Below are positions 1-64,000 of a stretch of 64,000 nt of DNA, in pieces. The translations under genes were made by a program, and so were the position numbers. The stretch spans positions 62,001 through 126,000 of the forward strand of contig JAHBXN010000009.1 in assembly GCA_019636475.1 (NCBI GenBank), given 5' to 3'. The notes under the pieces are model-generated. The model worked only from the letters and a program-made list of their open reading frames with translations, did no database searches and had not been told where the DNA came from. Source of the DNA: Phycisphaerae bacterium. GTDB taxonomy: Bacteria > Planctomycetota > Phycisphaerae > UBA1845 > UTPLA1. Each line of letters starts with the position of its first letter. Position 1 is the first letter of the stretch.

Positions 1-1208
1 ACCGACAAGTCGTACAGTGCCTGTCCAATGACATCCGTGAGCGGCTTGATCGTGTTGCCCCATGCCGGCAGGAACTCGGACTTGAGCCAGTTAAATGCCG
101 TTTTCAAGGCACGGGGAATCTCATCAACAACCCACCTGAACAGCGACTTGAGTTGATCCCAGGCATAGGAGAAGATGTCTGGCAACATCGAGAGGCCCTT
201 GAGCAGCCCACCCAGAATGCCGCGCCCCAGCGCTTCGCCGAGGTCGACAACGGCAGCGCCCGCGAGATTAAGCAGGCCCGGACCCTGTCGCATCTCTCGC
301 CCGCTCAAATCCTTTCGTACATTACCCTTCGCATCACGAACGAATTTTCCGAACATTAATTCGCCAATCGATCCACCTTTTTCGACGTGCTTTGTGACGC
401 CACGGAGAATGTCAGCGAATCCTGCCAGTCCATCCTTGAGTGCCTTGCTCTTGGCAACCGCCAGCACCAGCTTGTCGACGCCGTCTCCGATCAAGTTCTG
501 AATACCAGACCATAGAAAGAATGTCTCTTTGCCGCTCACGCCGAGCGACTTGGTCTGTGCTCGCATTTCCGCGAGCGCCTGGCGAATGGTCTCGGCCTTC
601 TGTGCCGCCGGTCCAAGCTGCTCGAACGCGCCGGACCCCTTAATCGCATTAAACGATCGAGCCACACCCTCGGCACCATCGACAAGAATTCCGAAGTCGT
701 CGAGGAAAAGCGTCGACCCGCGAACGAGCCCTGTGATGACTGTGTTGAGCGCCTCGCCGGGGTCCTTGCCGGTCGCGACCGACTTTTTCGAAATGAACTC
801 GACGGCCGTGAGCAGATCATCGAAGCTCATCGACCCCAGCGCACGGTTGGCCAGTGCCATGCCTTCGGCCATGCGCATGGTGCCCGAAGCCGCGCGAACT
901 ATCTGCCGGGCCATGACGTCCGCGTTCTTCGAAGACTGACCCGTCAAGTTCAGGAAGCCGCGGCGAATGACCTCCAGCCTCGATCCGCGATCAACAACGC
1001 CGTCGATGCCACGCACCAGCGGCATCAGCCCGAGGTTGACATCCCGCAGAATTCCGAGCCCGGCCTTCCCGACGTTGAGCGGAAGCGCGAACGCCTTGCC
1101 GGCGAGACCCCCAAGGAATTTTCTGAAGCGCGTCATCGCCGATTGAAGCCCGGCCTCGGTGCCGTCCTCCACGCCGATCCGCATGCTGAAATTCAGGTCT
1201 GCCGCCAT
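1..1208 (-). CDS. phage tail tape measure protein (N-terminal part)
   Basis: The frame stays open from the ATG at 1208 to the window edge, giving about 402 residues of a longer protein. The N-terminus (MAADLNFSMRIGVEDGTEAG) and the following helix-rich Ala/Gly/Leu sequence resemble tape measure proteins, which set tail length and sit inside the tail tube. Hydrophobic amphipathic stretches occur around residues 340-375. It starts 11 bases after the end of the frameshifted chaperone frame, the standard place for a tape measure gene. The C-terminal end is not visible. Family assignment rests mainly on position and composition. Confidence 0.75.
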   Translation of the reverse strand, partial: MAADLNFSMRIGVEDGTEAGLQSAMTRFRKFLGGLAGKAFALPLNVGKAGLGILRDVNLGLMPLVRGIDGVVDRGSRLEVIRRGFLNLTGQSSKNADVMARQIVRAASGTMRMAEGMALANRALGSMSFDDLLTAVEFISKKSVATGKDPGEALNTVITGLVRGSTLFLDDFGILVDGAEGVARSFNAIKGSGAFEQLGPAAQKAETIRQALAEMRAQTKSLGVSGKETFFLWSGIQNLIGDGVDKLVLAVAKSKALKDGLAGFADILRGVTKHVEKGGSIGELMFGKFVRDAKGNVRKDLSGREMRQGPGLLNLAGAAVVDLGEALGRGILGGLLKGLSMLPDIFSYAWDQLKSLFRWVVDEIPRALKTAFNWLKSEFLPAWGNTIKPLTDVIGQALYDLS

Positions 1209-1219
1209 AGTGCCGTTAC

Positions 1220-1447
1220 TCAGTCACATCGATCTTCGACAATCCACCGATCCTTCGATTCAAAAGCCAGTTCCGCCAGAGTCCTTCGTGCGCGAGCCGG
1301 AAGCGCCGCGACCATTTCGATCGGAAGCGCCGCTAGAGCCGCTAGGTCGCGGAGTCGGATGAGCTCGCGGAGGCACCTGTCTTCCCACGCTTCCCCGAGC
1401 TCGCAGTAGGGTCCGTTTTCACGCCTAGCGATCCTTCGCATCCCGCT
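1220..1447 (-). CDS. -1 frameshift extension of tail assembly chaperone (T-like)
   Basis: This is a 75-codon reading frame in the -1 frame relative to the upstream chaperone gene. It has protein-like composition (AWEDRCLRELIRLRDLAALA, then a charged C-terminus). The A6G run at 1446-1452 lies in the overlap, where slippage by one base would join LKK to SGMRRIARRENGPYC. Two-frame tail assembly chaperones (G/GT in lambda, equivalents in most long-tailed phages) sit immediately before the tape measure gene, exactly as here. The run is read as CTG AAA AAA GCG in the zero frame, so it is not a perfect X XXY YYZ heptamer. An internal ATG at 1441 could alternatively start it independently. Confidence 0.55.
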   Translation of the reverse strand, partial: SGMRRIARRENGPYCELGEAWEDRCLRELIRLRDLAALAALPIEMVAALPARARRTLAELAFESKDRWIVEDRCD

Positions 1448-1812
1448 TTTTTCAGATTGTCGATGATGTCTTCGACGCCCTTGGGGGGAATGCCGATGAA
1501 TGCGACCAGCCCGGCGCACACTTCAAACTGCGCGACGAGCGGCAACGCGCCGAGGAAGTTTCCGAGCCGGCTCTTCGTCTCGTTCTCATCCTCGTAGAAA
1601 TCGATTGCCGTGCCGTTCTTGTCCTCGACGCCCTTCCAGCCCTTGACCATCCGCTCCAACTGATACTGCATTGATTGCAGCGACTTGTCATTCACGGCGT
1701 CCAGTACGGCCGACCGGTCCGCCGATGTCGGCCGCTTCATGATCAGCGAAAACTTGTCATCGCCTTCGCCGAATTCCAGCGGCGGCGGTTCACTCAGGAA
1801 ATCCAGTTTCAT
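1342..1812 (-). CDS. tail assembly chaperone (G-like, zero-frame product)
   Basis: 156-residue protein starting MKLDFLSEPPPLEFGEGDDK. The ATG at 1812 is preferred over one eight codons upstream because GAGGAG lies about eight bases before it. Position between the tail tube and tape measure genes, moderate size and acidic helical sequence fit the short form of a tail chaperone that coats the tape measure protein during assembly. The last 30 residues are low-complexity Ser/Ala/Thr/Lys and lie in the overlap with the -1 frame, as expected if part of the ribosomes slip at the A-run. Confidence 0.6.
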   Translation of the reverse strand: MKLDFLSEPPPLEFGEGDDKFSLIMKRPTSADRSAVLDAVNDKSLQSMQYQLERMVKGWKGVEDKNGTAIDFYEDENETKSRLGNFLGALPLVAQFEVCAGLVAFIGIPPKGVEDIIDNLKKAGCEGSLGVKTDPTASSGKRGKTGASASSSDSAT

Positions 1813-1854
1813 CTTTCGTTCTCCTCGGAAGGTCAACGCCGTCGGTCATTTGAA

Positions 1855-2769
1855 TTACAGTAACAACGTGTCGGCACCAATCAAGCTGCCATAGGTAATC
1901 ACATCCGGAATCGCTGCGCCTGTGTGATAGGGCTTTACGGCGATCTCGACGATGATCGTGCCGTCCTGCTCATTCAGCGTGTGATTGACGATTTGCGCCG
2001 TTCCGAAAGTCTCGGTCACGGTTTCGTTCGCCGTGCCCGTGGCGTGCACTACCACCAGCGGCACTTCCGTGCCGGCGAGAATCAGGGCGAGCCAGTCGGC
2101 GTCCGTCGCGTTAAATTGAGCGACGATATTCACCTCGTCCATGTGCCGGCCGTCTTCGAGGAAGATGCGGGCGTTGTTCGAATCCGGCGCGCCCAGGGCG
2201 TGCTCGATCGTCATGCTACGGCGATAGGAAAGCACCTTGGTGCAGGCCACGCTGTTGAGCGTGAGTGTCGCGGCCTGAAGTTTGAATCGCCGCGCGTTGG
2301 CCTGCGTGCCGGCAGAGACGCCGGTCGTTTCCGCCGCAGACATACACTCAAAATCCATCGAACCCTGTAGGACCGAGCTCGCATCAGGCGAGCCCGACCG
2401 CGAATACTCCATCGAGAGTGCGGCGGCGACAACGCCGAGATACTGCGCATGGCCCACGCCCGCGCGGGTGTGGGTGATCGAAACGGACGGCTGCACGCCG
2501 GATGTCCGCTTCGTCACCATCGTGAGGATGGACCGAATCGTATTGATGTTGAATTCCGGCGTGAATGTCAGCCGTGCTGTCGCCCCGAGCGGAACCTGTT
2601 TGGTGTCATAAGGCCATGTGCTCGACGAGAGAATCTCGCCGACGTGCTGCGTGATCTGCGGCACGAGGCCCTGTCCGAGGAACGGCATGTGCAGCGGGAA
2701 GGTCGAAGCCTTCGTCCCGCGCGTCGTCTCTTTTCCAAAGAGAACGATGTCCGTCATTTTCTGTGGCAT
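1855..2769 (-). CDS. major tail tube protein
   Basis: 304 residues, starting MPQKMTDIVLFGKETTRGTK with GGAGG seven bases upstream. The opening sequence, beta-rich composition and Gly/Thr-rich repeats (for example VVVHATGTANETVTETFGTA) resemble siphovirus tail tube subunits that polymerise around the tape measure protein. A Mu-type sheath gene (about 500 codons) is absent upstream, and the protein is much longer than the roughly 118-residue Mu tube, so a non-contractile tail is likely. Function is inferred from position and general similarity. Confidence 0.65.
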   Translation of the reverse strand: MPQKMTDIVLFGKETTRGTKASTFPLHMPFLGQGLVPQITQHVGEILSSSTWPYDTKQVPLGATARLTFTPEFNINTIRSILTMVTKRTSGVQPSVSITHTRAGVGHAQYLGVVAAALSMEYSRSGSPDASSVLQGSMDFECMSAAETTGVSAGTQANARRFKLQAATLTLNSVACTKVLSYRRSMTIEHALGAPDSNNARIFLEDGRHMDEVNIVAQFNATDADWLALILAGTEVPLVVVHATGTANETVTETFGTAQIVNHTLNEQDGTIIVEIAVKPYHTGAAIPDVITYGSLIGADTLLL

Positions 2770-2830
2770 GAATCAGCCTCCGTGCCTAATCGTTGTCGCC
2801 AGCGTCCTGCCAGCGAAACCCATTTGCCTG

Positions 2831-3157
2831 CTACTTGCCTGCCTTCATCGCGGCAAGTTCCTGTTCCTTTTTTGCGATCGCGGCCGCCGACGATTGCGCC
2901 TCCTTCGAAGCCGCATCGATGGCCGCTCGATCGACGCTGAAGACCAACTCGAATTCCGCGCTCTCGCCGCCGCAATACACCGCCGCCGCCGCGAGAGACA
3001 TTGTGTAAATATGGCCCTTGGCCACCCAGCCGATGGAGTGTTGGCCATCCGGCCCGCGCACTTTGCGCACCAGTACAAAGCCCGGCGGCAAGGCCATCGC
3101 CGCCGACAGTTCCTCAGTCGATGCGCCTGACGCGCCATTGTTTTTTCCGTTCGCCAT
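2831..3157 (-). CDS. small phage structural-region protein, unknown
   Basis: 108 residues starting MANGKNNGASGASTEELSAA; AAGGA lies nine bases before the ATG, which decides this start over upstream in-frame codons. The middle (GFVLVRKVRGPDGQHSIGWV) looks beta-rich and the C-terminal 35 residues form an Ala/Glu/Lys-rich helix. It lies between the tail tube and a presumed tail terminator gene. No family was recognised; a minor tail or head-tail joining role is only positional inference. Confidence 0.6.
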   Translation of the reverse strand: MANGKNNGASGASTEELSAAMALPPGFVLVRKVRGPDGQHSIGWVAKGHIYTMSLAAAAVYCGGESAEFELVFSVDRAAIDAASKEAQSSAAAIAKKEQELAAMKAGK

Positions 3158-3176
3158 GATTTGCATCCTTTCAGGT

Positions 3177-3695
3177 TCAAACAATCGCGGCGATCGCATC
3201 GGTCGATCCGTCCGCGACAACTGTCAGTTCCATGACACTTTCCCATTCCTCCGGAAGATCTAGCGGCAACTTGTCCTGTTGCGCCTGCCCGACGATAAAG
3301 GCTTCCACAATGAGCGGTTCGGCCGTGCCGGTGTCCAGCGTCGATGCCGGCTCCGGTCCCATTTCTTTCCACATCCGAATGAGCGCACAGCACGTGTACC
3401 ATTCCATTTTCCGGATGTCTTCGAGCAGCATCTTTCCCGAAAACAGCAGGAGCTCATATCGGAGCAGGAACCGCGCCGAGCCGCTCGAATAGCGCGGGTC
3501 GATCTCCGTGCCGTTCGGCATGATGATGATGCGCTTGCCCGCCGTGACCGCGTCTTCCAGGTTTCGGCGGATGTCAACCCGCCGATCCCATGCCTGAAGT
3601 CGTCCGCCCGGCACCATCGCCGCGAGCGGCGCATAATTCGCAAGCTGGTCTTTGACCAGCGTATCGATTGCCCAGAATGGACTACTGGCCGGCAT
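3177..3695 (-). CDS. putative tail terminator/completion protein
   Basis: 172 residues, starting MPASSPFWAIDTLVKDQLAN, mixed alpha/beta with no signal peptide. Its start overlaps the end of the gpG-family gene by 14 bases, showing translational coupling. Size and place between the gpG-like gene and the tail tube gene match Mu gp37-type or lambda gpU-type terminators, which cap the tail. No diagnostic motif is visible. Confidence 0.5.
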   Translation of the reverse strand: MPASSPFWAIDTLVKDQLANYAPLAAMVPGGRLQAWDRRVDIRRNLEDAVTAGKRIIIMPNGTEIDPRYSSGSARFLLRYELLLFSGKMLLEDIRKMEWYTCCALIRMWKEMGPEPASTLDTGTAEPLIVEAFIVGQAQQDKLPLDLPEEWESVMELTVVADGSTDAIAAIV

Positions 3696-4353
3696 TGTTC
3701 GTTCGCTTCCCTAAGACCCTTCCAAAGTGTTTCGTCGCAATCGACAGCGCAAACGCCTGCGCCTTCGAATCGAATTTCAGGTACGGGCGCCCCTTGATGT
3801 TGACCCGCTTAACGAGAGCGAACATGACTTCACCGGCGCGTTTGACAATGCGATCTTTGCCGGGCGTTCCGTCTGCTTTGGTCTTGCCGGGGACGGTGAC
3901 ATTCTCGGATCGCACGAGCGCCGGGCCGATCCATTTCTTGGTACCGATCTGGATCTCCGCGTTCGGCACGAATCGCATCGAATCGCTCGGCAGATCGCGC
4001 GGCCACACGCCGCGCCGCCTGAGATTGGCCGGCACAGGCAGCGCCAGATACTTGTGTCCTTTCGGCTCGACCGGTCCGCCCAACTGCTGAATGCGGGCAT
4101 AGATGAGATTTGAACCGACAGCCACGCTCGCGGCGTCGATCGCGATCGCCAGCGACCGGGACAGCCGTCCGCTCGAAGGCCCCCATTCCCGCGTTCGCGT
4201 TCGAAGGGAACGTTGCGCTTCACGGCGAACATAAAGCCCGATCTGCCCGAGCCATCGCCGCGCATCGACGGCATTGGATCGAATCCGATCAAACACCCGT
4301 TGCAACTTTGCAACAGGATTGCCCACAGGCTTAATAATAGTCCGCAAAGCCAC
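3682..4353 (-). CDS. virion morphogenesis protein, Mu gpG family (tail completion)
   Basis: 223 residues, basic. The layout matches the phage virion morphogenesis / tail completion family: an N-terminal helix (VAKLQRVFDRIRSNAVDARR), the central motif SNLIYARIQQLGG and a C-terminal PYLKFDSKAQAFALSIATKH stretch. The proline-Tyr/Phe-Leu segment near the C-terminus is characteristic of the family. It starts one base after the DUF1320 gene stops, in the expected Mu-like order. Confidence 0.7.
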   Translation of the reverse strand: MALRTIIKPVGNPVAKLQRVFDRIRSNAVDARRWLGQIGLYVRREAQRSLRTRTREWGPSSGRLSRSLAIAIDAASVAVGSNLIYARIQQLGGPVEPKGHKYLALPVPANLRRRGVWPRDLPSDSMRFVPNAEIQIGTKKWIGPALVRSENVTVPGKTKADGTPGKDRIVKRAGEVMFALVKRVNIKGRPYLKFDSKAQAFALSIATKHFGRVLGKRTNNAGQ

Positions 4354-4354
4354 A

Positions 4355-4816
4355 TCAGAAGCCTTTCATCGAGTCGGACGTAAAGACGCGCTCGTCACCA
4401 AAAGCCTCGGAGGTTGGCCCGCCTGAAGTCGGCGACGGAAGCGGCGCGGCTCCGGGAAGCGCCGCCTTGCCGCTTTGTATGTCGCGCAGCAAATCGATCC
4501 AGTACCTCAGCCTGGTGTCGACGCCGGGCCTCAGGTTGTTCATCGCGTCGCCGTGCATTGCGAGCAGGTCATGGGCGACAACGGCGCAGACAAATGCGCG
4601 AAGCATTTCAGCCAGCGTCGAGTTTCCGGTCGTGTCGATCGGCGTGAGGTATCGGGCCGATAGTCGCGCATTGACGTAGCCGTGCGCGTCATCCAGCCGC
4701 GCCTGGCCGACCGTGTCGGACGGGGTTGTCCCGCCCGACAGGTCGGACAATTGCGCGTAGAGCTCGTCGCCGAGCCTCGTCTTCAGTTCCGCAAGCGTTG
4801 CGTAGGCCGTGCTCAT
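4355..4816 (-). CDS. Mu gp36-like protein (DUF1320), head-tail connector
   Basis: 153 residues. The N-terminus (YATLAELKTRLGDELYAQLS, then ARLDDAHGYVNARLSARY) matches the DUF1320 / Mu gp36 family: a helical bundle with a conserved Asp-rich turn and a Leu-rich core (MLRAFVCAVVAHDLLAMHGD). Members act at the head-tail junction. The last 35 residues are a flexible Pro/Ser/Gly tail. It is flanked by gp35-position and gpG-family genes as in Mu. Confidence 0.75.
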   Translation of the reverse strand: MSTAYATLAELKTRLGDELYAQLSDLSGGTTPSDTVGQARLDDAHGYVNARLSARYLTPIDTTGNSTLAEMLRAFVCAVVAHDLLAMHGDAMNNLRPGVDTRLRYWIDLLRDIQSGKAALPGAAPLPSPTSGGPTSEAFGDERVFTSDSMKGF

Positions 4817-4822
4817 GGCGAA

Positions 4823-5086
4823 TCACTTCCCTGAGGCGGCGATCAGACCCTTGCCCGGCTTGTACACATTGCCGGCGACCTTCGCCTTTTGTGCGACCTG
4901 CTCGTCGCCGGACGGCGTGTCCGAAACAGGCGGCGGGGCGGTCGGCGACTTCACAGCCGGTGCCGGCGATGAGTCTGGAGCCGGCGCGGCGGCCGTCTCG
5001 GTTCCCTTTGCGTTCGTGGTGCCCGCCGCCTTTTCATCCGCCGGCTTTTCCGGTGCCGGCTGGCTCTTGTTTTTCTTGTCTTCCAT
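4823..5086 (-). CDS. small Pro/Ala/Lys-rich protein at Mu gp35 position
   Basis: 87 residues starting MEDKKNKSQPAPEKPADEKA, chosen because GGAG lies nine bases before this ATG. The first 65 residues are disordered Pro/Ala/Thr/Lys sequence; the end (VAGNVYKPGKGLIAASGK) may be a short ordered motif. Mu gp35-type proteins in this position carry similar Pro-rich segments with a small C-terminal peptide. A minor head role is inferred from location only. Confidence 0.6.
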   Translation of the reverse strand: MEDKKNKSQPAPEKPADEKAAGTTNAKGTETAAAPAPDSSPAPAVKSPTAPPPVSDTPSGDEQVAQKAKVAGNVYKPGKGLIAASGK

Positions 5087-5174
5087 TGTTTTTCTCCGTT
5101 CGATGGCCTTGTTGCGTCCCAAAAGACTCCGTTCAAAACCTCAATCCAGTGTCACGTCTGCGGCATTAAGCCGC

Positions 5175-6152
5175 TCAGTTCAGAACCGTGCGAATGGCGT
5201 AATGCGGGTAGCCGTAGGTCATGCGATAGCGGGCGCGAACGCCGTAAAGATACTTCTCTCGCATGAAGGCTTCCTCGCTGTCGTCCTTGTCCATTGACCT
5301 GAACTCAACCGGCTCCCGGTCCTGCAGAACGAACGGCCGCACGACACCATCGGTCTTGAGCAGATAGAACGTGTCGGTCGCGGTCAGGTACGGGAAGGAA
5401 ATCACGCGGGCAAGCCCGTTGATGACGTTCGTCGTGTTCACGACGATCGCGGCCGAGACGGCCTCCATCGCGTTGAAGTAATGGTTCGGCGGCACGACCA
5501 GCACCAGTCCGCTCATGTCGAGCATCATCGGCAGCCCCTGATCGTCCTTGAATCCAGCCATTTGGGTCACGGCCTGCATGATGGCGTCGCGCATTTCCGA
5601 AGTTGTCGGATTGGCCGGCGTCGTCACGTTGAAGGTGAGATTGTTGTCCTGCGATCCGCTCGCGCCGGACACGTGGGCGTCATTGAAGTAAGTCACGCCG
5701 TCATAGCTCAGGAATCCGGACGATCCGCCGTTGATGAGCAACTGGGCGAGCAGATAGTCCTTGTGCGTCGCAGCGCGAAGTGCGAGTTCATTTATGCGAA
5801 TCCTGATTTGCCCGGTCTGATCGTCCGAGATTTCATCGCGGTCGACTTCCAGTGTTGCCTCATACTTCTGGTTTTCAACCGAGTAGCTCTCGACGCGCAG
5901 CCCCTTGGCAATGCGGCCGGCTCCCCATTCCCGCATCTGGGGCACCGAGCCGAGCCAGCGGTAGTCCTCGGTTTTGGTTGTGGACTTCAGGATCGTGACG
6001 AGGTCCTGATAGTGTGTCTTGGCCGCGTCGAATCGATTGAAGAATTCGCTGCGCAGCCCCTTGGTCGCAAGACCGGTGCTGGTAATGCCATGTGCCGGCC
6101 GCATCAGGATCGCGAAGATCGCAACGGCCGCGAGAATCAACAGTGTGTTCAT
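5175..6152 (-). CDS. major capsid protein, Mu gpT-like
   Basis: 325 residues. From residue 28 onward it matches the Mu-like major head subunit: TKGLRSEFFNRFDAAKTHYQ, a WLGSVPQMREWGAGR motif, and the C-terminal RYRMTYGYPHYAIRTVLN. Oddly it begins with a hydrophobic leader (MNTLLILAAVAIFAILMRPA) resembling a signal peptide or membrane anchor. AAAGGA lies upstream at a long spacing and no better start is seen. The neighbouring decoration protein carries a similar leader. Several hundred copies should form the icosahedral head. Confidence 0.85.
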   Translation of the reverse strand: MNTLLILAAVAIFAILMRPAHGITSTGLATKGLRSEFFNRFDAAKTHYQDLVTILKSTTKTEDYRWLGSVPQMREWGAGRIAKGLRVESYSVENQKYEATLEVDRDEISDDQTGQIRIRINELALRAATHKDYLLAQLLINGGSSGFLSYDGVTYFNDAHVSGASGSQDNNLTFNVTTPANPTTSEMRDAIMQAVTQMAGFKDDQGLPMMLDMSGLVLVVPPNHYFNAMEAVSAAIVVNTTNVINGLARVISFPYLTATDTFYLLKTDGVVRPFVLQDREPVEFRSMDKDDSEEAFMREKYLYGVRARYRMTYGYPHYAIRTVLN

Positions 6153-6270
6153 TGTTCAGTCCATTCCTTTCGTCAGGCCGCCCAGCGGCCGTTTGTTTTG
6201 ACTCGTGTCAATCCGTTGACACTTCTTGCTCCGGCGTGCGGCCGGTGAGTTGATGACTGCAATCCGCCGC

Positions 6271-7152
6271 TTACAGCGGGACCGCGACGAGAACGACCTT
6301 CATCTTGCCGGCAGCGCCCGCGCCGCTCGTGGCCTGGGTGACTGCCGCCTGGATGCCCTTGCCGGCGGCGGCAACAGCGCCGAGGTTTCCGGTTGCGGCG
6401 TTCACGACCGTCGCGGACGAGCCGCCTTCCTGCACGATGTCATTGAGCGCGTCCGCGCCGGCGTCGGTCGGCGTGAGCGTCAGGTTTATCGGCGTGCCGT
6501 CCGTGTCCTGAATCGTGATGATGCCCTGATCCTGCGAAGCGCCCGCAAAGACTTCGGTGATAACGCCGCACACGGCAAAGACGAGCAGGCTCGTCTTGTT
6601 GAAGAGTGCGGGAATCAGAACTGAAGATGTCGGCGTGACGCCCGTTTCGCAGTCGAGCTCGCAGCGCGAAACGATGAGGCCCTTGTCCATCGTTATCACC
6701 GGCTCCAGTCGCACAATGGCGTAACCGGTCGAATGGAAGCCGATCGCGTGTCCGATCTGGGCGTTGGCGGCGGGAACGAGGGTGTAATCGTTGTCGGTCG
6801 ACGCATAGACCGCCTTGCCCACGTCGGTAATCGCAAACGACGTGATCGGCAGGATGAAGTCGCCTTCCTCGATGCGGCAGGTTTTGTCGCCGCTCGATCC
6901 GGTGTTGTTGACTTCCTCGTAGGCCATGCCGACAAACAGCGTGGACGGCGTGAAGGGCACGAGATAGCCGGCCGCATTCAGGCCGCAAAGACCGCCCTTG
7001 TAAATGTGCGTGCTGCCGGCGACTCCGTAGCCGCGCATTTTTTCGTCGACCATTCGGTTGCGCTGCGCGTTGGCTGTGAGCGCCGCCATCGGCGTCGGGA
7101 AAAGCAGAACCGCCAGGACCATCGCGGCGGCAAGAGAAATAAAGGGTTCCAT
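6271..7152 (-). CDS. capsid decoration/cement-like protein with signal-like leader
   Basis: 293 residues between the scaffold and major capsid genes, the place of a head decoration gene. Gly/Thr-rich beta sequence with GLNAAGYLVPFTPSTLFVG and DVGKAVYASTDNDYTL resembles phage cement proteins. AAGGAGG eight bases before the ATG fixes a start giving a hydrophobic leader, residues 1-25 (FISLAAAMVLAVLLFPTP). The C-terminal 100 residues (TIQDTDGTPINLTLTPTDAG) look like an added beta domain followed by an Ala/Gly-rich region. Confidence 0.6.
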   Translation of the reverse strand: MEPFISLAAAMVLAVLLFPTPMAALTANAQRNRMVDEKMRGYGVAGSTHIYKGGLCGLNAAGYLVPFTPSTLFVGMAYEEVNNTGSSGDKTCRIEEGDFILPITSFAITDVGKAVYASTDNDYTLVPAANAQIGHAIGFHSTGYAIVRLEPVITMDKGLIVSRCELDCETGVTPTSSVLIPALFNKTSLLVFAVCGVITEVFAGASQDQGIITIQDTDGTPINLTLTPTDAGADALNDIVQEGGSSATVVNAATGNLGAVAAAGKGIQAAVTQATSGAGAAGKMKVVLVAVPL

Positions 7153-7230
7153 GTGATGAGCCTCCTTGCTCGGTTTTGTTGCTCAAATTCCTCAAACAAG
7201 ACTGGCGTCTAATACGGTTGCGGTGGATGA

Positions 7231-7899
7231 TCAGGCGACGAGTTTCTTTTCCTCGTCGCTGAGTTTGGTCGAGAGCTTCGCCGTGCGCAGGGCGTCCACG
7301 ACATACGCCTCGCGCGTGGTGAGGTCGGCCAGACCGGGCTCGGCGTCGAACTCGGCCTTCGCCTTGTTGATGGTCAACAGGCGATCGCCGCCCGTCGCCG
7401 GCTTCGCGGAATTCGGCACCACGCGGCCGGGGGCTGGCACCTTGGCCGGCAGCACGCCGACAAAGGTGTCCCACAGCTTTTCATCCGCCGCCATCCGCTT
7501 GAGCTCCGGCCCCCTGGTCTCGTCGTCGAGATCGGCGTCGGTGATCTTGCCGTCCGCCTTCGCCTTGTTGATGCGCGTTTCGACATCGCGATTCGTGCTC
7601 GACTCTTGCAGGGTCTTGACCTTGGCATTCACCTGTTCAAGCTGGCCGGTGAGCAGGTCGGCCCGCGCCTTCCAGTCGGTGCCGTCGCTCTTGGATTCAC
7701 CCTTCTTGTTGATGGCCGCGACGACATCGGCTTCCGATGCGCTGTCGGCCACGCCCGCCGCCTTGCAAATTACGGCTGAGATTCCGACCTTTGCGTCGAG
7801 CTTCGCCTTGAGTGCCGTGAACGTGGCCTCAGCCGTTGCGTCTTCCTTGACGCCCGCCACCTCGCGCAACTTCGCGAGGAGTTTTTCTAGTTCCGACAT
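7231..7899 (-). CDS. internal in-frame scaffold protein (gpZ-like)
   Basis: An ATG at 7899, codon 187 of the protease gene, is preceded by GGAAGGAGA at good spacing, far stronger than expected by chance inside a gene. It would give a 222-residue protein (MSELEKLLAKLREVAGVKED) that is only the helical scaffold region. Mu makes gpZ from within gpI in the same way. Seen: the ribosome site and frame. Inferred: its use. Confidence 0.65.
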   Translation of the reverse strand: MSELEKLLAKLREVAGVKEDATAEATFTALKAKLDAKVGISAVICKAAGVADSASEADVVAAINKKGESKSDGTDWKARADLLTGQLEQVNAKVKTLQESSTNRDVETRINKAKADGKITDADLDDETRGPELKRMAADEKLWDTFVGVLPAKVPAPGRVVPNSAKPATGGDRLLTINKAKAEFDAEPGLADLTTREAYVVDALRTAKLSTKLSDEEKKLVA

Positions 7900-8457
7900 A
7901 ATGTCTCCTTCCGTCGCGGCTGTTGGCAGATTGAGCCACCACCGGACTGTTGTAAAAAGGTCCTCACTATGCGCCGTTCGCATAAAATGCCTCCGTGAGT
8001 TGGCGATTGGGTCCATGCCGACGATCGCGGGTATATTGGTCAGGCTCACCGAATGCAGGCCGACAACGCGTCGGTCGCTCTTGCGAAGCATTGTGACAGG
8101 CGAGAGATAGCGATACTCTTTGAGCCGAACCGCTTCCGCGCCCTTTTTCGTCCACTCCACATTCGCCCAAATGCCTTTGCCCTCCTCGATCTCCAGCGCT
8201 TTGATCCAAGCCGCTGCAGGCGCCTGTCCAGAGGGCGATGAATAATCACCAGCCAATGTCTGGTGTTCGTAGTCGACAACCAGATCGACGCCGTGCGCCT
8301 TGAATGCCTCGAGAATGGCATCGGCCGCCTCACTATCGCATACGAAGTCACCGCTGGTGCTCTTCACTCCACCCCACGGACAGACCAGAATTCGCTCGGG
8401 CGGTTCGGCGTCGAGCGCGATTCGGCTAACAACGATCGTTACTGTTTCCGGTTTCAC
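7231..8457 (-). CDS. Mu gpI-like prohead protease with scaffold domain
   Basis: 408 residues from a GTG whose GTGA overlaps the portal-F stop. The N-terminal 170 residues form a Mu gpI-type serine protease: His65 in VDYEHQT and Ser138 in LHSVSLTNIPAI are the likely catalytic residues. Residues 187-408 are a charged helical scaffold region with coiled coil. In Mu the protease matures the prohead and the C-terminal part is also made alone as scaffold gpZ; the same arrangement is visible here. Confidence 0.85.
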   Translation of the reverse strand: MKPETVTIVVSRIALDAEPPERILVCPWGGVKSTSGDFVCDSEAADAILEAFKAHGVDLVVDYEHQTLAGDYSSPSGQAPAAAWIKALEIEEGKGIWANVEWTKKGAEAVRLKEYRYLSPVTMLRKSDRRVVGLHSVSLTNIPAIVGMDPIANSRRHFMRTAHSEDLFTTVRWWLNLPTAATEGDIMSELEKLLAKLREVAGVKEDATAEATFTALKAKLDAKVGISAVICKAAGVADSASEADVVAAINKKGESKSDGTDWKARADLLTGQLEQVNAKVKTLQESSTNRDVETRINKAKADGKITDADLDDETRGPELKRMAADEKLWDTFVGVLPAKVPAPGRVVPNSAKPATGGDRLLTINKAKAEFDAEPGLADLTTREAYVVDALRTAKLSTKLSDEEKKLVA

Positions 8458-10829
8458 TCGATAACCTCCCAGCCGCGGCCCTCGCCGAATTTGCGAAATG
8501 CCGGCTGCAACTCCTTCGGAAATCCGCCGATCTTCAGCGGTTCAACGTTTGCATACTGTGCCGGGTCAAACTTGAAGCCCCTGTCCTTGGCGAGCTCGTC
8601 ATCATGAGCGCCATTCTTGGTCGACTTTGAATCGTCGAATGTCGATACCTCGTCCTCAAAGACAACCTCGTCCTCGCAGTCGCACCAAAAATGGAGGGGT
8701 GGAAATGCCTTGCGATCGGTGAGTTTGAACACCTTGTTGACGTAAGGCTGGCAGATCGGGCACGCATCGCCGTTCGACACAAACATCCAGCCGGCAGCGC
8801 CGAATTCGACATACTCGCTGAAGCGCCCGGCCGCGTGCGCCATCATGAAGTTTTGGAAACAAACAAGGTCTGCGTGATATGGGTTCTCACCCGACCATCC
8901 GGCGGCGTCAGCCATCGAAGGCAGCCGCACTCGGAAGTCGCGGGATATTTCGCCGTTGGCGATCGACTTCACCAGTGCCTGGTGAATCGTCGCCAGAACG
9001 CCCATGTCATAAACGCCGGCCACGCGCGATGCCCGCGAGCGTGCTTCGAGCTCCAGTGCTGCAAACTCATCCGGGTCCAGCCCGATCCGATCGCGCAGTG
9101 CTCCAATGGCTCGCTCAAAGGGAATGCGGTTGAAGTCGATCTCGGCGTGCGCGAGCAGTACCCGCAGTTCGCTCCGATTGATTCCGAGTTTTCGCTGGGC
9201 ATCCAGAATGCCGGCCATCTTCGCTGCCAGGACGGACTGCTCGGCGACGGCCTGCATTTCGTCAACAGGCAGCAGGTCGAACATCTGCGGCAGGTCCGCC
9301 AGTGCCGTCTCACTGTCTCGCCGCTTCTCGATGAAGTTGGAAACCGCCGCGATAACATTGCTTGTATGCGCGGCCGTGGCCAGCACCGCCGCCATGATCC
9401 ACGCGCTCATTCGTGCTGCCGGCGTTCGCCGCCGCTTCACAATCTCGATTAACTTGCGCCGATGCACGGTCAAGCTGGAACGGCCCGCGCGCTTGTTGAA
9501 GGTCAGGTCGTTTCCAAAAGGATCGCCGCCGGTCGCGCCCGGCAGCGCATCGCCTGGTTTTTCGTCATCGGTCAAGCGAATGCCGAGCTCGTCCTGGACA
9601 ACCGACTTCGGCACCTTGGCCCCGAGCCGATTGACCGCCCGGTCCAGTAGCTCCGCCATGTCCAATAGGTCGCGAGCCTCTTCGATGACACGCCGGAAGT
9701 ATGGCGCGTGCATCACGCCTTCGTCGCCGAACTTCTGGCGTGCGATCGGGATGATGAGTCGCGACCGGATCGTCTCGCCTTCGTTCGAGATGTCGCGCTT
9801 CAGCAGATCTTTGCGCACTTCGTTATGGACTGTCGCCGCTGCCTTGGCCCCGCCCGTTTCGCCGATCTCCGTGGTCAGCGTCTGACCCAAAAAGAGCTTC
9901 GAGAATTCCGCGTCGATGTACTTGGCGATTCGCTCATAAGGCAGTTGCCCGCGATTGGCCGCTTCGACGAATTCAATCTCTGTGCCTTCAGGAAAGAGTC
10001 CGCCGCGATTAAGGCCCAGGTCGCGAATCAGTTTCGTCATCGCCTTGCGCGTCTCAGTGTCGCCCGGCTGGCCATACTTGGCGACAGTGATCGGCATACC
10101 GAAGAGCTCGTTGTAAATCGCCCAGCCCTTCTTCGCGAAAACCTTGATGCAGAATAGCGGCGCAGCCGGTCGCAGGAGCGCTCCGCGCACGGCAAGCCCG
10201 CCGATCGAAACGGGCCGGTGAACGATCCACTTGCCCTCCGGAAATTCGTCGATCGCGATGCCGTTCCAGTCGGATTCGAGCCGGATGCGCAGCCGGGACG
10301 GATTCATGTGATCGCAGGTCAAAAGCGCATCTTCCACACAGTGCAACGCTACAGGCACCTGTGCGCGATACTCGACTTCAGCCACTTTGAGACCGCGCCC
10401 GATCGCATCGGGCAGGCACTGCAGCGCGCAATCGAAGCCGTCGATTTCGGCGATGACTGCGGCGCAGTATTCATGCACTGCCTTGGCCTTGGCGTCATTG
10501 ATCTTCGGGTGCCGGCTGATTTCATTGGCGGGCACGAGCTCCCAATTGAGTCCGCCGATCGCCATCTTGCGGGTCTCGAACACGCTTCGAAGATGGCCGT
10601 CCATTTCGCACATCGTGTCGAAGAGTTCGAACTGTTCGCGCGGCTCGCCCTCTACGGCCGTCTTCAGGATGCGGACAATGCGCTCGGGCGTCGGGTTGCC
10701 CCGAAACAGATCGGCAATCTCGAAACCTGTTGATGTCGGCACGACGATGCGTCCGCCCTTTTGCGGCCGTGTGGCCTTGGCGGTCGGCGGTCGTGCGGCG
10801 TTGGCGATGCGTCCGGTGGCCGCGCTCAT
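8454..10829 (-). CDS. portal (Mu gp29/DUF935) fused to Mu gpF-like head protein
   Basis: 791 residues carrying two normally separate Mu functions. Residues 1 to about 480 match the DUF935 portal family (ELFDTMCEMDGHLRSVFETR, KVFAKKGWAIYNELFGMPIT, FLGQTLTTEIGETGG). The C-terminal part matches the Mu gpF minor head family, with the Cys/His block GDACPICQPYVNKVF then FPPLHFWCDCEDE. The portal is the dodecameric DNA gate; gpF-type proteins help head assembly. ATGA overlaps join it to the terminase and GTGA to the protease. No stop or frameshift is seen at the junction. Confidence 0.85.
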   Translation of the reverse strand: MSAATGRIANAARPPTAKATRPQKGGRIVVPTSTGFEIADLFRGNPTPERIVRILKTAVEGEPREQFELFDTMCEMDGHLRSVFETRKMAIGGLNWELVPANEISRHPKINDAKAKAVHEYCAAVIAEIDGFDCALQCLPDAIGRGLKVAEVEYRAQVPVALHCVEDALLTCDHMNPSRLRIRLESDWNGIAIDEFPEGKWIVHRPVSIGGLAVRGALLRPAAPLFCIKVFAKKGWAIYNELFGMPITVAKYGQPGDTETRKAMTKLIRDLGLNRGGLFPEGTEIEFVEAANRGQLPYERIAKYIDAEFSKLFLGQTLTTEIGETGGAKAAATVHNEVRKDLLKRDISNEGETIRSRLIIPIARQKFGDEGVMHAPYFRRVIEEARDLLDMAELLDRAVNRLGAKVPKSVVQDELGIRLTDDEKPGDALPGATGGDPFGNDLTFNKRAGRSSLTVHRRKLIEIVKRRRTPAARMSAWIMAAVLATAAHTSNVIAAVSNFIEKRRDSETALADLPQMFDLLPVDEMQAVAEQSVLAAKMAGILDAQRKLGINRSELRVLLAHAEIDFNRIPFERAIGALRDRIGLDPDEFAALELEARSRASRVAGVYDMGVLATIHQALVKSIANGEISRDFRVRLPSMADAAGWSGENPYHADLVCFQNFMMAHAAGRFSEYVEFGAAGWMFVSNGDACPICQPYVNKVFKLTDRKAFPPLHFWCDCEDEVVFEDEVSTFDDSKSTKNGAHDDELAKDRGFKFDPAQYANVEPLKIGGFPKELQPAFRKFGEGRGWEVIE

Positions 10830-12205
10830 TCGTCATCCCCCCATCCGTCGTCATCGTCCAATGCCCGATCGGCAAACACGCAACGCTGCACCGGCTCGTA
10901 CACGGGCATCGGCGCTGCCTTCGTGATGCCCGCATGAATCGCCATCGCCATCGACCAGAACCGGTCGGCATGCGAATCGCCGGCCTCTCCCTCGAATCGC
11001 TTATTGCCCGCCGCCGTTGTCGTACAGCGAACGCTGTGCAGGTCCTGCCGTAAATCGTGATCGTCCGGGATTAAAATATTCCGCTCTTCGAACAGACCGC
11101 GCAGATCGCCCGCGAGAATTTCCTTCAGCCCCTGAAACTTCACGCCTTCGACGCGCGAACTGCCGAGCCGCTTTTTCATTGTGTCAACGATCGGTTCGCC
11201 CATGCCGCCTGCATCGAGCACCAGCCGAGTAAATTTCGGATAGTGTCGGCATGCCGCCTGTACGGCATCGTACTGCTGCTCGAACGGCATCCGTTTCATT
11301 TCAACCATGCCGACCGTGGTAAAACGGTTCGCTCGCTTGGCCAGCAGTGTAAGCACGGAAAGATGGTGCCACCGGGCGATGTCCCAACCGCCAAAGATGC
11401 TGTCATCGTCGCAATCGATCAGCCGCTTCGAAGCCTTGTCGCTCGTGCATCCCTGAATGAGTTCCCACGGCAGCCAGCAAATTTCGTCATCGACAAACTC
11501 GCATAGGTATTCCTGCCGCCAGGCGATGTCATCATTAAGCGCTGCTTTCAACATCGCCGGGTCTTGCGGACAACCTTGTTCGACGGCCTCGTAAATCGTG
11601 AGCCGGTGCGTCGACCAGATCGAGTCGGGTTTGATCGCCTCTTCCCATTTCTTTTGAAACCAGCCCGGCCTCGGCGTCGTGATGATGATGAACTTGTAGC
11701 CGCCGCGCGAAACGACCGGGAACGCCGTCGTGAAGAGTTCGCGGTTGCGCTTGGTCAACGCCGCCTCGTCCCATAGCACATTGCCCGTGAAGCCGGCAGC
11801 GGAGTCGGGATTGCCCGAGACGACAACAACGCGCGAGCCGCCCGGATATTCGAGTTCGAATGATCGCTCCTCCAGCTCATTCACCACTTCGCGCATGCTG
11901 GGTGCGATCAGAATTTTTTTCGCCGCTTCGACCGCGCGGGCCACGTCACGAATCTTGATGGCCATCTCGCGCGCTTGCGAAAGCGACCGGCTGATGACGG
12001 TCCAGAGTGTTTTCTTTCCTTCGGCCTCAGTCATCAGGATGTCGTCGTTAACCAGCAGCGCCGCGCCCATGCTCTTGCCGCACTGACGAGACCACATGAT
12101 GATCATGAATCGCGCCTTATTCGTGACGAGCCGAACCTGGTATGGATACGGCTTGATGACCGACTCCATCGCGTGTTCAGGTTTGTATTCGTTCGCCGCA
12201 ACCAT
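10826..12205 (-). CDS. terminase large subunit (Mu gp28 type)
   Basis: 459 residues. An ATPase domain with a Walker-A-like SRQCGKS (39-45) and Walker B VLWDEAA (Asp146, Glu147) is followed by a C-terminal RNase-H-like nuclease with acidic residues in FGGWDIARW, LVLDAGGMGE and HADRFWSMAMA. It packages DNA into the prohead; Mu-type enzymes cut host flanking DNA instead of cos sites. It overlaps the small subunit stop as TAATG and the portal start as ATGA. Confidence 0.9.
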   Translation of the reverse strand: MVAANEYKPEHAMESVIKPYPYQVRLVTNKARFMIIMWSRQCGKSMGAALLVNDDILMTEAEGKKTLWTVISRSLSQAREMAIKIRDVARAVEAAKKILIAPSMREVVNELEERSFELEYPGGSRVVVVSGNPDSAAGFTGNVLWDEAALTKRNRELFTTAFPVVSRGGYKFIIITTPRPGWFQKKWEEAIKPDSIWSTHRLTIYEAVEQGCPQDPAMLKAALNDDIAWRQEYLCEFVDDEICWLPWELIQGCTSDKASKRLIDCDDDSIFGGWDIARWHHLSVLTLLAKRANRFTTVGMVEMKRMPFEQQYDAVQAACRHYPKFTRLVLDAGGMGEPIVDTMKKRLGSSRVEGVKFQGLKEILAGDLRGLFEERNILIPDDHDLRQDLHSVRCTTTAAGNKRFEGEAGDSHADRFWSMAMAIHAGITKAAPMPVYEPVQRCVFADRALDDDDGWGDDE

Positions 12206-12720
12206 TAAGCGATTCCCAGTACCTTGAGTCGAATTTCCCGCACCTGTTCGGGCGTCAATCGAACGTCATTCGTAGTGACTTCGAGAGCCTGCTCCTGTGC
12301 CTTTCGAAGCTCGGCCATCTTCGCGTCATGTATCTCAGCGGCCCGCGTCTCCGCGTCCCGGATAATTTGCAGCCGGTCATATTCCTGCATCCGCGCAATC
12401 AGCGCTGCCGCGTCGGTCGGTTTCATCGCCCCCGACAAGGCCGACTGCATTGAGACGATCATGAGTTGGTCCACCAACTCCTTTGCCGATGGCGGCGTTG
12501 TTATTTCGGGCGGCTCGGTCCACTCCGTCTTGCGTATCCTGCCCGCGTATTTTATGAACGTGCCAATCAGGATGCCGCGCGTGGCCAATCCAAAACGGCG
12601 GAAGATCGACGATGCCGACTCATTGGCATCGGAGCGAATCGCTTCATCGACTTCGGACCGGATGGCCGGATCGAGATCGTCCATCGATTTGTTCTTGGGC
12701 GGTCGCCCGCGCTTTGGCAT
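12205..12720 (-). CDS. terminase small subunit-like (Mu gp27 / DUF3486 type)
   Basis: 171 residues starting MPKRGRPPKNKSMDDLDPAI; this ATG is chosen over one ten codons upstream that would run into the previous gene. A basic AT-hook-like N-terminus and a helical region resembling HTH (ASSIFRRFGLATRGILIGTF) fit DNA recognition, followed by a long C-terminal helix. Place directly before gp28 matches Mu gp27. Confidence 0.7.
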   Translation of the reverse strand: MPKRGRPPKNKSMDDLDPAIRSEVDEAIRSDANESASSIFRRFGLATRGILIGTFIKYAGRIRKTEWTEPPEITTPPSAKELVDQLMIVSMQSALSGAMKPTDAAALIARMQEYDRLQIIRDAETRAAEIHDAKMAELRKAQEQALEVTTNDVRLTPEQVREIRLKVLGIA

Positions 12721-12727
12721 CAGTCGT

Positions 12728-12967
12728 TTATCCCTGCCGTCGCAGTGCATCGAGTTCGTGCGTTGCGTCCTGCAAATCGCTGTGCGATTGCATGAGCTCG
12801 ATCGCCAGCTTCGTCATGCGGTGTGGTTCGGCTCCGAGAATCTTCTCCGCCGATTTCGAGGTGTAGGCGCTCACTTCACCGAGTAGCGCCTTCGCCTTGT
12901 CATTGCAATTCGCCACGGCCTTTTTGACCGCGTCGTGCGCATCCGCAACCAGTACCGCCTTGCTCAT
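12728..12967 (-). CDS. small helical phage protein at Mu gp26 position
   Basis: 79 residues from MSKAVLVADAHDAVKKAVAN. Its ATG overlaps the stop of the coiled-coil/membrane gene (ATGA), deciding the start. It is nearly all helix with Ala/Lys/Glu repeats and ends HELDALRRQG. Function is unknown; it sits between gp25- and gp27-position genes. Confidence 0.6.
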   Translation of the reverse strand: MSKAVLVADAHDAVKKAVANCNDKAKALLGEVSAYTSKSAEKILGAEPHRMTKLAIELMQSHSDLQDATHELDALRRQG

Positions 12968-13338
12968 GGAAACACCGCCTTTACTGCCAGCCCAGCCAGA
13001 AACGCGCCGAGCGATATACCTCCGGAAATCATGGCCAGCCGCCATTGGGCCTTGCCGATGAGGTCGGCAAACGATTTATGGTCCTCGCGATTCTCCGCCT
13101 GGTGCAACGAGAACTGGTGTCGCGGGACATAGTCGACTTCGATCGCATGAATCTTTTCGGTCTGCTCGCGACGGCTTGCGAAAAGCGTTTTTGTTTCCGC
13201 CGATGTTTTCTCAAGGTGCGCATTGAGTCGCGCCGTCAGCGTATCGATCGAGCCGGAGACCTTGGCCTCCAATGTGCGGATGTCGCCGCGTAGCTCCTCT
13301 TGACCCGCGATGATTTCGGCTCTCTCTTGTCCTGTCAC
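12964..13338 (-). CDS. coiled-coil protein with C-terminal membrane segment
   Basis: 124 residues. A long coiled coil (20-90) precedes one transmembrane helix (MISGGISLGAFLAGLAVKAV). This matches the layout of Mu gp25 (DUF2730) and of XhlA-type lysis accessory proteins. It overlaps both neighbours by four bases. Membrane location is clear; whether it is lytic or structural is not. Confidence 0.6.
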   Translation of the reverse strand: MTGQERAEIIAGQEELRGDIRTLEAKVSGSIDTLTARLNAHLEKTSAETKTLFASRREQTEKIHAIEVDYVPRHQFSLHQAENREDHKSFADLIGKAQWRLAMISGGISLGAFLAGLAVKAVFP

Positions 13339-13727
13339 GCAAATAATCTCCTCTGCCCGCTTGGCTCAACTTCCAATCGTTCGAGCCAATCTCGCGTCAT
13401 CTTCCGCACGCCCTTGAGCCGCCAGGCATTGCCGACGATTCGCGAATGCAGGTTGGCTCCATAGGCTTGCAACTCCGTCAGCGTTGTCGCGATGAACACG
13501 CCCGGCGGCGATCCGCATGTCGAGCAGACCGGCACACCCTGTTCGATCAGTTGCAACTGCGCCCATTGCAGCACCCGCGAGTTTGTTCCGGCGAGCTTCG
13601 CAAGCTCGCTCTGTTTCACCGGCTTCGCCGCGCCGTATGCATCCTTCGCCTTCAACGCCGCGTACACCCGCGCCGCGACTTCAGTCAGTTTCGATGCATC
13701 CGGTCTGTCATGCGGGCCGCGTTCCAT
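13335..13727 (-). CDS. winged-helix-like small protein
   Basis: 130 residues. The segment KQSELAKLAGTNSRVLQWAQ LQLIEQ, followed by a Cys pair (CSTCGSPPGVF), looks like a winged helix-turn-helix with a short metal or turn motif. A DNA-binding role is inferred. It overlaps the next gene (ATGA) and its upstream neighbour by 20 bases, so it is co-translated with the late genes. Confidence 0.5.
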   Translation of the reverse strand: MERGPHDRPDASKLTEVAARVYAALKAKDAYGAAKPVKQSELAKLAGTNSRVLQWAQLQLIEQGVPVCSTCGSPPGVFIATTLTELQAYGANLHSRIVGNAWRLKGVRKMTRDWLERLEVEPSGQRRLFA

Positions 13728-13935
13728 ACTTGATCCGATACATCGCCTCGTCTTTCACAAGCCGCGTGAATTCCTGCCCCTTCTCGGTCAGCGTTCCTTC
13801 GCCGCTGACGAACTGCCAACTCAGGAGCATTGCCGCCGCCTCCTGCCACCCCTCGTCCGTCACGAGGCTCGCGAGCGATCGCCCGCGCGACATCGCCAGC
13901 AGAATCTCCATCGCCCGCGTCTCACTCGGTCCCAT
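13708..13935 (-). CDS. small phage protein, unknown
   Basis: 75 residues starting MGPSETRAMEILLAMSRGRS, mainly helical with a possible winged-helix turn (LLSWQFVSGEGTLTEKGQEF). Overlaps its neighbours by 14 and 20 bases, typical of this compact operon. No family recognised. Confidence 0.5.
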   Translation of the reverse strand: MGPSETRAMEILLAMSRGRSLASLVTDEGWQEAAAMLLSWQFVSGEGTLTEKGQEFTRLVKDEAMYRIKYGTRPA

Positions 13936-14173
13936 CGCGTTCCCGCCTCTCCCACAATCTCAGTCCCGTCAGCGAGCTTGTCGCCATCGCGATAAACTGC
14001 CCGCCGATACCCTGAGTCCGACACGCCATCTTGATTCGTTCCCGCGTCTCTTCGCTTTCGAGTCCCTCGCCGTAGTAACCGGCACTCTTGCACACCACCT
14101 TGCCGCCGGCCTGCCGCGCCGACAGAACATGGTCGGCGAATCGTCGGTCGAACTCGGCGGGCGAGATCGTCAC
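13922..14173 (-). CDS. small phage protein with GTG start, unknown
   Basis: 83 residues. The GTG at 14173 overlaps the holin-like gene's stop as GTGA and gives MTISPAEFDRRFADHVLSAR. An internal GGKVVCKSAGYYGEGLESEE and Cys/Met-rich segment give no family. It lies in the lysis-type region, but no catalytic motif of a known endolysin is visible. Confidence 0.5.
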   Translation of the reverse strand: MTISPAEFDRRFADHVLSARQAGGKVVCKSAGYYGEGLESEETRERIKMACRTQGIGGQFIAMATSSLTGLRLWERRERDGTE

Positions 14174-14346
14174 AGTTTCTGTTCGACCTTGGCCACCGCC
14201 TGGCGGCCGGTGATGATCGCGAAGCCGAGCAGGATTTTTTCCCACGCCTGATTCCAGCCATCGAAGACGCCTTCGATGATGCCGCCGGCAACCGCCAGCA
14301 CGCCGAGCCAGAACGTTTTTGTTTTGACAAGTGCCTTGAAATCCAT
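14170..14346 (-). CDS. small membrane protein, holin-like
   Basis: 58 residues starting MDFKALVKTKTFWLGVLAVA, with AAGGAG eight bases before the ATG. Two hydrophobic stretches (about 11-29 and 36-49) are separated by a short polar turn and followed by a basic tail. Small two-helix proteins in a phage late leader region are usually holins or lysis regulators. Role inferred from topology and place. Confidence 0.6.
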   Translation of the reverse strand: MDFKALVKTKTFWLGVLAVAGGIIEGVFDGWNQAWEKILLGFAIITGRQAVAKVEQKL

Positions 14347-14351
14347 GTCGG

Positions 14352-14714
14352 TTATCTCCTTCGCCGTCGACGCTGATTCGCGGCCGCAATCGCGATCGCC
14401 AGCGGCGCGGGCCGCTTGACATCGATGCGTGTCACCGTGATCGTGTCCGAGCCCTCGTTTGACAGCGCGTCGACCGCGACGATCTCGATGATGTTCTCGC
14501 CCATCGCGAGCGGTATGACGGCGCCACCCCAAATTCCCGATTCAGAATTGAAAAAACAGAAACCCGAATCCGACGTGGTCTGGTTGGTCCATGACACGCC
14601 GGTGATATCGCCGTCCGCATCGGTCACGGTTCCGCCGAGTTCGATGCCGGCCTCCGCCGTCTGATAAGCGGGGTTGCTGGTCGGGCTCGTGATGGTGACA
14701 ACGGGATTCGCCAT
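14352..14714 (-). CDS. Ig-like (cadherin/Big-type) domain protein
   Basis: 120 residues: MANPVVTITSPTSNPAYQTA, then GGTVTDADGDITGVSW and GENIIEIVAVDALSNEGSDT, the pattern of a single bacterial Ig-like fold. It ends in an Ala-rich stretch and a run of arginines. Phages often carry such domains on virion surfaces for carbohydrate contact. No signal peptide, so a virion role is more likely than secretion. Confidence 0.65.
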   Translation of the reverse strand: MANPVVTITSPTSNPAYQTAEAGIELGGTVTDADGDITGVSWTNQTTSDSGFCFFNSESGIWGGAVIPLAMGENIIEIVAVDALSNEGSDTITVTRIDVKRPAPLAIAIAAANQRRRRRR

Positions 14715-14720
14715 TCCATG

Positions 14721-15026
14721 TCAGTCCGCTAGATCCTCAATCAGTTTTTCAATGAACGATTTGCGTGCCACCGGCTGCGTCGTTGCCGCCGGTTGCGATG
14801 TCGGCGCGGCCTTTGCCCCCGGCGTCACCTGCACCGTCACCAGGTGAAAGGTGCAGCCCGTCACAAACGCGAATGCCAGGACAAACAGCCCGGCCCGCCC
14901 GATCCAGATCAGCCGTGCGGTCAACATCACCAGCGCCGCCAGAATCGCCGCGATCAGCCATTGCCCGCGCCGCATGCGAAATGCGTCCGGCGGCATCGGC
15001 GAATCTTCATATTCCCACTTGCTCAT
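14721..15026 (-). CDS. phage membrane protein with internal lipobox (spanin-like?)
   Basis: 101 residues. Hydrophobic segments span about 24-40 and 45-55. The second ends in VTGC, a perfect lipobox, followed by a linker APTSQPAATTQPVARK of the type seen after planctomycete signal peptides. A full-length product would be an inner membrane protein; starting at Met34 (14927) it would be a lipoprotein. It overlaps the upstream gene by four bases. A lysis (spanin-like) role is speculative. Confidence 0.5.
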   Translation of the reverse strand: MSKWEYEDSPMPPDAFRMRRGQWLIAAILAALVMLTARLIWIGRAGLFVLAFAFVTGCTFHLVTVQVTPGAKAAPTSQPAATTQPVARKSFIEKLIEDLAD

Positions 15027-15289
15027 GCCCTCACCTGCTTTCGCAGTTGTGCCGCGATCTCATCACCGGCCGCTTCGAGTTCGGCCGCGCCGAGTTCCAG
15101 CACGCTCGGTTTGCGATAGACGATGCCCGAAAGTTCCTTGTGGAAGATCGCGAAATAGATTCGCGGTCCGCCGCCTTTTTTCGCGATGTCCATCTGCAAT
15201 GTCGACCCCTTCGGCGTCCTCATAAACACCCGGTCCGTCAATCTCGCCAGCGCCTTCCCGGCCGATCCAATGGGGTCGCTGCTCATCAC
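15023..15289 (-). CDS. first gene of late operon, unknown
   Basis: 88 residues starting MMSSDPIGSAGKALARLTDR with central FMRTPKGSTLQMDIAKKGGG PRIYF. No family recognised. It is the first gene after the terminator at 15333-15364, so a late promoter probably lies in 15290-15332, although no consensus is evident. Confidence 0.5.
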   Translation of the reverse strand: MMSSDPIGSAGKALARLTDRVFMRTPKGSTLQMDIAKKGGGPRIYFAIFHKELSGIVYRKPSVLELGAAELEAAGDEIAAQLRKQVRA

Positions 15290-15332
15290 GTCTATTTCTT
15301 CGCCCTCGGTCTAATCTGAATAACAAAAACTG

Positions 15333-15364
15333 GTGTGGCACCGGCCCGATTGCCGGTGCCACAC
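15333..15364 (-). terminator. Rho-independent terminator after lipoprotein gene
   Basis: A perfect 13-bp stem (15333-15345 with 15352-15364, GTGTGGCACCGGC and its complement) has a 6-base loop. Read on the minus strand it is followed by CAGTTTTTG. It lies 16 bases past the lipoprotein stop and would separate that gene from the late operon. Confidence 0.75.
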
Positions 15365-15380
15365 ACCCGACAGCACGGCA

Positions 15381-15848
15381 TCATTGGGTTTTATTTTGTT
15401 CGCCGCCCGTCTTTTCCTTGCGATCCTGGGCGATCAGATTCAGCAGTTGCTGGTATCGCGGATCGGAAGAGTCCATGCCCTTCATCGCTTCCAGAATGGA
15501 TTCGCGCACACCGGCCGGCAGCCGCGTGGCGTCGCCCGCCGCCTCGGCGTCGATGCGGGCATTGGCCCCGTCGAATCCGATGCGCGTCCGCCAGACCGGC
15601 CCGCTTTCGATCACGAGCGACGGGTCGTGCAGATTGCCCGACATCTGCGTGGCCCACTGTTCCAGCACGCCCTCGTCGTGAATCTTGGCGAGAATCGTGT
15701 CGGTCGTTTTGGTGGCCATCGTGGTGACCGAGGTCACGGCATCGGTGATCGTCGCCTGCTCGCCTGCGCAGCCGGTCCCGGCCAGCATCAACCCCGCGAC
15801 AATGCATCCCACAAACCACGCGATCGACCATGTTTTTTCATTTTTCAT
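15381..15848 (-). CDS. prophage lipoprotein
   Basis: 155 residues. Signal peptide MKNEKTWSIAWFVGCIVAGL with lipobox LAGTGC (Cys27), so export and lipid attachment are expected. The mature part is a helical, mildly acidic domain (TDAVTSVTTMATKTTDTILA) without a recognised family. AAAGGAG precedes the ATG. It has its own terminator before the late genes, so it may be expressed in the lysogen as a conversion or exclusion factor; this is inference. Confidence 0.65.
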   Translation of the reverse strand: MKNEKTWSIAWFVGCIVAGLMLAGTGCAGEQATITDAVTSVTTMATKTTDTILAKIHDEGVLEQWATQMSGNLHDPSLVIESGPVWRTRIGFDGANARIDAEAAGDATRLPAGVRESILEAMKGMDSSDPRYQQLLNLIAQDRKEKTGGEQNKTQ

Positions 15849-16372
15849 TGCGAGTCTCCTTTCAAAAATGCCATGCCAACGGCACAGGCCGGGGCACGGG
15901 CCGCATAACGTCCCGGTTCGAATCTACCCCGATCCGCCTCCGTCACGTTGGCAACGCAATCTCTACCGCCGACCGCCCGCACAGAGTGCGCACTCCGTGC
16001 GGCCAGCGCCGATGCGCATCGGCCTCGCTTCGAAATGGGTTCATAAAGTGCCCAATGCGGGCGGTCGGAAGTGGAGGAGAAAATCGATCGCCGCGCCCCG
16101 AGGAACTGCTCGGGCGATTTACGGGGTGGGGTGATGCGCTGGCCAAAGGCCGGCGATGTGCCGCCGCCCAAAATGGAAATGGCCCCGTCCGACGAGGCGG
16201 CGGCGAAAGTCTGAATGCGATGTGAATCGAGAAACGCAGTGCCAAGAATCAGGCACAGGCCGATGACAAACCACTTGATTTCAAGGCATGAAAACGAGTG
16301 CGCAAAGAAAATCCCGCCAGCGCGGGAGGCACCCAAAGAAGCCGGATATTCCGTCGTCCGTGACGTTGGCAT
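15845..16372 (-). CDS. doubtful ORF with one membrane segment
   Basis: 175 codons filling an otherwise empty stretch. Its stop overlaps the lipoprotein ATG (ATGA), like true genes nearby, and residues 31-48 (LEIKWFVIGLCLILGTAF) form a plausible transmembrane helix. Against it: the last 70 residues are Arg/Ala/Ser-rich as in non-coding GC-rich frames, and the start lies inside a palindrome. Otherwise 15849-16435 holds nothing recognisable. Confidence 0.25.
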   Translation of the reverse strand: MPTSRTTEYPASLGASRAGGIFFAHSFSCLEIKWFVIGLCLILGTAFLDSHRIQTFAAASSDGAISILGGGTSPAFGQRITPPRKSPEQFLGARRSIFSSTSDRPHWALYEPISKRGRCASALAARSAHSVRAVGGRDCVANVTEADRGRFEPGRYAARAPACAVGMAFLKGDSQ

Positions 16373-16391
16373 TCGCGTCCCTGCGAATGCC
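16368..16391. repeat. palindrome, operator-like
   Basis: GGCATTCGC and GCGAATGCC form a perfect 9-bp inverted repeat around a 6-base centre. No T-run follows on either strand, so a terminator is unlikely. It lies between the 39-residue membrane protein gene and the lipoprotein gene and could be a regulator site. Confidence 0.35.
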
Positions 16392-16435
16392 GGCTAAGGA
16401 ACGCAAGGGTTTTATCCCGCGCCCGATTTTCGGTG

Positions 16436-16555
16436 TCAAGAACTTTTTTTCCCGGCCATGACCAGCAGACATCCCACCGCCATGCAACCCAACCCCGGAA
16501 AGCAGAACAGTAACGTGAGCGGAATCCCCGCCAATATGAGTAAATAGCCCAGCAT
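16436..16555 (-). CDS. 39-residue hydrophobic small protein
   Basis: ATG at 16555, 18 bases after the secreted-protein stop, gives MLGYLLILAGIPLTLLFCFP then a second hydrophobic half and MAGKKSS. Two helices with a Pro/Gly turn make a small hairpin membrane protein. The ribosome site is weak, so translation may be coupled to the gene before it. Similar sORFs near phage repressors are often toxins or exclusion peptides; unproven here. Confidence 0.45.
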   Translation of the reverse strand: MLGYLLILAGIPLTLLFCFPGLGCMAVGCLLVMAGKKSS

Positions 16556-16573
16556 TTTCAGCGTGGTTCGGCC

Positions 16574-17467
16574 TCAGTCCTCTTCCGGAACTCTGATCTT
16601 TTTCCAGCCAAGGCACGTCATCACCTGAGCTTTGAGCTTGTCGCCGAAAATATTCTCATATTCAGTCTGACCGTCATAGATCACGAGCATGAAAAAATTC
16701 TGAGAGGTGTTTTGGCTGACCTTATCGCGGAGCATCACGAAGAGATTTGAACGGTCGCCATTGTTGAAAATCGGGTCGAGAGTGGCTTGAAGCAGCGTAA
16801 CTCCCTTTTCTTCGTGCGTTTTGAAGACTTCGATTCCGACGAGAAAGACGTCGCCGATTGCAATCTTCCCGGCCCTGAGCCGCCGCGCGGCGTCGCCGTT
16901 TAGAATTTTGAGGGCGATGGTGTTGTTGACGTGTTGATGAATCCAGGTCATGAGCCCCGTGTCCAACTTCTCGGCGAACAGGTAGTCACGTTTGAAGGCC
17001 CGCTCGAAGGCGAAGTATTCGGCTAAAACTCGATTTGCGAACACGCTCGGGACCACTCGCGCACCGCGGCAACCGGGACAGACACCACGAACCTCCTCGT
17101 CACTCACGCTATCGCCCGCCTGAGGTGTGAACACGCGGTTATTCCGACGCCCCTTGCCCTTGCAGTCGCCGCATCTCAGGTGGTCGATGACGCTCTTTTT
17201 CTTCCGGAAAAGCTGGTATCGCCGGCTGTTCATGGTCCGTTTCGCGCTCGCGTCCATTTCCCTGAGGGACGAATACGGTGGCGCGGCCTTGAACTTCCGC
17301 TCCGGCCCTGGCTTCGGTTTCTTCTTTTTCACCGGCTGCGACGTGGCGGGCTTCGGTTTTGACTTTTTGACGTTTTGACTCTCTGGCGTTTTTTTAGGAG
17401 GATCGTCGGACCAAACTCCCGCCGAACACATACAGAGAATCAACGCGAAAACGGCCCGGATTCCCAT
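16574..17467 (-). CDS. secreted protein with Cys4 zinc-ribbon-like motif (prophage cargo)
   Basis: 297 residues starting MGIRAVFALILCMCSAGVWS, chosen because GGAG lies 10 bases before this ATG. After the signal peptide comes a Lys/Pro/Ser/Thr linker (20-75), then CGDCKGKG and CPGCRGAR, spaced like one DnaJ-type zinc ribbon. The C-terminal 180 residues are alpha/beta (VFANRVLAEYFAFERAFKRD). It is more AT-rich and Lys-rich than neighbouring genes, suggesting separate acquisition. It sits between the repressor and late genes, a common cargo site. Function unknown. Confidence 0.6.
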   Translation of the reverse strand: MGIRAVFALILCMCSAGVWSDDPPKKTPESQNVKKSKPKPATSQPVKKKKPKPGPERKFKAAPPYSSLREMDASAKRTMNSRRYQLFRKKKSVIDHLRCGDCKGKGRRNNRVFTPQAGDSVSDEEVRGVCPGCRGARVVPSVFANRVLAEYFAFERAFKRDYLFAEKLDTGLMTWIHQHVNNTIALKILNGDAARRLRAGKIAIGDVFLVGIEVFKTHEEKGVTLLQATLDPIFNNGDRSNLFVMLRDKVSQNTSQNFFMLVIYDGQTEYENIFGDKLKAQVMTCLGWKKIRVPEED

Positions 17468-17620
17468 GATATTCAAACTCCGCCAACGGTCCGGTAAGCA
17501 CCGAACATTTTCCGAAAACTGCCCTAGTTTTATTTGACACCAAACAAAAACCGAAGTATAGTTCTTTTGTGATTCGCGGACGGGTGTTCGGTCCGCCCGC
17601 GATTGCCGCCTCTCTCAAGG

Positions 17621-17673
17621 GGCTCGACGGGGCCAAGGAATCGCGTCTCCACAGAGGGTGACACCGTCGAGCC
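17621..17673. repeat. inverted repeat in intergenic region
   Basis: GGCTCGACGG (17621-17630) and CCGTCGAGCC (17664-17673) form a perfect 10-bp inverted repeat with a 33-base loop. On the plus strand it would fold just before a strong ribosome site (GGAGG, 17684). The rest of 17477-17692 shows only AT-rich promoter-like sequence near 17525-17570. Confidence 0.35.
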
Positions 17674-17692
17674 TTATTCGGCCGGAGGCCCC

Positions 17693-17983
17693 ATGCAAGT
17701 ACGACGCGCCAAATCCACGTCGCGAGAAGCCTTCTATCGCCTGAATTTCAGTGCGCCCGCCCGCAAAATTCTGATGCTGCTCGACCAGATGTCCGTTTCG
17801 AATCAGGTTCGCGCTGCCGATCTGGTCAGCCGCTTTTACGATTTTTGTCCTTCGCCTTGGATGACTCCTTGCGCGCGGCCTTCGAAGCGTCAGTCTCCTG
17901 ACGAACCTCATTCGCCGTTATATCCCAGGCTTTACGTGCCGCCCGATCCGCCTCTTCCGGAGTCGGAGGCCGAACCTGACTGA
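17693..17983 (+). CDS. doubtful small ORF opposite repressor 3' end
   Basis: 96 residues from ATG 17693 with GGAGG at good spacing. The first 50 residues (MQVRRAKSTSREAFYRLNFS, then ILMLLDQMSVSNQVRAADLV) look like a small DNA-binding or phage protein. The second half is antisense to the repressor-like gene and Pro/Ser-rich, as a shadow frame would be. It may be a real gene whose 3' end was replaced. Confidence 0.3.
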   Translation: MQVRRAKSTSREAFYRLNFSAPARKILMLLDQMSVSNQVRAADLVSRFYDFCPSPWMTPCARPSKRQSPDEPHSPLYPRLYVPPDPPLPESEAEPD

Positions 17984-18185
17984 GCTCCTTGGTTGCATCT
18001 TCACCGAAGATGTCCTCCACGCTAGCGCCCACATAGCGGCAAATCTTCACGGCGTCGATCGCGTTCGGCACCGACTTCTCGCGCACGATGGCATACAGGC
18101 GATTTTTTGAGAACCCGAGTCGGCGCGAAACGGCCTGATAGTTCTTCTCTTTGAGCCGCATTTCCAGCCGGTCTGCCCAGTCCAT
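17826..18185 (-). CDS. HTH repressor-like protein
   Basis: About 119 residues from MDWADRLEMRLKEKNYQAVS. The helix-turn-helix YQAVSRRLGFSKNRLYAIVR is followed by a second helix pair (AIDAVKICRYVGASVEDIFG), a Cro/CI-type domain, then a charged C-terminal tail. It is divergent from the early genes across an AT-rich operator region, the position of the Mu c repressor. An upstream in-frame ATG at 18257 (MILGSQTE) is possible; neither start has a good ribosome site. Control of lysogeny is inferred. Confidence 0.65.
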   Translation of the reverse strand: MDWADRLEMRLKEKNYQAVSRRLGFSKNRLYAIVREKSVPNAIDAVKICRYVGASVEDIFGEDATKELSQVRPPTPEEADRAARKAWDITANEVRQETDASKAARKESSKAKDKNRKSG

Positions 18186-18240
18186 TCCCGCATTAGAGGG
18201 AGGCTCCAACTTTTTTACTACTTTCTCCCAACTTTCTGTT

Positions 18241-18275
18241 TGACTTCCCAAAATCATGGGATAAATTACAAAATA
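18241..18275. promoter_or_regulatory. divergent operator/promoter region
   Basis: A short AT-rich stretch in GC-rich DNA contains TCCCA (18246-18250), six bases, then TGGGA (18257-18261), and a further TGGGA-type half-site at 18277-18281. It separates the repressor-like gene from the rightward early genes, so it likely holds repressor sites and both promoters. Confidence 0.45.
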
Positions 18276-18452
18276 ATGGGAATAAGCCCGACCAAGACAA
18301 TCAAAATCTCCGAAGCGGCGCGGGCGACCGCAAAGCGGAAGGCGAAGGCCTGCGGCATGCTCATGCAGCGTTTTGTTGAGCAGGCCATCGATGCCTTTGA
18401 ACCCCGCATCGAGTGCGCACCGCCCACCCGGAGAAAACGAATAGCCGGCTAA
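18276..18452 (+). CDS. small ribbon-helix-helix-like protein
   Basis: 58 residues starting MGISPTKTIKISEAARATAK. A beta strand (KTIKIS) followed by two helices (ARATAKRKAKACG, then MLMQRFVEQAIDAF) is the ribbon-helix-helix pattern of CopG/Arc regulators. As first rightward gene opposite the repressor it takes the place of Mu ner. No clear ribosome site; it may be leaderless. A regulatory role is inferred. Confidence 0.5.
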   Translation: MGISPTKTIKISEAARATAKRKAKACGMLMQRFVEQAIDAFEPRIECAPPTRRKRIAG

Positions 18453-18555
18453 GGAACGCCGGCCCGACGGCGAAACCCCGCGAGGGCGTTCTTCGTGAGC
18501 CGTCAAAAACCGAGCAGGACGAAGCGCCAATGCGCGAGTCCTGCTGATGACCCAG

Positions 18556-18596
18556 GACCGGTGGCGGTCCACCGCCGAGGTAAGCCGCCACCGGTC
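18556..18596 (+). terminator. hairpin, possible attenuator
   Basis: GACCGGTGGCGG (18556-18567) pairs perfectly with 18585-18596 across a 17-base loop and is followed by AATTTTC. A second repeat (CAGGAC/GTCCTG) lies just before it. It stands between the small RHH gene and the CII-like gene and could weaken read-through into the early operon. Confidence 0.45.
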
Positions 18597-18677
18597 AATT
18601 TTCAAACTCATCTTGACGGCGGCGTCGGGCCACGTCGAGCGAAAACGGATTGAATCTTTCGCGAAGGACCGCGACAC

Positions 18678-19169
18678 ATGACCACGGAACTAGACGTTAT
18701 GCCGTTCGATTCAACGTTGTTATCTGACGTGATTGCGCAGCACAACGTTACGGTCCAGGCACTGGCAATGCGATCGGGTTATGACGACAAATCGATCTAT
18801 CGGTACCTCAGCGGCGAGCGAACAGTGCCGTCGACGGTCATTCGAGCGGCCTTCGAACTCACGCTCGATATGCGGCTGGTCGGCCTGGTCTCCGGCATGA
18901 TTCCCGTATCCATGACGGTTGCCAAAGTGGCAAACGCCACGCCGGCGCGAATTCCCCCGCTCGATCAACTCATTCCCGAAGCCTGCAATGCCACGAAGAG
19001 TGCGGCGGAAGCGCTGCAGTACATCGCCAAGGTTCTCGCCGATTCCAAGATCGACGCGTCCGACAAGATCGCCATCGAAAACTACAGACGCCACAGCGCC
19101 GCCGCCCAGCGCCGACTCGCCCTGGTCGACGCGGCGCTCACGGCCCACGCCGGAAAGGTGTCATCATGA
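18678..19169 (+). CDS. HTH regulator, CII-like
   Basis: 163 residues. The N-terminal helix-turn-helix (TVQALAMRSGYDDKSIYRYL, SGERTVPSTVIRAAFELT) is of lambda-CI/CII type; the rest is helical and ends in an Ala-rich coiled segment, similar to the phage regulatory CII-like family. GAAGGA precedes the ATG. First gene of the early operon after the hairpin; probably controls early transcription. Confidence 0.6.
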   Translation: MTTELDVMPFDSTLLSDVIAQHNVTVQALAMRSGYDDKSIYRYLSGERTVPSTVIRAAFELTLDMRLVGLVSGMIPVSMTVAKVANATPARIPPLDQLIPEACNATKSAAEALQYIAKVLADSKIDASDKIAIENYRRHSAAAQRRLALVDAALTAHAGKVSS

Positions 19170-19720
19170 ACGCGCTCGACGAAGTCACCATCCCTCGTCC
19201 GCACATTCGGGGGAGGACCTTCTTTTGCGAATGCGGCGCGTCGGCCAGTACCGTACTGAGCGAGGGACGGCACTTCGGCTTCCACTGCTGCTCGGAGTGC
19301 GGCCGGCAATTCGAGACGCATCAACTACGAACTATCAATTCACCGGCGCGCGACGACTCAATCCCGTCGCCCGCCGGGCTGCCCGCCACGGACGGCGCGC
19401 GGGGTGCGGATGGAGCCGCCCAACCGAGCGTAAAGGCCACGGAGGAACTACCCGCCGCCGTCCGTGATATTTCAAAAAGGAATTGCGACCCCAACTTCCG
19501 CGTGAGCGTGCTGGCCGATCTCGCCGTTCGTGCCATTGAAGAAGTGCGCGAGGCGGTTGAAGCGCACCGCACCGGCGAGAACTTCCGTGACGGCCAGCCG
19601 GATCGCCTGACCTATACCACCGTCATGACCGCGATTCGCCGCATTGAAGGCGCGGTCCACAAGATCAGGCTGCGCGATCTGGCGACAGCCCCGCGATCGG
19701 GGCCGGTGGATTCTTATTGA
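19166..19720 (+). CDS. zinc-ribbon N-terminal early protein
   Basis: 184 residues, ATGA-coupled to the regulator. Residues 19-50 hold CECGASASTV and CCSECGRQFE, a four-Cys ribbon. A disordered Ala/Gly/Pro linker follows, then a helical C-terminal domain (FRVSVLADLAVRAIEEVREA). Function unknown; nucleic-acid contact is plausible from the ribbon. Confidence 0.5.
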   Translation: MNALDEVTIPRPHIRGRTFFCECGASASTVLSEGRHFGFHCCSECGRQFETHQLRTINSPARDDSIPSPAGLPATDGARGADGAAQPSVKATEELPAAVRDISKRNCDPNFRVSVLADLAVRAIEEVREAVEAHRTGENFRDGQPDRLTYTTVMTAIRRIEGAVHKIRLRDLATAPRSGPVDSY

Positions 19721-19742
19721 GGCTTCTTTCCCCTCCATGCTT

Positions 19743-19773
19743 CCGGGGGCGAGGCCCAGTGCCTCGCCCCCGG
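19743..19773 (+). terminator. strong GC hairpin with T-run
   Basis: CCGGGGGCGAGGC and its exact complement form a 13-bp stem with a 5-base loop, followed 12 bases later by TTTTT. It lies after the zinc-ribbon gene and before the operon part that leads to the transposase, so it may be a partial terminator or regulated site. Confidence 0.55.
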
Positions 19774-19805
19774 CATGAGGAGTTTTTAAGAATGGAGGTA
19801 TGACG

Positions 19806-20075
19806 ATGAACTGTCCGCAATGCGAGCAAAAAGTCGGACAAGATCAATATCACATCGACGGCGCGTGGAACGCCGTCCGCGATGCCAACGGCATGGCGAT
19901 CGCCCTGCAACGCAGCATTCATGTCGCCTGTAGCCACTGCGGAACTTTCGAACTGATTCAGGATCAGTCGAACGCGATCATATTGACCCGGCTGATTACC
20001 GACCCGATCGAACTCGCGACGGTCGGCTCTCTTATTCCCGGCTGCATCATGGACCGCCCGCGCATCGCGTGCTGA
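19806..20075 (+). CDS. small zinc-finger early protein
   Basis: 89 residues starting MNCPQCEQKVGQDQYHIDGA; GGAGG lies seven bases before this ATG, better than the ATG six bases earlier. Cysteine pairs CPQC and CSHC are about 40 residues apart, an atypical but possible zinc site. Function unknown; directly precedes the transposase gene. Confidence 0.5.
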   Translation: MNCPQCEQKVGQDQYHIDGAWNAVRDANGMAIALQRSIHVACSHCGTFELIQDQSNAIILTRLITDPIELATVGSLIPGCIMDRPRIAC

Positions 20076-20112
20076 TCAAGAATCGAAACTCGCCACCCGG
20101 AACCACTGAAGA

Positions 20113-22185
20113 ATGGCACTAGCAATTCAAAAACTCGAAGCCGACGCCCAGGCGCAATCGCCAAGCTACCGGCTCATTCCCGCCGCCGACGCTGCCCGGA
20201 TCATGGGTATCGCCGAGCGGCATCTTCGCCGCCGATGCGCCGAGGAGTTCGCCCCGCGTGGACTCGCGGCCATGGAAGACGGCAAGTGGCACGTCTCGCC
20301 CTTGGTCGATGATCGCCTGCCCCGCGAACTGGATGCGCTGTCGGTCGACCGCGAGCTCGTCGCCGAACTCTACAAGGATGGCACGCCACAGAACTACATC
20401 GACGCGGCTATCGCCAAGCGGGACATTCTGCTCGGCTTCAACCGCTTCGAGGCTCGCGGCATGAAAGAGGCCGATGCCCGCGCCGCCTACATCGCATCGC
20501 TTGAAGCACGGGGCGTCTTTGCCGATGCCGACCTGACGACACCGGATGTCCGCACCTTCTACCGATGGGAAGCGGCTTATCGTCAGCAGCACATTGCAGG
20601 GCTGTGCCGCAAGGTTTACGCGCGGCACAAGGCCGGCCCGGTCGGCGAAGCCGCGATGGAAATGCTCATGAACCTCGTGAACTGCGGCAACAAGTTTTCC
20701 GCGTCCGAGGCGATCGAGCTCACCCGAGGGAAAGCGGCTAAGCATCCGGACAATCCCGCCTGGAAGATGCCGGCTGATCGAACCATCCAGCTTGAACTTC
20801 AGCGCCGCCGCCCGCCCGCGTTGAAGACCTTCATCAACAAGGGCGACAGCGCCTGCACCAAGCTCCACATGCCCAAGCGCCGCCGCAACTATGAGTCGAT
20901 CGCCGCCAACGAAGAGTGGGTCGGTGATGAACGCACAATGGACGTGTGCATCCGTTATTGCGGCTCACGCGGCTGGAAGGCCACGCGTGTCGTGACGCTC
21001 ACGGTGTGGATGGACATGCGGTCTCGCGTGATTGTGGGGTGGGAGATTTCATTGCGCGGGAGTTCGCGAACCATTCTCGCAGCCTTCAAGCGCGGCGTGC
21101 TGGTCTATGGCAAGCCCAGGATCGCCCGATGCGACTGGGGTAAGGATTATGTCAAAGCCCTCGGCAACAGCAGGAAGAAGCGCCGCCGGGATGATCCAGC
21201 CGGAACGCCGCGACGCACCTACGTCATGGAGCAACTCGGCATCGACGTACAACCGACAGCGCGGCCCTACATGCCTTGGGCTAAACCGGTTGAGCCGTTC
21301 TTTTCTGTGATGAAGACCCACTTCGATCGATTTTGGGATTCATTCATGGGTGGCTCGCCGACCGAGCGTCACGAAGATCGCGGCGACTGGATCAAAGCCA
21401 ACCTCGAAAGGCTCCCGACGATTCACGATCTCATCGCCGCGTTCGAGCAATGGCTCGACAACTATCACAATCGGCCCCATGGCGCTGCCGATCTATTCGG
21501 CAAGACGCCGCTTGAAGCGATGCAGGCATTTCGGGATGGACCAGCCCGCACGGAAACGCCGGCCGTGCTCGATCACTTGTTTGCGTTCTTCTCCGAGCCG
21601 CGCACGGTGGGTCGCGATGGCATCCGATTCCGCAACGGCATCTATGGATTCTGCGAGCCCTCGCTCATTCCGCTTCAGGGCCAGCAGGTTCTTCTCCGCT
21701 ATCAGCCGGACAACATCGGCGACAACGTCATCGTCTGCGATTTGAACCGCATGCCGCTATCGACGGTGCCGCCGATCAAGTGCGAGCGCTGGCAGGATTA
21801 CAGCGAGGAAGATGCCAAGCGTCAGGCACGATTGCACCGTGAGACGGTGAAGCCCTATCGCAAGATGCGGCGAGGCTCGCGGGACTATTTCGACGGGCTG
21901 ACGACCAAGCAGCGGTTCGAACTCCAGCGTGAAGGCATCGAGGCCGTTCACGGCGATCGCCGCATCCAGTCGCTGTCACCCGTGCCACAACTCCGAGTCC
22001 GGCCCGACCTGGAAGCCGCGATCGACGCAATTCCCGAAAAAGTCGAGAAGCGTTCGAAGGCCGTTCGAAGCGGCACGGCCAACCGCGAACTCAATGTGCA
22101 TGACATGGCCGAGGCCGATGTAGCGCCGCCGCCCGCCGAGCGGCATTTTGGCGGCTTGTCATTGGAGGATTTTCTGGAGGATTAA
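20113..22185 (+). CDS. DDE transposase, MuA family
   Basis: 690 residues. The N-terminus has HTH features (DAARIMGIAERHLRRRCAEE). The catalytic core carries Asp272 (WVGDERTMD), Asp341 (RCDWGKDY) and Glu394 (PVEPFF), nearly the spacing of MuA (269/336/392). A Mu-type beta-barrel and the C-terminal MuB-contact region (HFGGLSLEDFLED) follow. It binds phage ends, nicks and joins strands for integration and replicative transposition. The next gene starts directly at its stop. All catalytic residues are present. Confidence 0.95.
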   Translation: MALAIQKLEADAQAQSPSYRLIPAADAARIMGIAERHLRRRCAEEFAPRGLAAMEDGKWHVSPLVDDRLPRELDALSVDRELVAELYKDGTPQNYIDAAIAKRDILLGFNRFEARGMKEADARAAYIASLEARGVFADADLTTPDVRTFYRWEAAYRQQHIAGLCRKVYARHKAGPVGEAAMEMLMNLVNCGNKFSASEAIELTRGKAAKHPDNPAWKMPADRTIQLELQRRRPPALKTFINKGDSACTKLHMPKRRRNYESIAANEEWVGDERTMDVCIRYCGSRGWKATRVVTLTVWMDMRSRVIVGWEISLRGSSRTILAAFKRGVLVYGKPRIARCDWGKDYVKALGNSRKKRRRDDPAGTPRRTYVMEQLGIDVQPTARPYMPWAKPVEPFFSVMKTHFDRFWDSFMGGSPTERHEDRGDWIKANLERLPTIHDLIAAFEQWLDNYHNRPHGAADLFGKTPLEAMQAFRDGPARTETPAVLDHLFAFFSEPRTVGRDGIRFRNGIYGFCEPSLIPLQGQQVLLRYQPDNIGDNVIVCDLNRMPLSTVPPIKCERWQDYSEEDAKRQARLHRETVKPYRKMRRGSRDYFDGLTTKQRFELQREGIEAVHGDRRIQSLSPVPQLRVRPDLEAAIDAIPEKVEKRSKAVRSGTANRELNVHDMAEADVAPPPAERHFGGLSLEDFLED

Positions 22186-23469
22186 ATGCTCCCGCCGTGG
22201 ATGAGGAAGAACGAGAAGCCGGCCGAGCCGGTGGAGCCGGTATGTCCGGCTGAAGCGGCGAGTGACATGGATGTAGCACCTCCTGAAATGGTTCAGGCGA
22301 TGGGCATGGAGGCCCGCAAAGTGACCAGGCAAGTGAAGTTGCCGGATGGTAGCGAGCTCGACGAAGCCGCGCGAGCCAAAATCAGGCAGGCCGTTTCCCG
22401 CCACATCGCCGATTACAAACTCACTCAGAAAGAAGTGGGGCGGTCGATCGGCCGTGCCAGCAACACGATCAGCGAGGTACTCGCCGGCACTTACAAGGGC
22501 GAGGCCGACGCGGTTCTTCGCCAACTCAACACGTGGATCGAAGATGATGACCGCCGCCGCCGAGAATCGCGGCCGCTCGGTTTTTATTCCACCTCGGTCT
22601 TTGAGACGATTCTCTTCCTCTCGAAATACGCCAAGTCCAACGGCCGCGTGCGCGGAGCGGGCGGCATTCGCATGCTCGACGCATCGCGCATCGCCCTTGG
22701 GTTTGGCCCGGCCGGCTGCGGCAAGTCGATCGGCGCGCAGGCACTGCATGCCGATGACCCGTCGTCGCTGCTCGTTCGAATCGACATCGGCAAGGCGACA
22801 AGGCAGGGCCTGATACGTGCCGTCGTGTCGGCATCGGGCGGCGAGCCCCGCCACAACATGAATCTCAACATGGACACGCTGCAAGATCGTCTCGGCGATT
22901 CGGGGCGTCTCCTGATCATCGACGAAGGCCACCGCATGGACTTCGGCTGTTGCGAACTCATCCGCGACATCACCGACGTCTGCGGCATTCCCTGCGTTGT
23001 TTTAGCCACGCAGGAGTTTACCGCCCGTCTAAGCGATATGCGTCTCGGCCTGGGCAAGATGCGATATGACCAGTTTGCCAGTCGCGTTGGCATGCAGATG
23101 GACTTGACGCGCGGCATCGACGGCAGCGGTGGAACCGAGCGTCCCATCTTCTCGCTCGAAGACATCAGGGCGATTTTCCGGTCGAACGAAGTCCGGCTGT
23201 CGAAAGCGGCCGAGGAGTATTTTCAGGCCATCGCCTGCACACCGCAGTCGGGCATGCTCCGCACGTGCAACAATGTTTTCGAGAAGATCGTCCGCGGAAC
23301 CCGCAGGCAACCCGGCGCTTTGATCGGCGTGGACGCGGTCCGAGAGGCCACGCGATACACGCTCTTTGCGCACGGCACCGAGAGCCAGGAGATCATGAAC
23401 AAGATCGAAAAGAGCCTGGCATCATGCAAGCACATGGCCAGCGAATACGAAGCCCGTGCAGTTGGCTAG
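22186..23469 (+). CDS. MuB-type transposition ATPase
   Basis: 427 residues. An HTH (YKLTQKEVGRSIGRASNTIS, about 82-101) precedes an AAA+ domain with Walker A GPAGCGKS (174-181) and Walker B LLIIDEGH (Asp246). MuB-type ATPases coat target DNA, stimulate the transposase and give target immunity. GGAGGA lies before the ATG at the end of the transposase gene, so both are made together. Confidence 0.9.
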   Translation: MLPPWMRKNEKPAEPVEPVCPAEAASDMDVAPPEMVQAMGMEARKVTRQVKLPDGSELDEAARAKIRQAVSRHIADYKLTQKEVGRSIGRASNTISEVLAGTYKGEADAVLRQLNTWIEDDDRRRRESRPLGFYSTSVFETILFLSKYAKSNGRVRGAGGIRMLDASRIALGFGPAGCGKSIGAQALHADDPSSLLVRIDIGKATRQGLIRAVVSASGGEPRHNMNLNMDTLQDRLGDSGRLLIIDEGHRMDFGCCELIRDITDVCGIPCVVLATQEFTARLSDMRLGLGKMRYDQFASRVGMQMDLTRGIDGSGGTERPIFSLEDIRAIFRSNEVRLSKAAEEYFQAIACTPQSGMLRTCNNVFEKIVRGTRRQPGALIGVDAVREATRYTLFAHGTESQEIMNKIEKSLASCKHMASEYEARAVG

Positions 23470-23488
23470 ACGCAAAGGAGATTCACGG

Positions 23489-23737
23489 ATGAGTCAGATC
23501 ATTGTCACCGACACCGAACTGGATGAGTTGGAGTTCCGTTTGCGTTCGCTCGTTCGCGCGGCCAAGGCACAAAAGAAATCGCGAGACGTAAAGCAAGCCA
23601 CGCTGGATGCGATGCAGACGCTGGCCGCTTCGCTTCGCGGATTGTCGATCGCGATGGCGGATGATGTCGCGTGTGCGGTTCCGCCTGGACGTGCCATCGT
23701 TTGCGAATACTGGCAGGCGTCGGACGCAATTTCCTAA
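23489..23737 (+). CDS. small early protein, unknown
   Basis: 82 residues starting MSQIIVTDTELDELEFRLRS with AAGGAG upstream, favouring this start. One long charged helix (DELEFRLRSLVRAAKAQKKS) then a short Cys-containing end. No family recognised. It follows MuB and precedes the secreted-protein gene. Confidence 0.5.
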   Translation: MSQIIVTDTELDELEFRLRSLVRAAKAQKKSRDVKQATLDAMQTLAASLRGLSIAMADDVACAVPPGRAIVCEYWQASDAIS

Positions 23738-23769
23738 TCGATTTGTTCAAAGGCAAAGGAGTGCCACCC

Positions 23770-25011
23770 ATGAGACGCAGAGTCACCAAACACCCCAACC
23801 GTCGCAATCGCGCCGCCACAATGGCCGCGCTCATCCTCCCATTTCTTCCGCTCGTCGCCTTCGCCTTCGAAGAGTCAGCGGACAATATCGCCTGCCAGCT
23901 CATCGTCGGCGACGAAGCCGCCGACTTCAATTGCGACGGCGTGACGGACGGACGCGACATTCAAGCCTTTGTTGACCAGCAGAAGTGCCGCGTCGCCGCG
24001 TCTCACCCGCTTGCCGCGCGCTATATCGCCGACCGCAAAATCTGGCTGGACCGCTGGAGCAAGGCCACGGTCACCTACAGCGTGGCCGATCGCATCGACC
24101 GTGCAGTCGCCGCCGCCGAATACCAGGCCGCGACCGGCGACGCGTCCTACGAATGGCAACTCCTGAACGAGTGCCCGCTCATTGTCACCACGTGGCCGGC
24201 CGTGCCGGACGCCTATCAGGTCTATGTCACCAACCCCGAACCGCAGGCCCTGAAACTCGCCCGCATCGCGCTGCTCAGCCCCAAGGCCCGAAACACGCTC
24301 CGCCCGCTGCTCGAATCGCTGCTCGAGCGCCTGCGCACCGGCACGCACGGATGGAATGTGAACTACGGCAAAGTCTCACTGTGCCGCGTCCGTTTGCAGC
24401 AGGCGCTCGGCGTGCCGTGCGATCCGCTCGCCGATTACGGCGCGAACAAGGGCGGCCGGTGGATGCTCTGGAACATGGTCAACGAATGGGGCTGGAATCT
24501 CAGCCTCTCCGGCTCGCCCTGGTACATGATTTTCAATGAGGTCTTGGTGCAAATGCTCTGGGACGAGCGCCATCGCCTCACGCCCGGTGAGCGGAAAACG
24601 TTCATGGCGATTTATCTCTTTCCGTTCTACTGGCAATTGGAAGGCCGCGCCCCGCTGATCGGCGAAGATCGCGAGCAAAACCGCGAGAAGCCCTACGCGC
24701 TGTGGACCGGGTACCCGCGTCAATGGCGTGGCACCGGCGAGATTTCCACTTACATGCGCTGGCGCGCCTTGTACGAGCTCGGCGTCGCGGCCCACTGGGA
24801 TGATCTCTTCTGCCCGCCCACGCCGATCGACAAGCCGGCCATGCCGCCGCTGCCGCGTTACCGCTACTTCGGATTTGCCGCCATATTGGAAGAGCAGGGC
24901 ATTCGGACCCTGCATTACTACGGCGATCCCACGCACCTGCGAATCACCGAGTCGCACGTCGGCGCCAACAACGCCTTCGCCAAAACAACGGGAGTGACTA
25001 TTGCGCCATGA
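23770..25011 (+). CDS. secreted dockerin-bearing protein, paralogue of the 31.4-kb gene
   Basis: 413 residues from ATG 23770 (AAAGGAG upstream). A signal peptide (about 1-32, MAALILPFLPLVAFA core) is followed by one dockerin-type calcium loop DFNCDGVTDGRD (52-63), then a helical domain of about 330 residues. An ungapped 77-residue block (from YQVYVTNPEPQ to PLADYGA) shares 43 identities by hand count with the protein just outside the prophage. Repeated helices and Trp/Tyr-rich motifs suggest an alpha/alpha-barrel-like fold, unproven. A secreted protein within a transposition operon is unusual cargo. Confidence 0.6.
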   Translation: MRRRVTKHPNRRNRAATMAALILPFLPLVAFAFEESADNIACQLIVGDEAADFNCDGVTDGRDIQAFVDQQKCRVAASHPLAARYIADRKIWLDRWSKATVTYSVADRIDRAVAAAEYQAATGDASYEWQLLNECPLIVTTWPAVPDAYQVYVTNPEPQALKLARIALLSPKARNTLRPLLESLLERLRTGTHGWNVNYGKVSLCRVRLQQALGVPCDPLADYGANKGGRWMLWNMVNEWGWNLSLSGSPWYMIFNEVLVQMLWDERHRLTPGERKTFMAIYLFPFYWQLEGRAPLIGEDREQNREKPYALWTGYPRQWRGTGEISTYMRWRALYELGVAAHWDDLFCPPTPIDKPAMPPLPRYRYFGFAAILEEQGIRTLHYYGDPTHLRITESHVGANNAFAKTTGVTIAP

Positions 25012-25394
25012 AAGGACGTGCCCGGACAAAACGGGATGATGCCGACCTTCTCGCGATGCGCGATAAAGGCATGCGGCTGCATGAGATTGCCAGCGCCCTG
25101 GGGCGCTGCATCAGTTCGGTCGATGCGCGGCTGAACATTCTCGGCGTCCAGCGGCGACCCTATCAGCCATCCCCCGCGCCGAAAACCAAGATGGCGCGAT
25201 GCGGCCACGGGCGTTGCGAAGCATCGGTCACCATTCCGGAGTCGGCCACAAAGGGCGATGTGCCGGCCATGCTCGAATTCCTGCGCAAGGGCGGCTGGAC
25301 CGCCGATCCGCGAGACGATGTTCGCCCGAACCGGGTATGGGAAATCTTGTGTCCGAACCATGCCGCCGTCGTGGCATCTGGGACAAACTGCTAG
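25008..25394 (+). CDS. HTH plus Cys-motif regulator-like protein
   Basis: 128 residues, ATGA-coupled. The N-terminal helix-turn-helix (DADLLAMRDKGMRLHEIASA, LGRCISSVDARLNIL) resembles GcrA/Mor-type DNA-binding helices. The C-terminal half has CGHGRC and a later CPNH, a possible zinc site. It is a candidate for the late-gene activator, since no clear Mor/C protein is otherwise seen; this is inference. Confidence 0.5.
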   Translation: MKGRARTKRDDADLLAMRDKGMRLHEIASALGRCISSVDARLNILGVQRRPYQPSPAPKTKMARCGHGRCEASVTIPESATKGDVPAMLEFLRKGGWTADPRDDVRPNRVWEILCPNHAAVVASGTNC

Positions 25395-25412
25395 CACGGA
25401 GGAACAGCCGCA

Positions 25413-25673
25413 ATGAATGCAACTCTCGAAAACCCCGCCGCCAAAAGTCGAACGCCGATTCGCGTGGCCTTCGACGTGGCACCGAAGGCAATGGAAACGA
25501 TCGACAAGGCCGTGAAGGAGTTTGATTGTGTCGATGCCGGCGATTTGGTGCATCGCGCCTTGCTGGCCTACATCGGCATCCAGCGCAAGCGGCGTGCTGG
25601 ATATTCAGAGGTCATTGTCCGCAATCCCGAAACCCGCAAATCGCTGGTCATGGACTGGCCGGAGAACCAATGA
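25413..25673 (+). CDS. small RHH-like early protein
   Basis: 86 residues. RTPIRVAFDVAPKAMETIDK, followed by a helix ending DLVHRALLAYIGIQ, fits a beta-strand plus two helices (ribbon-helix-helix-like). GGAGG lies before the ATG. DNA binding is inferred. Confidence 0.45.
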   Translation: MNATLENPAAKSRTPIRVAFDVAPKAMETIDKAVKEFDCVDAGDLVHRALLAYIGIQRKRRAGYSEVIVRNPETRKSLVMDWPENQ

Positions 25674-26131
25674 AGCTCTCCCTGAAATTCAAATGGTTCG
25701 ACCTCTGGCTCGGGGCTTTCTGGGACCGAGATCGCAACACGTTATATGTTTGCATTTTGCCGTGCCTGCCCATCGTCATCGACTTCCGCAAAGCTTCGGA
25801 CATCGCGGACGACGAAATGGAAACCAGCATCGAACGCGCCTTTGACCGGTCCAAGAAGGAGCCGCTGTCGGCGTGGAGCGACAAGCGCGTCGAGCATGCG
25901 TTTCATCTGAATCGCGGCCCGGAGGACATCTCGATCCTCAACTGCCCCGAGTGCGGCGCGGATTCATTCTACGACGACAACGATAAATTCTGGTGCCACC
26001 ACTGCACCCGGTTCTTCGTGGTCATCCACGACGATGAGCCGACGCCGTGCGGCCGCTTTATCCGAGTCATGAAGTTCGCCCGAACGCTCAGCGACGTGAT
26101 GCCCGAAACCGAAGAGGAGGCGCGTAAATGA
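25670..26131 (+). CDS. zinc-ribbon early protein
   Basis: 153 residues from the ATGA overlap at 25670. The N-terminal 45 residues are hydrophobic beta sequence (WFDLWLGAFWDRDRNTLYVC); a ribbon CPECGADSFY and CHHC follows at about 96-116, then a helix. No family recognised. Coupled by four-base overlaps at both ends. Confidence 0.5.
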   Translation: MKLSLKFKWFDLWLGAFWDRDRNTLYVCILPCLPIVIDFRKASDIADDEMETSIERAFDRSKKEPLSAWSDKRVEHAFHLNRGPEDISILNCPECGADSFYDDNDKFWCHHCTRFFVVIHDDEPTPCGRFIRVMKFARTLSDVMPETEEEARK

Positions 26132-26403
26132 GCCTGAATTCATCCGACTCCGCCGCCCTGCGCGAAACCCGCCGACTGGTGCGGTCGCTCCGTTCCGATG
26201 TCTGCCCGTCCTGTGCGGGGAAGAAAAAGGGGATGCAGACCTTCTGTGGCAAGTGCTATTTCAAACTGCCCCATGCCATGCGTAAAGCACTCTACGACCG
26301 CGTCGGCGAGGGCTATGAAGAAGCATTCGCCGCCGCCTGCGATAAGCTCGGCGTCGGCAATCCGGTCATCCAGGACGAACTGTTTGATGGAGGAAAGTCT
26401 TGA
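26128..26403 (+). CDS. small zinc-ribbon early protein
   Basis: 91 residues. CPSC and CGKCYFKLP (about 26-47) form a rubredoxin-like ribbon, followed by a helix (YEEAFAAACDKLGVG). Small cysteine-ribbon proteins of this type are common in phage early operons; function unknown. Confidence 0.5.
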   Translation: MSLNSSDSAALRETRRLVRSLRSDVCPSCAGKKKGMQTFCGKCYFKLPHAMRKALYDRVGEGYEEAFAAACDKLGVGNPVIQDELFDGGKS

Positions 26404-26762
26404 AACGCAACAAAAAATTCGAACCGCCGCCCGGCTACAAGTCCGTGCCCGTCGCCGTCGCGAAGGAGATCGCGGAGAAGCACGACAAGGACATCGTCAT
26501 CATCGTCTGCTTTCAACAGGAGCCCGCGATATTCCACGGCACCAGTTACGGCCGCTCGGTCCGCGACAAAGTGCTCGCCGCCGACATGATCGAGCGATGT
26601 ATGGTGGCTGCCGGCGCTGAACCTGAAACGCGGAAGATGAACGAGGACTTCCGTTTCAAGACGGAGGCTGAATGGGCGAAGGAGAAAGAGCAACTCTGTG
26701 ACAAGATTAAGGCACTAGAAATCGAGGTGAGCAAGGCGAAGGAATTCATGCGAAAGCTATGA
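26400..26762 (+). CDS. early protein with C-terminal coiled coil, TTG start
   Basis: 120 residues beginning at a TTG that overlaps the previous stop (TTGA). Residues 35-45 (DIVIIVCFQQE) form a beta core with a Gly-Arg-rich middle, and the last 40 residues are a Lys/Glu coiled coil. No recognised family. Confidence 0.5.
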   Translation: MKRNKKFEPPPGYKSVPVAVAKEIAEKHDKDIVIIVCFQQEPAIFHGTSYGRSVRDKVLAADMIERCMVAAGAEPETRKMNEDFRFKTEAEWAKEKEQLCDKIKALEIEVSKAKEFMRKL

Positions 26763-27229
26763 AGTTAATCACGCCCGAACAACTCAAAAAGCTCTGGACC
26801 GCCGCTCGCCGCGCGGGCCATGATAATGACGCCGTCCACGCGATGCTGCCCACCGGCAAATTCTCCACCAAGGATTTGACCATCGCCGAGGCCGCGATCC
26901 TCATCGACGCCATCGAAAAGCAGCAGCCGCCCAACTATGAGAATCGCCGGCCGTTCGAGCGCCCCTCGAAGCCGCGTCGACCGAAGGGCGTCTACGCCTT
27001 CGCCACCGGCCCGCAAAAGAACACGATCGACGAACTCCGCCGCGAACTCGGTTGGAAGGCGGAAGACTTAAGCGACTGGCTCTCGAAGCGGCATTTCACG
27101 GACGGCCGGCCCATGAACAAAATCGATTCCAGCGGCGACGCCGTCCGCGTCATCGAACTCTTAAAGCAGGTGAAGATCAAACAACACCGCGCCAACCAGC
27201 CGCGCGAGGAACGACGCGCGCCGTTTTGA
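26759..27229 (+). CDS. GemA/gp16-like early protein
   Basis: 156 residues. The N-terminal part (LWTAARRAGHDNDAVHAMLP, TGKFSTKDLTIAEAAILIDA) and the C-terminal TGPQKNTIDELRRELGWKAE plus VIELLKQVK resemble the two halves of the Mu gp16 (GemA, DUF1018) family, linked by a Pro/Arg-rich segment. In Mu, GemA affects host gene expression and DNA supercoiling. Similarity is weak, but position in the early operon agrees. Confidence 0.5.
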   Translation: MKLITPEQLKKLWTAARRAGHDNDAVHAMLPTGKFSTKDLTIAEAAILIDAIEKQQPPNYENRRPFERPSKPRRPKGVYAFATGPQKNTIDELRRELGWKAEDLSDWLSKRHFTDGRPMNKIDSSGDAVRVIELLKQVKIKQHRANQPREERRAPF

Positions 27230-27245
27230 AAGGAGCATTGACGAG

Positions 27246-27617
27246 GTGACGACAGAGACAATCGACAAGCTATTTCTCGAATTGGCCCAGTTCACGCAGG
27301 CCGAGTCAGGCCGCGAAGCGGAACTTTTGTCGTGCATTCAAGGCGTCGCGCGTGCCGTTGGCTGCAATCACACTGAAGACGCCGATGGACGGGCGAAATT
27401 GATTCGATGTGTCGAAGAACTGATGTTTGAACCCACCGGCGAGTCATGCCGTGGATGTGGCAAACCGCTGGTTAAAGGCAATGCCAGGATCGCGGATGGC
27501 TGTCCCTGCAATTCAGCACGCGGAATCAATCATGGAATTGTTCCCGTGAACGTCTGCACTTGTAAAGACTGCGACCCGGCAGAGACAGGCTCATCGCGAG
27601 TTCACTGTATGAAATGA
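27246..27617 (+). CDS. Cys-rich early protein
   Basis: 123 residues from a GTG with AAAGGAG about ten bases upstream. The N-terminal helical half (DKLFLELAQFTQAESGREAE) is followed by CRGCGKPLVKG, CPC and CTCKDC motifs, probably binding zinc. No family recognised. Confidence 0.5.
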   Translation: MTTETIDKLFLELAQFTQAESGREAELLSCIQGVARAVGCNHTEDADGRAKLIRCVEELMFEPTGESCRGCGKPLVKGNARIADGCPCNSARGINHGIVPVNVCTCKDCDPAETGSSRVHCMK

Positions 27618-27976
27618 GCGAGATGATGAACGCCGAAAAGAAAACCCTGACCGACCACTGCCACGGCACCGGCACCATCGACGATCAACCCTGTCCAGGC
27701 TGCGACGAATGCGAGGTGATCGATCTGGACGAGGATGATGGCCCATGCTGGTGCGGTGTCGAAAATCCGCACTACGAAGACCTGCCCGACCGCTGCGGCG
27801 GCGACGGCGTGATTCATTGCGAATGCGGCGGCGACTTCTGCGTCTGCCATTGGCACGGCGGGGTCGAGTGCCTTGGCTGTCCGGATTGTGATGATCGCAA
27901 CGACGACGATGACTTCGACGACGACGACGAACACGAGTGGAACGAGGATTTAGAAAACTGGGAATGCGAACCTTGA
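27614..27976 (+). CDS. very acidic, Cys/His-rich early protein
   Basis: 120 residues, ATGA-coupled. CPGCDEC, CWCG, CECGGDFCVC and CLGCPDC make it unusually Cys-rich, with DnaJ-like CxxC spacing (CHGTGTIDDQPCPGC). The C-terminus is nearly all Asp/Glu (DDDDFDDDDEHEW). The acidic tail could mimic DNA or bind metal; such proteins are sometimes phage anti-restriction factors (speculation). Confidence 0.5.
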   Translation: MSEMMNAEKKTLTDHCHGTGTIDDQPCPGCDECEVIDLDEDDGPCWCGVENPHYEDLPDRCGGDGVIHCECGGDFCVCHWHGGVECLGCPDCDDRNDDDDFDDDDEHEWNEDLENWECEP

Positions 27977-28854
27977 CCCAGACCGCCAAACAACCCGCTC
28001 TCCCCGGCCTTCAAACCGCCGCCGCCGATGCCGCCCGCTCGGCATCGCACCTGCGCGACTCATGGACCAGGGCCGAGTGCGACTTCGCCCTGCGCTGCAT
28101 CGAAGTCTGGAACGAGGCGTTCGCCAATTTCGGCATCCGCGCCAACAAGACCAAGCACAATATGTTCCTCGCCGTCCACGCGCTGAAATGGATCAGCGGC
28201 CCGCTGAATGATGGCGAAAAGATGTCCGCCGAAGATGTGCTCGTCGCGATCCGCGCCTATGCCGCCGATCCGTGGATCAAGGAGAAGTGCAACGGCCGCT
28301 TCCTGGCATTCCCCGATTGGATGAAGGACGCGGTCGACAAGAACATCGACAAGCAACTCGCCCGCGTCGGTAAGCGCCGCGGCCACGCCGCCCCGTCCCC
28401 CGCAGAGATCGCCGAGAAGAGGCAATCCGTCGCAGATCGAGTGCGATATGACAAAGCAATGGCGTTCATCACGGACCGTGGCTGGCTTCGCCACGTCAAC
28501 ACGATTGCCAGCACGAGGACGGATAATCCGCCCACGATCCGCGAGTACTTGTCTGGCCTTCGCGCCATAGCCGCACGAGGCAACGGCCGAGACCATAAAA
28601 AACTGCACGAACATTACGACATTCTGATCGGCCACCTCGACGCGATCGAAGCGTTGCCAAAGTCCAACCGCAAAGCATGGGCCGCGATCATGAATTATGC
28701 GTTGGGTGCGCTACGGCCCATGAAGGATTCACCGATCAAAGTCAGCTTGCGGCTTGCGATCGCCGCCGAGCTCGTCGCGCGGTTCGGCGTTGAACGCGCG
28801 GCGCAGATTGCGTCAAAGCAACCGATCCAGGAGGTTCAAAAGTCCGCGAAGTGA
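27964..28854 (+). CDS. early phage protein, unknown
   Basis: 296 residues starting MRTLTQTAKQPALPGLQTAA and overlapping the acidic gene by 13 bases. It is mostly helical with no signal peptide; WNEAFANFGIRANKTKHNMF and the Lys-rich NGRFLAFPDWMKDAVDKNID segment resemble replication-type or host-take-over phage proteins, without a definite family. Confidence 0.5.
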   Translation: MRTLTQTAKQPALPGLQTAAADAARSASHLRDSWTRAECDFALRCIEVWNEAFANFGIRANKTKHNMFLAVHALKWISGPLNDGEKMSAEDVLVAIRAYAADPWIKEKCNGRFLAFPDWMKDAVDKNIDKQLARVGKRRGHAAPSPAEIAEKRQSVADRVRYDKAMAFITDRGWLRHVNTIASTRTDNPPTIREYLSGLRAIAARGNGRDHKKLHEHYDILIGHLDAIEALPKSNRKAWAAIMNYALGALRPMKDSPIKVSLRLAIAAELVARFGVERAAQIASKQPIQEVQKSAK

Positions 28855-28977
28855 AAAGGCCCGGCGCGTGGGGCGGCACCGGCCGAACCCACGCGGTGTT
28901 ACGAGCACCGGATTTATCGCGCCGGGCTATTTCCCCAACAGCCCACAAATCGGCACCGGAGAATGCAGGCATGAGAA

Positions 28978-29142
28978 GTGAAGAAAGGGAAAACTACGCG
29001 GCCGCACGCCGCGGATGAAAAGGGCATTCGTTATCAGCCGCGGTTCGCCGTGGCCATCGAGTGCAGGAACGAACGAGACCAGCGCCGGCTTTACAACCGG
29101 CTGCGCAAGAGCGGCCTTGAGCCGAAGGTGCTGGTCCTATGA
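28978..29142 (+). CDS. 54-residue early protein, GTG start
   Basis: Open frame from GTG 28978 to a TGA that overlaps the next ATG (ATGA). The product MKKGKTTRPHAADEKGIRYQ continues to CRNERDQRRLYNRLRKSGLE PKVLVL, the compact beta-alpha-beta look of a small phage protein. Coupling to the ABC-GNAT gene supports it. The stretch 28855-28977 has no other gene. Confidence 0.5.
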   Translation: MKKGKTTRPHAADEKGIRYQPRFAVAIECRNERDQRRLYNRLRKSGLEPKVLVL

Positions 29143-30260
29143 AGACATACGATGTTTCTCGCAGCTGCAAAATTCCGTCGAGCTACCGGGCAGCCCGCGT
29201 CCGCTCGCTCTTCAACGTCACGCCCGATCAGGGCAGCACGTTCACGCTTCGCGCCGAACTTCCAACCGACGAATCAGATTGGCGCGTCGGCCTCATCGTC
29301 GGTCCGAGTGGGTCAGGGAAAAGCACGCTCGCTCGCGAGGCGTTCGGCACCGACTGCGAACACAGTCGATTTGTCTGGACGCGCGGTCCCATCATCGACC
29401 AGATTGGCGCGAGCGTGCCGTTCAATGACGCCGTCGCCGCGCTATCCGCGGTCGGACTTGGCAGTTGCCCGTCCTGGCTCAGGCCGTTCGACGTTCTTTC
29501 GGTCGGTGAAAAGTTCCGGGCCGAACTCGCCCGGCTCTTGCTCGAGGCCGGCGATCGCGTGTGGCTGGATGAATTCACGTCCGCCCTCGACCGCAAGGTG
29601 GCCCGCGTCGCGGCCCATGCTTTCGGTAAGGCGTGGCGGCGGCGAGCCGGTCAGTTCGTGGCCGTCACATGCCACGGCGATGTCACCGACTGGCTTCAGC
29701 CCGATTGGATTTTCGACGCCGCGAAGGGCACCTTCGCAAGGAGGTTGCTTCGGCGACGGCCCGAAATCACGATCGAAGTCCGTCAAACGAATTGGTCGAT
29801 GTGGCGACTATTTGAGCCGCATCATTACTTGAAGCTTCCGCTCATGGCAGGTGCAACGAACTTTGTCGGATACGTGGAGGGCGAGCCCATCGTCCATCTC
29901 GCCGCTGCGCCAACGTGCGGCGTCAAGAGCGTGCGCTTCAGCCGATTGGTGGTCATGCCCGAATGGCAGGGCGCGGGCGTCGGCATGGCGTTTCTGAATC
30001 ACATGGCCGAACGTTACTTCCGCGGCCGCAATCGCTACGCGAAGCGGATGACCAGCATCATCCACACGAGCCACCCCGGCCTCGCCGCGGCGCTGCGCCG
30101 TGACGAACGATGGGTTCTCACCACGGCGCGCATCGGCGAAAAGTCCGATCGTGCCGGCAAGGCGGGAAGCCGCCGACACGCGGCCGGCCACAACGTGCCG
30201 ACGTTTGGTGGTCACCTTCGAGCCGTTCTTGGATTTCGATACATCGGAGACCGCACATGA
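29139..30260 (+). CDS. ABC-type ATPase fused to GNAT acetyltransferase
   Basis: 373 residues in two domains. Residues 45-200 form an ABC ATPase: Walker A GPSGSGKST (55-63), signature LSVGEKFR (120-127) and Walker B VWLDEF (Asp144). Residues 215-330 form a GNAT fold with acetyl-CoA-binding motif VVMPEWQGAGVGMAF. No membrane segments, so not a transporter. It lies near the phage right end, where Mu keeps its GNAT-fold DNA-modifying Mom protein, and is coupled to a formyltransferase-like gene. A nucleic-acid or nucleotide modification role is inferred. Confidence 0.75.
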   Translation: MKTYDVSRSCKIPSSYRAARVRSLFNVTPDQGSTFTLRAELPTDESDWRVGLIVGPSGSGKSTLAREAFGTDCEHSRFVWTRGPIIDQIGASVPFNDAVAALSAVGLGSCPSWLRPFDVLSVGEKFRAELARLLLEAGDRVWLDEFTSALDRKVARVAAHAFGKAWRRRAGQFVAVTCHGDVTDWLQPDWIFDAAKGTFARRLLRRRPEITIEVRQTNWSMWRLFEPHHYLKLPLMAGATNFVGYVEGEPIVHLAAAPTCGVKSVRFSRLVVMPEWQGAGVGMAFLNHMAERYFRGRNRYAKRMTSIIHTSHPGLAAALRRDERWVLTTARIGEKSDRAGKAGSRRHAAGHNVPTFGGHLRAVLGFRYIGDRT

Positions 30261-30832
30261 GACTTTTCATCATGGGCGAGTCCCGGTTCGCGGCCGTCTT
30301 CCTTCGCGCGGCCGTTGCGTTTGGTCATGAGGTGGTTGGAGTCTCGTCAACGTCGAACTAGATGACAGCCGATCCGCTCGCCGCTGCCGCGGCCTCGTTC
30401 GGCATTGCTCAGGTTTCATCCGACCTGATCGCGCTGAACGCGGGCGATCCGCTTCGACGCTCCGGCGCGGAACTCCTCGTCCTGGCCAACGTCTCGCGGC
30501 TGCTCTCCGAGGCCGTTCTGAGCGCATGCCCGCGCGGGTCGATCTGCTTTCACCCGTCGCTCTTGCCGAGGCACCGCGGCAAGCGCGCCGTCGCCGCCGC
30601 GATCAAGGCCGGCGACACGTTCACCGGCGTCTCGATTTTCTGGCCGGACAAAGGCGCGGACACCGGTCCGATCATCCTTCGAAGCCGGGTCGAGATCGCA
30701 TCGAATGACACCCCGATGTCGCTCTACCACGCCAAGCTCGTCCCGGTCGGCATCCACTGCCTGCTCGCGGCCGTCGCCGCGATCGAAGCCGACGCCGCCC
30801 CCCGCATCCCTCAAGAGGAGGCCGCGCTATGA
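30257..30832 (+). pseudogene. formyltransferase-like gene split by in-frame TAG
   Basis: The frame starts at ATG 30257 with a Rossmann start (MRLFIMGESRFAAVFLRAAV AFGHEVVGV) typical of methionyl-tRNA/GAR formyltransferases. TAG at 30359-30361 follows, then ATG 30362 in the same frame. The second part has CFHPSLLPRHRGKRAVAAAI and DKGADTGPIILR, the conserved active-site and folate-site segments. Without the TAG it would be one 191-residue domain. It is either a recent nonsense mutant or two coupled half-proteins. The full-length Fmt C-terminal domain is absent. Confidence 0.7.
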
Positions 30833-30837
30833 AGCAG

Positions 30838-30984
30838 TCACCCGGCCCTTCGCGTGAACCGAGCCGACCAGATTTCTTCGCCCGCGTCGGTGCGAACAAG
30901 GTAGCTCAACGGCGCTCCGCCGCCCGGTTTGAAAAACGCGATGCACACCACGCGGCCCCTTGTGCCGCCCGGCTTGGTCACCAC
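30838..30984 (-). CDS. doubtful small minus-strand ORF
   Basis: 48 residues from GTG 30984: MVTKPGGTRGRVVCIAFFKP, then GGAPLSYLVRTDAGEEIWSA. The composition is protein-like (a KOW/SH3-like beta pattern) and more convincing than the plus-strand frame here. It is convergent with the early operon. Start and expression are unproven. Confidence 0.35.
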   Translation of the reverse strand: MVTKPGGTRGRVVCIAFFKPGGGAPLSYLVRTDAGEEIWSARFTRRAG

Positions 30985-31012
30985 GGCACCGGCCCGAAAC
31001 GCCTCGCCCTTC

Positions 31013-31032
31013 GCAAATGTCCGGACATTTGC
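31013..31032. repeat. perfect 20-bp palindrome with extra half-site
   Basis: GCAAATGTCC followed by its exact complement GGACATTTGC (31013-31032), with a further GGACATT at 31034-31040, 11 bases after the first. This is the look of a regulator or transposase-accessory site in the right-end region. Confidence 0.6.
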
Positions 31033-31113
31033 CGGACATTCGGATGCGCGCAGGTTTTATCATTTCCGCGCGTAACTCCTTATTTTTCAAACAGCTTGCG
31101 GCGAAAGCGCAAA

Positions 31114-31174
31114 TCCGCCTTTGTGACAAAATCCCCCCGTTTTTTATCCGATTATCCGCTTTTATGACAAAATC
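31114..31174. repeat. subterminal repeats, probable transposase-binding sites
   Basis: Two 20-mers of consensus TCCGCYTTTRTGACAAAATC lie at 31114-31133 and 31155-31174, differing at two bases and spaced 41 apart. A weaker copy (CCTT, nine bases, then AAATCCCC) lies at 31206-31224, and two 8-base TTATCCG-type repeats fall between. Mu-family ends carry such clusters as transposase sites within about 200 bases of the terminus. Confidence 0.55.
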
Positions 31175-31287
31175 TCGCCCGAACGTAACCTACGCCATTT
31201 CCTAGCCTTACGCGAAAAATCCCCATTTTTCTTTATGCCAGATTTTCCTGCGCGCGCTATGAATTCACAACTCATTTTCTTACAGAA

Positions 31288-31302
31288 TGTTAATGTCTAA
31301 CA
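31288..31302. other. candidate prophage right terminus
   Basis: TGTTA ATGTC TAACA. The outward end TAACA would give an inward-reading terminus TGTTA, matching the TG...CA ends of this class. Host-like sequence and a new gene follow. The true border cannot be fixed without the left end and target duplication. Confidence 0.3.
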
Positions 31303-31390
31303 ACCCAAGGTGTGCCCAAGCCGTCCGATTCAGTGAGCAAGCTTCAGAATAGGTTCGATGCTAAATTGCGATGTGACCGGAGAATCCTCA

Positions 31391-32656
31391 GTGAAGCTTA
31401 CGCCTACCAACAAACAGCGACCCGGGATGCGTCGGCTCGGCCGCATGCTCGCAATCGCGGGAATCGGCGCCGTCAGTACGCAAGCGATTGTCGCGGCAGG
31501 GCAAATCACAAGTATCGGCCCTCGCTATACGCGCGACACGCTGGCGGTCGCGCGGCAGCACCCGGACGCACCGGCATTCATCGCCAATCGCCGGGCGGGG
31601 CTGGTCTCGTGGGCGGCGCGGTACGCTTCGAATGCCGCGACAATGGAACAGGCGGTGCAGTGCGCCCACTGGGCCGCAACCTATCAGGCGCTGACGGGTG
31701 ACAAGACGTTCGAGCGGGAGTTGCTCGCGGCGTGCCGCCGAATCGCCGGGCAGTGGCCAGGTGCAGAACTGTCGGCACTGTCCGCCGACAAGCGCGACTA
31801 TCAGTTGTTCGTGACGAATCCCGAGCCGGTCATCATCACCCTGTCCCGCGTCGCCGCCCTGCACGCCGAAGCCCGCGACGTTCTCCGGCCTGTCCTCGCA
31901 CGCGAGTTGGACCGGCTGCGGCGCGGCGACGTCGCATGGCCGTATCGATACGGCAAGGTGTCGCTGTGCCTGGTCGAGATCAAGCGGGCACTGGGTTTGC
32001 CGTGCGATCCGATGGCGGATGACGGGGCGATTCGCGGATTGAAATTCATGCTCGATCATTGCGACGAATCCGGCTGGCCCGAGCAGATGGTCGGCAGCGT
32101 CTGGTACATCAACAACAACTGGCATCCGGTGCTGGTCGGCATGGGCCGGGACATTCGCGACAAAATGACGGACGCGGACCGCGCGAAATTCGACGCGGCC
32201 TATTCGTTTCCGTTCCGCTTCAGCGTGGCGGGCGCCGCCGGTGAGCTCATCACGCCGAACATCGGCGAGGATTTCGCGATCCAGCGCAGGCAATCGAGCG
32301 CGTTTTACACCGGCGCCGTGGCGAACTGGCCCGGCGATGACGCGATCTCGGCCTACATGCGCTATCGAGCGCGACGGGAAGTTGATCTTCCCGTTCAGTT
32401 CAATGACCTGTTCATGCCGCCCGTACCGACGAAGCGGCCGCCGGTTCCGCCGCTGAAACCGCGTGAGGACTTCGGCGTTCGCGCGACGATTCTTCGGCAA
32501 TTGCCGGATGGCGGCGCGATCGTGATTCACTGGTGTAACGGCCGCCAACTGCGCGCGGGCGAGCACGCGCCGGAACTGGACTGGCCGATCATCCTGAAAC
32601 TCGACCAGCAAGGCCATCCGACCCGGCTCAGCTGGAAGACGCTGAATTCGCGTTGA
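31391..32656 (+). CDS. secreted protein, paralogue of the prophage 23.8-kb gene
   Basis: 421 residues from GTG 31391, chosen because GGAG lies eight bases upstream; the signal peptide core is MLAIAGIGAVSTQAIVAA. The mature domain shares the motifs YQLFVTNPEP, YGKVSLC and ALGLPCDP with the prophage copy (43 of 77 identical in the best block) but has no dockerin loop. Pro-rich linker FMPPVPTKRPPVPPLKPRED near the C-terminus is also shared in type. Family unknown. It lies about 90 bases beyond the presumed phage end and converges on sodB-like. Confidence 0.6.
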   Translation: MKLTPTNKQRPGMRRLGRMLAIAGIGAVSTQAIVAAGQITSIGPRYTRDTLAVARQHPDAPAFIANRRAGLVSWAARYASNAATMEQAVQCAHWAATYQALTGDKTFERELLAACRRIAGQWPGAELSALSADKRDYQLFVTNPEPVIITLSRVAALHAEARDVLRPVLARELDRLRRGDVAWPYRYGKVSLCLVEIKRALGLPCDPMADDGAIRGLKFMLDHCDESGWPEQMVGSVWYINNNWHPVLVGMGRDIRDKMTDADRAKFDAAYSFPFRFSVAGAAGELITPNIGEDFAIQRRQSSAFYTGAVANWPGDDAISAYMRYRARREVDLPVQFNDLFMPPVPTKRPPVPPLKPREDFGVRATILRQLPDGGAIVIHWCNGRQLRAGEHAPELDWPIILKLDQQGHPTRLSWKTLNSR

Positions 32657-32677
32657 TGTGTTCGGCGGCGCGGGATC

Positions 32678-33460
32678 CTACCGACGGTCGCCGCGGCGCG
32701 TGCTCAGCGCGGCCTCGTAGCGCTCGGACACATCCCTCCAGTTCACGACGTTCCACCATTCAGAGATGTAATCAACGCGGCGATTTTGGTACTTCAGGTA
32801 GTAGGCGTGCTCCCAGACGTCGCACATGAGCAACGGAACGAGACCGACCGTCGCCAGGTCCTGCTGGTTCATCAACGTCATGACCAGGAGGCGGCGCAGC
32901 GCCGGATGGTATCCGAGCACGGCCCAGCCGTTGCCTTCGACGGCCGCCGCGGCTGCGCTGAAGTGCGCTCGGAACTTGGCCGGACTGCCGAAATCGCGTG
33001 CCAAGGCGCGGGACAGGGGGCTGTCGGGCTGCGCGTCCCCCTTGCCTGCGGGCGCCATGTTGTTCCAGAAAATGATGTGGTTGTAGTAACCACCGGCATG
33101 AAACGCAAGCAATCGTGACAACTGCTGGATGTTTGAATAGTCATTGGACATCCGGGCTTCTCGAAGACCCTTCAGCGCCGCGTTCAGGCCGGCCACATAT
33201 GCGGCATGATGTCGACCGTGATGAATCCGCATTGTTTCGGTATCAATGAACGGCTCGAGCGCATCCGGTGGATAGGGCAGCGGGGGCAGCGTGAACTCGC
33301 TGGAGTGAGCAGGCTCCGGCATTCGACGGCGGGCATCGGGCTGGAGTGCGGCGGCCGTCTCCGGGCCGAAGAGCGAATCGGGCAGCATCGCGAGGCTTGC
33401 AGCCGCGGTGAGGCCTGTCAGTGCAGTGACTTCGTTGAGAAATTCGCGGCGAGTTGACAC
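32678..33460 (-). CDS. sodB: Tat-exported Fe/Mn superoxide dismutase
   Basis: 260 residues from a GTG with AAAGGAG upstream. The N-terminus (MSTRREFLNEVTALTGLTAA) is a Tat signal with a TRREFL motif. Metal ligands are visible: His in IHHGRHH, His in YYNHIIFWNNM, and Asp/His in CDVWEHAYYLKYQNRR. It turns superoxide into peroxide and oxygen, here probably in the periplasm, which is uncommon for this family. Fe or Mn use cannot be decided by eye; the symbol is tentative. Confidence 0.9.
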   Translation of the reverse strand: MSTRREFLNEVTALTGLTAAASLAMLPDSLFGPETAAALQPDARRRMPEPAHSSEFTLPPLPYPPDALEPFIDTETMRIHHGRHHAAYVAGLNAALKGLREARMSNDYSNIQQLSRLLAFHAGGYYNHIIFWNNMAPAGKGDAQPDSPLSRALARDFGSPAKFRAHFSAAAAAVEGNGWAVLGYHPALRRLLVMTLMNQQDLATVGLVPLLMCDVWEHAYYLKYQNRRVDYISEWWNVVNWRDVSERYEAALSTRRGDRR

Positions 33461-33604
33461 AAAATTCTCCTTTCGTGAGTAGGGTTGCATTGGAGAACGC
33501 ATACGAAACATCATGCGACGATCAGAAAATTGCCGCAAGCCGCGACAATGTTCCGGCGCCGACATTCAGATTCTAATCGCGAATTCCTGAAATGCCGAAG
33601 CGGA

Positions 33605-35611
33605 TCAGCCGTCGAGAAAAATTCCCGCCCAGTGCTCGACGAGTGCGGCCCGCCAGAGGCTTCGCGCGGCGAACGAATCGCCGGCATCGAGTCTGGTAGT
33701 GAGCAACTTGAGTTTTTTCACATCGAAGCAGCCCCGATCGGCGAAGCTGCGAGAAGCGACCAGATCGCTCCACCACGCGCGCAGGCCGCCGCGCATCCAG
33801 GAGACGATCGGCACCGAAAATCCCAGTTTGTCAGTGCGGTCGAGGACGGCATCGGGCACGATCGTCCTCATGGCGGACCGAAGGGGCGCCTTGAGCACAC
33901 CATCGCGTATCTTCGACTCCATCGGAATGGACATCGCCAGTTCGACCATCGCGCGCGACAGAAACGGCACACGCGCCTCAAGCGAGAATGCCGACGAACT
34001 GCGATCCTCGAATCGAAGCAGCGCCGGCAGGCTCTCGCGCCGAAAAATGCTCCATGCGCGCCGCAGAACGGCGGGCGTGCCCTCCGGCGGGTCGTCGGCA
34101 GGCGGCGCCTGGATCCCAATTTCGTCGCATATTCCTTCCGGCTCCTCCACGTCCAGCAACTCCGTGGAAAGCCACGGTTGACGCCGCGCAAGCTTTCGCC
34201 GCCGCCAATCGTCCCGACGACGATCGGACAGCATCGCGGCGATCACATGCGGCCATAACCCGCCTTCGGCGAAGTGCATCCGCCTCGCAGCGCGCATTTC
34301 GCGAAAGAAATCGGACCAGCGCCCCTGAGCGACGAGATGCGCAAGGAACGCCGGAATGTGCCCTTCGTATCCGCAGAAGATTTCATCGCCGCCTTGCCCG
34401 TCGAGCAGAACCTTGATGCCCGCGGAACGGGCCGAGCGCATGATCTCCCATTGCATGTACACATTCGGCAGCGCGAACGGCTGTTCCTGGTGCCGCAGGA
34501 GCGACGGCATCGCTTCGATCAACCCCTCCGGGGAGGGAGTCACAACGTGCGAATCGAGACCTTCACAGGCCGCGACGACCCTGTCGGCATAGCCCCGTTC
34601 ATCGAGCGCATCGCCCGGCAATGCCGCAGTGAAGGCGTGCTGGGTCAGGGGTGCGTCGGTCAACGACCGGTCCGCGCGCATCCGGTGAAGCAGGCAGACA
34701 ATTGAAGAGCTGTCGATGCCGCCCGACAAACAGGTGCCGATGGGGGCATCGCCTTGAAGGTGGCTGCGGACCGATTGCGATAGCGTGTCGCGAATCTCGG
34801 CGTGGATCGTCTCATCGCAGACCCCCGGATGTTCCGCGTAGTCCGCCCGCCAATAGCGATGAGTCGTCCCACGGCCATCGATCGCCCCCCGGGCACGTAC
34901 GTCCAATTCGATGTAACAACCAGGCGGCAGGGAGCCGACTCCATCGAAGAGCGTCTGATCCGTGTGATCGATGCGGCCATCGTAAAGAAAATCCCGCAGA
35001 CGGGCTTCGTTCACGCCGCGGCGCGCACCGGGAAGGTTCAGCAGCGGCAGAATCTCAGATGAAAAGGCGATTCCGTAATCGAACTTCGCAAGGTGAAGCG
35101 GCTTGATGCCGAAGCGATCGCGCGAGAGCACCAATCGCCCGGCGAACCAGTCGACGATTGCGACAGCCCACATGCCGTCGAGCCGCTTGAAGCAATCCGG
35201 CCCCCACGCGCGGTACGCGGCCAGAAGCACTTCGGTGTCGCAATGACCGGCGAAGGTCATGCCGCGTGCCGTTAATTCCTCGCGCAGCGCCGCGTGGTTG
35301 TATATCTCGCCATTGAAGACAAGCCAGGTTCCGCCGTCGGCCGTGGACATCGGCTGATGCCCTGCAGGTGTCAGGTCGACGATCGCGAGTCTTCGGGCGC
35401 CCAGCCCCAGCTTTGTGGGTAGATACTGCCAGTCCACCGTGTCAGCCGGACCGCCCAGTACGCGGGCGACGGCCGGAGAGCCATTCTGGCCAAAAACGAC
35501 GGCGCCGCCGTCGTCCGGCCCGCGATGGTGCAATGCCTGCGTCATCGTGGTCAGCCAGCCGGGGGCGGCCGGGTTCATTTCGCTCAGCAGGATTCCCGCG
35601 ATTCCACACAT
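33605..35611 (-). CDS. asnB: asparagine synthetase (glutamine-hydrolysing)
   Basis: 668 residues. N-terminal glutaminase with Cys2 (MCGIAGIL) and HHRGPDDGG, then an AsnB synthetase domain with PP-loop LSGGIDSSSIVCLL. It makes asparagine or amidates a sugar-linked acid using glutamine and ATP. Next to GT4 glycosyltransferases it resembles the AsnB-type amidotransferases of exopolysaccharide clusters. Full length. Confidence 0.9.
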   Translation of the reverse strand: MCGIAGILLSEMNPAAPGWLTTMTQALHHRGPDDGGAVVFGQNGSPAVARVLGGPADTVDWQYLPTKLGLGARRLAIVDLTPAGHQPMSTADGGTWLVFNGEIYNHAALREELTARGMTFAGHCDTEVLLAAYRAWGPDCFKRLDGMWAVAIVDWFAGRLVLSRDRFGIKPLHLAKFDYGIAFSSEILPLLNLPGARRGVNEARLRDFLYDGRIDHTDQTLFDGVGSLPPGCYIELDVRARGAIDGRGTTHRYWRADYAEHPGVCDETIHAEIRDTLSQSVRSHLQGDAPIGTCLSGGIDSSSIVCLLHRMRADRSLTDAPLTQHAFTAALPGDALDERGYADRVVAACEGLDSHVVTPSPEGLIEAMPSLLRHQEQPFALPNVYMQWEIMRSARSAGIKVLLDGQGGDEIFCGYEGHIPAFLAHLVAQGRWSDFFREMRAARRMHFAEGGLWPHVIAAMLSDRRRDDWRRRKLARRQPWLSTELLDVEEPEGICDEIGIQAPPADDPPEGTPAVLRRAWSIFRRESLPALLRFEDRSSSAFSLEARVPFLSRAMVELAMSIPMESKIRDGVLKAPLRSAMRTIVPDAVLDRTDKLGFSVPIVSWMRGGLRAWWSDLVASRSFADRGCFDVKKLKLLTTRLDAGDSFAARSLWRAALVEHWAGIFLDG

Positions 35612-35687
35612 GGATCGATAGCGAAACGGCGGAAGGCCGAAATGTCAAAGCAGGCGCATCGATCAGACGGATCGACCCGGGCATTGA

Positions 35688-37016
35688 TCAAGCGGAGGGA
35701 TGCCCACTCGGCGGCGATTCGACGAGCCTTCGGAAGATCGTGCCATAAAATGCGGCAACCGACTGCGGAGCGAATCGGACACGCGCGGCTTCCGCGATGC
35801 GTTCGCGATCGTAGCTGTCGATCGTACGCGCCATCCGGTCGATCGCCGTCCGCAACCCGTCGACGTCCCGCATCGCCACATGCAGGCCGTTGGTTTCGTT
35901 CACGAACCGCTCGCAGGCCGTCCCGCGCGTGACGATGACCGGCAACCCGACGCACAGCGCCTCTGCGACGGCCATCCCGAATGTCTCACCGTGACTGGGG
36001 ATCACAAGAAAATCCGCGTTGAGCATTTCGTCGCGGACACGCTCGCGGGACACCTCGCCGAGCAGGCGGCACGTCGCCGTGAGCGGCATGCTCGCTGCGA
36101 GCGCGTCGACGCATGCCGCCGAAGGCGACCGCCCGGACAAAGCGGCCGCTTCGAATGATTTCCGAATGTGCGGGCCGAGCGGCCCACTGCCGAGAAATCG
36201 CCACTCGATCGGCGCGGTTGTGCCGACCTCAATTGCGGCGTGGACCAGTTCGCGCACGCCCTTTTCCTCGGTGAGGCGACCAACAAACAGCGCCCGCAGT
36301 GCGCGCGGCGGTCGATATGTTGTATCGGGAATCGCGGACGCTGGCCGCTGCGCCTCAAGAAACTCACGAGCGACGGGATTGCCGCAGACCGCGATCTCGC
36401 GGCCCAAGCCGTAGCGTCCCATTTCGTCGCGGTTGAACTCGCTGACCGTCACGATGGCGGCACTTCGCGTGATGGCCTCTCGGACGAAGGGCTCGCCGGC
36501 GCGCCGGTTCATCAGGGCGGCGAACGGACCGAAGTGCTCCGTAATGACGACGCGCCGGGAGATGGCATCCGAAAGGGCGGTGCAGGCCCAACCCGCCGGA
36601 ATCGAGCACATCGCATGCAATATTTCCGGATTACCATGCAGGCTTCGATAGGCCTCCAATCCGCGGCGAAGCCATGCCCGAAAGCGCCACATCTGAAGTC
36701 GCGGCTGGCCCAGCGCGGTATGCAGTCCTCGGATGCGAATCACCGGGATATCGTCTCGCAGAGACTCCTGTTCAACATGCGGCACGAGCGGCGCCCTTGG
36801 CGATTTCGCCGAACCGGACGGCGACGCGCTCTCACCGCTCGACCGACCAAGCACATGTCGCAGGCTGACCAGGTCCGGATAGACGACGCCCACGCGCGCG
36901 CCGGAATCGGCAAAGGCCAGTGCGTAGTCGCGAAAGAAAATGCCGGCCGACGGCTGTTCGGGTGACGGCCACCAGGCTGGGACAATGACAAGATGCAGGC
37001 CGGAAAGATCCGCCAT
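35688..37016 (-). CDS. glycosyltransferase family 4
   Basis: 442 residues from ATG 37016 (MADLSGLHLVIVPAWWPSPE); a GTG 15 codons upstream is possible and neither has a clear ribosome site. It has a GT4 N-terminal fold (AGIFFRDYALAF) and a C-terminal sugar-nucleotide domain (LRALFVGRLTEEKGVRELVH, then IPSHGETFGMAVAEALCVGL with the donor-binding Glu). It adds a sugar to a lipid-linked or surface glycan. Divergent from the next GT gene. Confidence 0.8.
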   Translation of the reverse strand: MADLSGLHLVIVPAWWPSPEQPSAGIFFRDYALAFADSGARVGVVYPDLVSLRHVLGRSSGESASPSGSAKSPRAPLVPHVEQESLRDDIPVIRIRGLHTALGQPRLQMWRFRAWLRRGLEAYRSLHGNPEILHAMCSIPAGWACTALSDAISRRVVITEHFGPFAALMNRRAGEPFVREAITRSAAIVTVSEFNRDEMGRYGLGREIAVCGNPVAREFLEAQRPASAIPDTTYRPPRALRALFVGRLTEEKGVRELVHAAIEVGTTAPIEWRFLGSGPLGPHIRKSFEAAALSGRSPSAACVDALAASMPLTATCRLLGEVSRERVRDEMLNADFLVIPSHGETFGMAVAEALCVGLPVIVTRGTACERFVNETNGLHVAMRDVDGLRTAIDRMARTIDSYDRERIAEAARVRFAPQSVAAFYGTIFRRLVESPPSGHPSA

Positions 37017-37106
37017 GGCTGTCCAATCGGCTGAGTCTGGGCATTCCGCGTCGGGGATCACGATACCAATAGACGCGCGGGGTCACAAACCGTTAAATGC
37101 TGAATC

Positions 37107-38432
37107 GTGAGCGACACCCTGCCAGTTGCAAGACGGCGCATCCTGATTGTCTCCTATTGGTTTCCGCCGGAGGTCGGCGCAGCAGCCGAGCGGATCGCAG
37201 GTCTCGCACAGTATCTGCCGGCACATGGCTGGGATGTCCACGTATTGACGGCTGTCCGCACGGGCGGTGTTGGCGCGGCGGTTGCCGAAGCCGAGGCTGA
37301 TCGAAATACCGCGTTCGACGTTTCCGCGCCGGGGGTCACGCTGCACGCGGTCGAAGACCCGCGGGGAAGCGATCGACCCTTTGGCGACTTTGATCCGCGG
37401 GTGAAACCTCCGAAATGGAAGCGTCTGGCGCGAGAGTTGATCTTCCCGGATCGTTTCGGGCGCTGGGCACGGCGCGCCGCCGCAACCGGGGCGGAACTGG
37501 CGCGGTCCATCTCCTTTGATGTCGTGTTTGCGACATTTCCGCCGGCGAGCACGGTATGGGCCGCGTTGCGAATTGAGTCCCCCGCGAAGTTTGTCCTGGA
37601 CTATCGCGATCGGTGGTTTGGTCCGGGCGGCTATGAACCCCGATTCGAGCTTGCGCGGCGACGACATGAGCGGCTGGAGCGCCTGGCGGTCGCCCGGGCG
37701 GATCGAATCGTTGCGGTATCGGAACCGATGGCGGATGCGATCGCGCAGGAACAGGGTATCCCGCGGGCGAAGGTGATTGTGATTCCGAACGGCTACGAAG
37801 TGAGCTCGCGCGATGGTGCGACACGCGGCGGGGCAGCGGCGCCGGAGCCGATGCGCCGTGACCCTGACGATCGACTGGTGATCGCGCATGTCGGGACGGT
37901 GATCGCCCGAAATCGTCCGGAGCTGTTTCTGGCGGCGCTCAAGCGTGTCGCGGACGACCCGCGACTGTCCAACATTCTCTTTCGATTCGTCGGCAATCTT
38001 TCGCACGACTATGTCGCATCACTCGGATTGAACAGGCTCGTTGAAACGACCGGGCTTCTGCCGAGAAACGGGGCGCTTCGCGAGATGCAAGCGGCCGACG
38101 CGCTGTTGCTGCTGACTGGCGCCTATGTCGGCCACTGGGGCGCCAGTGCGAAGCTGTTCGAGTATCTGCAATCGGGCTTGCCGGTTCTATGTCTGGAAGA
38201 GGAACCCGGCAGCAACGATCGAGCGATATTAGAGCGTTTCGTGCCGGATCGTGCGTTCTTCGCGCCGATTAGCGACGCGGACCGGATCGCGGAGCAGATC
38301 ACGCGGATTCGCGCCTATCGGGCAGGGCGTCCCGCACCGGCGATGGAGCTGGACGCATCGTTTCGCGAGTTCAGCCGTGCCGCCCTGACCGCGCGGCTGG
38401 CCGAATCGCTTGAAGCTGCGTTGGAAGGGTGA
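37107..38432 (+). CDS. glycosyltransferase family 4 (WcaI/ExpC-like)
   Basis: 441 residues from GTG 37107. RILIVSYWFPPEVGAAAERI at the start and the C-terminal LVIAHVGTVIARNRPELFLA and GASAKLFEYLQSGLPVL mark a GT4 enzyme of the type that builds surface polysaccharides. The usual donor Glu lies in the KLFEYL motif. It shares its 5' region with the leftward GT4, suggesting a common glycan pathway. Confidence 0.8.
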   Translation: MSDTLPVARRRILIVSYWFPPEVGAAAERIAGLAQYLPAHGWDVHVLTAVRTGGVGAAVAEAEADRNTAFDVSAPGVTLHAVEDPRGSDRPFGDFDPRVKPPKWKRLARELIFPDRFGRWARRAAATGAELARSISFDVVFATFPPASTVWAALRIESPAKFVLDYRDRWFGPGGYEPRFELARRRHERLERLAVARADRIVAVSEPMADAIAQEQGIPRAKVIVIPNGYEVSSRDGATRGGAAAPEPMRRDPDDRLVIAHVGTVIARNRPELFLAALKRVADDPRLSNILFRFVGNLSHDYVASLGLNRLVETTGLLPRNGALREMQAADALLLLTGAYVGHWGASAKLFEYLQSGLPVLCLEEEPGSNDRAILERFVPDRAFFAPISDADRIAEQITRIRAYRAGRPAPAMELDASFREFSRAALTARLAESLEAALEG

Positions 38433-38450
38433 GCCCGCGCGGCGATTGGC

Positions 38451-40028
38451 TCAGCGCTGTGCGGCGGGACGAAGGTCATAGCAGACCATGTCCTTGTGGT
38501 TTCTCGCGAAGAGCAGGCCTCCGGCGAGGGCGGCGTTGTTCCACGACTTTCCTTCGAGAATCCGGATTCGGCCGATCTCGCGGTGTTCCGTCGGAGTCGC
38601 CTGGACCAGCGCGAGTTCGCCATATTCGCCGAAAACGAGCAGATGATCGCCGACGAGCAGAACGGATCCGTAGCCGTAGCGTCCTCCCTTCCAGTTGAGC
38701 TTTCCAGTGTCAAGATCAAGACACGCCATGACCGTTTCGTCGAGGCCGTAGATTGCACCATCGTGAATGACGGAGGAGGTGAACTTGTTCTTCAGCCGTG
38801 TGCTGGTCCATTTCGGGCGTGCGGTGATTTTTCCATTGGCCTGTGTCAACTCCACCATCGCGCTGCCGATTCCATAGCCGAGAGAAATGAACACATGTGC
38901 ATCATCAACAACGATCGGCTGGGAGCAGGTAATGCCCATTCCGGTCGCCCACGGGAACGACCAGAGGCGCGTGCCTGTCTGCGGATCGAGGCCGTTGAGT
39001 TCAAACGCGGCAAAGTTGAGCACCATCGGGCGCCCGAGGAGCGTTGCGACGATCGGCGATGAGTAGCCCTGTTTGCCCATTTCGGATTGCCAGATCAGCG
39101 TTCCATCCGCTTTCCGATAGGCCATGATGGAGCCGCCGCCGGCCCCGGAATTGGTGACGATGAGTCGCTCACCGTCGATCAGGGGTGACGCGCTCATGCC
39201 CCACTGCAGGTTCTCGGCGCCGAAGCCGGTCAGAATGTTTCGCGTCCAGACGATTCGGCCATCGGCGATGTCGAGACAGGTCAGTTGTCCGGCTGCGCCG
39301 AGCGCGTAGAGGCGGTCTGCGTCGAGCGTGGGGGTGGCCCGTGGTCCGTCGCCGCCGAGTTGCTCTTTGAAGTAGGCGTCGTAACCTTGCGTCCACAACT
39401 CGCGGCCGGTGTCGGCGAGGTAGCACGCGATGACTTCCTGATCGCGGCGCTGTTCGATGGTGTAGAGCCGGCCGCCGCCGAGCACGAAGGAAGCATAGCC
39501 CTCACCGACGGGCTGTCGCCATCGCTCCCTGGGCGGATCTTTCCGCCAGTCCAGCGAAATCACCGTGCCGTCGCGAACAACGCCGTCACGATATTCGCCG
39601 CGAAACGCCGGCCAGGATAATGCGGCAAGATCGACTGCCTCGACGGCGGAATTCACCCCGGAGTTTGAGACGCCCATTTCACTTGCCGGCGACGGTTGAT
39701 GTCGGCGATGCGATTCGACGCGTTCAAACTGCGCGGAGCCCTTTGAGAAATCCAGGCGGAACCCGGCCAATGACATGCCGCCGTCGAATTCCCAGTAACG
39801 CTGTAATGAGACAAGCATCACGAGCACGAATACCGGCAGCGCGGCCAATGCCGCCAGAACTTTTGTCCAGCGGCGGCGGCTGCGGCGGCGGATGAGCGCA
39901 ACGAGACCGACCGGGTAAAGCAGGATCAGCGCCATGCTGACCATCGGAATCGATAGCCACCAGCGCGATTCGCGCGGGGCAGGGAGATCCGGCAAGGTAC
40001 TGGAAGCAGCGGGGCATTCTTCAGTCAT
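38451..40028 (-). CDS. PQQ-type beta-propeller membrane protein
   Basis: 525 residues. Two N-terminal transmembrane segments (WWLSIPMVSMALILLYPVGL and VLAALAALPVFVLVMLVSLQ) anchor a PQQ/YWTD-like propeller with repeats such as GGRLYTIEQRRDQEVIACYL, LYALGAAGQLTCLDIADGRI and PMVLNFAAFELNGLDPQTGT. Paralogues are abundant in planctomycetes; most bind no PQQ and act as scaffolds. BamB-like in shape, exact role unknown. Confidence 0.8.
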   Translation of the reverse strand: MTEECPAASSTLPDLPAPRESRWWLSIPMVSMALILLYPVGLVALIRRRSRRRWTKVLAALAALPVFVLVMLVSLQRYWEFDGGMSLAGFRLDFSKGSAQFERVESHRRHQPSPASEMGVSNSGVNSAVEAVDLAALSWPAFRGEYRDGVVRDGTVISLDWRKDPPRERWRQPVGEGYASFVLGGGRLYTIEQRRDQEVIACYLADTGRELWTQGYDAYFKEQLGGDGPRATPTLDADRLYALGAAGQLTCLDIADGRIVWTRNILTGFGAENLQWGMSASPLIDGERLIVTNSGAGGGSIMAYRKADGTLIWQSEMGKQGYSSPIVATLLGRPMVLNFAAFELNGLDPQTGTRLWSFPWATGMGITCSQPIVVDDAHVFISLGYGIGSAMVELTQANGKITARPKWTSTRLKNKFTSSVIHDGAIYGLDETVMACLDLDTGKLNWKGGRYGYGSVLLVGDHLLVFGEYGELALVQATPTEHREIGRIRILEGKSWNNAALAGGLLFARNHKDMVCYDLRPAAQR

Positions 40029-40037
40029 TCGGCCGCA

Positions 40038-40643
40038 TTATAGTCGCGACCGAAACCGTCGGCGGAGGGGGGCGCAGAAGATAGTCATCGCCATTGACAC
40101 GACCGTAAGCGTCATGCTTCCACCCAATGCGCCGCAAACGCCGGACCCGCCACCGGTGCTGCCGCCGGCATTTGCCTGCGGATCACAATTGATGCCAGCC
40201 CCGGTGCCTGTGGCGTCGAAGTCTCCGGAGAAGAGGACTTCGTCGGTGTCGGGATCGATGATCTCCCAGGAGCCGGTGATTCCGCAGGAGCCGAATTGTG
40301 CAATGATTCTGGCGCGTCGTCTTGAAGAGGAGCTATCAATGGTGATGGCCCCGCTGTCCGACGGAGTGCGATTCGCATAAATCGTCGCCGGAGTGCCGGC
40401 AAAGCCTACTTCGCCCGCAAACTCTCCGGCGAATCGGAGGCTGATCTTCTCAATGCCGTCCTGAAGGCATGTCGAGTAGGTGACCTCGCCGGACAATGCG
40501 CCGGTGTATGTTCCTTTTCCAGCGCGACAGGAATCCGGGATGTCGAATGCCGCAAACAGATCGTTCGCAAAATACGCACCCGTGATCACAACAACCGAAA
40601 CACTCCAAATATGCAGACGAGAAGATGGACGAATCGTCGTCAT
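40038..40643 (-). CDS. secreted protein with C-terminal sorting-like tail
   Basis: 201 residues. An N-terminal hydrophobic segment (IWSVSVVVITGAYFANDLFA) is followed by a beta-rich domain (GALSGEVTYSTCLQDGIEKI). The end combines a Gly/Ser/Cys motif (GGGSGVCGALGG), a hydrophobic helix and Arg-rich RRRFRSRL, the pattern of PEP-CTERM/GlyGly-CTERM-like anchoring tails. GGAG lies nine bases before the start. Function unknown; cell-surface location likely. Confidence 0.6.
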   Translation of the reverse strand: MTTIRPSSRLHIWSVSVVVITGAYFANDLFAAFDIPDSCRAGKGTYTGALSGEVTYSTCLQDGIEKISLRFAGEFAGEVGFAGTPATIYANRTPSDSGAITIDSSSSRRRARIIAQFGSCGITGSWEIIDPDTDEVLFSGDFDATGTGAGINCDPQANAGGSTGGGSGVCGALGGSMTLTVVSMAMTIFCAPLRRRFRSRL

Positions 40644-40794
40644 ATAGAATCACTCCAGATTCAATATCCAGTGCTGATACAAGAAGCCACTCTCGGCACT
40701 CCGGCGCCGGTCAGCTTAATAGTTTATTTAGTACCATCTGGCGATTCAAGCGTCGCCCGTGGCACCAGGTCGGCGTCTGAAACCCGTTGAGCAA

Positions 40795-43728
40795 TCAGGA
40801 TCGCTTCGCTGTCGCACGTATTGCCGGCAGCGGGTTTCCGTCCGGTGATTCGACGTGGACACAGAAACCCCAGTCGCCGCCGCCCTGGTTGATTTTCAGG
40901 AACAGTTCGTTTTCACCTTTCTTCAGTCTCACCGGCACGCGGTCCTGCTTTGATGTGTATGGCCGGCCGACATTTACGCGGAGGACTTCTTCACCATTAA
41001 AGCGCACGATGGCGCCATCATCGGTGCCGATGGCGAGGACGGCGTCCATGTCTTCGGGGGCGTCGAGGTAGGTCAGTGCATAGGCCACACTCTCATACAC
41101 CCGGCCGCCGAAGACATCGTCGAAGTCGATGAAGAATTCGTCGGCAAGGTTGGACTCGGGGGTGATCCGGCGCTCGACGAGTTGCCACTTGATCTTTCGG
41201 CCATCCCTTCCCTCGTATTCGGCGGCGAGGTCGATTTTCTCGTCCGGGGGGAGTTGGGTGTCAAAGGATTTGGCGAAAGGCACATCGAAAGGACCGAGGA
41301 TCTGCCAGGCGCCGATGGAGGGCAGAAGTGTCTGGGTCAATGGCAGTGTAAGACTGCGGGCCTTGTTGCGGAGCGTCAGCCGCCCTTCGAGGACCGTTGT
41401 CTGCGTGATGGGTTCGATCGGAAAGACGACCGACGACAAGCCGCCGCCGGATGTTCGTCCGGACACGGCCTTGAGCGGTTGGATAGAACGATCGCCCTGC
41501 AAGAATGCGACCTCCGCGGTCCAGTTACCGAGGCCGAGTTGACCGCGGGTCAATTCCCATTCGACTGTCACGGTATCCGGCTCGTCCGGCCCTTTGGATG
41601 GTGTGTATTTCATTCGTCGGTAGATGCCCAGCAGCCGAGTCATCAGTCGTTGTTTGATCCGGGTGTCTTCATCGGATTCAAGAAACCGAGTGACGAGATT
41701 CCACGTCCGGGTGTCGAGGCCGCCCTCAGGCTGCGCCGGATCGGGTCCCAGACGTGATTCAATCTCCGCCAGGAGCGACAGGTATGCGGATTCATCCTTA
41801 TCCGCCGCGGTCGCACTACTGAGGTCGAATTCACGTGCGCGGATCGGCCTCGGGTCGTCGTCGCCACCTTTTGACATGCGATCGCCGAGCGGAATCTTCG
41901 CTCCGGCCCGGGCGAAGAGCGGGATTTCGTCAAGCGGGACAATCAACCGCGCGGTCGCAGGGCCTTCATACCGCCGGCCTGTAAACCAGTTCACCCATTT
42001 CCCGGGCGGAAGCCACACCTCAACCATCGCGCAGCCGCTGATCGGGTCGGCTGGCTCCACAACGGGCGATACGAGCAGGTCGTCACCAAACATGTATTGG
42101 TTCTTCCACGCGTACGACTCCTCCATCTCCGGCCATTCATAATAAAGCGGCCGGCAGAGAGGAATGCCTGTGTCGTGGCACCGTCGGGCCATCGCGTAGA
42201 TGTAGGGGATCAGCTCGTAGCGGAACTGGTATGCTTTTCTCGCGGCTTCAAAATACTCGGTCGGGAATTTCCAGATTCGTCGCTCGGCCAGCGGATTCTT
42301 CGTCGTGTGGGTGCGGAGGATGGGACTCAAGGCGCCCCATTGAATCCAGCGCACATACAGCTCCGGATCGACCGGCCCCGGCTGGTGGCCGCCGATGTCG
42401 TGACTCCAATAGGCATAGCCCACATTGCCGGCCGTCGCGGTGAAGTAGGGTTGGAATGCGAGCGAAGGCCAGTTGCAGAAAGTGTCACCGGAAAAGCCGA
42501 TCTGATAGCGATGGTTACCCAGGCCGCCCCACCGACTGAAGATCAGCGGCCTCCTGCCGGTTTCCCCTTCGCGGTCAACCATGTCCTGCCAGTGGAGATG
42601 ATTCAGCGCGATCAGCGGATCGAGATTTCTGATCTTCGTGTGTGTGCCCTGCTGCCAATCCATCCACCAGAAGTCGACGCCGATCTTCTCCAAGGGATGA
42701 TGCAGATATTTGAAATAGGCGTCCATGTATTTCGGATCGGTACAATCGAACAGCACGCGCTCGATCTTTTGTGGGTCGAGGCCCATCGCCTTGCAGACAT
42801 CGGGGAACGCCCTCTCATGTTTGCCGACCCCGTCTGCGGGATGCAGATTCAGAGTCACCCTCAAGCCCTGCTGATGAGCCCACTTGAGAAAGCCCTCCGG
42901 ATCAGGAAAGTACTGCGAATTCCATGTGTAACCGGTCCATCCATCGAGGTGCCAGTCCATGTCGATGACGAGCACGTCGAGCGGCACCCCATTGGCCTTA
43001 AATTCGGCAACAAGCTCGCGCAGTTCCGCATCGCGATAGGCCCAGTAACGCGACCACCACGCTCCGAATACAAACCGCGGCGGCAGTGGAATTTTCCCGG
43101 CGATCTTCGTGAAATCGCCGAGCGCTTTTTTGTATTCATGCCCATAGCCGAAGTAGTACCAATCCAGCGCGGCTGCATCCGCGCGCTCGGCAAACCATTG
43201 CCGGCCGTCGAGCTTGTCGAAGACCGGCCTGTCTGAATCATCGACGATTGCCCAGCCGTCCCGGGAGAGAATTCCCTTTTCAAGCGGCGTCGCGCCATTG
43301 ACACCATCAAGCGTTCGACAGGTTCCCAGCAGGTTGCCGGTGTCCGGCGTGCCCGGCGTCCAAACGTGCGGTCGCTTGTTGAATTCAAACACCTGAGTGA
43401 TCGACAGATTGTGCCTGTCGAAGGGTTTGCCGTTGTCGCGATACCGAACAGACACGCTTGAGGTTTTCAGGACGTGCATGCCGGAAGGATCGACGATGTG
43501 TTCGAAGGCGGCCGCCGGCGTGCGGTCGATGAATGCCAGCGACGGTCGATCCTCGAAACGACCGTCCGCGGACCACTCCAATCGAATCAGGCACGGTGTT
43601 AACGCAGTGAACCGGGCGCGGCCGATGTTGACGATCGCGCCGGCGCCGGGCTGCGAAGCCGACTCCTGTGCGGCAGCGACGCACGGTAGAATCACCATTA
43701 CAAACGCAGCGAGCAGCCGGGAGCGCAT
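40795..43728 (-). CDS. secreted GH31 alpha-glycosidase
   Basis: 977 residues; ATG 43728 follows GGAGG at nine bases, preferred over an ATG 19 codons upstream. Signal peptide MRSRLLAAFVMVILPCVAAA, then a Gln/Ser/Pro linker and the GH31 fold. Likely nucleophile Asp357 (WWMDWQQG) and acid/base Asp415 (FSGDTFCNWP) are 58 residues apart, as usual. The last 250 residues form an added beta domain (GRVYESVAYALTYLDAPEDM). It removes alpha-glucosyl or alpha-xylosyl residues outside the cytoplasm. Divergent from a sugar ABC transporter. Confidence 0.85.
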   Translation of the reverse strand: MRSRLLAAFVMVILPCVAAAQESASQPGAGAIVNIGRARFTALTPCLIRLEWSADGRFEDRPSLAFIDRTPAAAFEHIVDPSGMHVLKTSSVSVRYRDNGKPFDRHNLSITQVFEFNKRPHVWTPGTPDTGNLLGTCRTLDGVNGATPLEKGILSRDGWAIVDDSDRPVFDKLDGRQWFAERADAAALDWYYFGYGHEYKKALGDFTKIAGKIPLPPRFVFGAWWSRYWAYRDAELRELVAEFKANGVPLDVLVIDMDWHLDGWTGYTWNSQYFPDPEGFLKWAHQQGLRVTLNLHPADGVGKHERAFPDVCKAMGLDPQKIERVLFDCTDPKYMDAYFKYLHHPLEKIGVDFWWMDWQQGTHTKIRNLDPLIALNHLHWQDMVDREGETGRRPLIFSRWGGLGNHRYQIGFSGDTFCNWPSLAFQPYFTATAGNVGYAYWSHDIGGHQPGPVDPELYVRWIQWGALSPILRTHTTKNPLAERRIWKFPTEYFEAARKAYQFRYELIPYIYAMARRCHDTGIPLCRPLYYEWPEMEESYAWKNQYMFGDDLLVSPVVEPADPISGCAMVEVWLPPGKWVNWFTGRRYEGPATARLIVPLDEIPLFARAGAKIPLGDRMSKGGDDDPRPIRAREFDLSSATAADKDESAYLSLLAEIESRLGPDPAQPEGGLDTRTWNLVTRFLESDEDTRIKQRLMTRLLGIYRRMKYTPSKGPDEPDTVTVEWELTRGQLGLGNWTAEVAFLQGDRSIQPLKAVSGRTSGGGLSSVVFPIEPITQTTVLEGRLTLRNKARSLTLPLTQTLLPSIGAWQILGPFDVPFAKSFDTQLPPDEKIDLAAEYEGRDGRKIKWQLVERRITPESNLADEFFIDFDDVFGGRVYESVAYALTYLDAPEDMDAVLAIGTDDGAIVRFNGEEVLRVNVGRPYTSKQDRVPVRLKKGENELFLKINQGGGDWGFCVHVESPDGNPLPAIRATAKRS

Positions 43729-43785
43729 GGAGCGACCTCCGAACAGAAGCGTGTCATGGACGGATGCAGTAGAGACAACCGGCAT

Positions 43786-43799
43786 ATTAAACGTTTTAC
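43786..43799. promoter_or_regulatory. LacI-family operator-like site
   Basis: ATTAAACGTTTTAC contains the perfect 8-bp palindrome AAACGTTT (43789-43796), the core of many LacI/GalR-family operators. It lies in the 150-base gap between the GH31 gene and the divergent ABC transporter. No regulator gene is in this window, so control of both is a hypothesis. Confidence 0.4.
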
Positions 43800-43877
43800 T
43801 TCATTTACACGAGCCGAATTGTTCGACACAATCCGTCCGCCGGCGTCAACGTCCGGCAGCGGCGACCAAGAGCACTC

Positions 43878-44924
43878 ATGGCGGCGAACCGAATTGAAAA
43901 TCTGATTCGTTCCCAACAAGCCGGCCTGGTGTGTGTCGTCTTTATTCTCTATGTCGCGCTCGCGGCCTTCGGTGGTTCGGTCGAGCGGGACGGAGTCCGG
44001 GTTAACACGTTTCTCCAACTGGCCAGCCAAGACCTGCTCTACAAAGAGACCGCCTATTGGGCCGTCATGGCGATCGGCGCGACGCTCGTCATCATTTCAG
44101 GCGGAATCGATCTATCGATCGGATCCGTTTACTGCCTGTCGGCCGTCACCGCGGGGCTGTTTTTTCAGGCCGTTGGTCCGTCGGGCGAAGCCGCAGGCGC
44201 ATCGGCGGCCTGGGTTCTGCCTGCCGGAGTGTTGATCTGCCTCGGCACCGGCGCGGTCTGCGGCCTTGCCAATGGAGTCATGATCACGGCACTCGGCGTT
44301 CACCCCTTCATCATCACGCTCGGCACCATGGCGATTTACCGCGGCATCGCCTTTGTCATGACGGGCGGCCAGACGCTGCGCAATTTTCCCGAATCGCTCA
44401 CTCACGGCTTTGTCGGCATGAATATAGGCGGCCTGTACCCCGTGCCCGCGTTCATCATGATCGCGTGCGTCCTTGCGGCGGCGTTTCTCATGAACAACAG
44501 CATTGCCGGGCGGCACGTCTATGCCGTCGGCGGGAACGAATTGGCCAGCCTCTATTCCGGCGTCCGAGTCAAGCGCGTCAAGATCGGCGTCTACACGGTG
44601 TCGGGACTGACCGGCGGCCTGGCGGCACTGATTCTTCTGGGCGACTATGGTTCGGCAAATTCCAATACCGGCTTTGGATATGAACTCAACGTGATCGCCG
44701 CGTCGGTCGTCGGTGGCGCGAGCCTGTCGGGCGGCCGCGGCAGCGCATTCGGCGCATTTCTCGGTGCGCTGGTGATCAAGCTGATCGAAAAGGCCATCGT
44801 GATATTTCAGATCAACCAGGAATACAGCAGGATCATCATCGGCATGGTGGTAATCTGCGCGGTGGTGCTGGACCGCTTCAGCGCAAGAATGATGGAACGA
44901 CGCATGACGCGCGGCAATGCATGA
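43878..44924 (+). CDS. sugar ABC transporter permease (RbsC type)
   Basis: 348 residues with about eight to ten hydrophobic segments and the family motif [20 protein letters not shown]. Also [20 protein letters not shown] and [20 protein letters not shown], typical of ribose/galactose/xylose-type permeases. It forms the inner-membrane channel for the binding protein and ATPase that follow. ATGA overlap region with the next gene. Confidence 0.88.
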
Positions 44925-44959
44925 AAGGCCGGCACGTCACCAAGCGGGGAGAACCTTCG

Positions 44960-45970
44960 ATGAATACGAGACAGATGCCAGTCCATTTTTTCGCGTGGCT
45001 GATTCCCTTCGCTGTATTATCCTGCGACTCAAAGCCACAGAACACCGCACCGACAAGCGACCCATCCACCGGGCGAAAAAACGCCTACAAGATTGCCCTG
45101 ATCGCCAAGAGCCAGGGGAACCAGGTTTTCCAGGCCGCCCGTGTCGGCGCGGAAGATGCGGCCGTGGAGATCGGCGAAAAACTGGGCATGAAGATCACAA
45201 TCGATTGGCGCACGCCCAATGAGGAAGACGCCCAGAAACAGGCCGAATACGTCGAGCAACTGGCACTGCAGGGCGTGGACGGCATCGCCATCAGTTGCAG
45301 TGATGCCGCAACCGTGGCATTCGCAATCAATCGGGCCGTCGATCGTGGAACCGTCGTCATGTGCTTCGACTCCGACGCGCCGACCAGCAAAAGGCTCTGC
45401 TACTTCGGCATCGACGACGTCGAGTGCGGCCGTACCGTCATGCAGGAGACCGCTAAGTTGCTGGGCGAGGCCGGCGGCAAGGTCGCGGTCCTTGCCGGCA
45501 ATCAGACAGCGCCGAACCTTCAGGCCCGCGTGCGCGGCGTGCGCGAGGAGGCCGCGAACCATCCGAACATCCGAATCGTCGATGTCTATTACCACGCCGA
45601 GACGCCGCAAGATGCAACCGCCAAAGTCGAGGAGGTGCAGACGGTCCAACCGGACATCGCGGCGTGGGCGATGGTCGGTGGATGGCCGCTGTTCACCGAT
45701 TCGCTTCTGAAATGGCCGCCGGGCAGGGTGAAAATTGTCGCCGTCGATGCGCTGCCGGAGGAACTTGAATATGTCCGCCGCGGCGTCGCCCAGACGCTGA
45801 TCGCTCAGCAGGTCTACGAATGGGGATATCGGAGCGTGGAGATTCTGATCGACAAGCTGCATTTTAAAAAAGACCCGCCCGCCACGCGTGTCATCGGCCA
45901 ACTGACGCCGGTCACGCTTGAGAATGTCGACGAGTACGCCCGGAACTGGCGAAAATGGCTGCGCAAATAG
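44960..45970 (+). CDS. sugar ABC transporter substrate-binding lipoprotein
   Basis: 336 residues from ATG 44960 with GGGGAG eight bases upstream; an in-frame ATG at 44921 overlaps the permease stop. Signal peptide with lipobox AVLSC. The mature protein has a Peripla_BP_4 fold: YKIALIAKSQGNQVFQAARV, GVDGIAISCSDAATVAFAIN and VPVVMCFDSDAP-type hinge sequence. It captures a sugar in the periplasm for the RbsC-type permease. Confidence 0.85.
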   Translation: MNTRQMPVHFFAWLIPFAVLSCDSKPQNTAPTSDPSTGRKNAYKIALIAKSQGNQVFQAARVGAEDAAVEIGEKLGMKITIDWRTPNEEDAQKQAEYVEQLALQGVDGIAISCSDAATVAFAINRAVDRGTVVMCFDSDAPTSKRLCYFGIDDVECGRTVMQETAKLLGEAGGKVAVLAGNQTAPNLQARVRGVREEAANHPNIRIVDVYYHAETPQDATAKVEEVQTVQPDIAAWAMVGGWPLFTDSLLKWPPGRVKIVAVDALPEELEYVRRGVAQTLIAQQVYEWGYRSVEILIDKLHFKKDPPATRVIGQLTPVTLENVDEYARNWRKWLRK

Positions 45971-46019
45971 ACTCCGCGGAATGTGATTCGAGAAGTAACA
46001 CGCAACGGCCGAGGCGCCC

Positions 46020-47501
46020 GTGCTCCTTCAGTTCGACAACATCACGAAGCGATTTCCGGGCATCACCGCGCTTGACCGCGTCTCTTTCGCCGTTGAATCC
46101 GGCGAGTGCCACGCCATCATGGGCGAAAACGGTGCGGGGAAAAGCACGCTCGGAAAGATCGTCGGCGGTATCCTCGCGGCCGACGGTGGCCGCCTTCTCC
46201 TTGACGGCCGACCGGTTCGATTCCGCTCGCCAAGAGAGGCTGCAACGGCAGGCATCGCCATCGTTCATCAGGAACTCGCGTTGTGCCCGAATCTGCCGAT
46301 CGCGGAGAACCTCTTTCTCGGCGCTCTTCCGGCGCGTCGCGGTCTGCTCCGGCGAAGACACCTGCACCGCTCAACCGAAAGACTGCTCGCCGAGGTCGGG
46401 CTCGATGTCGATCCCACGACACCGATGAATCGGCTATCCACCGCACAGGAGCAACTCGTCCAGATCGCGGCCGCTGTCGGGCGCGGTGCGAGAATCATCG
46501 TCCTCGACGAACCCACCAGCTCACTCACCCAGCCGGATGCCGAACGCATATTTGAACTGATGCAGCGCCTTCGGTCCGCCGGGGCCACCATGCTCTACGT
46601 CTCCCACCGCATGGATGAGATCAAACGGCTTTGCGGCCGTGCCACCATTCTTCGCGACGGGCGATACATCACCACCGTGCGCACCGCTGATACAAGCGAC
46701 GATGATATCGTGCGTCACATGATCGACAGACCCTTCGACGCATACTGCCCGCGGCACGCCGTGCAGCCGCCCGGAGAAGCCCGTTTGTGCCTGGAGCATC
46801 TTTCCGGCAGCGCGTTTCGCGATGTGTCATTTGAGGTGCGCGCAGGCGAGATCGTCGGTCTTGCGGGGCTGGTGGGCGCCGGCCGCACCGAGGTCGCCCG
46901 CGCCATCTTCGGGATCGATCCGATCAGCGCCGGTCGCATTTTGCTGAACGGACGAGCCGTTGACATCAACTCACCGCGTCAGGCCGTTTCCGCGGGCATC
47001 GGCCTTCTGCCCGAAGACCGAAAGCGACAAGCGCTCGTGTTGTCGATGACCTGCAAGCAAAACATGTCATTGCCGTCGCTGGAGTGCCTCGGCGGCGGCC
47101 GACTGCTGATCAATCACCGAGCCGAACGCGCGCTGGCGACTCACTTCTTCTCAGCGCTGCGAGTCAGAGCGCCGGACATTGATTCACCCATCGCCGGATT
47201 GTCGGGCGGGAACCAGCAGAAGATCGCGCTGGCCCGATGGCTAGCGCGGCGATGCGGCGTACTGATCCTTGATGAGCCGACACGCGGCGTGGACATCGGA
47301 GCGAAGGCGGAGATTCACGCGATGATCGATGAACTGGCAGCCAACGGGATGGCGGTACTGCTGATCAGCTCCGAGTTGCCGGAACTGCTGCGGCTCAGCG
47401 CGCGGATCCTGGTGTTGACCGGGGGGCGCATCGCGGGCGAACTGTCTCGTGCGGATGCGACGCAGGAAAATCTCATGCGGCTCATGGCCGGCGCGGCCTG
47501 A
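46020..47501 (+). CDS. sugar ABC transporter ATP-binding protein (RbsA type)
   Basis: 493 residues from GTG 46020. Two tandem ABC domains. The first has Walker A GENGAGKST, signature-like LSTAQEQLVQIA and Walker B IIVLDEPTSSL. The second has the degenerate P-loop GLVGAGRTE usual for this family, signature LSGGNQQKIALARWL and Walker B VLILDEPTRGVD. It powers uptake with the two genes before it. Gene order is permease, binding protein, ATPase. Confidence 0.9.
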   Translation: MLLQFDNITKRFPGITALDRVSFAVESGECHAIMGENGAGKSTLGKIVGGILAADGGRLLLDGRPVRFRSPREAATAGIAIVHQELALCPNLPIAENLFLGALPARRGLLRRRHLHRSTERLLAEVGLDVDPTTPMNRLSTAQEQLVQIAAAVGRGARIIVLDEPTSSLTQPDAERIFELMQRLRSAGATMLYVSHRMDEIKRLCGRATILRDGRYITTVRTADTSDDDIVRHMIDRPFDAYCPRHAVQPPGEARLCLEHLSGSAFRDVSFEVRAGEIVGLAGLVGAGRTEVARAIFGIDPISAGRILLNGRAVDINSPRQAVSAGIGLLPEDRKRQALVLSMTCKQNMSLPSLECLGGGRLLINHRAERALATHFFSALRVRAPDIDSPIAGLSGGNQQKIALARWLARRCGVLILDEPTRGVDIGAKAEIHAMIDELAANGMAVLLISSELPELLRLSARILVLTGGRIAGELSRADATQENLMRLMAGAA

Positions 47502-47526
47502 CAAACCCCACGATGCCGAACAGGTG

Positions 47527-48342
47527 TCACCGATATTGCTGCGGCAGGACATCCTCCAATGCGCACACGCGGGCCCCGTCGTTGACTGCCGCCCGCACCC
47601 ATGTCTGCCAATGCTCCATCCGGTCCATGTCCTCGGCAAGAATCCACGGATGGAACACGATCGACGCGAAGTGTTTCTGCTGCATCGCCTTTCGCAGGAC
47701 GCGAAGGTGCTTTGAGATCACGGCGTCGCGCGTTTCATCGCTGCGGCGCAGGCCCCGATCGTCGGTGTAAGTCGGAATCCGCACGACCGCGGGCGGACCT
47801 TTGACGATCAGGTAAGGTCGCTTTGCGTGGTCGTGCTCCGCGCTGTATCTGAAATTCTGCCTCGCAAGCTCCTGGCACAGACGCATGTCCCAATGAGATC
47901 GCGGCGCGCGAAAACCGATCGGGCGATAGCCCCGCTTCGTGAAGGCCGAGCGACACGAAAACACCAGCTGACGCACGGCATCGTCAGTCAGACTTTTCGG
48001 CGATTCATCCGCGAATCCCAGCACGGAAATCTCGTGACCGGCATCGGCGATCGTCGCGAGATGATCCGGCGCGACATCGCAAAGTTTCGCCGGGCAGTTG
48101 AACGTCGCGCGGACTTTCAGGTCCTTCAACGTCTTGAGGATGGTCTGCATGCCGACGTCAAACAGGTATTCGCTCTCATACAACAGGCCGCGCTCAAAAT
48201 TGAAGCACAGGCCGATCGTAGGGCGATCGATCGGCAACTCGATGTGGGCCGGCGCCTCAGCGGCGCTTTTCCTGAACCGGCTGAAGAGTTTCCCGAACAA
48301 TCCCACGGACTCCTGAAAGAACAACGAAACGATACAACGCAC
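47527..48342 (-). CDS. NodB-like polysaccharide deacetylase fold, degenerate
   Basis: 271 residues. The fold is recognisable from IGLCFNFERGLLYESEYLFD, VRATFNCPAKL, ISVLGFADES and GYRPIGFRAPRSHWD. The usual metal-site motifs are altered: FDDG reads FNFERG, and the His-x3-His pair reads GHEISVLG. It may be a divergent or inactive deacetylase. Last gene of the LPS-core operon, so it could act on a core or surface glycan. Confidence 0.6.
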   Translation of the reverse strand: MRCIVSLFFQESVGLFGKLFSRFRKSAAEAPAHIELPIDRPTIGLCFNFERGLLYESEYLFDVGMQTILKTLKDLKVRATFNCPAKLCDVAPDHLATIADAGHEISVLGFADESPKSLTDDAVRQLVFSCRSAFTKRGYRPIGFRAPRSHWDMRLCQELARQNFRYSAEHDHAKRPYLIVKGPPAVVRIPTYTDDRGLRRSDETRDAVISKHLRVLRKAMQQKHFASIVFHPWILAEDMDRMEHWQTWVRAAVNDGARVCALEDVLPQQYR

Positions 48343-48369
48343 TCTCGCCGGCCACGCCGATTTGCAGAC

Positions 48370-49551
48370 TCACGACGACAGGGCCGCGGCCGATCGTTTC
48401 TGACTGACAATTTCCTGAAAGACCGCTTCCAACTCTGACACATGCCGACGCATGTGAATGCGCTCCCGCAACAGCAGCGCACTCTCCGACATGCGCTGAC
48501 GAAGAGCGGGCGACATCAGATCGGTGATTCGACGCGCCCACATCCCGGTGTCGTCCGGCGTCTGGATCACGAATCCCTCGCATCCATCGCGAATCACCTC
48601 CGACGCGCCGTTGAAGGCCGTCGTGATCGCGGGGACGCCGAAATACAGCGACTCCAGCACCACGCGGCTGCACGGATCGTAATAGGTCGGATGAACGCAC
48701 ACATCGCTCGCGCAAAAAAGTGCGGCCGCCCGCTGCGACGGTCCGAGAAAGGTCACCGACTGCTGCAAGCCGCAGGCATCGATCCTGCGTTGAAAAGGCA
48801 CGATGTTGTCCCGTCCCACGACCAGTAGGCGAACGTTGTGCCGCCCCCCCACCTGCAGCCGCGACATCGTCTCGATCAGCGGATACAGACCTTTGAGCCT
48901 GAAGTTATGGGCAAGGAAGAGCAGTAGCAGCGTGTCATCCGAAACGCCCAGCTCGCCGCGAACCTCCGCGCGCAGACGCGCTCGCTCGGCATCATCGGGC
49001 AGGGTGGGACAAACGCCGTTGAATATCACCCGCGCTCTCGGCGGCAGGACGTTGTAATACGTCTCGCACTGACGCGCGACGTAGTTGGACACGCAGGCGA
49101 TCAACGGCCCGCCCGCCCGAAACACCCGGCGCTCCAGTTCGAGCATGGTCCGCTGCTTCACGTTCAACGCCAGCAGGGCGCGCTTCAGCAGACGGCGCGA
49201 AGCCGTCGGCCGCGTGAACACGTTCCGGGACATCGTCTCGACCAGCAGGCCCCCGCGCGGCTGGTACACGTCGGCCTCCGGCATCGGTGCGATCGCATGA
49301 ACGATGTCAAAGCCGTGTTTACGCACATAAGCCGCGGCCCGTTTTGCGAAAACGATCGGCCGGCGGGATGCCAGCAGCGACGGCGCGTTGATCGTGTGGA
49401 TCGTAATGTCAGGCGACGACTGCGCATTGGTCGCCGTAATGACGTGCACATCATGGTCGCGCTCACGAAGCAATCGGCAAAGCTCCAGCGTGGATGTCTC
49501 CGCGCCGCCACGCCATGCCTCCATTCGCTCGATGACCACGCCGATTTTCAC
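48370..49551 (-). CDS. GT4 glycosyltransferase, LPS core (WaaG-like)
   Basis: 393 residues from GTG (GGAG five bases upstream). MKIGVVIERMEAWRGGAETS at the start and the C-terminal VHPTYYDPCSRVVLESLYFG, PAITTAFNGASEV with the conserved donor Glu match WaaG-type core glucosyltransferases. Located right after kinase genes, as waaG-waaP clusters are arranged. Confidence 0.82.
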   Translation of the reverse strand: MKIGVVIERMEAWRGGAETSTLELCRLLRERDHDVHVITATNAQSSPDITIHTINAPSLLASRRPIVFAKRAAAYVRKHGFDIVHAIAPMPEADVYQPRGGLLVETMSRNVFTRPTASRRLLKRALLALNVKQRTMLELERRVFRAGGPLIACVSNYVARQCETYYNVLPPRARVIFNGVCPTLPDDAERARLRAEVRGELGVSDDTLLLLFLAHNFRLKGLYPLIETMSRLQVGGRHNVRLLVVGRDNIVPFQRRIDACGLQQSVTFLGPSQRAAALFCASDVCVHPTYYDPCSRVVLESLYFGVPAITTAFNGASEVIRDGCEGFVIQTPDDTGMWARRITDLMSPALRQRMSESALLLRERIHMRRHVSELEAVFQEIVSQKRSAAALSS

Positions 49552-49596
49552 GTCAGCTCCGATTCGACTCGCGGCCGCGACTGTGCTGCCCGTCCT

Positions 49597-51336
49597 TCAC
49601 GCACGCGCATGTCGCGCCTGTCGTCGAACATCGTGATGCGCCGTCCGCCTCGTCCGGCGCTCCACGGCAGTTCGCAACGCCGCGTGGCGCTCGAACGCAC
49701 GTCGGGATTCTCTGTTCCGCACGGCGGACGCCGTCAGGTAATGATACAGAAATCGCACGCGGTCGGCACGAGTGACCACTTCCGGCGGCGAGCTGTAGTC
49801 CATCGCCGCCAGGTCCTTCACGACCCACCGATCGTCCATCAAGGGTCGCTCAATCATTCGGGCCAGGTCGATCAGATAGAGCACGATGCCCCCTTGCCCG
49901 GTGCGATCGACGAATACGTGGCACAGATACAGGTCACGATGGTACAACCTGTTCAAATGCAGCCGGCTGACGACCAGTGCCAACTGGCGAATGATCTCAA
50001 ATCGATCTTTCGGCGAGATTCGGCCACCCCCACCCGGCCTCAGACTATCGGCCAGTTTTTCAAGCGAAAGACCCGGCACCGTGTCCGTAATGAGAAAACT
50101 GCGACGTTCGAAGCCGCCGCGCATCTCCTGACCCTCAGCGATGGTCGTCATCGTCGGGATTCCCAGGCCCAGGAGAATCCGCGCGAAACGCGCTTCGCGC
50201 CGGGCGGAACTCCGCCTGAATCCGCGCGTCTCGATAATCCGGCGAAGCTGTTCGCCAAAGGGCGGATGACGATAGCGTTTCAAATAAACCGTTCGCAATG
50301 CGCCGTCAGCCGCGGGCATCGAGAGCCGCACGCGGTCTCGATGCGTTGCGAGGCCGGGCTTGGAAAGCGCCTGTCCCGCGTCGAGCCTGAAAACGGCATC
50401 CAATGAATCCAGCGCCGCAGCCGACATCCGATCGATGAAACGTTCGTCAACAGTCATGTTGCAGTTCCGCGCATGGTGAACCCGGCGCGGATGCACATAG
50501 CCGTCCGGCAGCCGCGGGAGCCCGCCGAACAGACGCCGCACCAGAAAGTCGGTCAACGGCGCCTGAGCCGGATCGATGCCGGCCGCCTTGAAGATCGTGT
50601 GATGATCGTCGCCATTCAGTGCCATCGGTCTGCCACCATCGATCAACGTGCAAAGCGTCGCCATCGTCACTGACCGCTGCCATGCCGCAACGTCCCCCGC
50701 GGGGCGCAACCGGCGGACTCGCTCCAGGTCGATCAGGCAAAAACGCCAGTCGCACGCGCTCTCGTCAGTCTGCGAACCGTGCGCCGGCTCCGCGAAGATG
50801 TGCTTCGGATCGAAGTCCGGCCAGTCGTAGCCGGCGGTCACGATTCGGCGGACCAGTTCACCCAGACTGCGAAACAGGTCCTGTCGATGCGCGGCGTTCA
50901 ACTCCATCGGCCGAGGAAACCCCGGAACGATCCACTCCTCCAAAGTTGTCCGAACAGGCGATGACTCCACCAGAAGGAAAGCCTGCACGGGAACACCGAA
51001 TTGCCGGCGTTCGCCAGCAGCCACCCGTTGCATCGCAGGCAGCCCGGCCGCGCGCCATTCATCACAAACCGCCCACTCGTGCATCGGCTGGGACACCGGT
51101 CTTCGAAATCGCAACATCGGCCTGATGACATGCGACGGCGGCACGCAAAACACGCGCTTCAGATAGAAGCGGACACGCTGTCCGTTGACCGCCAGTTCCA
51201 GCGGAACGGTCTCGCGATGCCGATGGCGGCTGACCGCCGGCCCCGCGGGCGCATTCATGAAATCGTCAAATGTGCGATACCCCGCGGTCGCGAGCGCGTC
51301 ACGATAGGCCGGCTCAATTTCAAGTCGAATTGTCAT
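49597..51336 (-). CDS. double WaaP-like (Kdo/LPS-core) kinase
   Basis: 579 residues made of two kinase-like halves. The second half keeps the catalytic loop HRDLYLCHVFVD and the metal Asp in YLIDLARM, as in WaaP. In the first half the loop reads WPDFDPKHIF with the Asp retained but His changed to Trp, then CLIDLERVR, so it may have weaker or changed activity. WaaP phosphorylates heptose in the LPS core. TGATG overlap with the previous gene. Confidence 0.75.
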   Translation of the reverse strand: MTIRLEIEPAYRDALATAGYRTFDDFMNAPAGPAVSRHRHRETVPLELAVNGQRVRFYLKRVFCVPPSHVIRPMLRFRRPVSQPMHEWAVCDEWRAAGLPAMQRVAAGERRQFGVPVQAFLLVESSPVRTTLEEWIVPGFPRPMELNAAHRQDLFRSLGELVRRIVTAGYDWPDFDPKHIFAEPAHGSQTDESACDWRFCLIDLERVRRLRPAGDVAAWQRSVTMATLCTLIDGGRPMALNGDDHHTIFKAAGIDPAQAPLTDFLVRRLFGGLPRLPDGYVHPRRVHHARNCNMTVDERFIDRMSAAALDSLDAVFRLDAGQALSKPGLATHRDRVRLSMPAADGALRTVYLKRYRHPPFGEQLRRIIETRGFRRSSARREARFARILLGLGIPTMTTIAEGQEMRGGFERRSFLITDTVPGLSLEKLADSLRPGGGGRISPKDRFEIIRQLALVVSRLHLNRLYHRDLYLCHVFVDRTGQGGIVLYLIDLARMIERPLMDDRWVVKDLAAMDYSSPPEVVTRADRVRFLYHYLTASAVRNRESRRAFERHAALRTAVERRTRRTAHHDVRRQARHARA

Positions 51337-52133
51337 CAGGCCGGTTTGTGATCTTTCTTGCGGCGGTCCGCCAGGATCGCAGTGACCAGGGCGCGATCGG
51401 CAACGCTCAATCGCCGTGCACCCCGATATCGCAGCAGCCAGCGCAGCTCCTCTCGCTCGGACACGCGACCCGACGCGCCCTTGTGCAGGCTCGACAGATC
51501 TCGAAATCGACCGTATTCGCGGCCGATACGCCAGCCGCGCGGTCCACCACGGGACGAGTCGATGAGATAAAACCTCGGCGCCGCATCTCCCGAGTCCGAC
51601 ACGAGCACGTTACGCAATTGCAGATCAACATGGAAGAAGCCCGCCGCGTGCATCCGCGCGATCAGATCGGCCAGATTCGCCAGCGCCAATTTTCGCTTCG
51701 ACGCGGCTGCAACGCCGCCCTCGGACGCAAGACGATCAAGCCACTGGTCCAGCGGAACCGAATTCGGAACGCCATGGGTGAGAATGAAACACTCGCAAAG
51801 CCGGCCTGATCGCCGGCGCCGACCCGTTGCAATCACACGCGGCACCACTTCCCCGCAACGCTCGCGCAAGACCGAATAGTTCCTCGCTTCAGTACGGCAA
51901 CGATCACGCATGACAATCGAACGCCATCCCGGCCGCGGATCCCGATAGACTTTCAGATAACACTCGCCTGCCGCGCCATCCAATGTGATCTTCCGTGTCT
52001 GCGCCGATCCCCGCTCGGCGACAACCGTCCCCACGACGCCTGAAACAAAATCATCGAGTGTCCGCAGTGACAATCGTTCAAGGAGGGGTATCATGTCTGC
52101 TTCGAGAATATCGAGTCGTTCGCCCATCTGCAC
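51336..52133 (-). CDS. WaaP/RfaP-like LPS core kinase
   Basis: 265 residues. It has a kinase fold with loop HVDLQLRNVLVSD (Asp and Asn present) and YLIDSSRGGPRG at the metal site. The N-terminal half (RKITLDGAAGECYLKVYRDP) carries the nucleotide-binding Lys. Second of three kinase genes in a row. Confidence 0.75.
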   Translation of the reverse strand: MQMGERLDILEADMIPLLERLSLRTLDDFVSGVVGTVVAERGSAQTRKITLDGAAGECYLKVYRDPRPGWRSIVMRDRCRTEARNYSVLRERCGEVVPRVIATGRRRRSGRLCECFILTHGVPNSVPLDQWLDRLASEGGVAAASKRKLALANLADLIARMHAAGFFHVDLQLRNVLVSDSGDAAPRFYLIDSSRGGPRGWRIGREYGRFRDLSSLHKGASGRVSEREELRWLLRYRGARRLSVADRALVTAILADRRKKDHKPA

Positions 52134-52142
52134 CCGTCCCGG

Positions 52143-53018
52143 TCAGACCACTTCAAGGGACTCGGCGACCGGAGAATCGAAGTAGGAGCCCCGGCGGATT
52201 CGTTCCAGCTCGGCCGGGCGAAGCCGATCAGACTGGGTCTGCACGCGCCGCAGCCATTGACGCCTCTCCGGACTGAGCCCGTCCGCGTCGAAGTACTCCA
52301 GCAGAAACCGCAGTTGATCCGCCTTCGAACAGAAGTGCGGAGCCGCGGCCCCCAGCGCCGCCAGATCGCCGACGATGCTTTCGATCCGGCGCTGCGCCAG
52401 GCGAATGCGCCGGCCGACCGATGCGTCGATGAAGTAGAACTCGAACCGATCATCCGGCAGCGCCCTTATGAGAACATTGCGCCAGAAAAGATCAAAATGC
52501 ACGAAGCCCGCTTCATGCATGTGGCGGATCTGTCGCGCCAGAGCCGAAAGGATCTCCCGGCGCAGCCGCACCGCCCGGGTCGTGCCGCGATGATCCGCGA
52601 ACTGCTTGATGAATGATGACAATGGTATGGCATCCGGAACGCCCTCGGTAATCAGAAAACAGCTGCGGACGAAGTGCCCGATCCGCCGCTCCCCGTATGC
52701 CACCGGCCGCACCGCCTGAATCCCAAGCTGTCGCATCAGGCTTAGCGTTCGAAACTCGCTCGCCGCCCGGCTCGAACCGAAGAACGTCCCGCGAAACATC
52801 GCACGAAACCGGTGACGCCATCGCGGATAGTGATAACGCTTCACATACAACGTCGTCGGGCCTTCGTCGAGATGGACATAGATCGTGTCCGTTGTCCGGC
52901 TCCATGCCGCCAAGCCGTCACCATGGCAGTTCAGGACCGCCTCGACCGTCTCCAGCCCGGCAAGGCGAAGGTGCGCCAGATACACCCGATCAATCGTGAT
53001 GGAGTCGCTCACCAGCAT
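52143..53018 (-). CDS. WaaP/RfaP-like LPS core kinase
   Basis: 291 residues. Catalytic loop HFDLFWRNVLIR and metal site YFIDASVGRRIRLAQRRIES; the Lys-bearing strand is TLYVKRYHYPRW. Its start overlaps the glycosyltransferase stop by ten bases, so it is translated with it. First kinase of the series. Confidence 0.75.
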   Translation of the reverse strand: MLVSDSITIDRVYLAHLRLAGLETVEAVLNCHGDGLAAWSRTTDTIYVHLDEGPTTLYVKRYHYPRWRHRFRAMFRGTFFGSSRAASEFRTLSLMRQLGIQAVRPVAYGERRIGHFVRSCFLITEGVPDAIPLSSFIKQFADHRGTTRAVRLRREILSALARQIRHMHEAGFVHFDLFWRNVLIRALPDDRFEFYFIDASVGRRIRLAQRRIESIVGDLAALGAAAPHFCSKADQLRFLLEYFDADGLSPERRQWLRRVQTQSDRLRPAELERIRRGSYFDSPVAESLEVV

Positions 53019-54133
53019 GAAGGCCCCGTCTCACCCCGCACGGCCTGCACCACGCCGGCCGCGCGACCGTCCCCACCCTCACGCCACGGCGAGAGGAACT
53101 CATCCACCGCCTCCAGAACCAGGGACGGTTCCAGTTTTCTCATGCAGTCATGATGCTTCAAAGGGCAGGTACGCGCCATGCACGGCTGACACGCCAGCTT
53201 CAGCATCACGTTACGCTCTTTCGAAAATCGCGTCACCGTCCAGGCCGGGTCACTGGATCCGTAAATCGTCACCACCGGAACATCAAACGGCGGCGCAAAA
53301 TGCCGCGGACCCGTGTCGTTCGTAATCAGCAATCGGCTCCGGCGAACCAGCGCCTTCAGCGGCCCCAGGCCCAGCGGAGGATCGATGAAAATCTCGATCG
53401 GCTCCTTCGCGGCCGCCTGGAGTCCTGCCGCGATGTGCCGCTCCTTCGGACCCAGCGACGCCACCACCCGCGCGCCATAACACCGCGTCAACGCATCCGC
53501 CAACGCCGCATATTTCTCCGGCGGCCAGCATTTCGCCGAGCCGAAATTCGCGCCGGGGTTCAGCACCACGAGCGGACGCGAAGCATCCAGCGCCCCCAGC
53601 CGCCGATCGATTGCCGCCTCGTCCTCCACCGACGTCGCAAGAACCATCTGATCATCAACCCGCTCGCAGCCGATATGCCGCGCGAGCGTCTGGTAGTAGT
53701 CCATCGCCGGCACCGGGACGAATGACCCACCCGCACGAACCGGCGTCAACCGGTCCGACAACAGCCAGGATCTCCCGTCACGCGCATAACCTATCCGACG
53801 CGGAACTCTCGCCAACCAGACGACAAACGCAGAACGAAACGAATTGGTCAAAAGAAGCGCGGTGTCGAACCGCCGATTTCGCATTTCGCGCAACAGGGAA
53901 AAATGACCGCCCAGAGTATTCTCCGAAGGCCAATACAGGCAGTCGTTTGCAAGTTGTGTCCCCGCAAGCACATCGGCAACGTATCGCCGCAGAAGGAAGG
54001 TGATCCGCGCCGCCGGAAACCGCCGCCGCACCGCCGACAGCGCCGGCGTGGCCATCACCGCATCGCCCACCCAATTCGGAATTGAAATCAGGAGGTTGCC
54101 GGGCTCAGCGATGGATGTAGACTTCGGCGACAT
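53009..54133 (-). CDS. glycosyltransferase family 9 (heptosyltransferase-like)
   Basis: 374 residues from ATG 54133. NLLISIPNWVGDAVMATPAL at the start and the C-terminal LLITNDTGPRHFAPPFDVPV with PVVTIYGSSDP mark ADP-heptose:LPS heptosyltransferases (WaaF/WaaC type). A Cys-rich block (CQPCMARTCPLKHHDCMRKL) ends the domain, as in WaaF. First gene of the leftward LPS-core operon; it shows the host makes LPS. Confidence 0.85.
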   Translation of the reverse strand: MSPKSTSIAEPGNLLISIPNWVGDAVMATPALSAVRRRFPAARITFLLRRYVADVLAGTQLANDCLYWPSENTLGGHFSLLREMRNRRFDTALLLTNSFRSAFVVWLARVPRRIGYARDGRSWLLSDRLTPVRAGGSFVPVPAMDYYQTLARHIGCERVDDQMVLATSVEDEAAIDRRLGALDASRPLVVLNPGANFGSAKCWPPEKYAALADALTRCYGARVVASLGPKERHIAAGLQAAAKEPIEIFIDPPLGLGPLKALVRRSRLLITNDTGPRHFAPPFDVPVVTIYGSSDPAWTVTRFSKERNVMLKLACQPCMARTCPLKHHDCMRKLEPSLVLEAVDEFLSPWREGGDGRAAGVVQAVRGETGPSCW

Positions 54134-54214
54134 CGTCAGCACAAGCATAGTCTATCACGACACTTGCGCGTCGACAATCCGAGCCCGCGCGCCCGCCGGC
54201 GCCAGTCCGTTTCT

Positions 54215-54243
54215 TTGACATCCTGTCGGCGCTAGCCTACATT
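54215..54243 (+). promoter_or_regulatory. sigma70-type promoter for fabI
   Basis: TTGACA at 54215-54220 and TACATT at 54238-54243 with a 17-base spacer, about 75 bases before the fabI ATG. The best promoter match in the window. Confidence 0.7.
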
Positions 54244-54319
54244 AGCCTGATTCATACGTTGCCCGTCGGCGGCCATTCGATCATCGCGCGCCGCCGGGCG
54301 GGTCAAGGAGACCACTCGC

Positions 54320-55093
54320 ATGGGCTTAATGGACGGCAAAAAGGGCATCATCTTCGGCGTCGCCAACGACCACAGCCTCGCGTGGTACATTGCCGAACGG
54401 CTGCATAAGGAAGGCGCTGAGATGGCCTTCAATCATCTCCCAGGCGAAAAGATGGAGCGGCGCGTCCGCAAGCTGGCCGAACCAATCGGAGCAAAGCTGA
54501 TCGCCCCGTGCGACGTCACCAAGGATGAAGACGTCGAAGCATTCTATAACCAGTATCGCGAGCATTACGACAAAGTCGACTTCATCGTGCATGCCATCGC
54601 ATATGCCAATCGCGAATGCCTCACCAACCGGTTCTGGCAGACCGGCCGCGAAGATTTCAAGCAGGCGATGGACATCAGCGTATATTCCTTCATCTCCGTC
54701 TGTCAGAAGGCTTATGATCTCTTCCGAGAGGGCGCCTCGGTCCTGACGCTCAGCTACCTCGGCGCCATCCGCTTCGTCCCCGGCTACAACGTCATGGGCG
54801 TCTGCAAGGCCGCACTCGAAAGCTCGGTCCGCTACATGTCGGCAGACCTCGGCGACCTGAAGCGTGTTCGCGTCAATGCGATCAGCGCCGGCCCCTGCCG
54901 AACCCTCAGTTCAGCAGGCATCGGCGGTTTCGATCAGATTCTGGACCACTACCCAACCAAGTCACCCTTGCGGCGCAACATCGAATCGAAGGAAGTCGGC
55001 AGTGCGGGGCTTTATCTCGTCTCCGATCTTTCGAGCGGCGTAACCGGTGAGATTCACTACGTGGACGCCGGCTACAACATGGTCGGCTGGTGA
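54320..55093 (+). CDS. fabI: enoyl-ACP reductase
   Basis: 257 residues. FabI-type SDR with cofactor start GKKGIIFGVANDHSLAWYIA and catalytic Tyr146, Tyr156 and Lys163 in SYLGAIRFVPGYNVMGVCKA, at the same numbers as E. coli FabI. It reduces enoyl-ACP in the last step of fatty acid elongation; triclosan-type inhibitors bind here in relatives. AAGGAG precedes the ATG. Independent of the leftward LPS operon. Confidence 0.95.
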   Translation: MGLMDGKKGIIFGVANDHSLAWYIAERLHKEGAEMAFNHLPGEKMERRVRKLAEPIGAKLIAPCDVTKDEDVEAFYNQYREHYDKVDFIVHAIAYANRECLTNRFWQTGREDFKQAMDISVYSFISVCQKAYDLFREGASVLTLSYLGAIRFVPGYNVMGVCKAALESSVRYMSADLGDLKRVRVNAISAGPCRTLSSAGIGGFDQILDHYPTKSPLRRNIESKEVGSAGLYLVSDLSSGVTGEIHYVDAGYNMVGW

Positions 55094-55223
55094 CATTCGT
55101 CTTTATCGCACCCGGCGACCCGTCCGATTCGCCTCCAGCAAAAACCCACGCCGCCGGCCCGGACGAATTCGTGATTTGCGCCGGCCGGCTCAAACCGCGC
55201 CGATGGCGGCACGCAGGTGACGC

Positions 55224-56150
55224 ATGAATCAACCCCGAAACCGCATCATCTTTCGGCTCGCCCTCCTTGCCGTCTCCGCGTCGATCGGCTGCTCCGGTCA
55301 GGACGCAGAAATCCGATCGCGGATTGTAATCGAACCCGAACAGATCACAGTTGACTCCGCCGCGACGGACCGGCGCATCGTCATACTCGACGTTCGCACG
55401 CTCGATGCCTATGACGCGGGCCATCTCACCCGCGCCGTTCACGTCGATCCGCACGAATGGAAGCAGGCCAGTCTTGCAGCGGACGAAGGCATCGAGAACG
55501 CCGACGAATGGAGCCGGCGTATCGGCGATCTCGGCATCGACGCCAACACGCCGGTGCGCATCTACGACGACGGCAGCATGAACGATGCCGCCCGCGTCTG
55601 GTTCATTCTCCAGCTATTCGGTGTCACCGACGCGACCGTGCTCAACGGCGGCTGGGCCGCAATCGCGGCAGCGCCGGACAATCAACGACCCGCCGTCTCC
55701 CGGACGCATCATCGACCGAAGGCTCGACACTTCACCGCCCGGCCCGTCCTCAAGTCCCGCCCGGTTCAGATACAGGACCGCGCCGAAGTACGAAGCGCCA
55801 TCGAGGATCGGTCTGTCCAGATTCTCGATGCACGAACACCCGGAGAGTTTCGCGGCGAGATCACCCACAACAATCCTCGCGCCGGCCACCTGCCCGGCGC
55901 ACTCAATCTGCCGCATGCCAATCTGATGACACCTGATGGCAGACTCCGTTCGCCCGACGAACTCGCCGTCATTTTCGAGAAAGCCGGCTTTGTCAGAGGT
56001 CGTCCGATCGTGACCTATTGCGAGAGCGGCGGTCGCGCATCGATCGCCGCCATTGCGGCCCTCCACGCCGGATTTGGTCCGGTCACCAACTACTATCGCA
56101 GCTATTCCGACTGGTCCCGCGACGCCGCCTGCCCCGTCATCGGCGACTGA
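55224..56150 (+). CDS. tandem-rhodanese sulfurtransferase lipoprotein
   Basis: 308 residues. N-terminal signal with lipobox SIGC (Cys24) indicates export and lipid attachment. Two rhodanese domains follow; the second has the active-site loop VTYCESGGRAS with catalytic Cys, the first lacks it (RIYDDGSMND), as in thiosulfate/mercaptopyruvate sulfurtransferases. It moves sulfane sulfur from a donor to cyanide or thiols, here in the periplasm. Confidence 0.8.
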   Translation: MNQPRNRIIFRLALLAVSASIGCSGQDAEIRSRIVIEPEQITVDSAATDRRIVILDVRTLDAYDAGHLTRAVHVDPHEWKQASLAADEGIENADEWSRRIGDLGIDANTPVRIYDDGSMNDAARVWFILQLFGVTDATVLNGGWAAIAAAPDNQRPAVSRTHHRPKARHFTARPVLKSRPVQIQDRAEVRSAIEDRSVQILDARTPGEFRGEITHNNPRAGHLPGALNLPHANLMTPDGRLRSPDELAVIFEKAGFVRGRPIVTYCESGGRASIAAIAALHAGFGPVTNYYRSYSDWSRDAACPVIGD

Positions 56151-56254
56151 CCGATTCGCCCCCGCCATCCACATCGCCCGCCTGACCGGCAAACCCACGC
56201 AAGACACCGCGCCGGTCATACCCGAAAAAAATCAAAACTTCGCTCGGAAGCTGC

Positions 56255-56283
56255 TTGACGTTTGGCCGATGTTAGGATAGACT
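56255..56283 (+). promoter_or_regulatory. promoter upstream of lexA region
   Basis: TTGACG (56255-56260) and TAGACT (56278-56283) with a 17-base spacer. It would give a transcript with a long leader before lexA, covering the doubtful gene at 56379. No convincing SOS-box pair was recognised. Confidence 0.5.
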
Positions 56284-56378
56284 TCGATCGGCATGGTGGA
56301 AGGGATTGGCCTGATCGGCCTCCACGCCGCCCGCCGCCGAAGTCGTCCCGACCCTCTCTCTCGGCGAAAGGAGCGACC

Positions 56379-57227
56379 ATGGCGGCACAGGCAGGCGCGT
56401 GCATTCGGGCCGGTGATCTCCCACTTTGCCTCACAGGCCCCGGCGGAGACTATGTTCGCGGGTGGTCCTGCGAGGATTGGCCGAACGAATCGGAGCTTCT
56501 CAACCCGGCTTCGGCTCTGCTCGGCGATTCGCGCGGATCCGGTCGCGAATCTTGCTCGTCTACTGTGTCGGCGGCGCATCGCCGTGGCGCGCCGCACGAT
56601 GACGGCGACCTGCGCACCGCTGTGACGCTTGTTTCACCGAGTGCCGCGTCGTCGGTTCGACGCTGGCGGGACAGCCTCTTCGAGACGATCGCGAGCGTCT
56701 CAAATCGGCTGCGGCTCGCCACCGACCGAGCGGCAAGACGTTTCGTGCCCTTGCTGGTTCCCATGGAGCCGGCGCGGGACAGTGGAGTGGAATCGCGGGC
56801 CGGCTCTGCCGCGTCGACCCGCTCAATCGTCGAAACCGTGGCACGCGACGCCCGGGCAAACCGTGGTCCTCTCGTCTTGCTTGGACCGGAAGGGCTGCTC
56901 GGGCGTCCGTGGCCGCATTGCATCATGGAGGAGTCCGATGTCGTCGCCTCGCCGCAAGTCCGCAGGTCGTCCGTCACGGAAGCACGTCGCCCGCAAGCCG
57001 CGCACCCAGCCGTCACGCACGACGCGCCCCGCGACCCCGCGCCAGACCGAAATCCTGACCTATGTCCGGGACTACACCCACAAGCATGGCTATTCCCCGA
57101 CGTACGACGAGATCGCCGAGCAGTTCGGAATCTCAAAGGTGACGGTGTTCGAGCATCTCACCATTCTCGAAGAAAGGGGACTCATTCGCCGGGAGAAGCA
57201 CAAGGCTCGCTCTTTGCTCCTGGCTGA
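56379..57227 (+). CDS. doubtful ORF overlapping lexA in another frame
   Basis: An ATG with ideal AAAGGAG six bases upstream opens 282 codons; residues 1-185 (for example SVRRWRDSLFETIASVSNRL) look protein-like. The last 95 codons overlap the start of lexA in another frame and look like noise. Possibly a real leader gene whose end is frameshifted, or a chance frame. If it is not real, 56151-56937 is a leader with only the promoter above. Confidence 0.3.
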   Translation: MAAQAGACIRAGDLPLCLTGPGGDYVRGWSCEDWPNESELLNPASALLGDSRGSGRESCSSTVSAAHRRGAPHDDGDLRTAVTLVSPSAASSVRRWRDSLFETIASVSNRLRLATDRAARRFVPLLVPMEPARDSGVESRAGSAASTRSIVETVARDARANRGPLVLLGPEGLLGRPWPHCIMEESDVVASPQVRRSSVTEARRPQAAHPAVTHDAPRDPAPDRNPDLCPGLHPQAWLFPDVRRDRRAVRNLKGDGVRASHHSRRKGTHSPGEAQGSLFAPG

Positions 57228-57627
57228 CCACCTTGAACTTCCGGACGAAAAGCCAAGCTGCATTCGCCTGCTCGGCCGGATCGCCGCCGGCACGCCCATC
57301 GAGGCCGTGCAGGATCGTGAAGTGCTCGACCTCGAGGACATCTTCACCTCGCCCCACGGCGTCTACGCGCTTCAGGTCCGGGGCGACAGCATGATCGACG
57401 ATCACATCAACGACGGCGATTTTGTGGTCGTCGAGAATCGCACCTCACCGCACAATGGCGAGATGGTCGTCGCACGCCTGCCCGAGGACGATGAAGTCAC
57501 TCTCAAGCGCTTCTATCGTGAACGGGGGCGCATTCGCCTTCAGCCGGCAAACGATAAGTACGAGCCCATCTTCGTCGAGAACTGCGAAATTCAGGGCGTC
57601 GTCATCGGCGTGGTCCGTCGCGTCTGA
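56938..57627 (+). CDS. lexA: LexA repressor
   Basis: 229 residues from ATG 56938 with GGAGGAG upstream. A basic, Arg/Pro/Ser-rich extension (1-32) precedes the winged HTH (YSPTYDEIAEQFGISKVTVF) and the S24 peptidase domain: cleavage site Ala117-Gly118 (GRIAAGTP), Ser151 (GDSMIDD) and Lys190 (VTLKRF). It represses SOS genes and self-cleaves when RecA filaments form. All key residues are present; the N-terminal extension is unusual. Confidence 0.92.
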   Translation: MSSPRRKSAGRPSRKHVARKPRTQPSRTTRPATPRQTEILTYVRDYTHKHGYSPTYDEIAEQFGISKVTVFEHLTILEERGLIRREKHKARSLLLADHLELPDEKPSCIRLLGRIAAGTPIEAVQDREVLDLEDIFTSPHGVYALQVRGDSMIDDHINDGDFVVVENRTSPHNGEMVVARLPEDDEVTLKRFYRERGRIRLQPANDKYEPIFVENCEIQGVVIGVVRRV

Positions 57628-57660
57628 CGCCCTCTGGTTCGCCGCGGGAGACACCGCCGC

Positions 57661-58669
57661 CTTGGAACGCATCGCCATCGACGTCGGCCCGGAGTTTGTC
57701 AGTCTCTGCCGAGCTGACCACCATGCGATTCGCGCCGTGGAGCGGCATCCCTATCGTCATCCTCGCGAGGCATGGCTCGACTGGGTCCGCCGACTCAATC
57801 TCAGCGATCGGCACGAGGCCGTCTTCCGGTGTACACATCCGGCCTGCATGAATGACTGCACGAGCGAGGCCGTCGAGAGTTGGGCTCGGTCCGTCGGCGC
57901 AAGGTGGATTCGTCGGATCGGCGGAGATCGCCGCGAAGATCCGTCACTCGCCGTCACCCGGTTCCTCGCCGGTCGCACACGCTGGGTCTTCATCCTGAGC
58001 CTGTCGCTATCCGGCCGGCTCGCCACCGCCGCAGTGCAGGACCGCCGCGGCGCCGTGCTGGCCTGCGATCAGTCGATGCTCGATCAAAACGCCATCGCCG
58101 CCGGCGCTCACGGACTGTCGCAATTGTGTCACTCCGTCGTCAACTCGGCCGCCACATCCAGTACGCAATTCTCGCTGGATCGCACCGGCCTTATCGCCAT
58201 CGGCGACAGCGCCGAGGCGTGGGCGCCCATCGTCTCGCGCGAGCTCCGGCTGCCCGAGCCGCACGTCCCGCCGCAGCCTGCATCGTGGCCGGCGATCGGC
58301 ATGCTGCTCGCGCCCATCAGGCTCGACTTCACGGCTGTGCGCGAGCCGGATGCGAGCGCGGACCTGGCCGAGCTTCGACGTGAATTTGCCGCTTTGATGG
58401 ACGCTGCCTGCGATGGGATCACGCGGGAGGGCTTTGATCTTGACGACACCGATTGCGCGAGATTCATCCGCATCGAATCGCCGGGGCTCGGCGGCCCGCC
58501 GACCGTCGTCGAGATCGGATTCGACGAATTGCCATACGGCCGCGGTCAGGGCCTTGCGTGCCTGCAAAAGGATGCGCGCGTTACCGGCCTTCGCGTGTCC
58601 GCGACCATCCACCCGCCCTGTCCGGACTGGCCGCTGGATGTCGCCCCACCGCTCGTGAATCGGTGTTGA
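57661..58669 (+). CDS. hydantoinase/oxoprolinase C-terminal-like protein
   Basis: 335 residues from TTG 57661, chosen for GGGAG at eleven bases; longer in-frame starts run into lexA. ACMNDCTSEAVESWA and the end (WPAIGMLLAPIRLDFTAVRE, then ITREGFDLDDTDCARFIRIE) follow the pattern of the HyuA/acetophenone-carboxylase C-terminal region (SAxGLL...D.R). The N-terminal ATPase part of that family is missing. Assignment is weak; activity is unknown. Confidence 0.4.
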
Positions 58670-58682
58670 CCGCGCGGCCCGC

Positions 58683-59921
58683 TCAGCTTCGATCCAGGAT
58701 GACGCGCCCACGCTTGATCACGCGCGAAACCGGATTTACTCCGACCCGATACACCCATTGATTCACATTCGGGATATCCAGAATCAGCAGGTCCGCCTGA
58801 TATCCCACGGTCATCGTGCCAAGCCGATCGCCCATCCGCAAAGCTGATGCGGCGTTCGCGGTACACGCCACCAGGCATTCCAGCGGCGTCATTCGAAGCA
58901 TCGTCGCGCCCATCGACATGATGAGCGGCAGCGACTCGATCATGCACGAGCCGGGATTGCAGTCCGTGGCCAGCGCCAGCGGCAGACCCGCTTCGATCAT
59001 CCGCCGGGCCGGTGCGGGAGCGCTATGCAGAAAAAACGAACACCCCGGCAGCACAACCGGTATCGTGCCCGAGTCCGACAGTGCCGCCAGCGCGGCATCA
59101 TCGACGAATTCAAGATGATCCGCCGACGCAGCGCCCAGCTCGACGGCCATCCGAGTCGCGCCGGTGCAGGTGATCTGCTCCGAGTGGACCTTCGGCACAA
59201 GTCCATGCCGCGCGCAACGCTCAAGGTATCGACGGCCCTGCTCCACGTCGAACGCCCCGCGCTCGCAGAAGACATCGGCAAAAGAAGCCAGCCGCTCCGT
59301 CCCGATGCGAGCAAGCAGCCCGTCTTCCGTGACCGCATCGATGTAATCGTCGGCTCGCCCTTCATACTCCGGCGGAATCGTGTGCGCCGCCAGATAGGTC
59401 GCGGCGATTTCAACGGGCGACTCCGCAGAGAGCTGCCGTATAACCCGAAGCGTCTTCAACTCCTCGGCCGGAGACAGACCGTAGCCCGTCTTGATCTCGA
59501 CGGTCGTCGCCCCACATTCCAGCATCCGATCCAGCCGCGGCCGCGATTGGGCGAGCAATGTCGCCTCATCGGCCGCACGCAGCGAGCGCATTGAATTGCG
59601 AATGCCTCCACCGGCCTCGAGGATTTCGATGTAACTCGCGCCTTCGATCTTGCGCACGAACTCGTCTTCCCGCGAGCCGGCAAACACCAGGTGGGTGTGA
59701 CAATCCACCAGCCCCGGAACGACCGTGCCGGCCCGCGCATCGATCGCCAAATCAGGCGATCGGTCGGGGACCGCGTCGCGATCGCCGATCCAGGCGATCC
59801 GCTCGTCCTCAATCAGGACCGCCGCATCCGCAAGGAGCGGAACGTCGCGCATCGCTCGACCGCGAACCGGCCCCGGCGGAACCGCGACGAGTTGCCCGAT
59901 GTTGTGTATCAGCGTTTTCAT
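58683..59921 (-). CDS. hutI: imidazolonepropionase
   Basis: 412 residues. Amidohydrolase with metal site DCHTHLVFAGSRE, AATYLAAHTIPPEYEG, KVHSEQI and ALATDCNPGS. The third step of histidine degradation: it opens imidazolone propionate to formiminoglutamate. Complete, single-gene in this window; other hut genes are not seen. Converges on the hydantoinase-like gene (13 bases apart). Confidence 0.92.
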   Translation of the reverse strand: MKTLIHNIGQLVAVPPGPVRGRAMRDVPLLADAAVLIEDERIAWIGDRDAVPDRSPDLAIDARAGTVVPGLVDCHTHLVFAGSREDEFVRKIEGASYIEILEAGGGIRNSMRSLRAADEATLLAQSRPRLDRMLECGATTVEIKTGYGLSPAEELKTLRVIRQLSAESPVEIAATYLAAHTIPPEYEGRADDYIDAVTEDGLLARIGTERLASFADVFCERGAFDVEQGRRYLERCARHGLVPKVHSEQITCTGATRMAVELGAASADHLEFVDDAALAALSDSGTIPVVLPGCSFFLHSAPAPARRMIEAGLPLALATDCNPGSCMIESLPLIMSMGATMLRMTPLECLVACTANAASALRMGDRLGTMTVGYQADLLILDIPNVNQWVYRVGVNPVSRVIKRGRVILDRS

Positions 59922-60058
59922 CCTCGCGATTCTACCGCGCGGCCTGAGTTCGTCATTCCCCGCAACACCCGCCCGCGCCGGCGGCCTGCCACCTCACCGG
60001 GAAATCCCCACGCGAGCGGCTTGCCCGCCGAATTCGACTATCATTCATTGCAGTCGCC

Positions 60059-60391
60059 ATGATTCCCGACGAAGAATTCATCTCCGAACCCGTCAAGGCC
60101 GATCCCGGTACCGCGGATGCCTCGTCAATGGCACTCGGACTGGCCGGACTCCCGACAGGCTTCACATGGCGCGACCGGCACTATGACATCGTCGAACGCC
60201 TCGGCGACTGGAAGCGCAGCGAAGCCGAAGGCGGCCGGGCCGACGGCGAGCGATATTACCGTAAACACTACTATCGAATCCGCGTCAGCACCGGCGAGAT
60301 CATGACCCTCTACTTCGTTCGGCGGGTCAAGCTCGGCGAATCCGCCCGGCAGCGATGGTGGCTCTACTCGATCAGCCGCCGTCCGAGCTAG
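60059..60391 (+). CDS. DUF6504-like small protein
   Basis: 110 residues with PTGFTWRDRHYDIVERLGDW, YYRIRVSTGEIMTLYFVRR and RWWLYSISRRP, the SH3-like pattern of small DUF6504-type proteins. Function unknown. The start has no strong ribosome site. Confidence 0.55.
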   Translation: MIPDEEFISEPVKADPGTADASSMALGLAGLPTGFTWRDRHYDIVERLGDWKRSEAEGGRADGERYYRKHYYRIRVSTGEIMTLYFVRRVKLGESARQRWWLYSISRRPS

Positions 60392-60641
60392 CCCATCGAT
60401 GAGATCGTCGCGGCGAACCGGCGAGCGAAAAAAAATTTCTTGTGACAAGTCATGGCCGGGCCATGTCATCCGTGCGGCGACGGGATCGCCCCGGGAATTT
60501 GTGTCAGCCTCGACGGGTTTTATGTCCTATGCTTTGTTCCTGACTGGGTGAAACCGATTGAATGAAGCGAAGCGCCTCGCCCCCGCGACCGGGACGGTGT
60601 CTTCGTAGAGGCACCTGAAACCAGGCAATGGAGGACTTAGC

Positions 60642-61061
60642 ATGAAGAATCGCCAGTGCGGCAACCGGCCAGACCGCCGAACCAACAAGGCCCTTCGCAG
60701 AAAGTACGAGCGCCTCGCGCTCACGCGGCTCATCGAGCGACTCGAGGCGCCAGATACCGATCTGCAAGATGAACTGAAGATGCTCGGCGTCTATTGCGAA
60801 TTCAAGAAGCACGACATCTCCGAGCGGCGCGTCGGCCGGTCGGATGACAAATCGTCCGGCGCGGGCGGCGCCCGCACGGCCGACAGCGCGTCGCGATCTC
60901 CGAACCATCCGACCGCGCACCTCGCCGAAGCCGTGAGGGAGTTGTACGGCGTGGCGGTTTCCGGCGCGACCCCATCGACGGCTGAGCCGATTGCGGATTC
61001 TCCCGATGAAGCAGGCGGCGCCGAGGCCGATTCCACCGAGCCGAATTCGCGTGTTGCTTGA
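60642..61061 (+). CDS. small basic-acidic protein, unknown
   Basis: 139 residues from ATG with GGAGG seven bases upstream. N-terminal basic helix (RRTNKALRRKYERLALTRLI) then a disordered Ser/Ala/Gly/Pro/Glu-rich half. No family recognised. The 250-base gap before it (60392-60641) holds an A-run near 60430 and nothing recognised. Confidence 0.5.
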   Translation: MKNRQCGNRPDRRTNKALRRKYERLALTRLIERLEAPDTDLQDELKMLGVYCEFKKHDISERRVGRSDDKSSGAGGARTADSASRSPNHPTAHLAEAVRELYGVAVSGATPSTAEPIADSPDEAGGAEADSTEPNSRVA

Positions 61062-61135
61062 CAGCAGAAACAGGCCGCCTAGTCTAGCCCGCGCCGCCGA
61101 GCGATGGGATTCGGCGGTGCGGAGGCGACAGGACG

Positions 61136-61852
61136 ATGTCCGGTGAAGCGTTGGCAATGGTTGAATTCTCGCGGCTCATGATCGCAGCACTGCTCTGCTG
61201 GGTTCTCTGCGTGTGTGTGCACGAATTCTCCCATGCGCTGGTTGCTTACATCGGCGGTGACCGTTCGGTGCGCGAGCGCGGCTATCTCTCGCTCGATCCC
61301 ACGAAGTTTATCGATCCCGTGTCGAGTCTGCTGATCCCCGCGATCGTCCTCATGCTGGGCGGTGTGCCGTTGCCCGGCGGAGCGGTCAGGATCGATGAAT
61401 CCGCCCTGCGCAACCGGCATTGGCAGGTCGCGATGTCCGCGGCCGGCCCCGTCAGCAATCTGGTTTTGTTTCTGCTTTTCGCGATGCCGCTGCATCCGAT
61501 GTTCGGGCTGGTCGAATCGAGCTCAACCACCCAGCCGACATGGGTCTATTTTCTCGGGGCAATGGCGTCTTTGAATTTCATCGGCGCGCTCTTCAACCTC
61601 ATACCGTGCCCGCCGCTGGACGGCTACCGCATCATCGAGCACAGGCTGCCGAGGGATTTACAGGAGCGGATGCGGCATCCGCAGGCGGCGATGGCGGCGT
61701 TCGGCGTTCTGTTTGTGCTGATCTGGACAATTGACGACGCAATGATGCCGTTTTACTGGATGTTGATTCGCGTATGCGATGCACTGAATCTTCCGGCCGT
61801 CACGCTGTTTGAAGGCCTGGAAGTCGTGCTGTTTAATCGATGGCCCGGATGA
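61136..61852 (+). CDS. site-2 protease-like membrane metalloprotease (M50)
   Basis: 238 residues, multi-pass. HEFSH (29-33) is the zinc site and FNLIPCPPLDGYRI the NPDG-like second motif; helices flank both. Short, without a PDZ domain, like SpoIVFB-type rhomboid-partner S2P enzymes. It cuts membrane proteins within the bilayer. Substrate unknown. Confidence 0.85.
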   Translation: MSGEALAMVEFSRLMIAALLCWVLCVCVHEFSHALVAYIGGDRSVRERGYLSLDPTKFIDPVSSLLIPAIVLMLGGVPLPGGAVRIDESALRNRHWQVAMSAAGPVSNLVLFLLFAMPLHPMFGLVESSSTTQPTWVYFLGAMASLNFIGALFNLIPCPPLDGYRIIEHRLPRDLQERMRHPQAAMAAFGVLFVLIWTIDDAMMPFYWMLIRVCDALNLPAVTLFEGLEVVLFNRWPG

Positions 61853-61907
61853 TGCGGACAGGGCGAATCAGACCTCGAACAATTCGAATTGACAGACAGG
61901 TGTATTC

Positions 61908-62882
61908 ATGCAACGAGTGTTGAGTGGCGTCCAGTCCTCGGGAAAACTCCATCTGGGCAACTATTTCGGCGCGATGAAGCAGCACATTGACGGCCAAGGC
62001 GATCACGAGAGCTTCATCTTCATCGCGAATTATCATGCACTGACATCGGTGCAGAACGCCGATCTCATGCGTCAATTGACGCTTGATGTCGCGCTGGACT
62101 ATCTCGCGCTGGGGCTGGATCCGAACAAGGCGACGCTCTTTCGGCAGAGCGACGTTCCGGAAGTCTGCGAACTCATGTGGATACTTTCGACCGTCACCGG
62201 CAAAGGGCTTCTGGAGCGCGCCGTCAGCTACAAAGACAAAGTCGCGAAGGGGTTGTCGGCGTCGATGGGGCTCTTTTCGTATCCGATTCTTCAGGCGGCC
62301 GACATTCTCATCTACCGAAGCCATTTCGTGCCGGTCGGCAAGGATCAGGTTCAACACATCGAGATGACCGCCGACATGGCGGGGTATTTTCATGGTACCT
62401 ATGGCTGTGAGGTGTTCGTCATCCCGCAGGCGCGGCTCAACGAGTCCGCGATCGTGCCGGGCGTGGATGGGGAGAAAATGAGCAAGAGCTACGGCAACAC
62501 GATCGACCTGTTCGAGGATCCAAAGTCGGCGAAGAAGAAGATCATGGGCATCAAAACCGATTCGACGCCGGTCGATCAGCCGAAAAATCCGGAGACCTGC
62601 AATGTCTTCGCGCTGCTGCGTCTGATGGCGAGTCCCGAGGAGACCCTGGAATGGGATCGGCGATACCGCGCCGGAGGCATGGGCTATGGCGATGCCAAGA
62701 AGCGCCTCGCTGAGCTGTTTGAGGAGAAATTCGGTCCGGCGCGCGAACACAGAGCCAAGCTCGCGGCCGATCCGTCGTATGCCGAGGACGTACTTCGGCA
62801 GGGCGGCAGGCGCGCGCGAGCCGTGGCGCAGGGTGTGATGGAGGACGTGCGCCGAGCCTGCGGAATCGTGGTGAGCCCATGA
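61908..62882 (+). CDS. trpS: tryptophanyl-tRNA synthetase
   Basis: 324 residues. Class I: HIGH-type HLGN (15-18) and KMSKS (190-194, GEKMSKSYGN). Charges tRNA-Trp. AGG lies before the ATG; the next gene starts at its stop (ATGA). Confidence 0.95.
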   Translation: MQRVLSGVQSSGKLHLGNYFGAMKQHIDGQGDHESFIFIANYHALTSVQNADLMRQLTLDVALDYLALGLDPNKATLFRQSDVPEVCELMWILSTVTGKGLLERAVSYKDKVAKGLSASMGLFSYPILQAADILIYRSHFVPVGKDQVQHIEMTADMAGYFHGTYGCEVFVIPQARLNESAIVPGVDGEKMSKSYGNTIDLFEDPKSAKKKIMGIKTDSTPVDQPKNPETCNVFALLRLMASPEETLEWDRRYRAGGMGYGDAKKRLAELFEEKFGPAREHRAKLAADPSYAEDVLRQGGRRARAVAQGVMEDVRRACGIVVSP

Positions 62883-63142
62883 GCGATCGCGGCGACATCA
62901 CACCGGATTTCGACGATGACGACGACGCGGTCAACTACCCGTTCAGCGAGGACGCCGAATCGCTGCCGGAGATGATGTGCCCTTCGTGCCGCGCGACTGT
63001 CACCGAGGACACACAGAAATGCCCCGCGTGCGGGGACTGGATCACGCCGGTCGACCGGCGCAGCGGCAGCCCTCGACGGTGGATCTTCATCGCCGCGGTG
63101 GTCATGATGCTCGTGGCGATGATGATGATGGTCCTGCGATAA
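62879..63142 (+). CDS. zinc-ribbon protein with C-terminal membrane helix
   Basis: 87 residues, ATGA-coupled to trpS. Acidic N-terminus, CPSCRATV and CPACGDWI forming a ribbon, then one transmembrane helix (WIFIAAVVMMLVAMMMMVLR). Common double-Cys membrane stub in planctomycetes; function unknown. Confidence 0.6.
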   Translation: MSDRGDITPDFDDDDDAVNYPFSEDAESLPEMMCPSCRATVTEDTQKCPACGDWITPVDRRSGSPRRWIFIAAVVMMLVAMMMMVLR

Positions 63143-63192
63143 ACGCGCGCCCCCTCGGGCGCACACCGACACGGCGAGTGCCGGACGCCCAC

Positions 63193-64000
63193 CTAGCCGC
63201 GAGACTCGCTGGTTTCGCGCGGTGGCCCGGCCTGCTCGACGGCCGCCCGTCTGGGCGGGTTCAGCGCGCCGGTCATCATGGATGTCGCCTCGGCCGACAT
63301 TCCGTTCTCGTCGCGATGGAAACGGGCCGTCAGATTATCCCAGTCGATGACGAGCTTTCCGCCGGTTGATTCGTGCTGCTTCTCCCAGTTAATAAGCAGG
63401 TCGAGACAGGCGTGATCGATGTAATCAAGCCGCTCGAAGTGGACGTGCAGTTCTCGCGTCGGCTGCACCATCTCGAGCACAGCCGCAAGCCGCGGCAGGC
63501 GAACGAAAGTCGCCGCTCCACGGAGTCGCAGCACCGTTCGATTGTTTGCAGCATCATCCTCGATCCGAAGATCGAGATGCGAGAAGGTGTAAAGCAGCTT
63601 TGCCGCTGAAAGCCCGACACCAATCAGCACACCCGTCAGCAGGTCCGCGACGACAATCATCACGACCGTTGCGACGAAGATCGCCACCTCGCCCCTGCCA
63701 TATGCGGCAAGATCGCGGAGCGCCTTGAAGTCGATCAGCTTGTAGCCGGTGTAGACCAGTATCGCGGCAAGGCAGGCGGTCGGAATGCTGTTGAGCACCT
63801 GCGGCAGCGCGACGACAAAGAGCAGCAGCCACACGCCGTGCAGAATCGCCGACATGCGCGTCTTCGCGCCGGCCTGCACGTTTGCGGCGCTGCGAACGAT
63901 GACGCCGGTCATCGGCAGCGCGCCGAAGAGACCACAGATCATGTTGCCGACACCTTGAGCCGCCAATTCCTTGTCGTACTTTGTTCGCGGACCGTTGTGC
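63193..64000 (-). CDS. SulP-family anion permease with STAS domain (3'-end part)
   Basis: The frame is open to the window edge; about 268 C-terminal residues are seen. NGPRTKYDKELAAQGVGNMI, then GALPMTGVIVRSAANVQAGA, is the hallmark SulP segment near TM helix 8-10. Two or three further helices follow and a STAS domain (LRLRGAATFVRLPRLAAVLE). It moves sulfate or similar anions. The start lies beyond the window. Confidence 0.85.
   Translation of the reverse strand, partial: HNGPRTKYDKELAAQGVGNMICGLFGALPMTGVIVRSAANVQAGAKTRMSAILHGVWLLLFVVALPQVLNSIPTACLAAILVYTGYKLIDFKALRDLAAYGRGEVAIFVATVVMIVVADLLTGVLIGVGLSAAKLLYTFSHLDLRIEDDAANNRTVLRLRGAATFVRLPRLAAVLEMVQPTRELHVHFERLDYIDHACLDLLINWEKQHESTGGKLVIDWDNLTARFHRDENGMSAEATSMMTGALNPPRRAAVEQAGPPRETSESRG

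Follow-up and report, generated by a model that had tools for sequence, protein, structure and literature searches.

Mom of phage Mu (PF25680) is an N6-adenine modifier. The RNA cytidine acetyltransferases NAT10 and TmcA combine an ATPase and a GNAT domain in one protein, which acts on a nucleobase amine. Proteins in which an ABC ATPase is fused to a GNAT domain (ABC-GNAT) were predicted some time ago to be phage DNA acyl modifiers (Iyer et al. 2013), and this prediction is restated in PMC7824862.

The DNA analyzed here, which we call the window, is a stretch of 64,000 nt (contig positions 62,001-126,000) from a 4.4 Mb bacterial genome. It codes for a protein of this kind: the published example QAX98348.1 gives a tblastn match to the window ABC-GNAT (E 4e-30, 31.6% identical over 87% of the query). 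The gene is found in a prophage, between a small ParB-related gene and an interrupted formyltransferase gene.

The prophage and its ABC-GNAT protein

To judge from its gene content, the prophage is transposable (Mu-like), since MuA-like, MuB-like and GemA-like genes run rightward, while terminase, portal and head genes run leftward on the other strand. The rightward operon starts at 20113 with the MuA-like transposase, followed by the MuB-like ATPase and the GemA-like gene, and the cassette forms its last genes, so an earlier note on this DNA was right in stating that the cassette closes the early operon. The leftward late region includes genes for terminase, portal, head maturation protease and major head protein. 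The main features are the following:

10826..12205, - strand: terminase large subunit, leftward late region (phrog_2, E 5e-36)
20113..22185, + strand: MuA-like transposase, start of the operon (PF09299; phrog_310, E 7e-70)
22186..23469, + strand: MuB-like transposition ATPase (phrog_296, E 2e-31)
28853..28933, + strand: GC-rich RNA hairpin, after the preceding gene and before the cassette (RNA folding)
28978..29142, + strand: 54-residue gene, by profile match a freestanding ParB-tail copy (phrog_28816, E 5e-10)
29139..29753, + strand: ABC ATPase domain, residues 1-205 (Walker A GPSGSGKS, signature LSVGE, Walker B and Glu DE144-145, H-switch His179)
29754..30260, + strand: GNAT acyltransferase domain, residues 206-373 (Pfam GNAT matches; predicted fold; QGAGVG motif, 277-282)
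30257..30361, + strand: N-terminal piece of the formyltransferase, ATGA-coupled (34 codons, then TAG; matches the start of intact relatives)
30362..30832, + strand: remainder of the formyltransferase (PF00551, E 1e-25; phrog_9240, E 4e-36)
31113..31138, + strand: direct repeat of 26 bp, copy 1, phage-end type, similar to a transposase site
31154..31179, + strand: direct repeat of 26 bp, copy 2, phage-end type

The two 26-bp direct repeats, found ~280 nt to the right of the cassette, are of a kind known from the ends of transposable phages. They are the only exact matches in the genome, which has one further site with three mismatches, as expected close to a transposable phage end. A search of the genome with the terminal repeats did not find the opposite prophage end. 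The hairpin upstream of the cassette has an MFE of -55 kcal/mol (z -2.56 against dinucleotide shuffles, region 28852-28980). It is possibly a terminator, or else a regulatory leader or translational control element.

The earlier note described a soluble ABC ATPase fused to a GNAT domain, coupled by an ATGA overlap to a 54-residue gene. Both statements agree with our results. The overlap is found at 29139-29142, and the fusion protein (29139-30260, 373 aa; phrog_11143, E 1e-119) is recognized by Pfam (PF00005 and GNAT matches) and by its predicted folds. The word soluble is reasonable, since the cassette has no transmembrane partner gene. AlphaFold models of the whole protein and of the GNAT domain were built with 57 sequences. 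The former has two confident domains (mean pLDDT 89.6) and the latter a pLDDT of 86.5. The predicted ABC fold matches ABC ATPases (VIA Z 15.7) and the predicted GNAT fold matches N-acyltransferases (VIA Z 14.3), the nearest being protein acetyltransferases of the RimI/Naa50 type and polyamine acetyltransferases. The catalytic residues of the ABC domain (Walker A and B, signature, H-switch) are kept in the alignment of relatives. The CoA-pyrophosphate motif of the GNAT domain, of QxxGxG type, is retained in the window protein, and nearly all full-length family members have a conserved CoA motif.

The comparison with Mom, also made in the earlier note, does not extend to kinship. PF25680 finds Mu Mom at E 2e-75, and it gives no match to the window protein at E<=0.5 or to the 57 GNAT domains at E<=0.05; hhalign gives E 0.88. 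Mom is not among the best 50 viral structure matches to the GNAT model, which is no argument either way. Membership of the window GNAT in the Mom family is ruled out by these sequence comparisons.

Relatives of the ABC-GNAT protein had to be found with alignments, as a single-sequence search of IMG/VR with the window protein gave no match. A few other proteins should be mentioned. A distant relative of the ABC part, about half of the query, is found in 878 plasmid records; those listed are ~105-118 kb in size, mainly from Klebsiella, Escherichia and Acinetobacter. Pseudomonas phage phiK7B1 has the order ParB, ABC, small gene, separate GNAT-like protein and terminase, which suggests a split version of the ABC-GNAT system. 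A viral protein, BFVD entry A0A8S5PZ92 (Siphoviridae sp. ctG0D7), is listed as an aspartate 1-decarboxylase and can be aligned with the GNAT model over 183 columns. Perhaps GNAT and PanD are fused in this protein, or its name may be an error.

The cassette in other phages

The 54-residue protein can be aligned with the C-terminal ~38 residues of ParB-like proteins from Gordonia, Streptococcus, Leptospira and Pasteurella phages. The ParB N-terminal domain is absent and the tail module alone aligns: by this alignment, the gene codes for the tail module of such proteins on its own. Many relatives have instead a ParB-like gene of roughly 170-230 residues, which overlaps the start of ABC-GNAT. When loci with enough upstream sequence were searched with a ParB-tail profile, the tail module was found directly before ABC-GNAT in 200 of 207. 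It is part of a ParB-like protein in 84 of these loci and a freestanding gene of 41-98 residues in the other 116. Away from ABC-GNAT, the profile matched 1 among 19,488 ORFs. A genome of the window host's own family has a natural ParB-tail-ABC-GNAT fusion, a single 584-residue ORF (L310:880-2634). Judging from this fusion and from the adjacency in 200 loci, the ParB tail is a near-constant partner of ABC-GNAT and not an analogue of Com. No Com-like regulator was found upstream in the window, where the 54-residue ParB-tail homologue has one Cys and no Cys pairs for a zinc finger.

One ParB-tail protein has been given another name. In Porphyromonas phage phage007a_Bg4 (L005:5840-5968), a protein annotated as 'acr candidate' is the freestanding ParB tail of the cassette, and the anti-CRISPR label looks wrong.

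The formyltransferase is also linked to ABC-GNAT. Close relatives were gathered from IMG/VR and GTDB contigs; 600 nt or more could be read downstream in 140 of them, and the formyltransferase is the next gene in 122 of these. Conversely, ABC-GNAT adjoins 78 of the best 80 phage formyltransferases, and the remaining two are at contig edges. The tree of ABC-GNAT proteins has one branch (support 100, n=81) in which the formyltransferase follows in 70 of 81 cases, compared with 0 of 27 outside it. The window protein is placed at the base of this clade. A natural ABC-GNAT-formyltransferase fusion is also found, as a single 534-residue ORF (L205:1245-2849). The GNAT domains of the clade have specific invariant residues (H253, R266, H309, S311 and GGH357-359), as expected if their donor or acceptor has changed; the window protein has this signature (H253, R266, H309-T-S-H-P, GGH357-359). 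The formyltransferase is not strictly required: in 19 loci whose ABC-GNAT has the GGHxR motif of the clade, no trace of it was found within 1.5 kb. Such loci make it possible that the ABC-GNAT writer may also use host acyl-CoA.

The cassette is conserved in diverse phages: Mu-like phages, Gordonia siphophages and prophages of Bacteroidota, Proteobacteria and Planctomycetota. Its operon adjoins terminase genes in many of them. Bearers known as cultured phages or from records include P. aeruginosa phage Komp_PAO1_1, Porphyromonas phages and many Gordonia phages. Intact versions are found in cultured phages: Komp_PAO1_1, Gordonia phages Mariokart, Ligma and others, and Rhodococcus phage Jace. The earlier note had suggested a gene-neighbourhood search for co-occurrence, and the answer is decisive: far from never co-occurring, the three genes are kept together as a cassette, and the conservation over more than 200 loci excludes chance as its origin.

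Jace, whose organism field reads Gordonia phage Jace, has a different version. Its ABC-GNAT is followed by an aspartate 1-decarboxylase (PanD; PF02261, E 2e-33) and a class III CoA-transferase homologue, with an N-terminal match only, of 92 residues (PF02515, E 2e-8). The Jace-type cassette is a sister lineage with another enzyme pair in the formyltransferase slot. A search with the PanD pair found five viral contigs (L007:5101-6212, L120:1796-2826, L222, L223 and L224), all five with the order ParB tail, ABC-GNAT, PanD and CoA-transferase, the genes mostly overlapping. These contigs are few and partly near-identical, as are the operons of L120 and L224. Since beta-alanine is the product of PanD and CoA-transferases yield acyl-CoAs, the pair would most naturally be read as a supplier of beta-alanyl-CoA to the GNAT domain. 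The formyltransferase and PanD modules were never found together in the loci examined.

Downstream genes in loci lacking the formyltransferase were also searched with Pfam. They code mainly for terminase and HTH proteins, with no shared third enzyme except PanD. An ASCH domain in the gene after L137/L139 was a guess without Pfam support, and we have discarded it. Aspartate decarboxylase matches also appear in 'phage' records of Staphylococcus, Listeria and Salmonella, which may be host DNA in phage records.

The formyltransferase and its possible acceptor

The ATGA overlap at 30257-30260, at the end of ABC-GNAT, opens a third ORF. The formyltransferase gene was thus correctly described as having an ATGA link, but the ORF that is actually coupled reads only 34 codons before an in-frame TAG (30359-30361), directly followed by an ATG at 30362. 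Relatives have an open frame where the window has this TAG. Pfam recognizes a formyltransferase only in the second piece (30362-30832), whose PF00551 match has 90.9 bits against a cut-off of 26.1. The window formyltransferase appears to be amber-interrupted and to lack its N-terminal Rossmann strand-helix, unless there is re-initiation or a sequencing error. In view of this interruption, the copy in the window prophage is probably either decaying or dependent on host acyl-CoA. The window probably contains a damaged copy of a widespread system.

The closest solved structures to the window formyltransferase are hydrolase domains of 10-formyl-THF dehydrogenase (E 2e-25). A search of IMG/VR with this protein alone gave no match. 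Its catalytic His, Ser and Asp are present and the catalytic Asn is replaced by Cys. In FMT, ArnA and GART, an Asn two residues before the HxSLLP motif is needed, while FDH/ALDH1L1 has Ile in this position (PMC4388273). The ALDH1L1 domain passes the formyl group to the thiol of 4'-phosphopantetheine (PMC8748788). For the N-terminal domain of HypX, formyl-CoA synthesis is only a proposal (PMC6802093).

We have compared this position, before HxSLLPxxxG, in the 134 phage formyltransferases in which it could be evaluated. It is G in 99, I in 19, A in 6, V in 5, S in 3 and C in 2, and Asn in none (0/134). Alignments indicate that the His/Ser/Asp triad is kept. The window host has its own Fmt and PurN elsewhere in the genome, both with the catalytic Asn; a housekeeping identity as Fmt or PurN was considered for the phage gene and rejected, on account of these host genes and of the different residue at the Asn position. 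The absence of Asn in 134 of 134 sequences, the conserved triad and the parallels with ALDH1L1 and HypX favour a thiol as the acceptor of the phage enzyme, CoA being the obvious one beside a CoA-using GNAT. The earlier note had proposed formyl transfer to bases. This may be the case, but the kinds of donor gene present and the lack of Asn agree with a first transfer to the CoA thiol.

A possible mechanism and its relation to known systems

We prefer to read the cassette as a system which acylates bases of phage DNA and whose acyl-donor module can be exchanged, and we give this reading a little less than an even chance. Some of its parts deserve more confidence than others. DNA is probably the substrate of ABC-GNAT, as suggested by the prediction already published (PMC7824862), by the ParB module and by the location, either beside the terminase or closing a Mu-like genome. 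The idea of a donor module in general is about evenly balanced; it comes mainly from the slot being occupied by two gene sets which are unrelated and can each be read as acyl-CoA makers. That the formyltransferase makes formyl-CoA specifically is rather doubtful.

The base acylation system might work as follows. The ABC ATPase would be docked on DNA by the ParB-tail protein, a role that would fall in other phages to the full ParB-like protein. Binding and hydrolysis of ATP by the ABC domain, whose catalytic residues are present, would load or distort the DNA until a base reaches the GNAT domain. This domain would move an acyl group from acyl-CoA to an exocyclic base amine, much as in the ATPase-coupled RNA cytidine acetyltransferases. 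The downstream gene, to judge from gene content and active-site residues, would make a special acyl-CoA. In the formyltransferase version, a thiol-acceptor enzyme would produce formyl-CoA, with 10-formyl-THF as the formyl source and CoA as the acceptor. In the lineage of Jace, beta-alanine would come from the aspartate decarboxylase and be converted to beta-alanyl-CoA by the class III CoA-transferase. We presume that the mark would shield phage DNA against host nucleases or play a part in packaging. A broader version, somewhat unlikely in our opinion, is a modular platform: one ParB-tail-loaded ABC-GNAT writer would be combined with varied phage-encoded acyl-CoA suppliers, so that one clade would N-formylate bases and another would beta-alanylate them. 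We know of no enzymatic phage mark in DNA consisting of either N-formyl or beta-alanyl bases.

The same genes may be interpreted in other ways. GNAT could add an aminoacyl group (e.g. glycyl or beta-alanyl) to the base, and the formyltransferase could then formylate its free amine on DNA. Amines are the usual acceptors of enzymes with a Formyl_trans_N domain, the lineage with PanD and CoA-transferase points to aminoacyl donors, and a GNAT-formyltransferase fusion exists. Such two-step hypermodification is nevertheless unlikely: the entire phage family lacks the Asn on which known amine formyltransferases depend, no supplier of aminoacyl-CoA is seen beside the formyltransferase, and the formyltransferase and PanD modules were not found side by side.

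Alternatively, ABC-GNAT might acylate a host or phage protein, such as host RNA polymerase, terminase or capsid, and redirect transcription or packaging. Phage GNATs such as Rac do act on RNA polymerase (PMC7824862), and the operon abuts terminase genes in many phages. The nearest folds, the RimI/Naa50-type protein and polyamine acetyltransferases, point the same way, but a fold match among GNATs is uninformative on substrate. A near-obligate ParB-derived module together with an ABC ATPase would be unusual for a protein acetyltransferase, and we consider a protein substrate improbable. The ParB-like N-terminal domains (PF02195), the adjacent terminase genes and the distant phage-plasmid relatives, which match the ABC part only, would also fit a DNA clamp, or a segregation or packaging device by the terminase, made of ParB and ABC, with GNAT and the downstream enzymes as auxiliary parts. 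This explanation is very unlikely, given that the GNAT domain is fused, that its CoA motif is conserved in nearly all full-length members and that donor-type enzymes co-vary with GNAT clades.

If the base acylation reading is correct, a predicted family of phage DNA modifiers gains two donor modules, and with them concrete candidate marks (formyl and beta-alanyl). As intact cassettes exist in cultured phages, a decade-old prediction may be tested by LC-MS. Formyl-CoA would acquire a role beyond hydrogenase maturation and oxalate metabolism. Common misannotations would be corrected: ABC siderophore transporter, phosphoribosylglycinamide formyltransferase, tRNA-methyltransferase and Acr candidate. 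The two natural fusions, of ParB tail with ABC-GNAT (L310) and of ABC-GNAT with formyltransferase (L205), would be useful single-chain constructs for structure work.

The window protein belongs to the predicted phage ABC-GNAT DNA-modification family, as indicated by its homology to QAX98348.1, its ABC motifs and its GNAT CoA motif. The part of PMC7824862 available is silent on the ParB-tail gene, on the clade with the formyltransferase and on the version with PanD and a CoA-transferase, and a literature search found no experimental work on the phrog_11143, phrog_28816 and phrog_9240 families. In the literature available, we saw neither the identity of the ParB tail nor the link with the formyltransferase, the PanD/CoA-transferase variant or the argument for a thiol acceptor; they may have been mentioned in 2013, and priority is uncertain.

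The phage formyltransferases are most similar to the ALDH1L1/FDH hydrolase domain, their closest solved relative, with His, Ser and Asp kept and Asn absent. They differ from ALDH1L1 and HypX in having no carrier or dehydrogenase domain and in being coupled or fused to ABC-GNAT, the window copy being cut by a TAG. Unlike the amine N-formyltransferases (Fmt, PurN, ArnA), they do not have the catalytic Asn before HxSLLPxxxG. NAT10 and TmcA resemble ABC-GNAT in their way of working, as ATPase-GNAT fusions, with a weak profile match (E 0.04); their ATPase is of helicase type and their substrate is RNA, and the kinship seen goes no further than the GNAT superfamily. The different modification system proposed in the earlier note is partly supported by the conserved cassette and by the published prediction for ABC-GNAT, although not as a relative of Mom. 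Both proteins belong to the GNAT superfamily and both have their gene at one end of a Mu-like genome, but the window GNAT keeps its CoA-binding motif, is fused to an ABC ATPase and has a ParB tail, rather than Com, as its partner.
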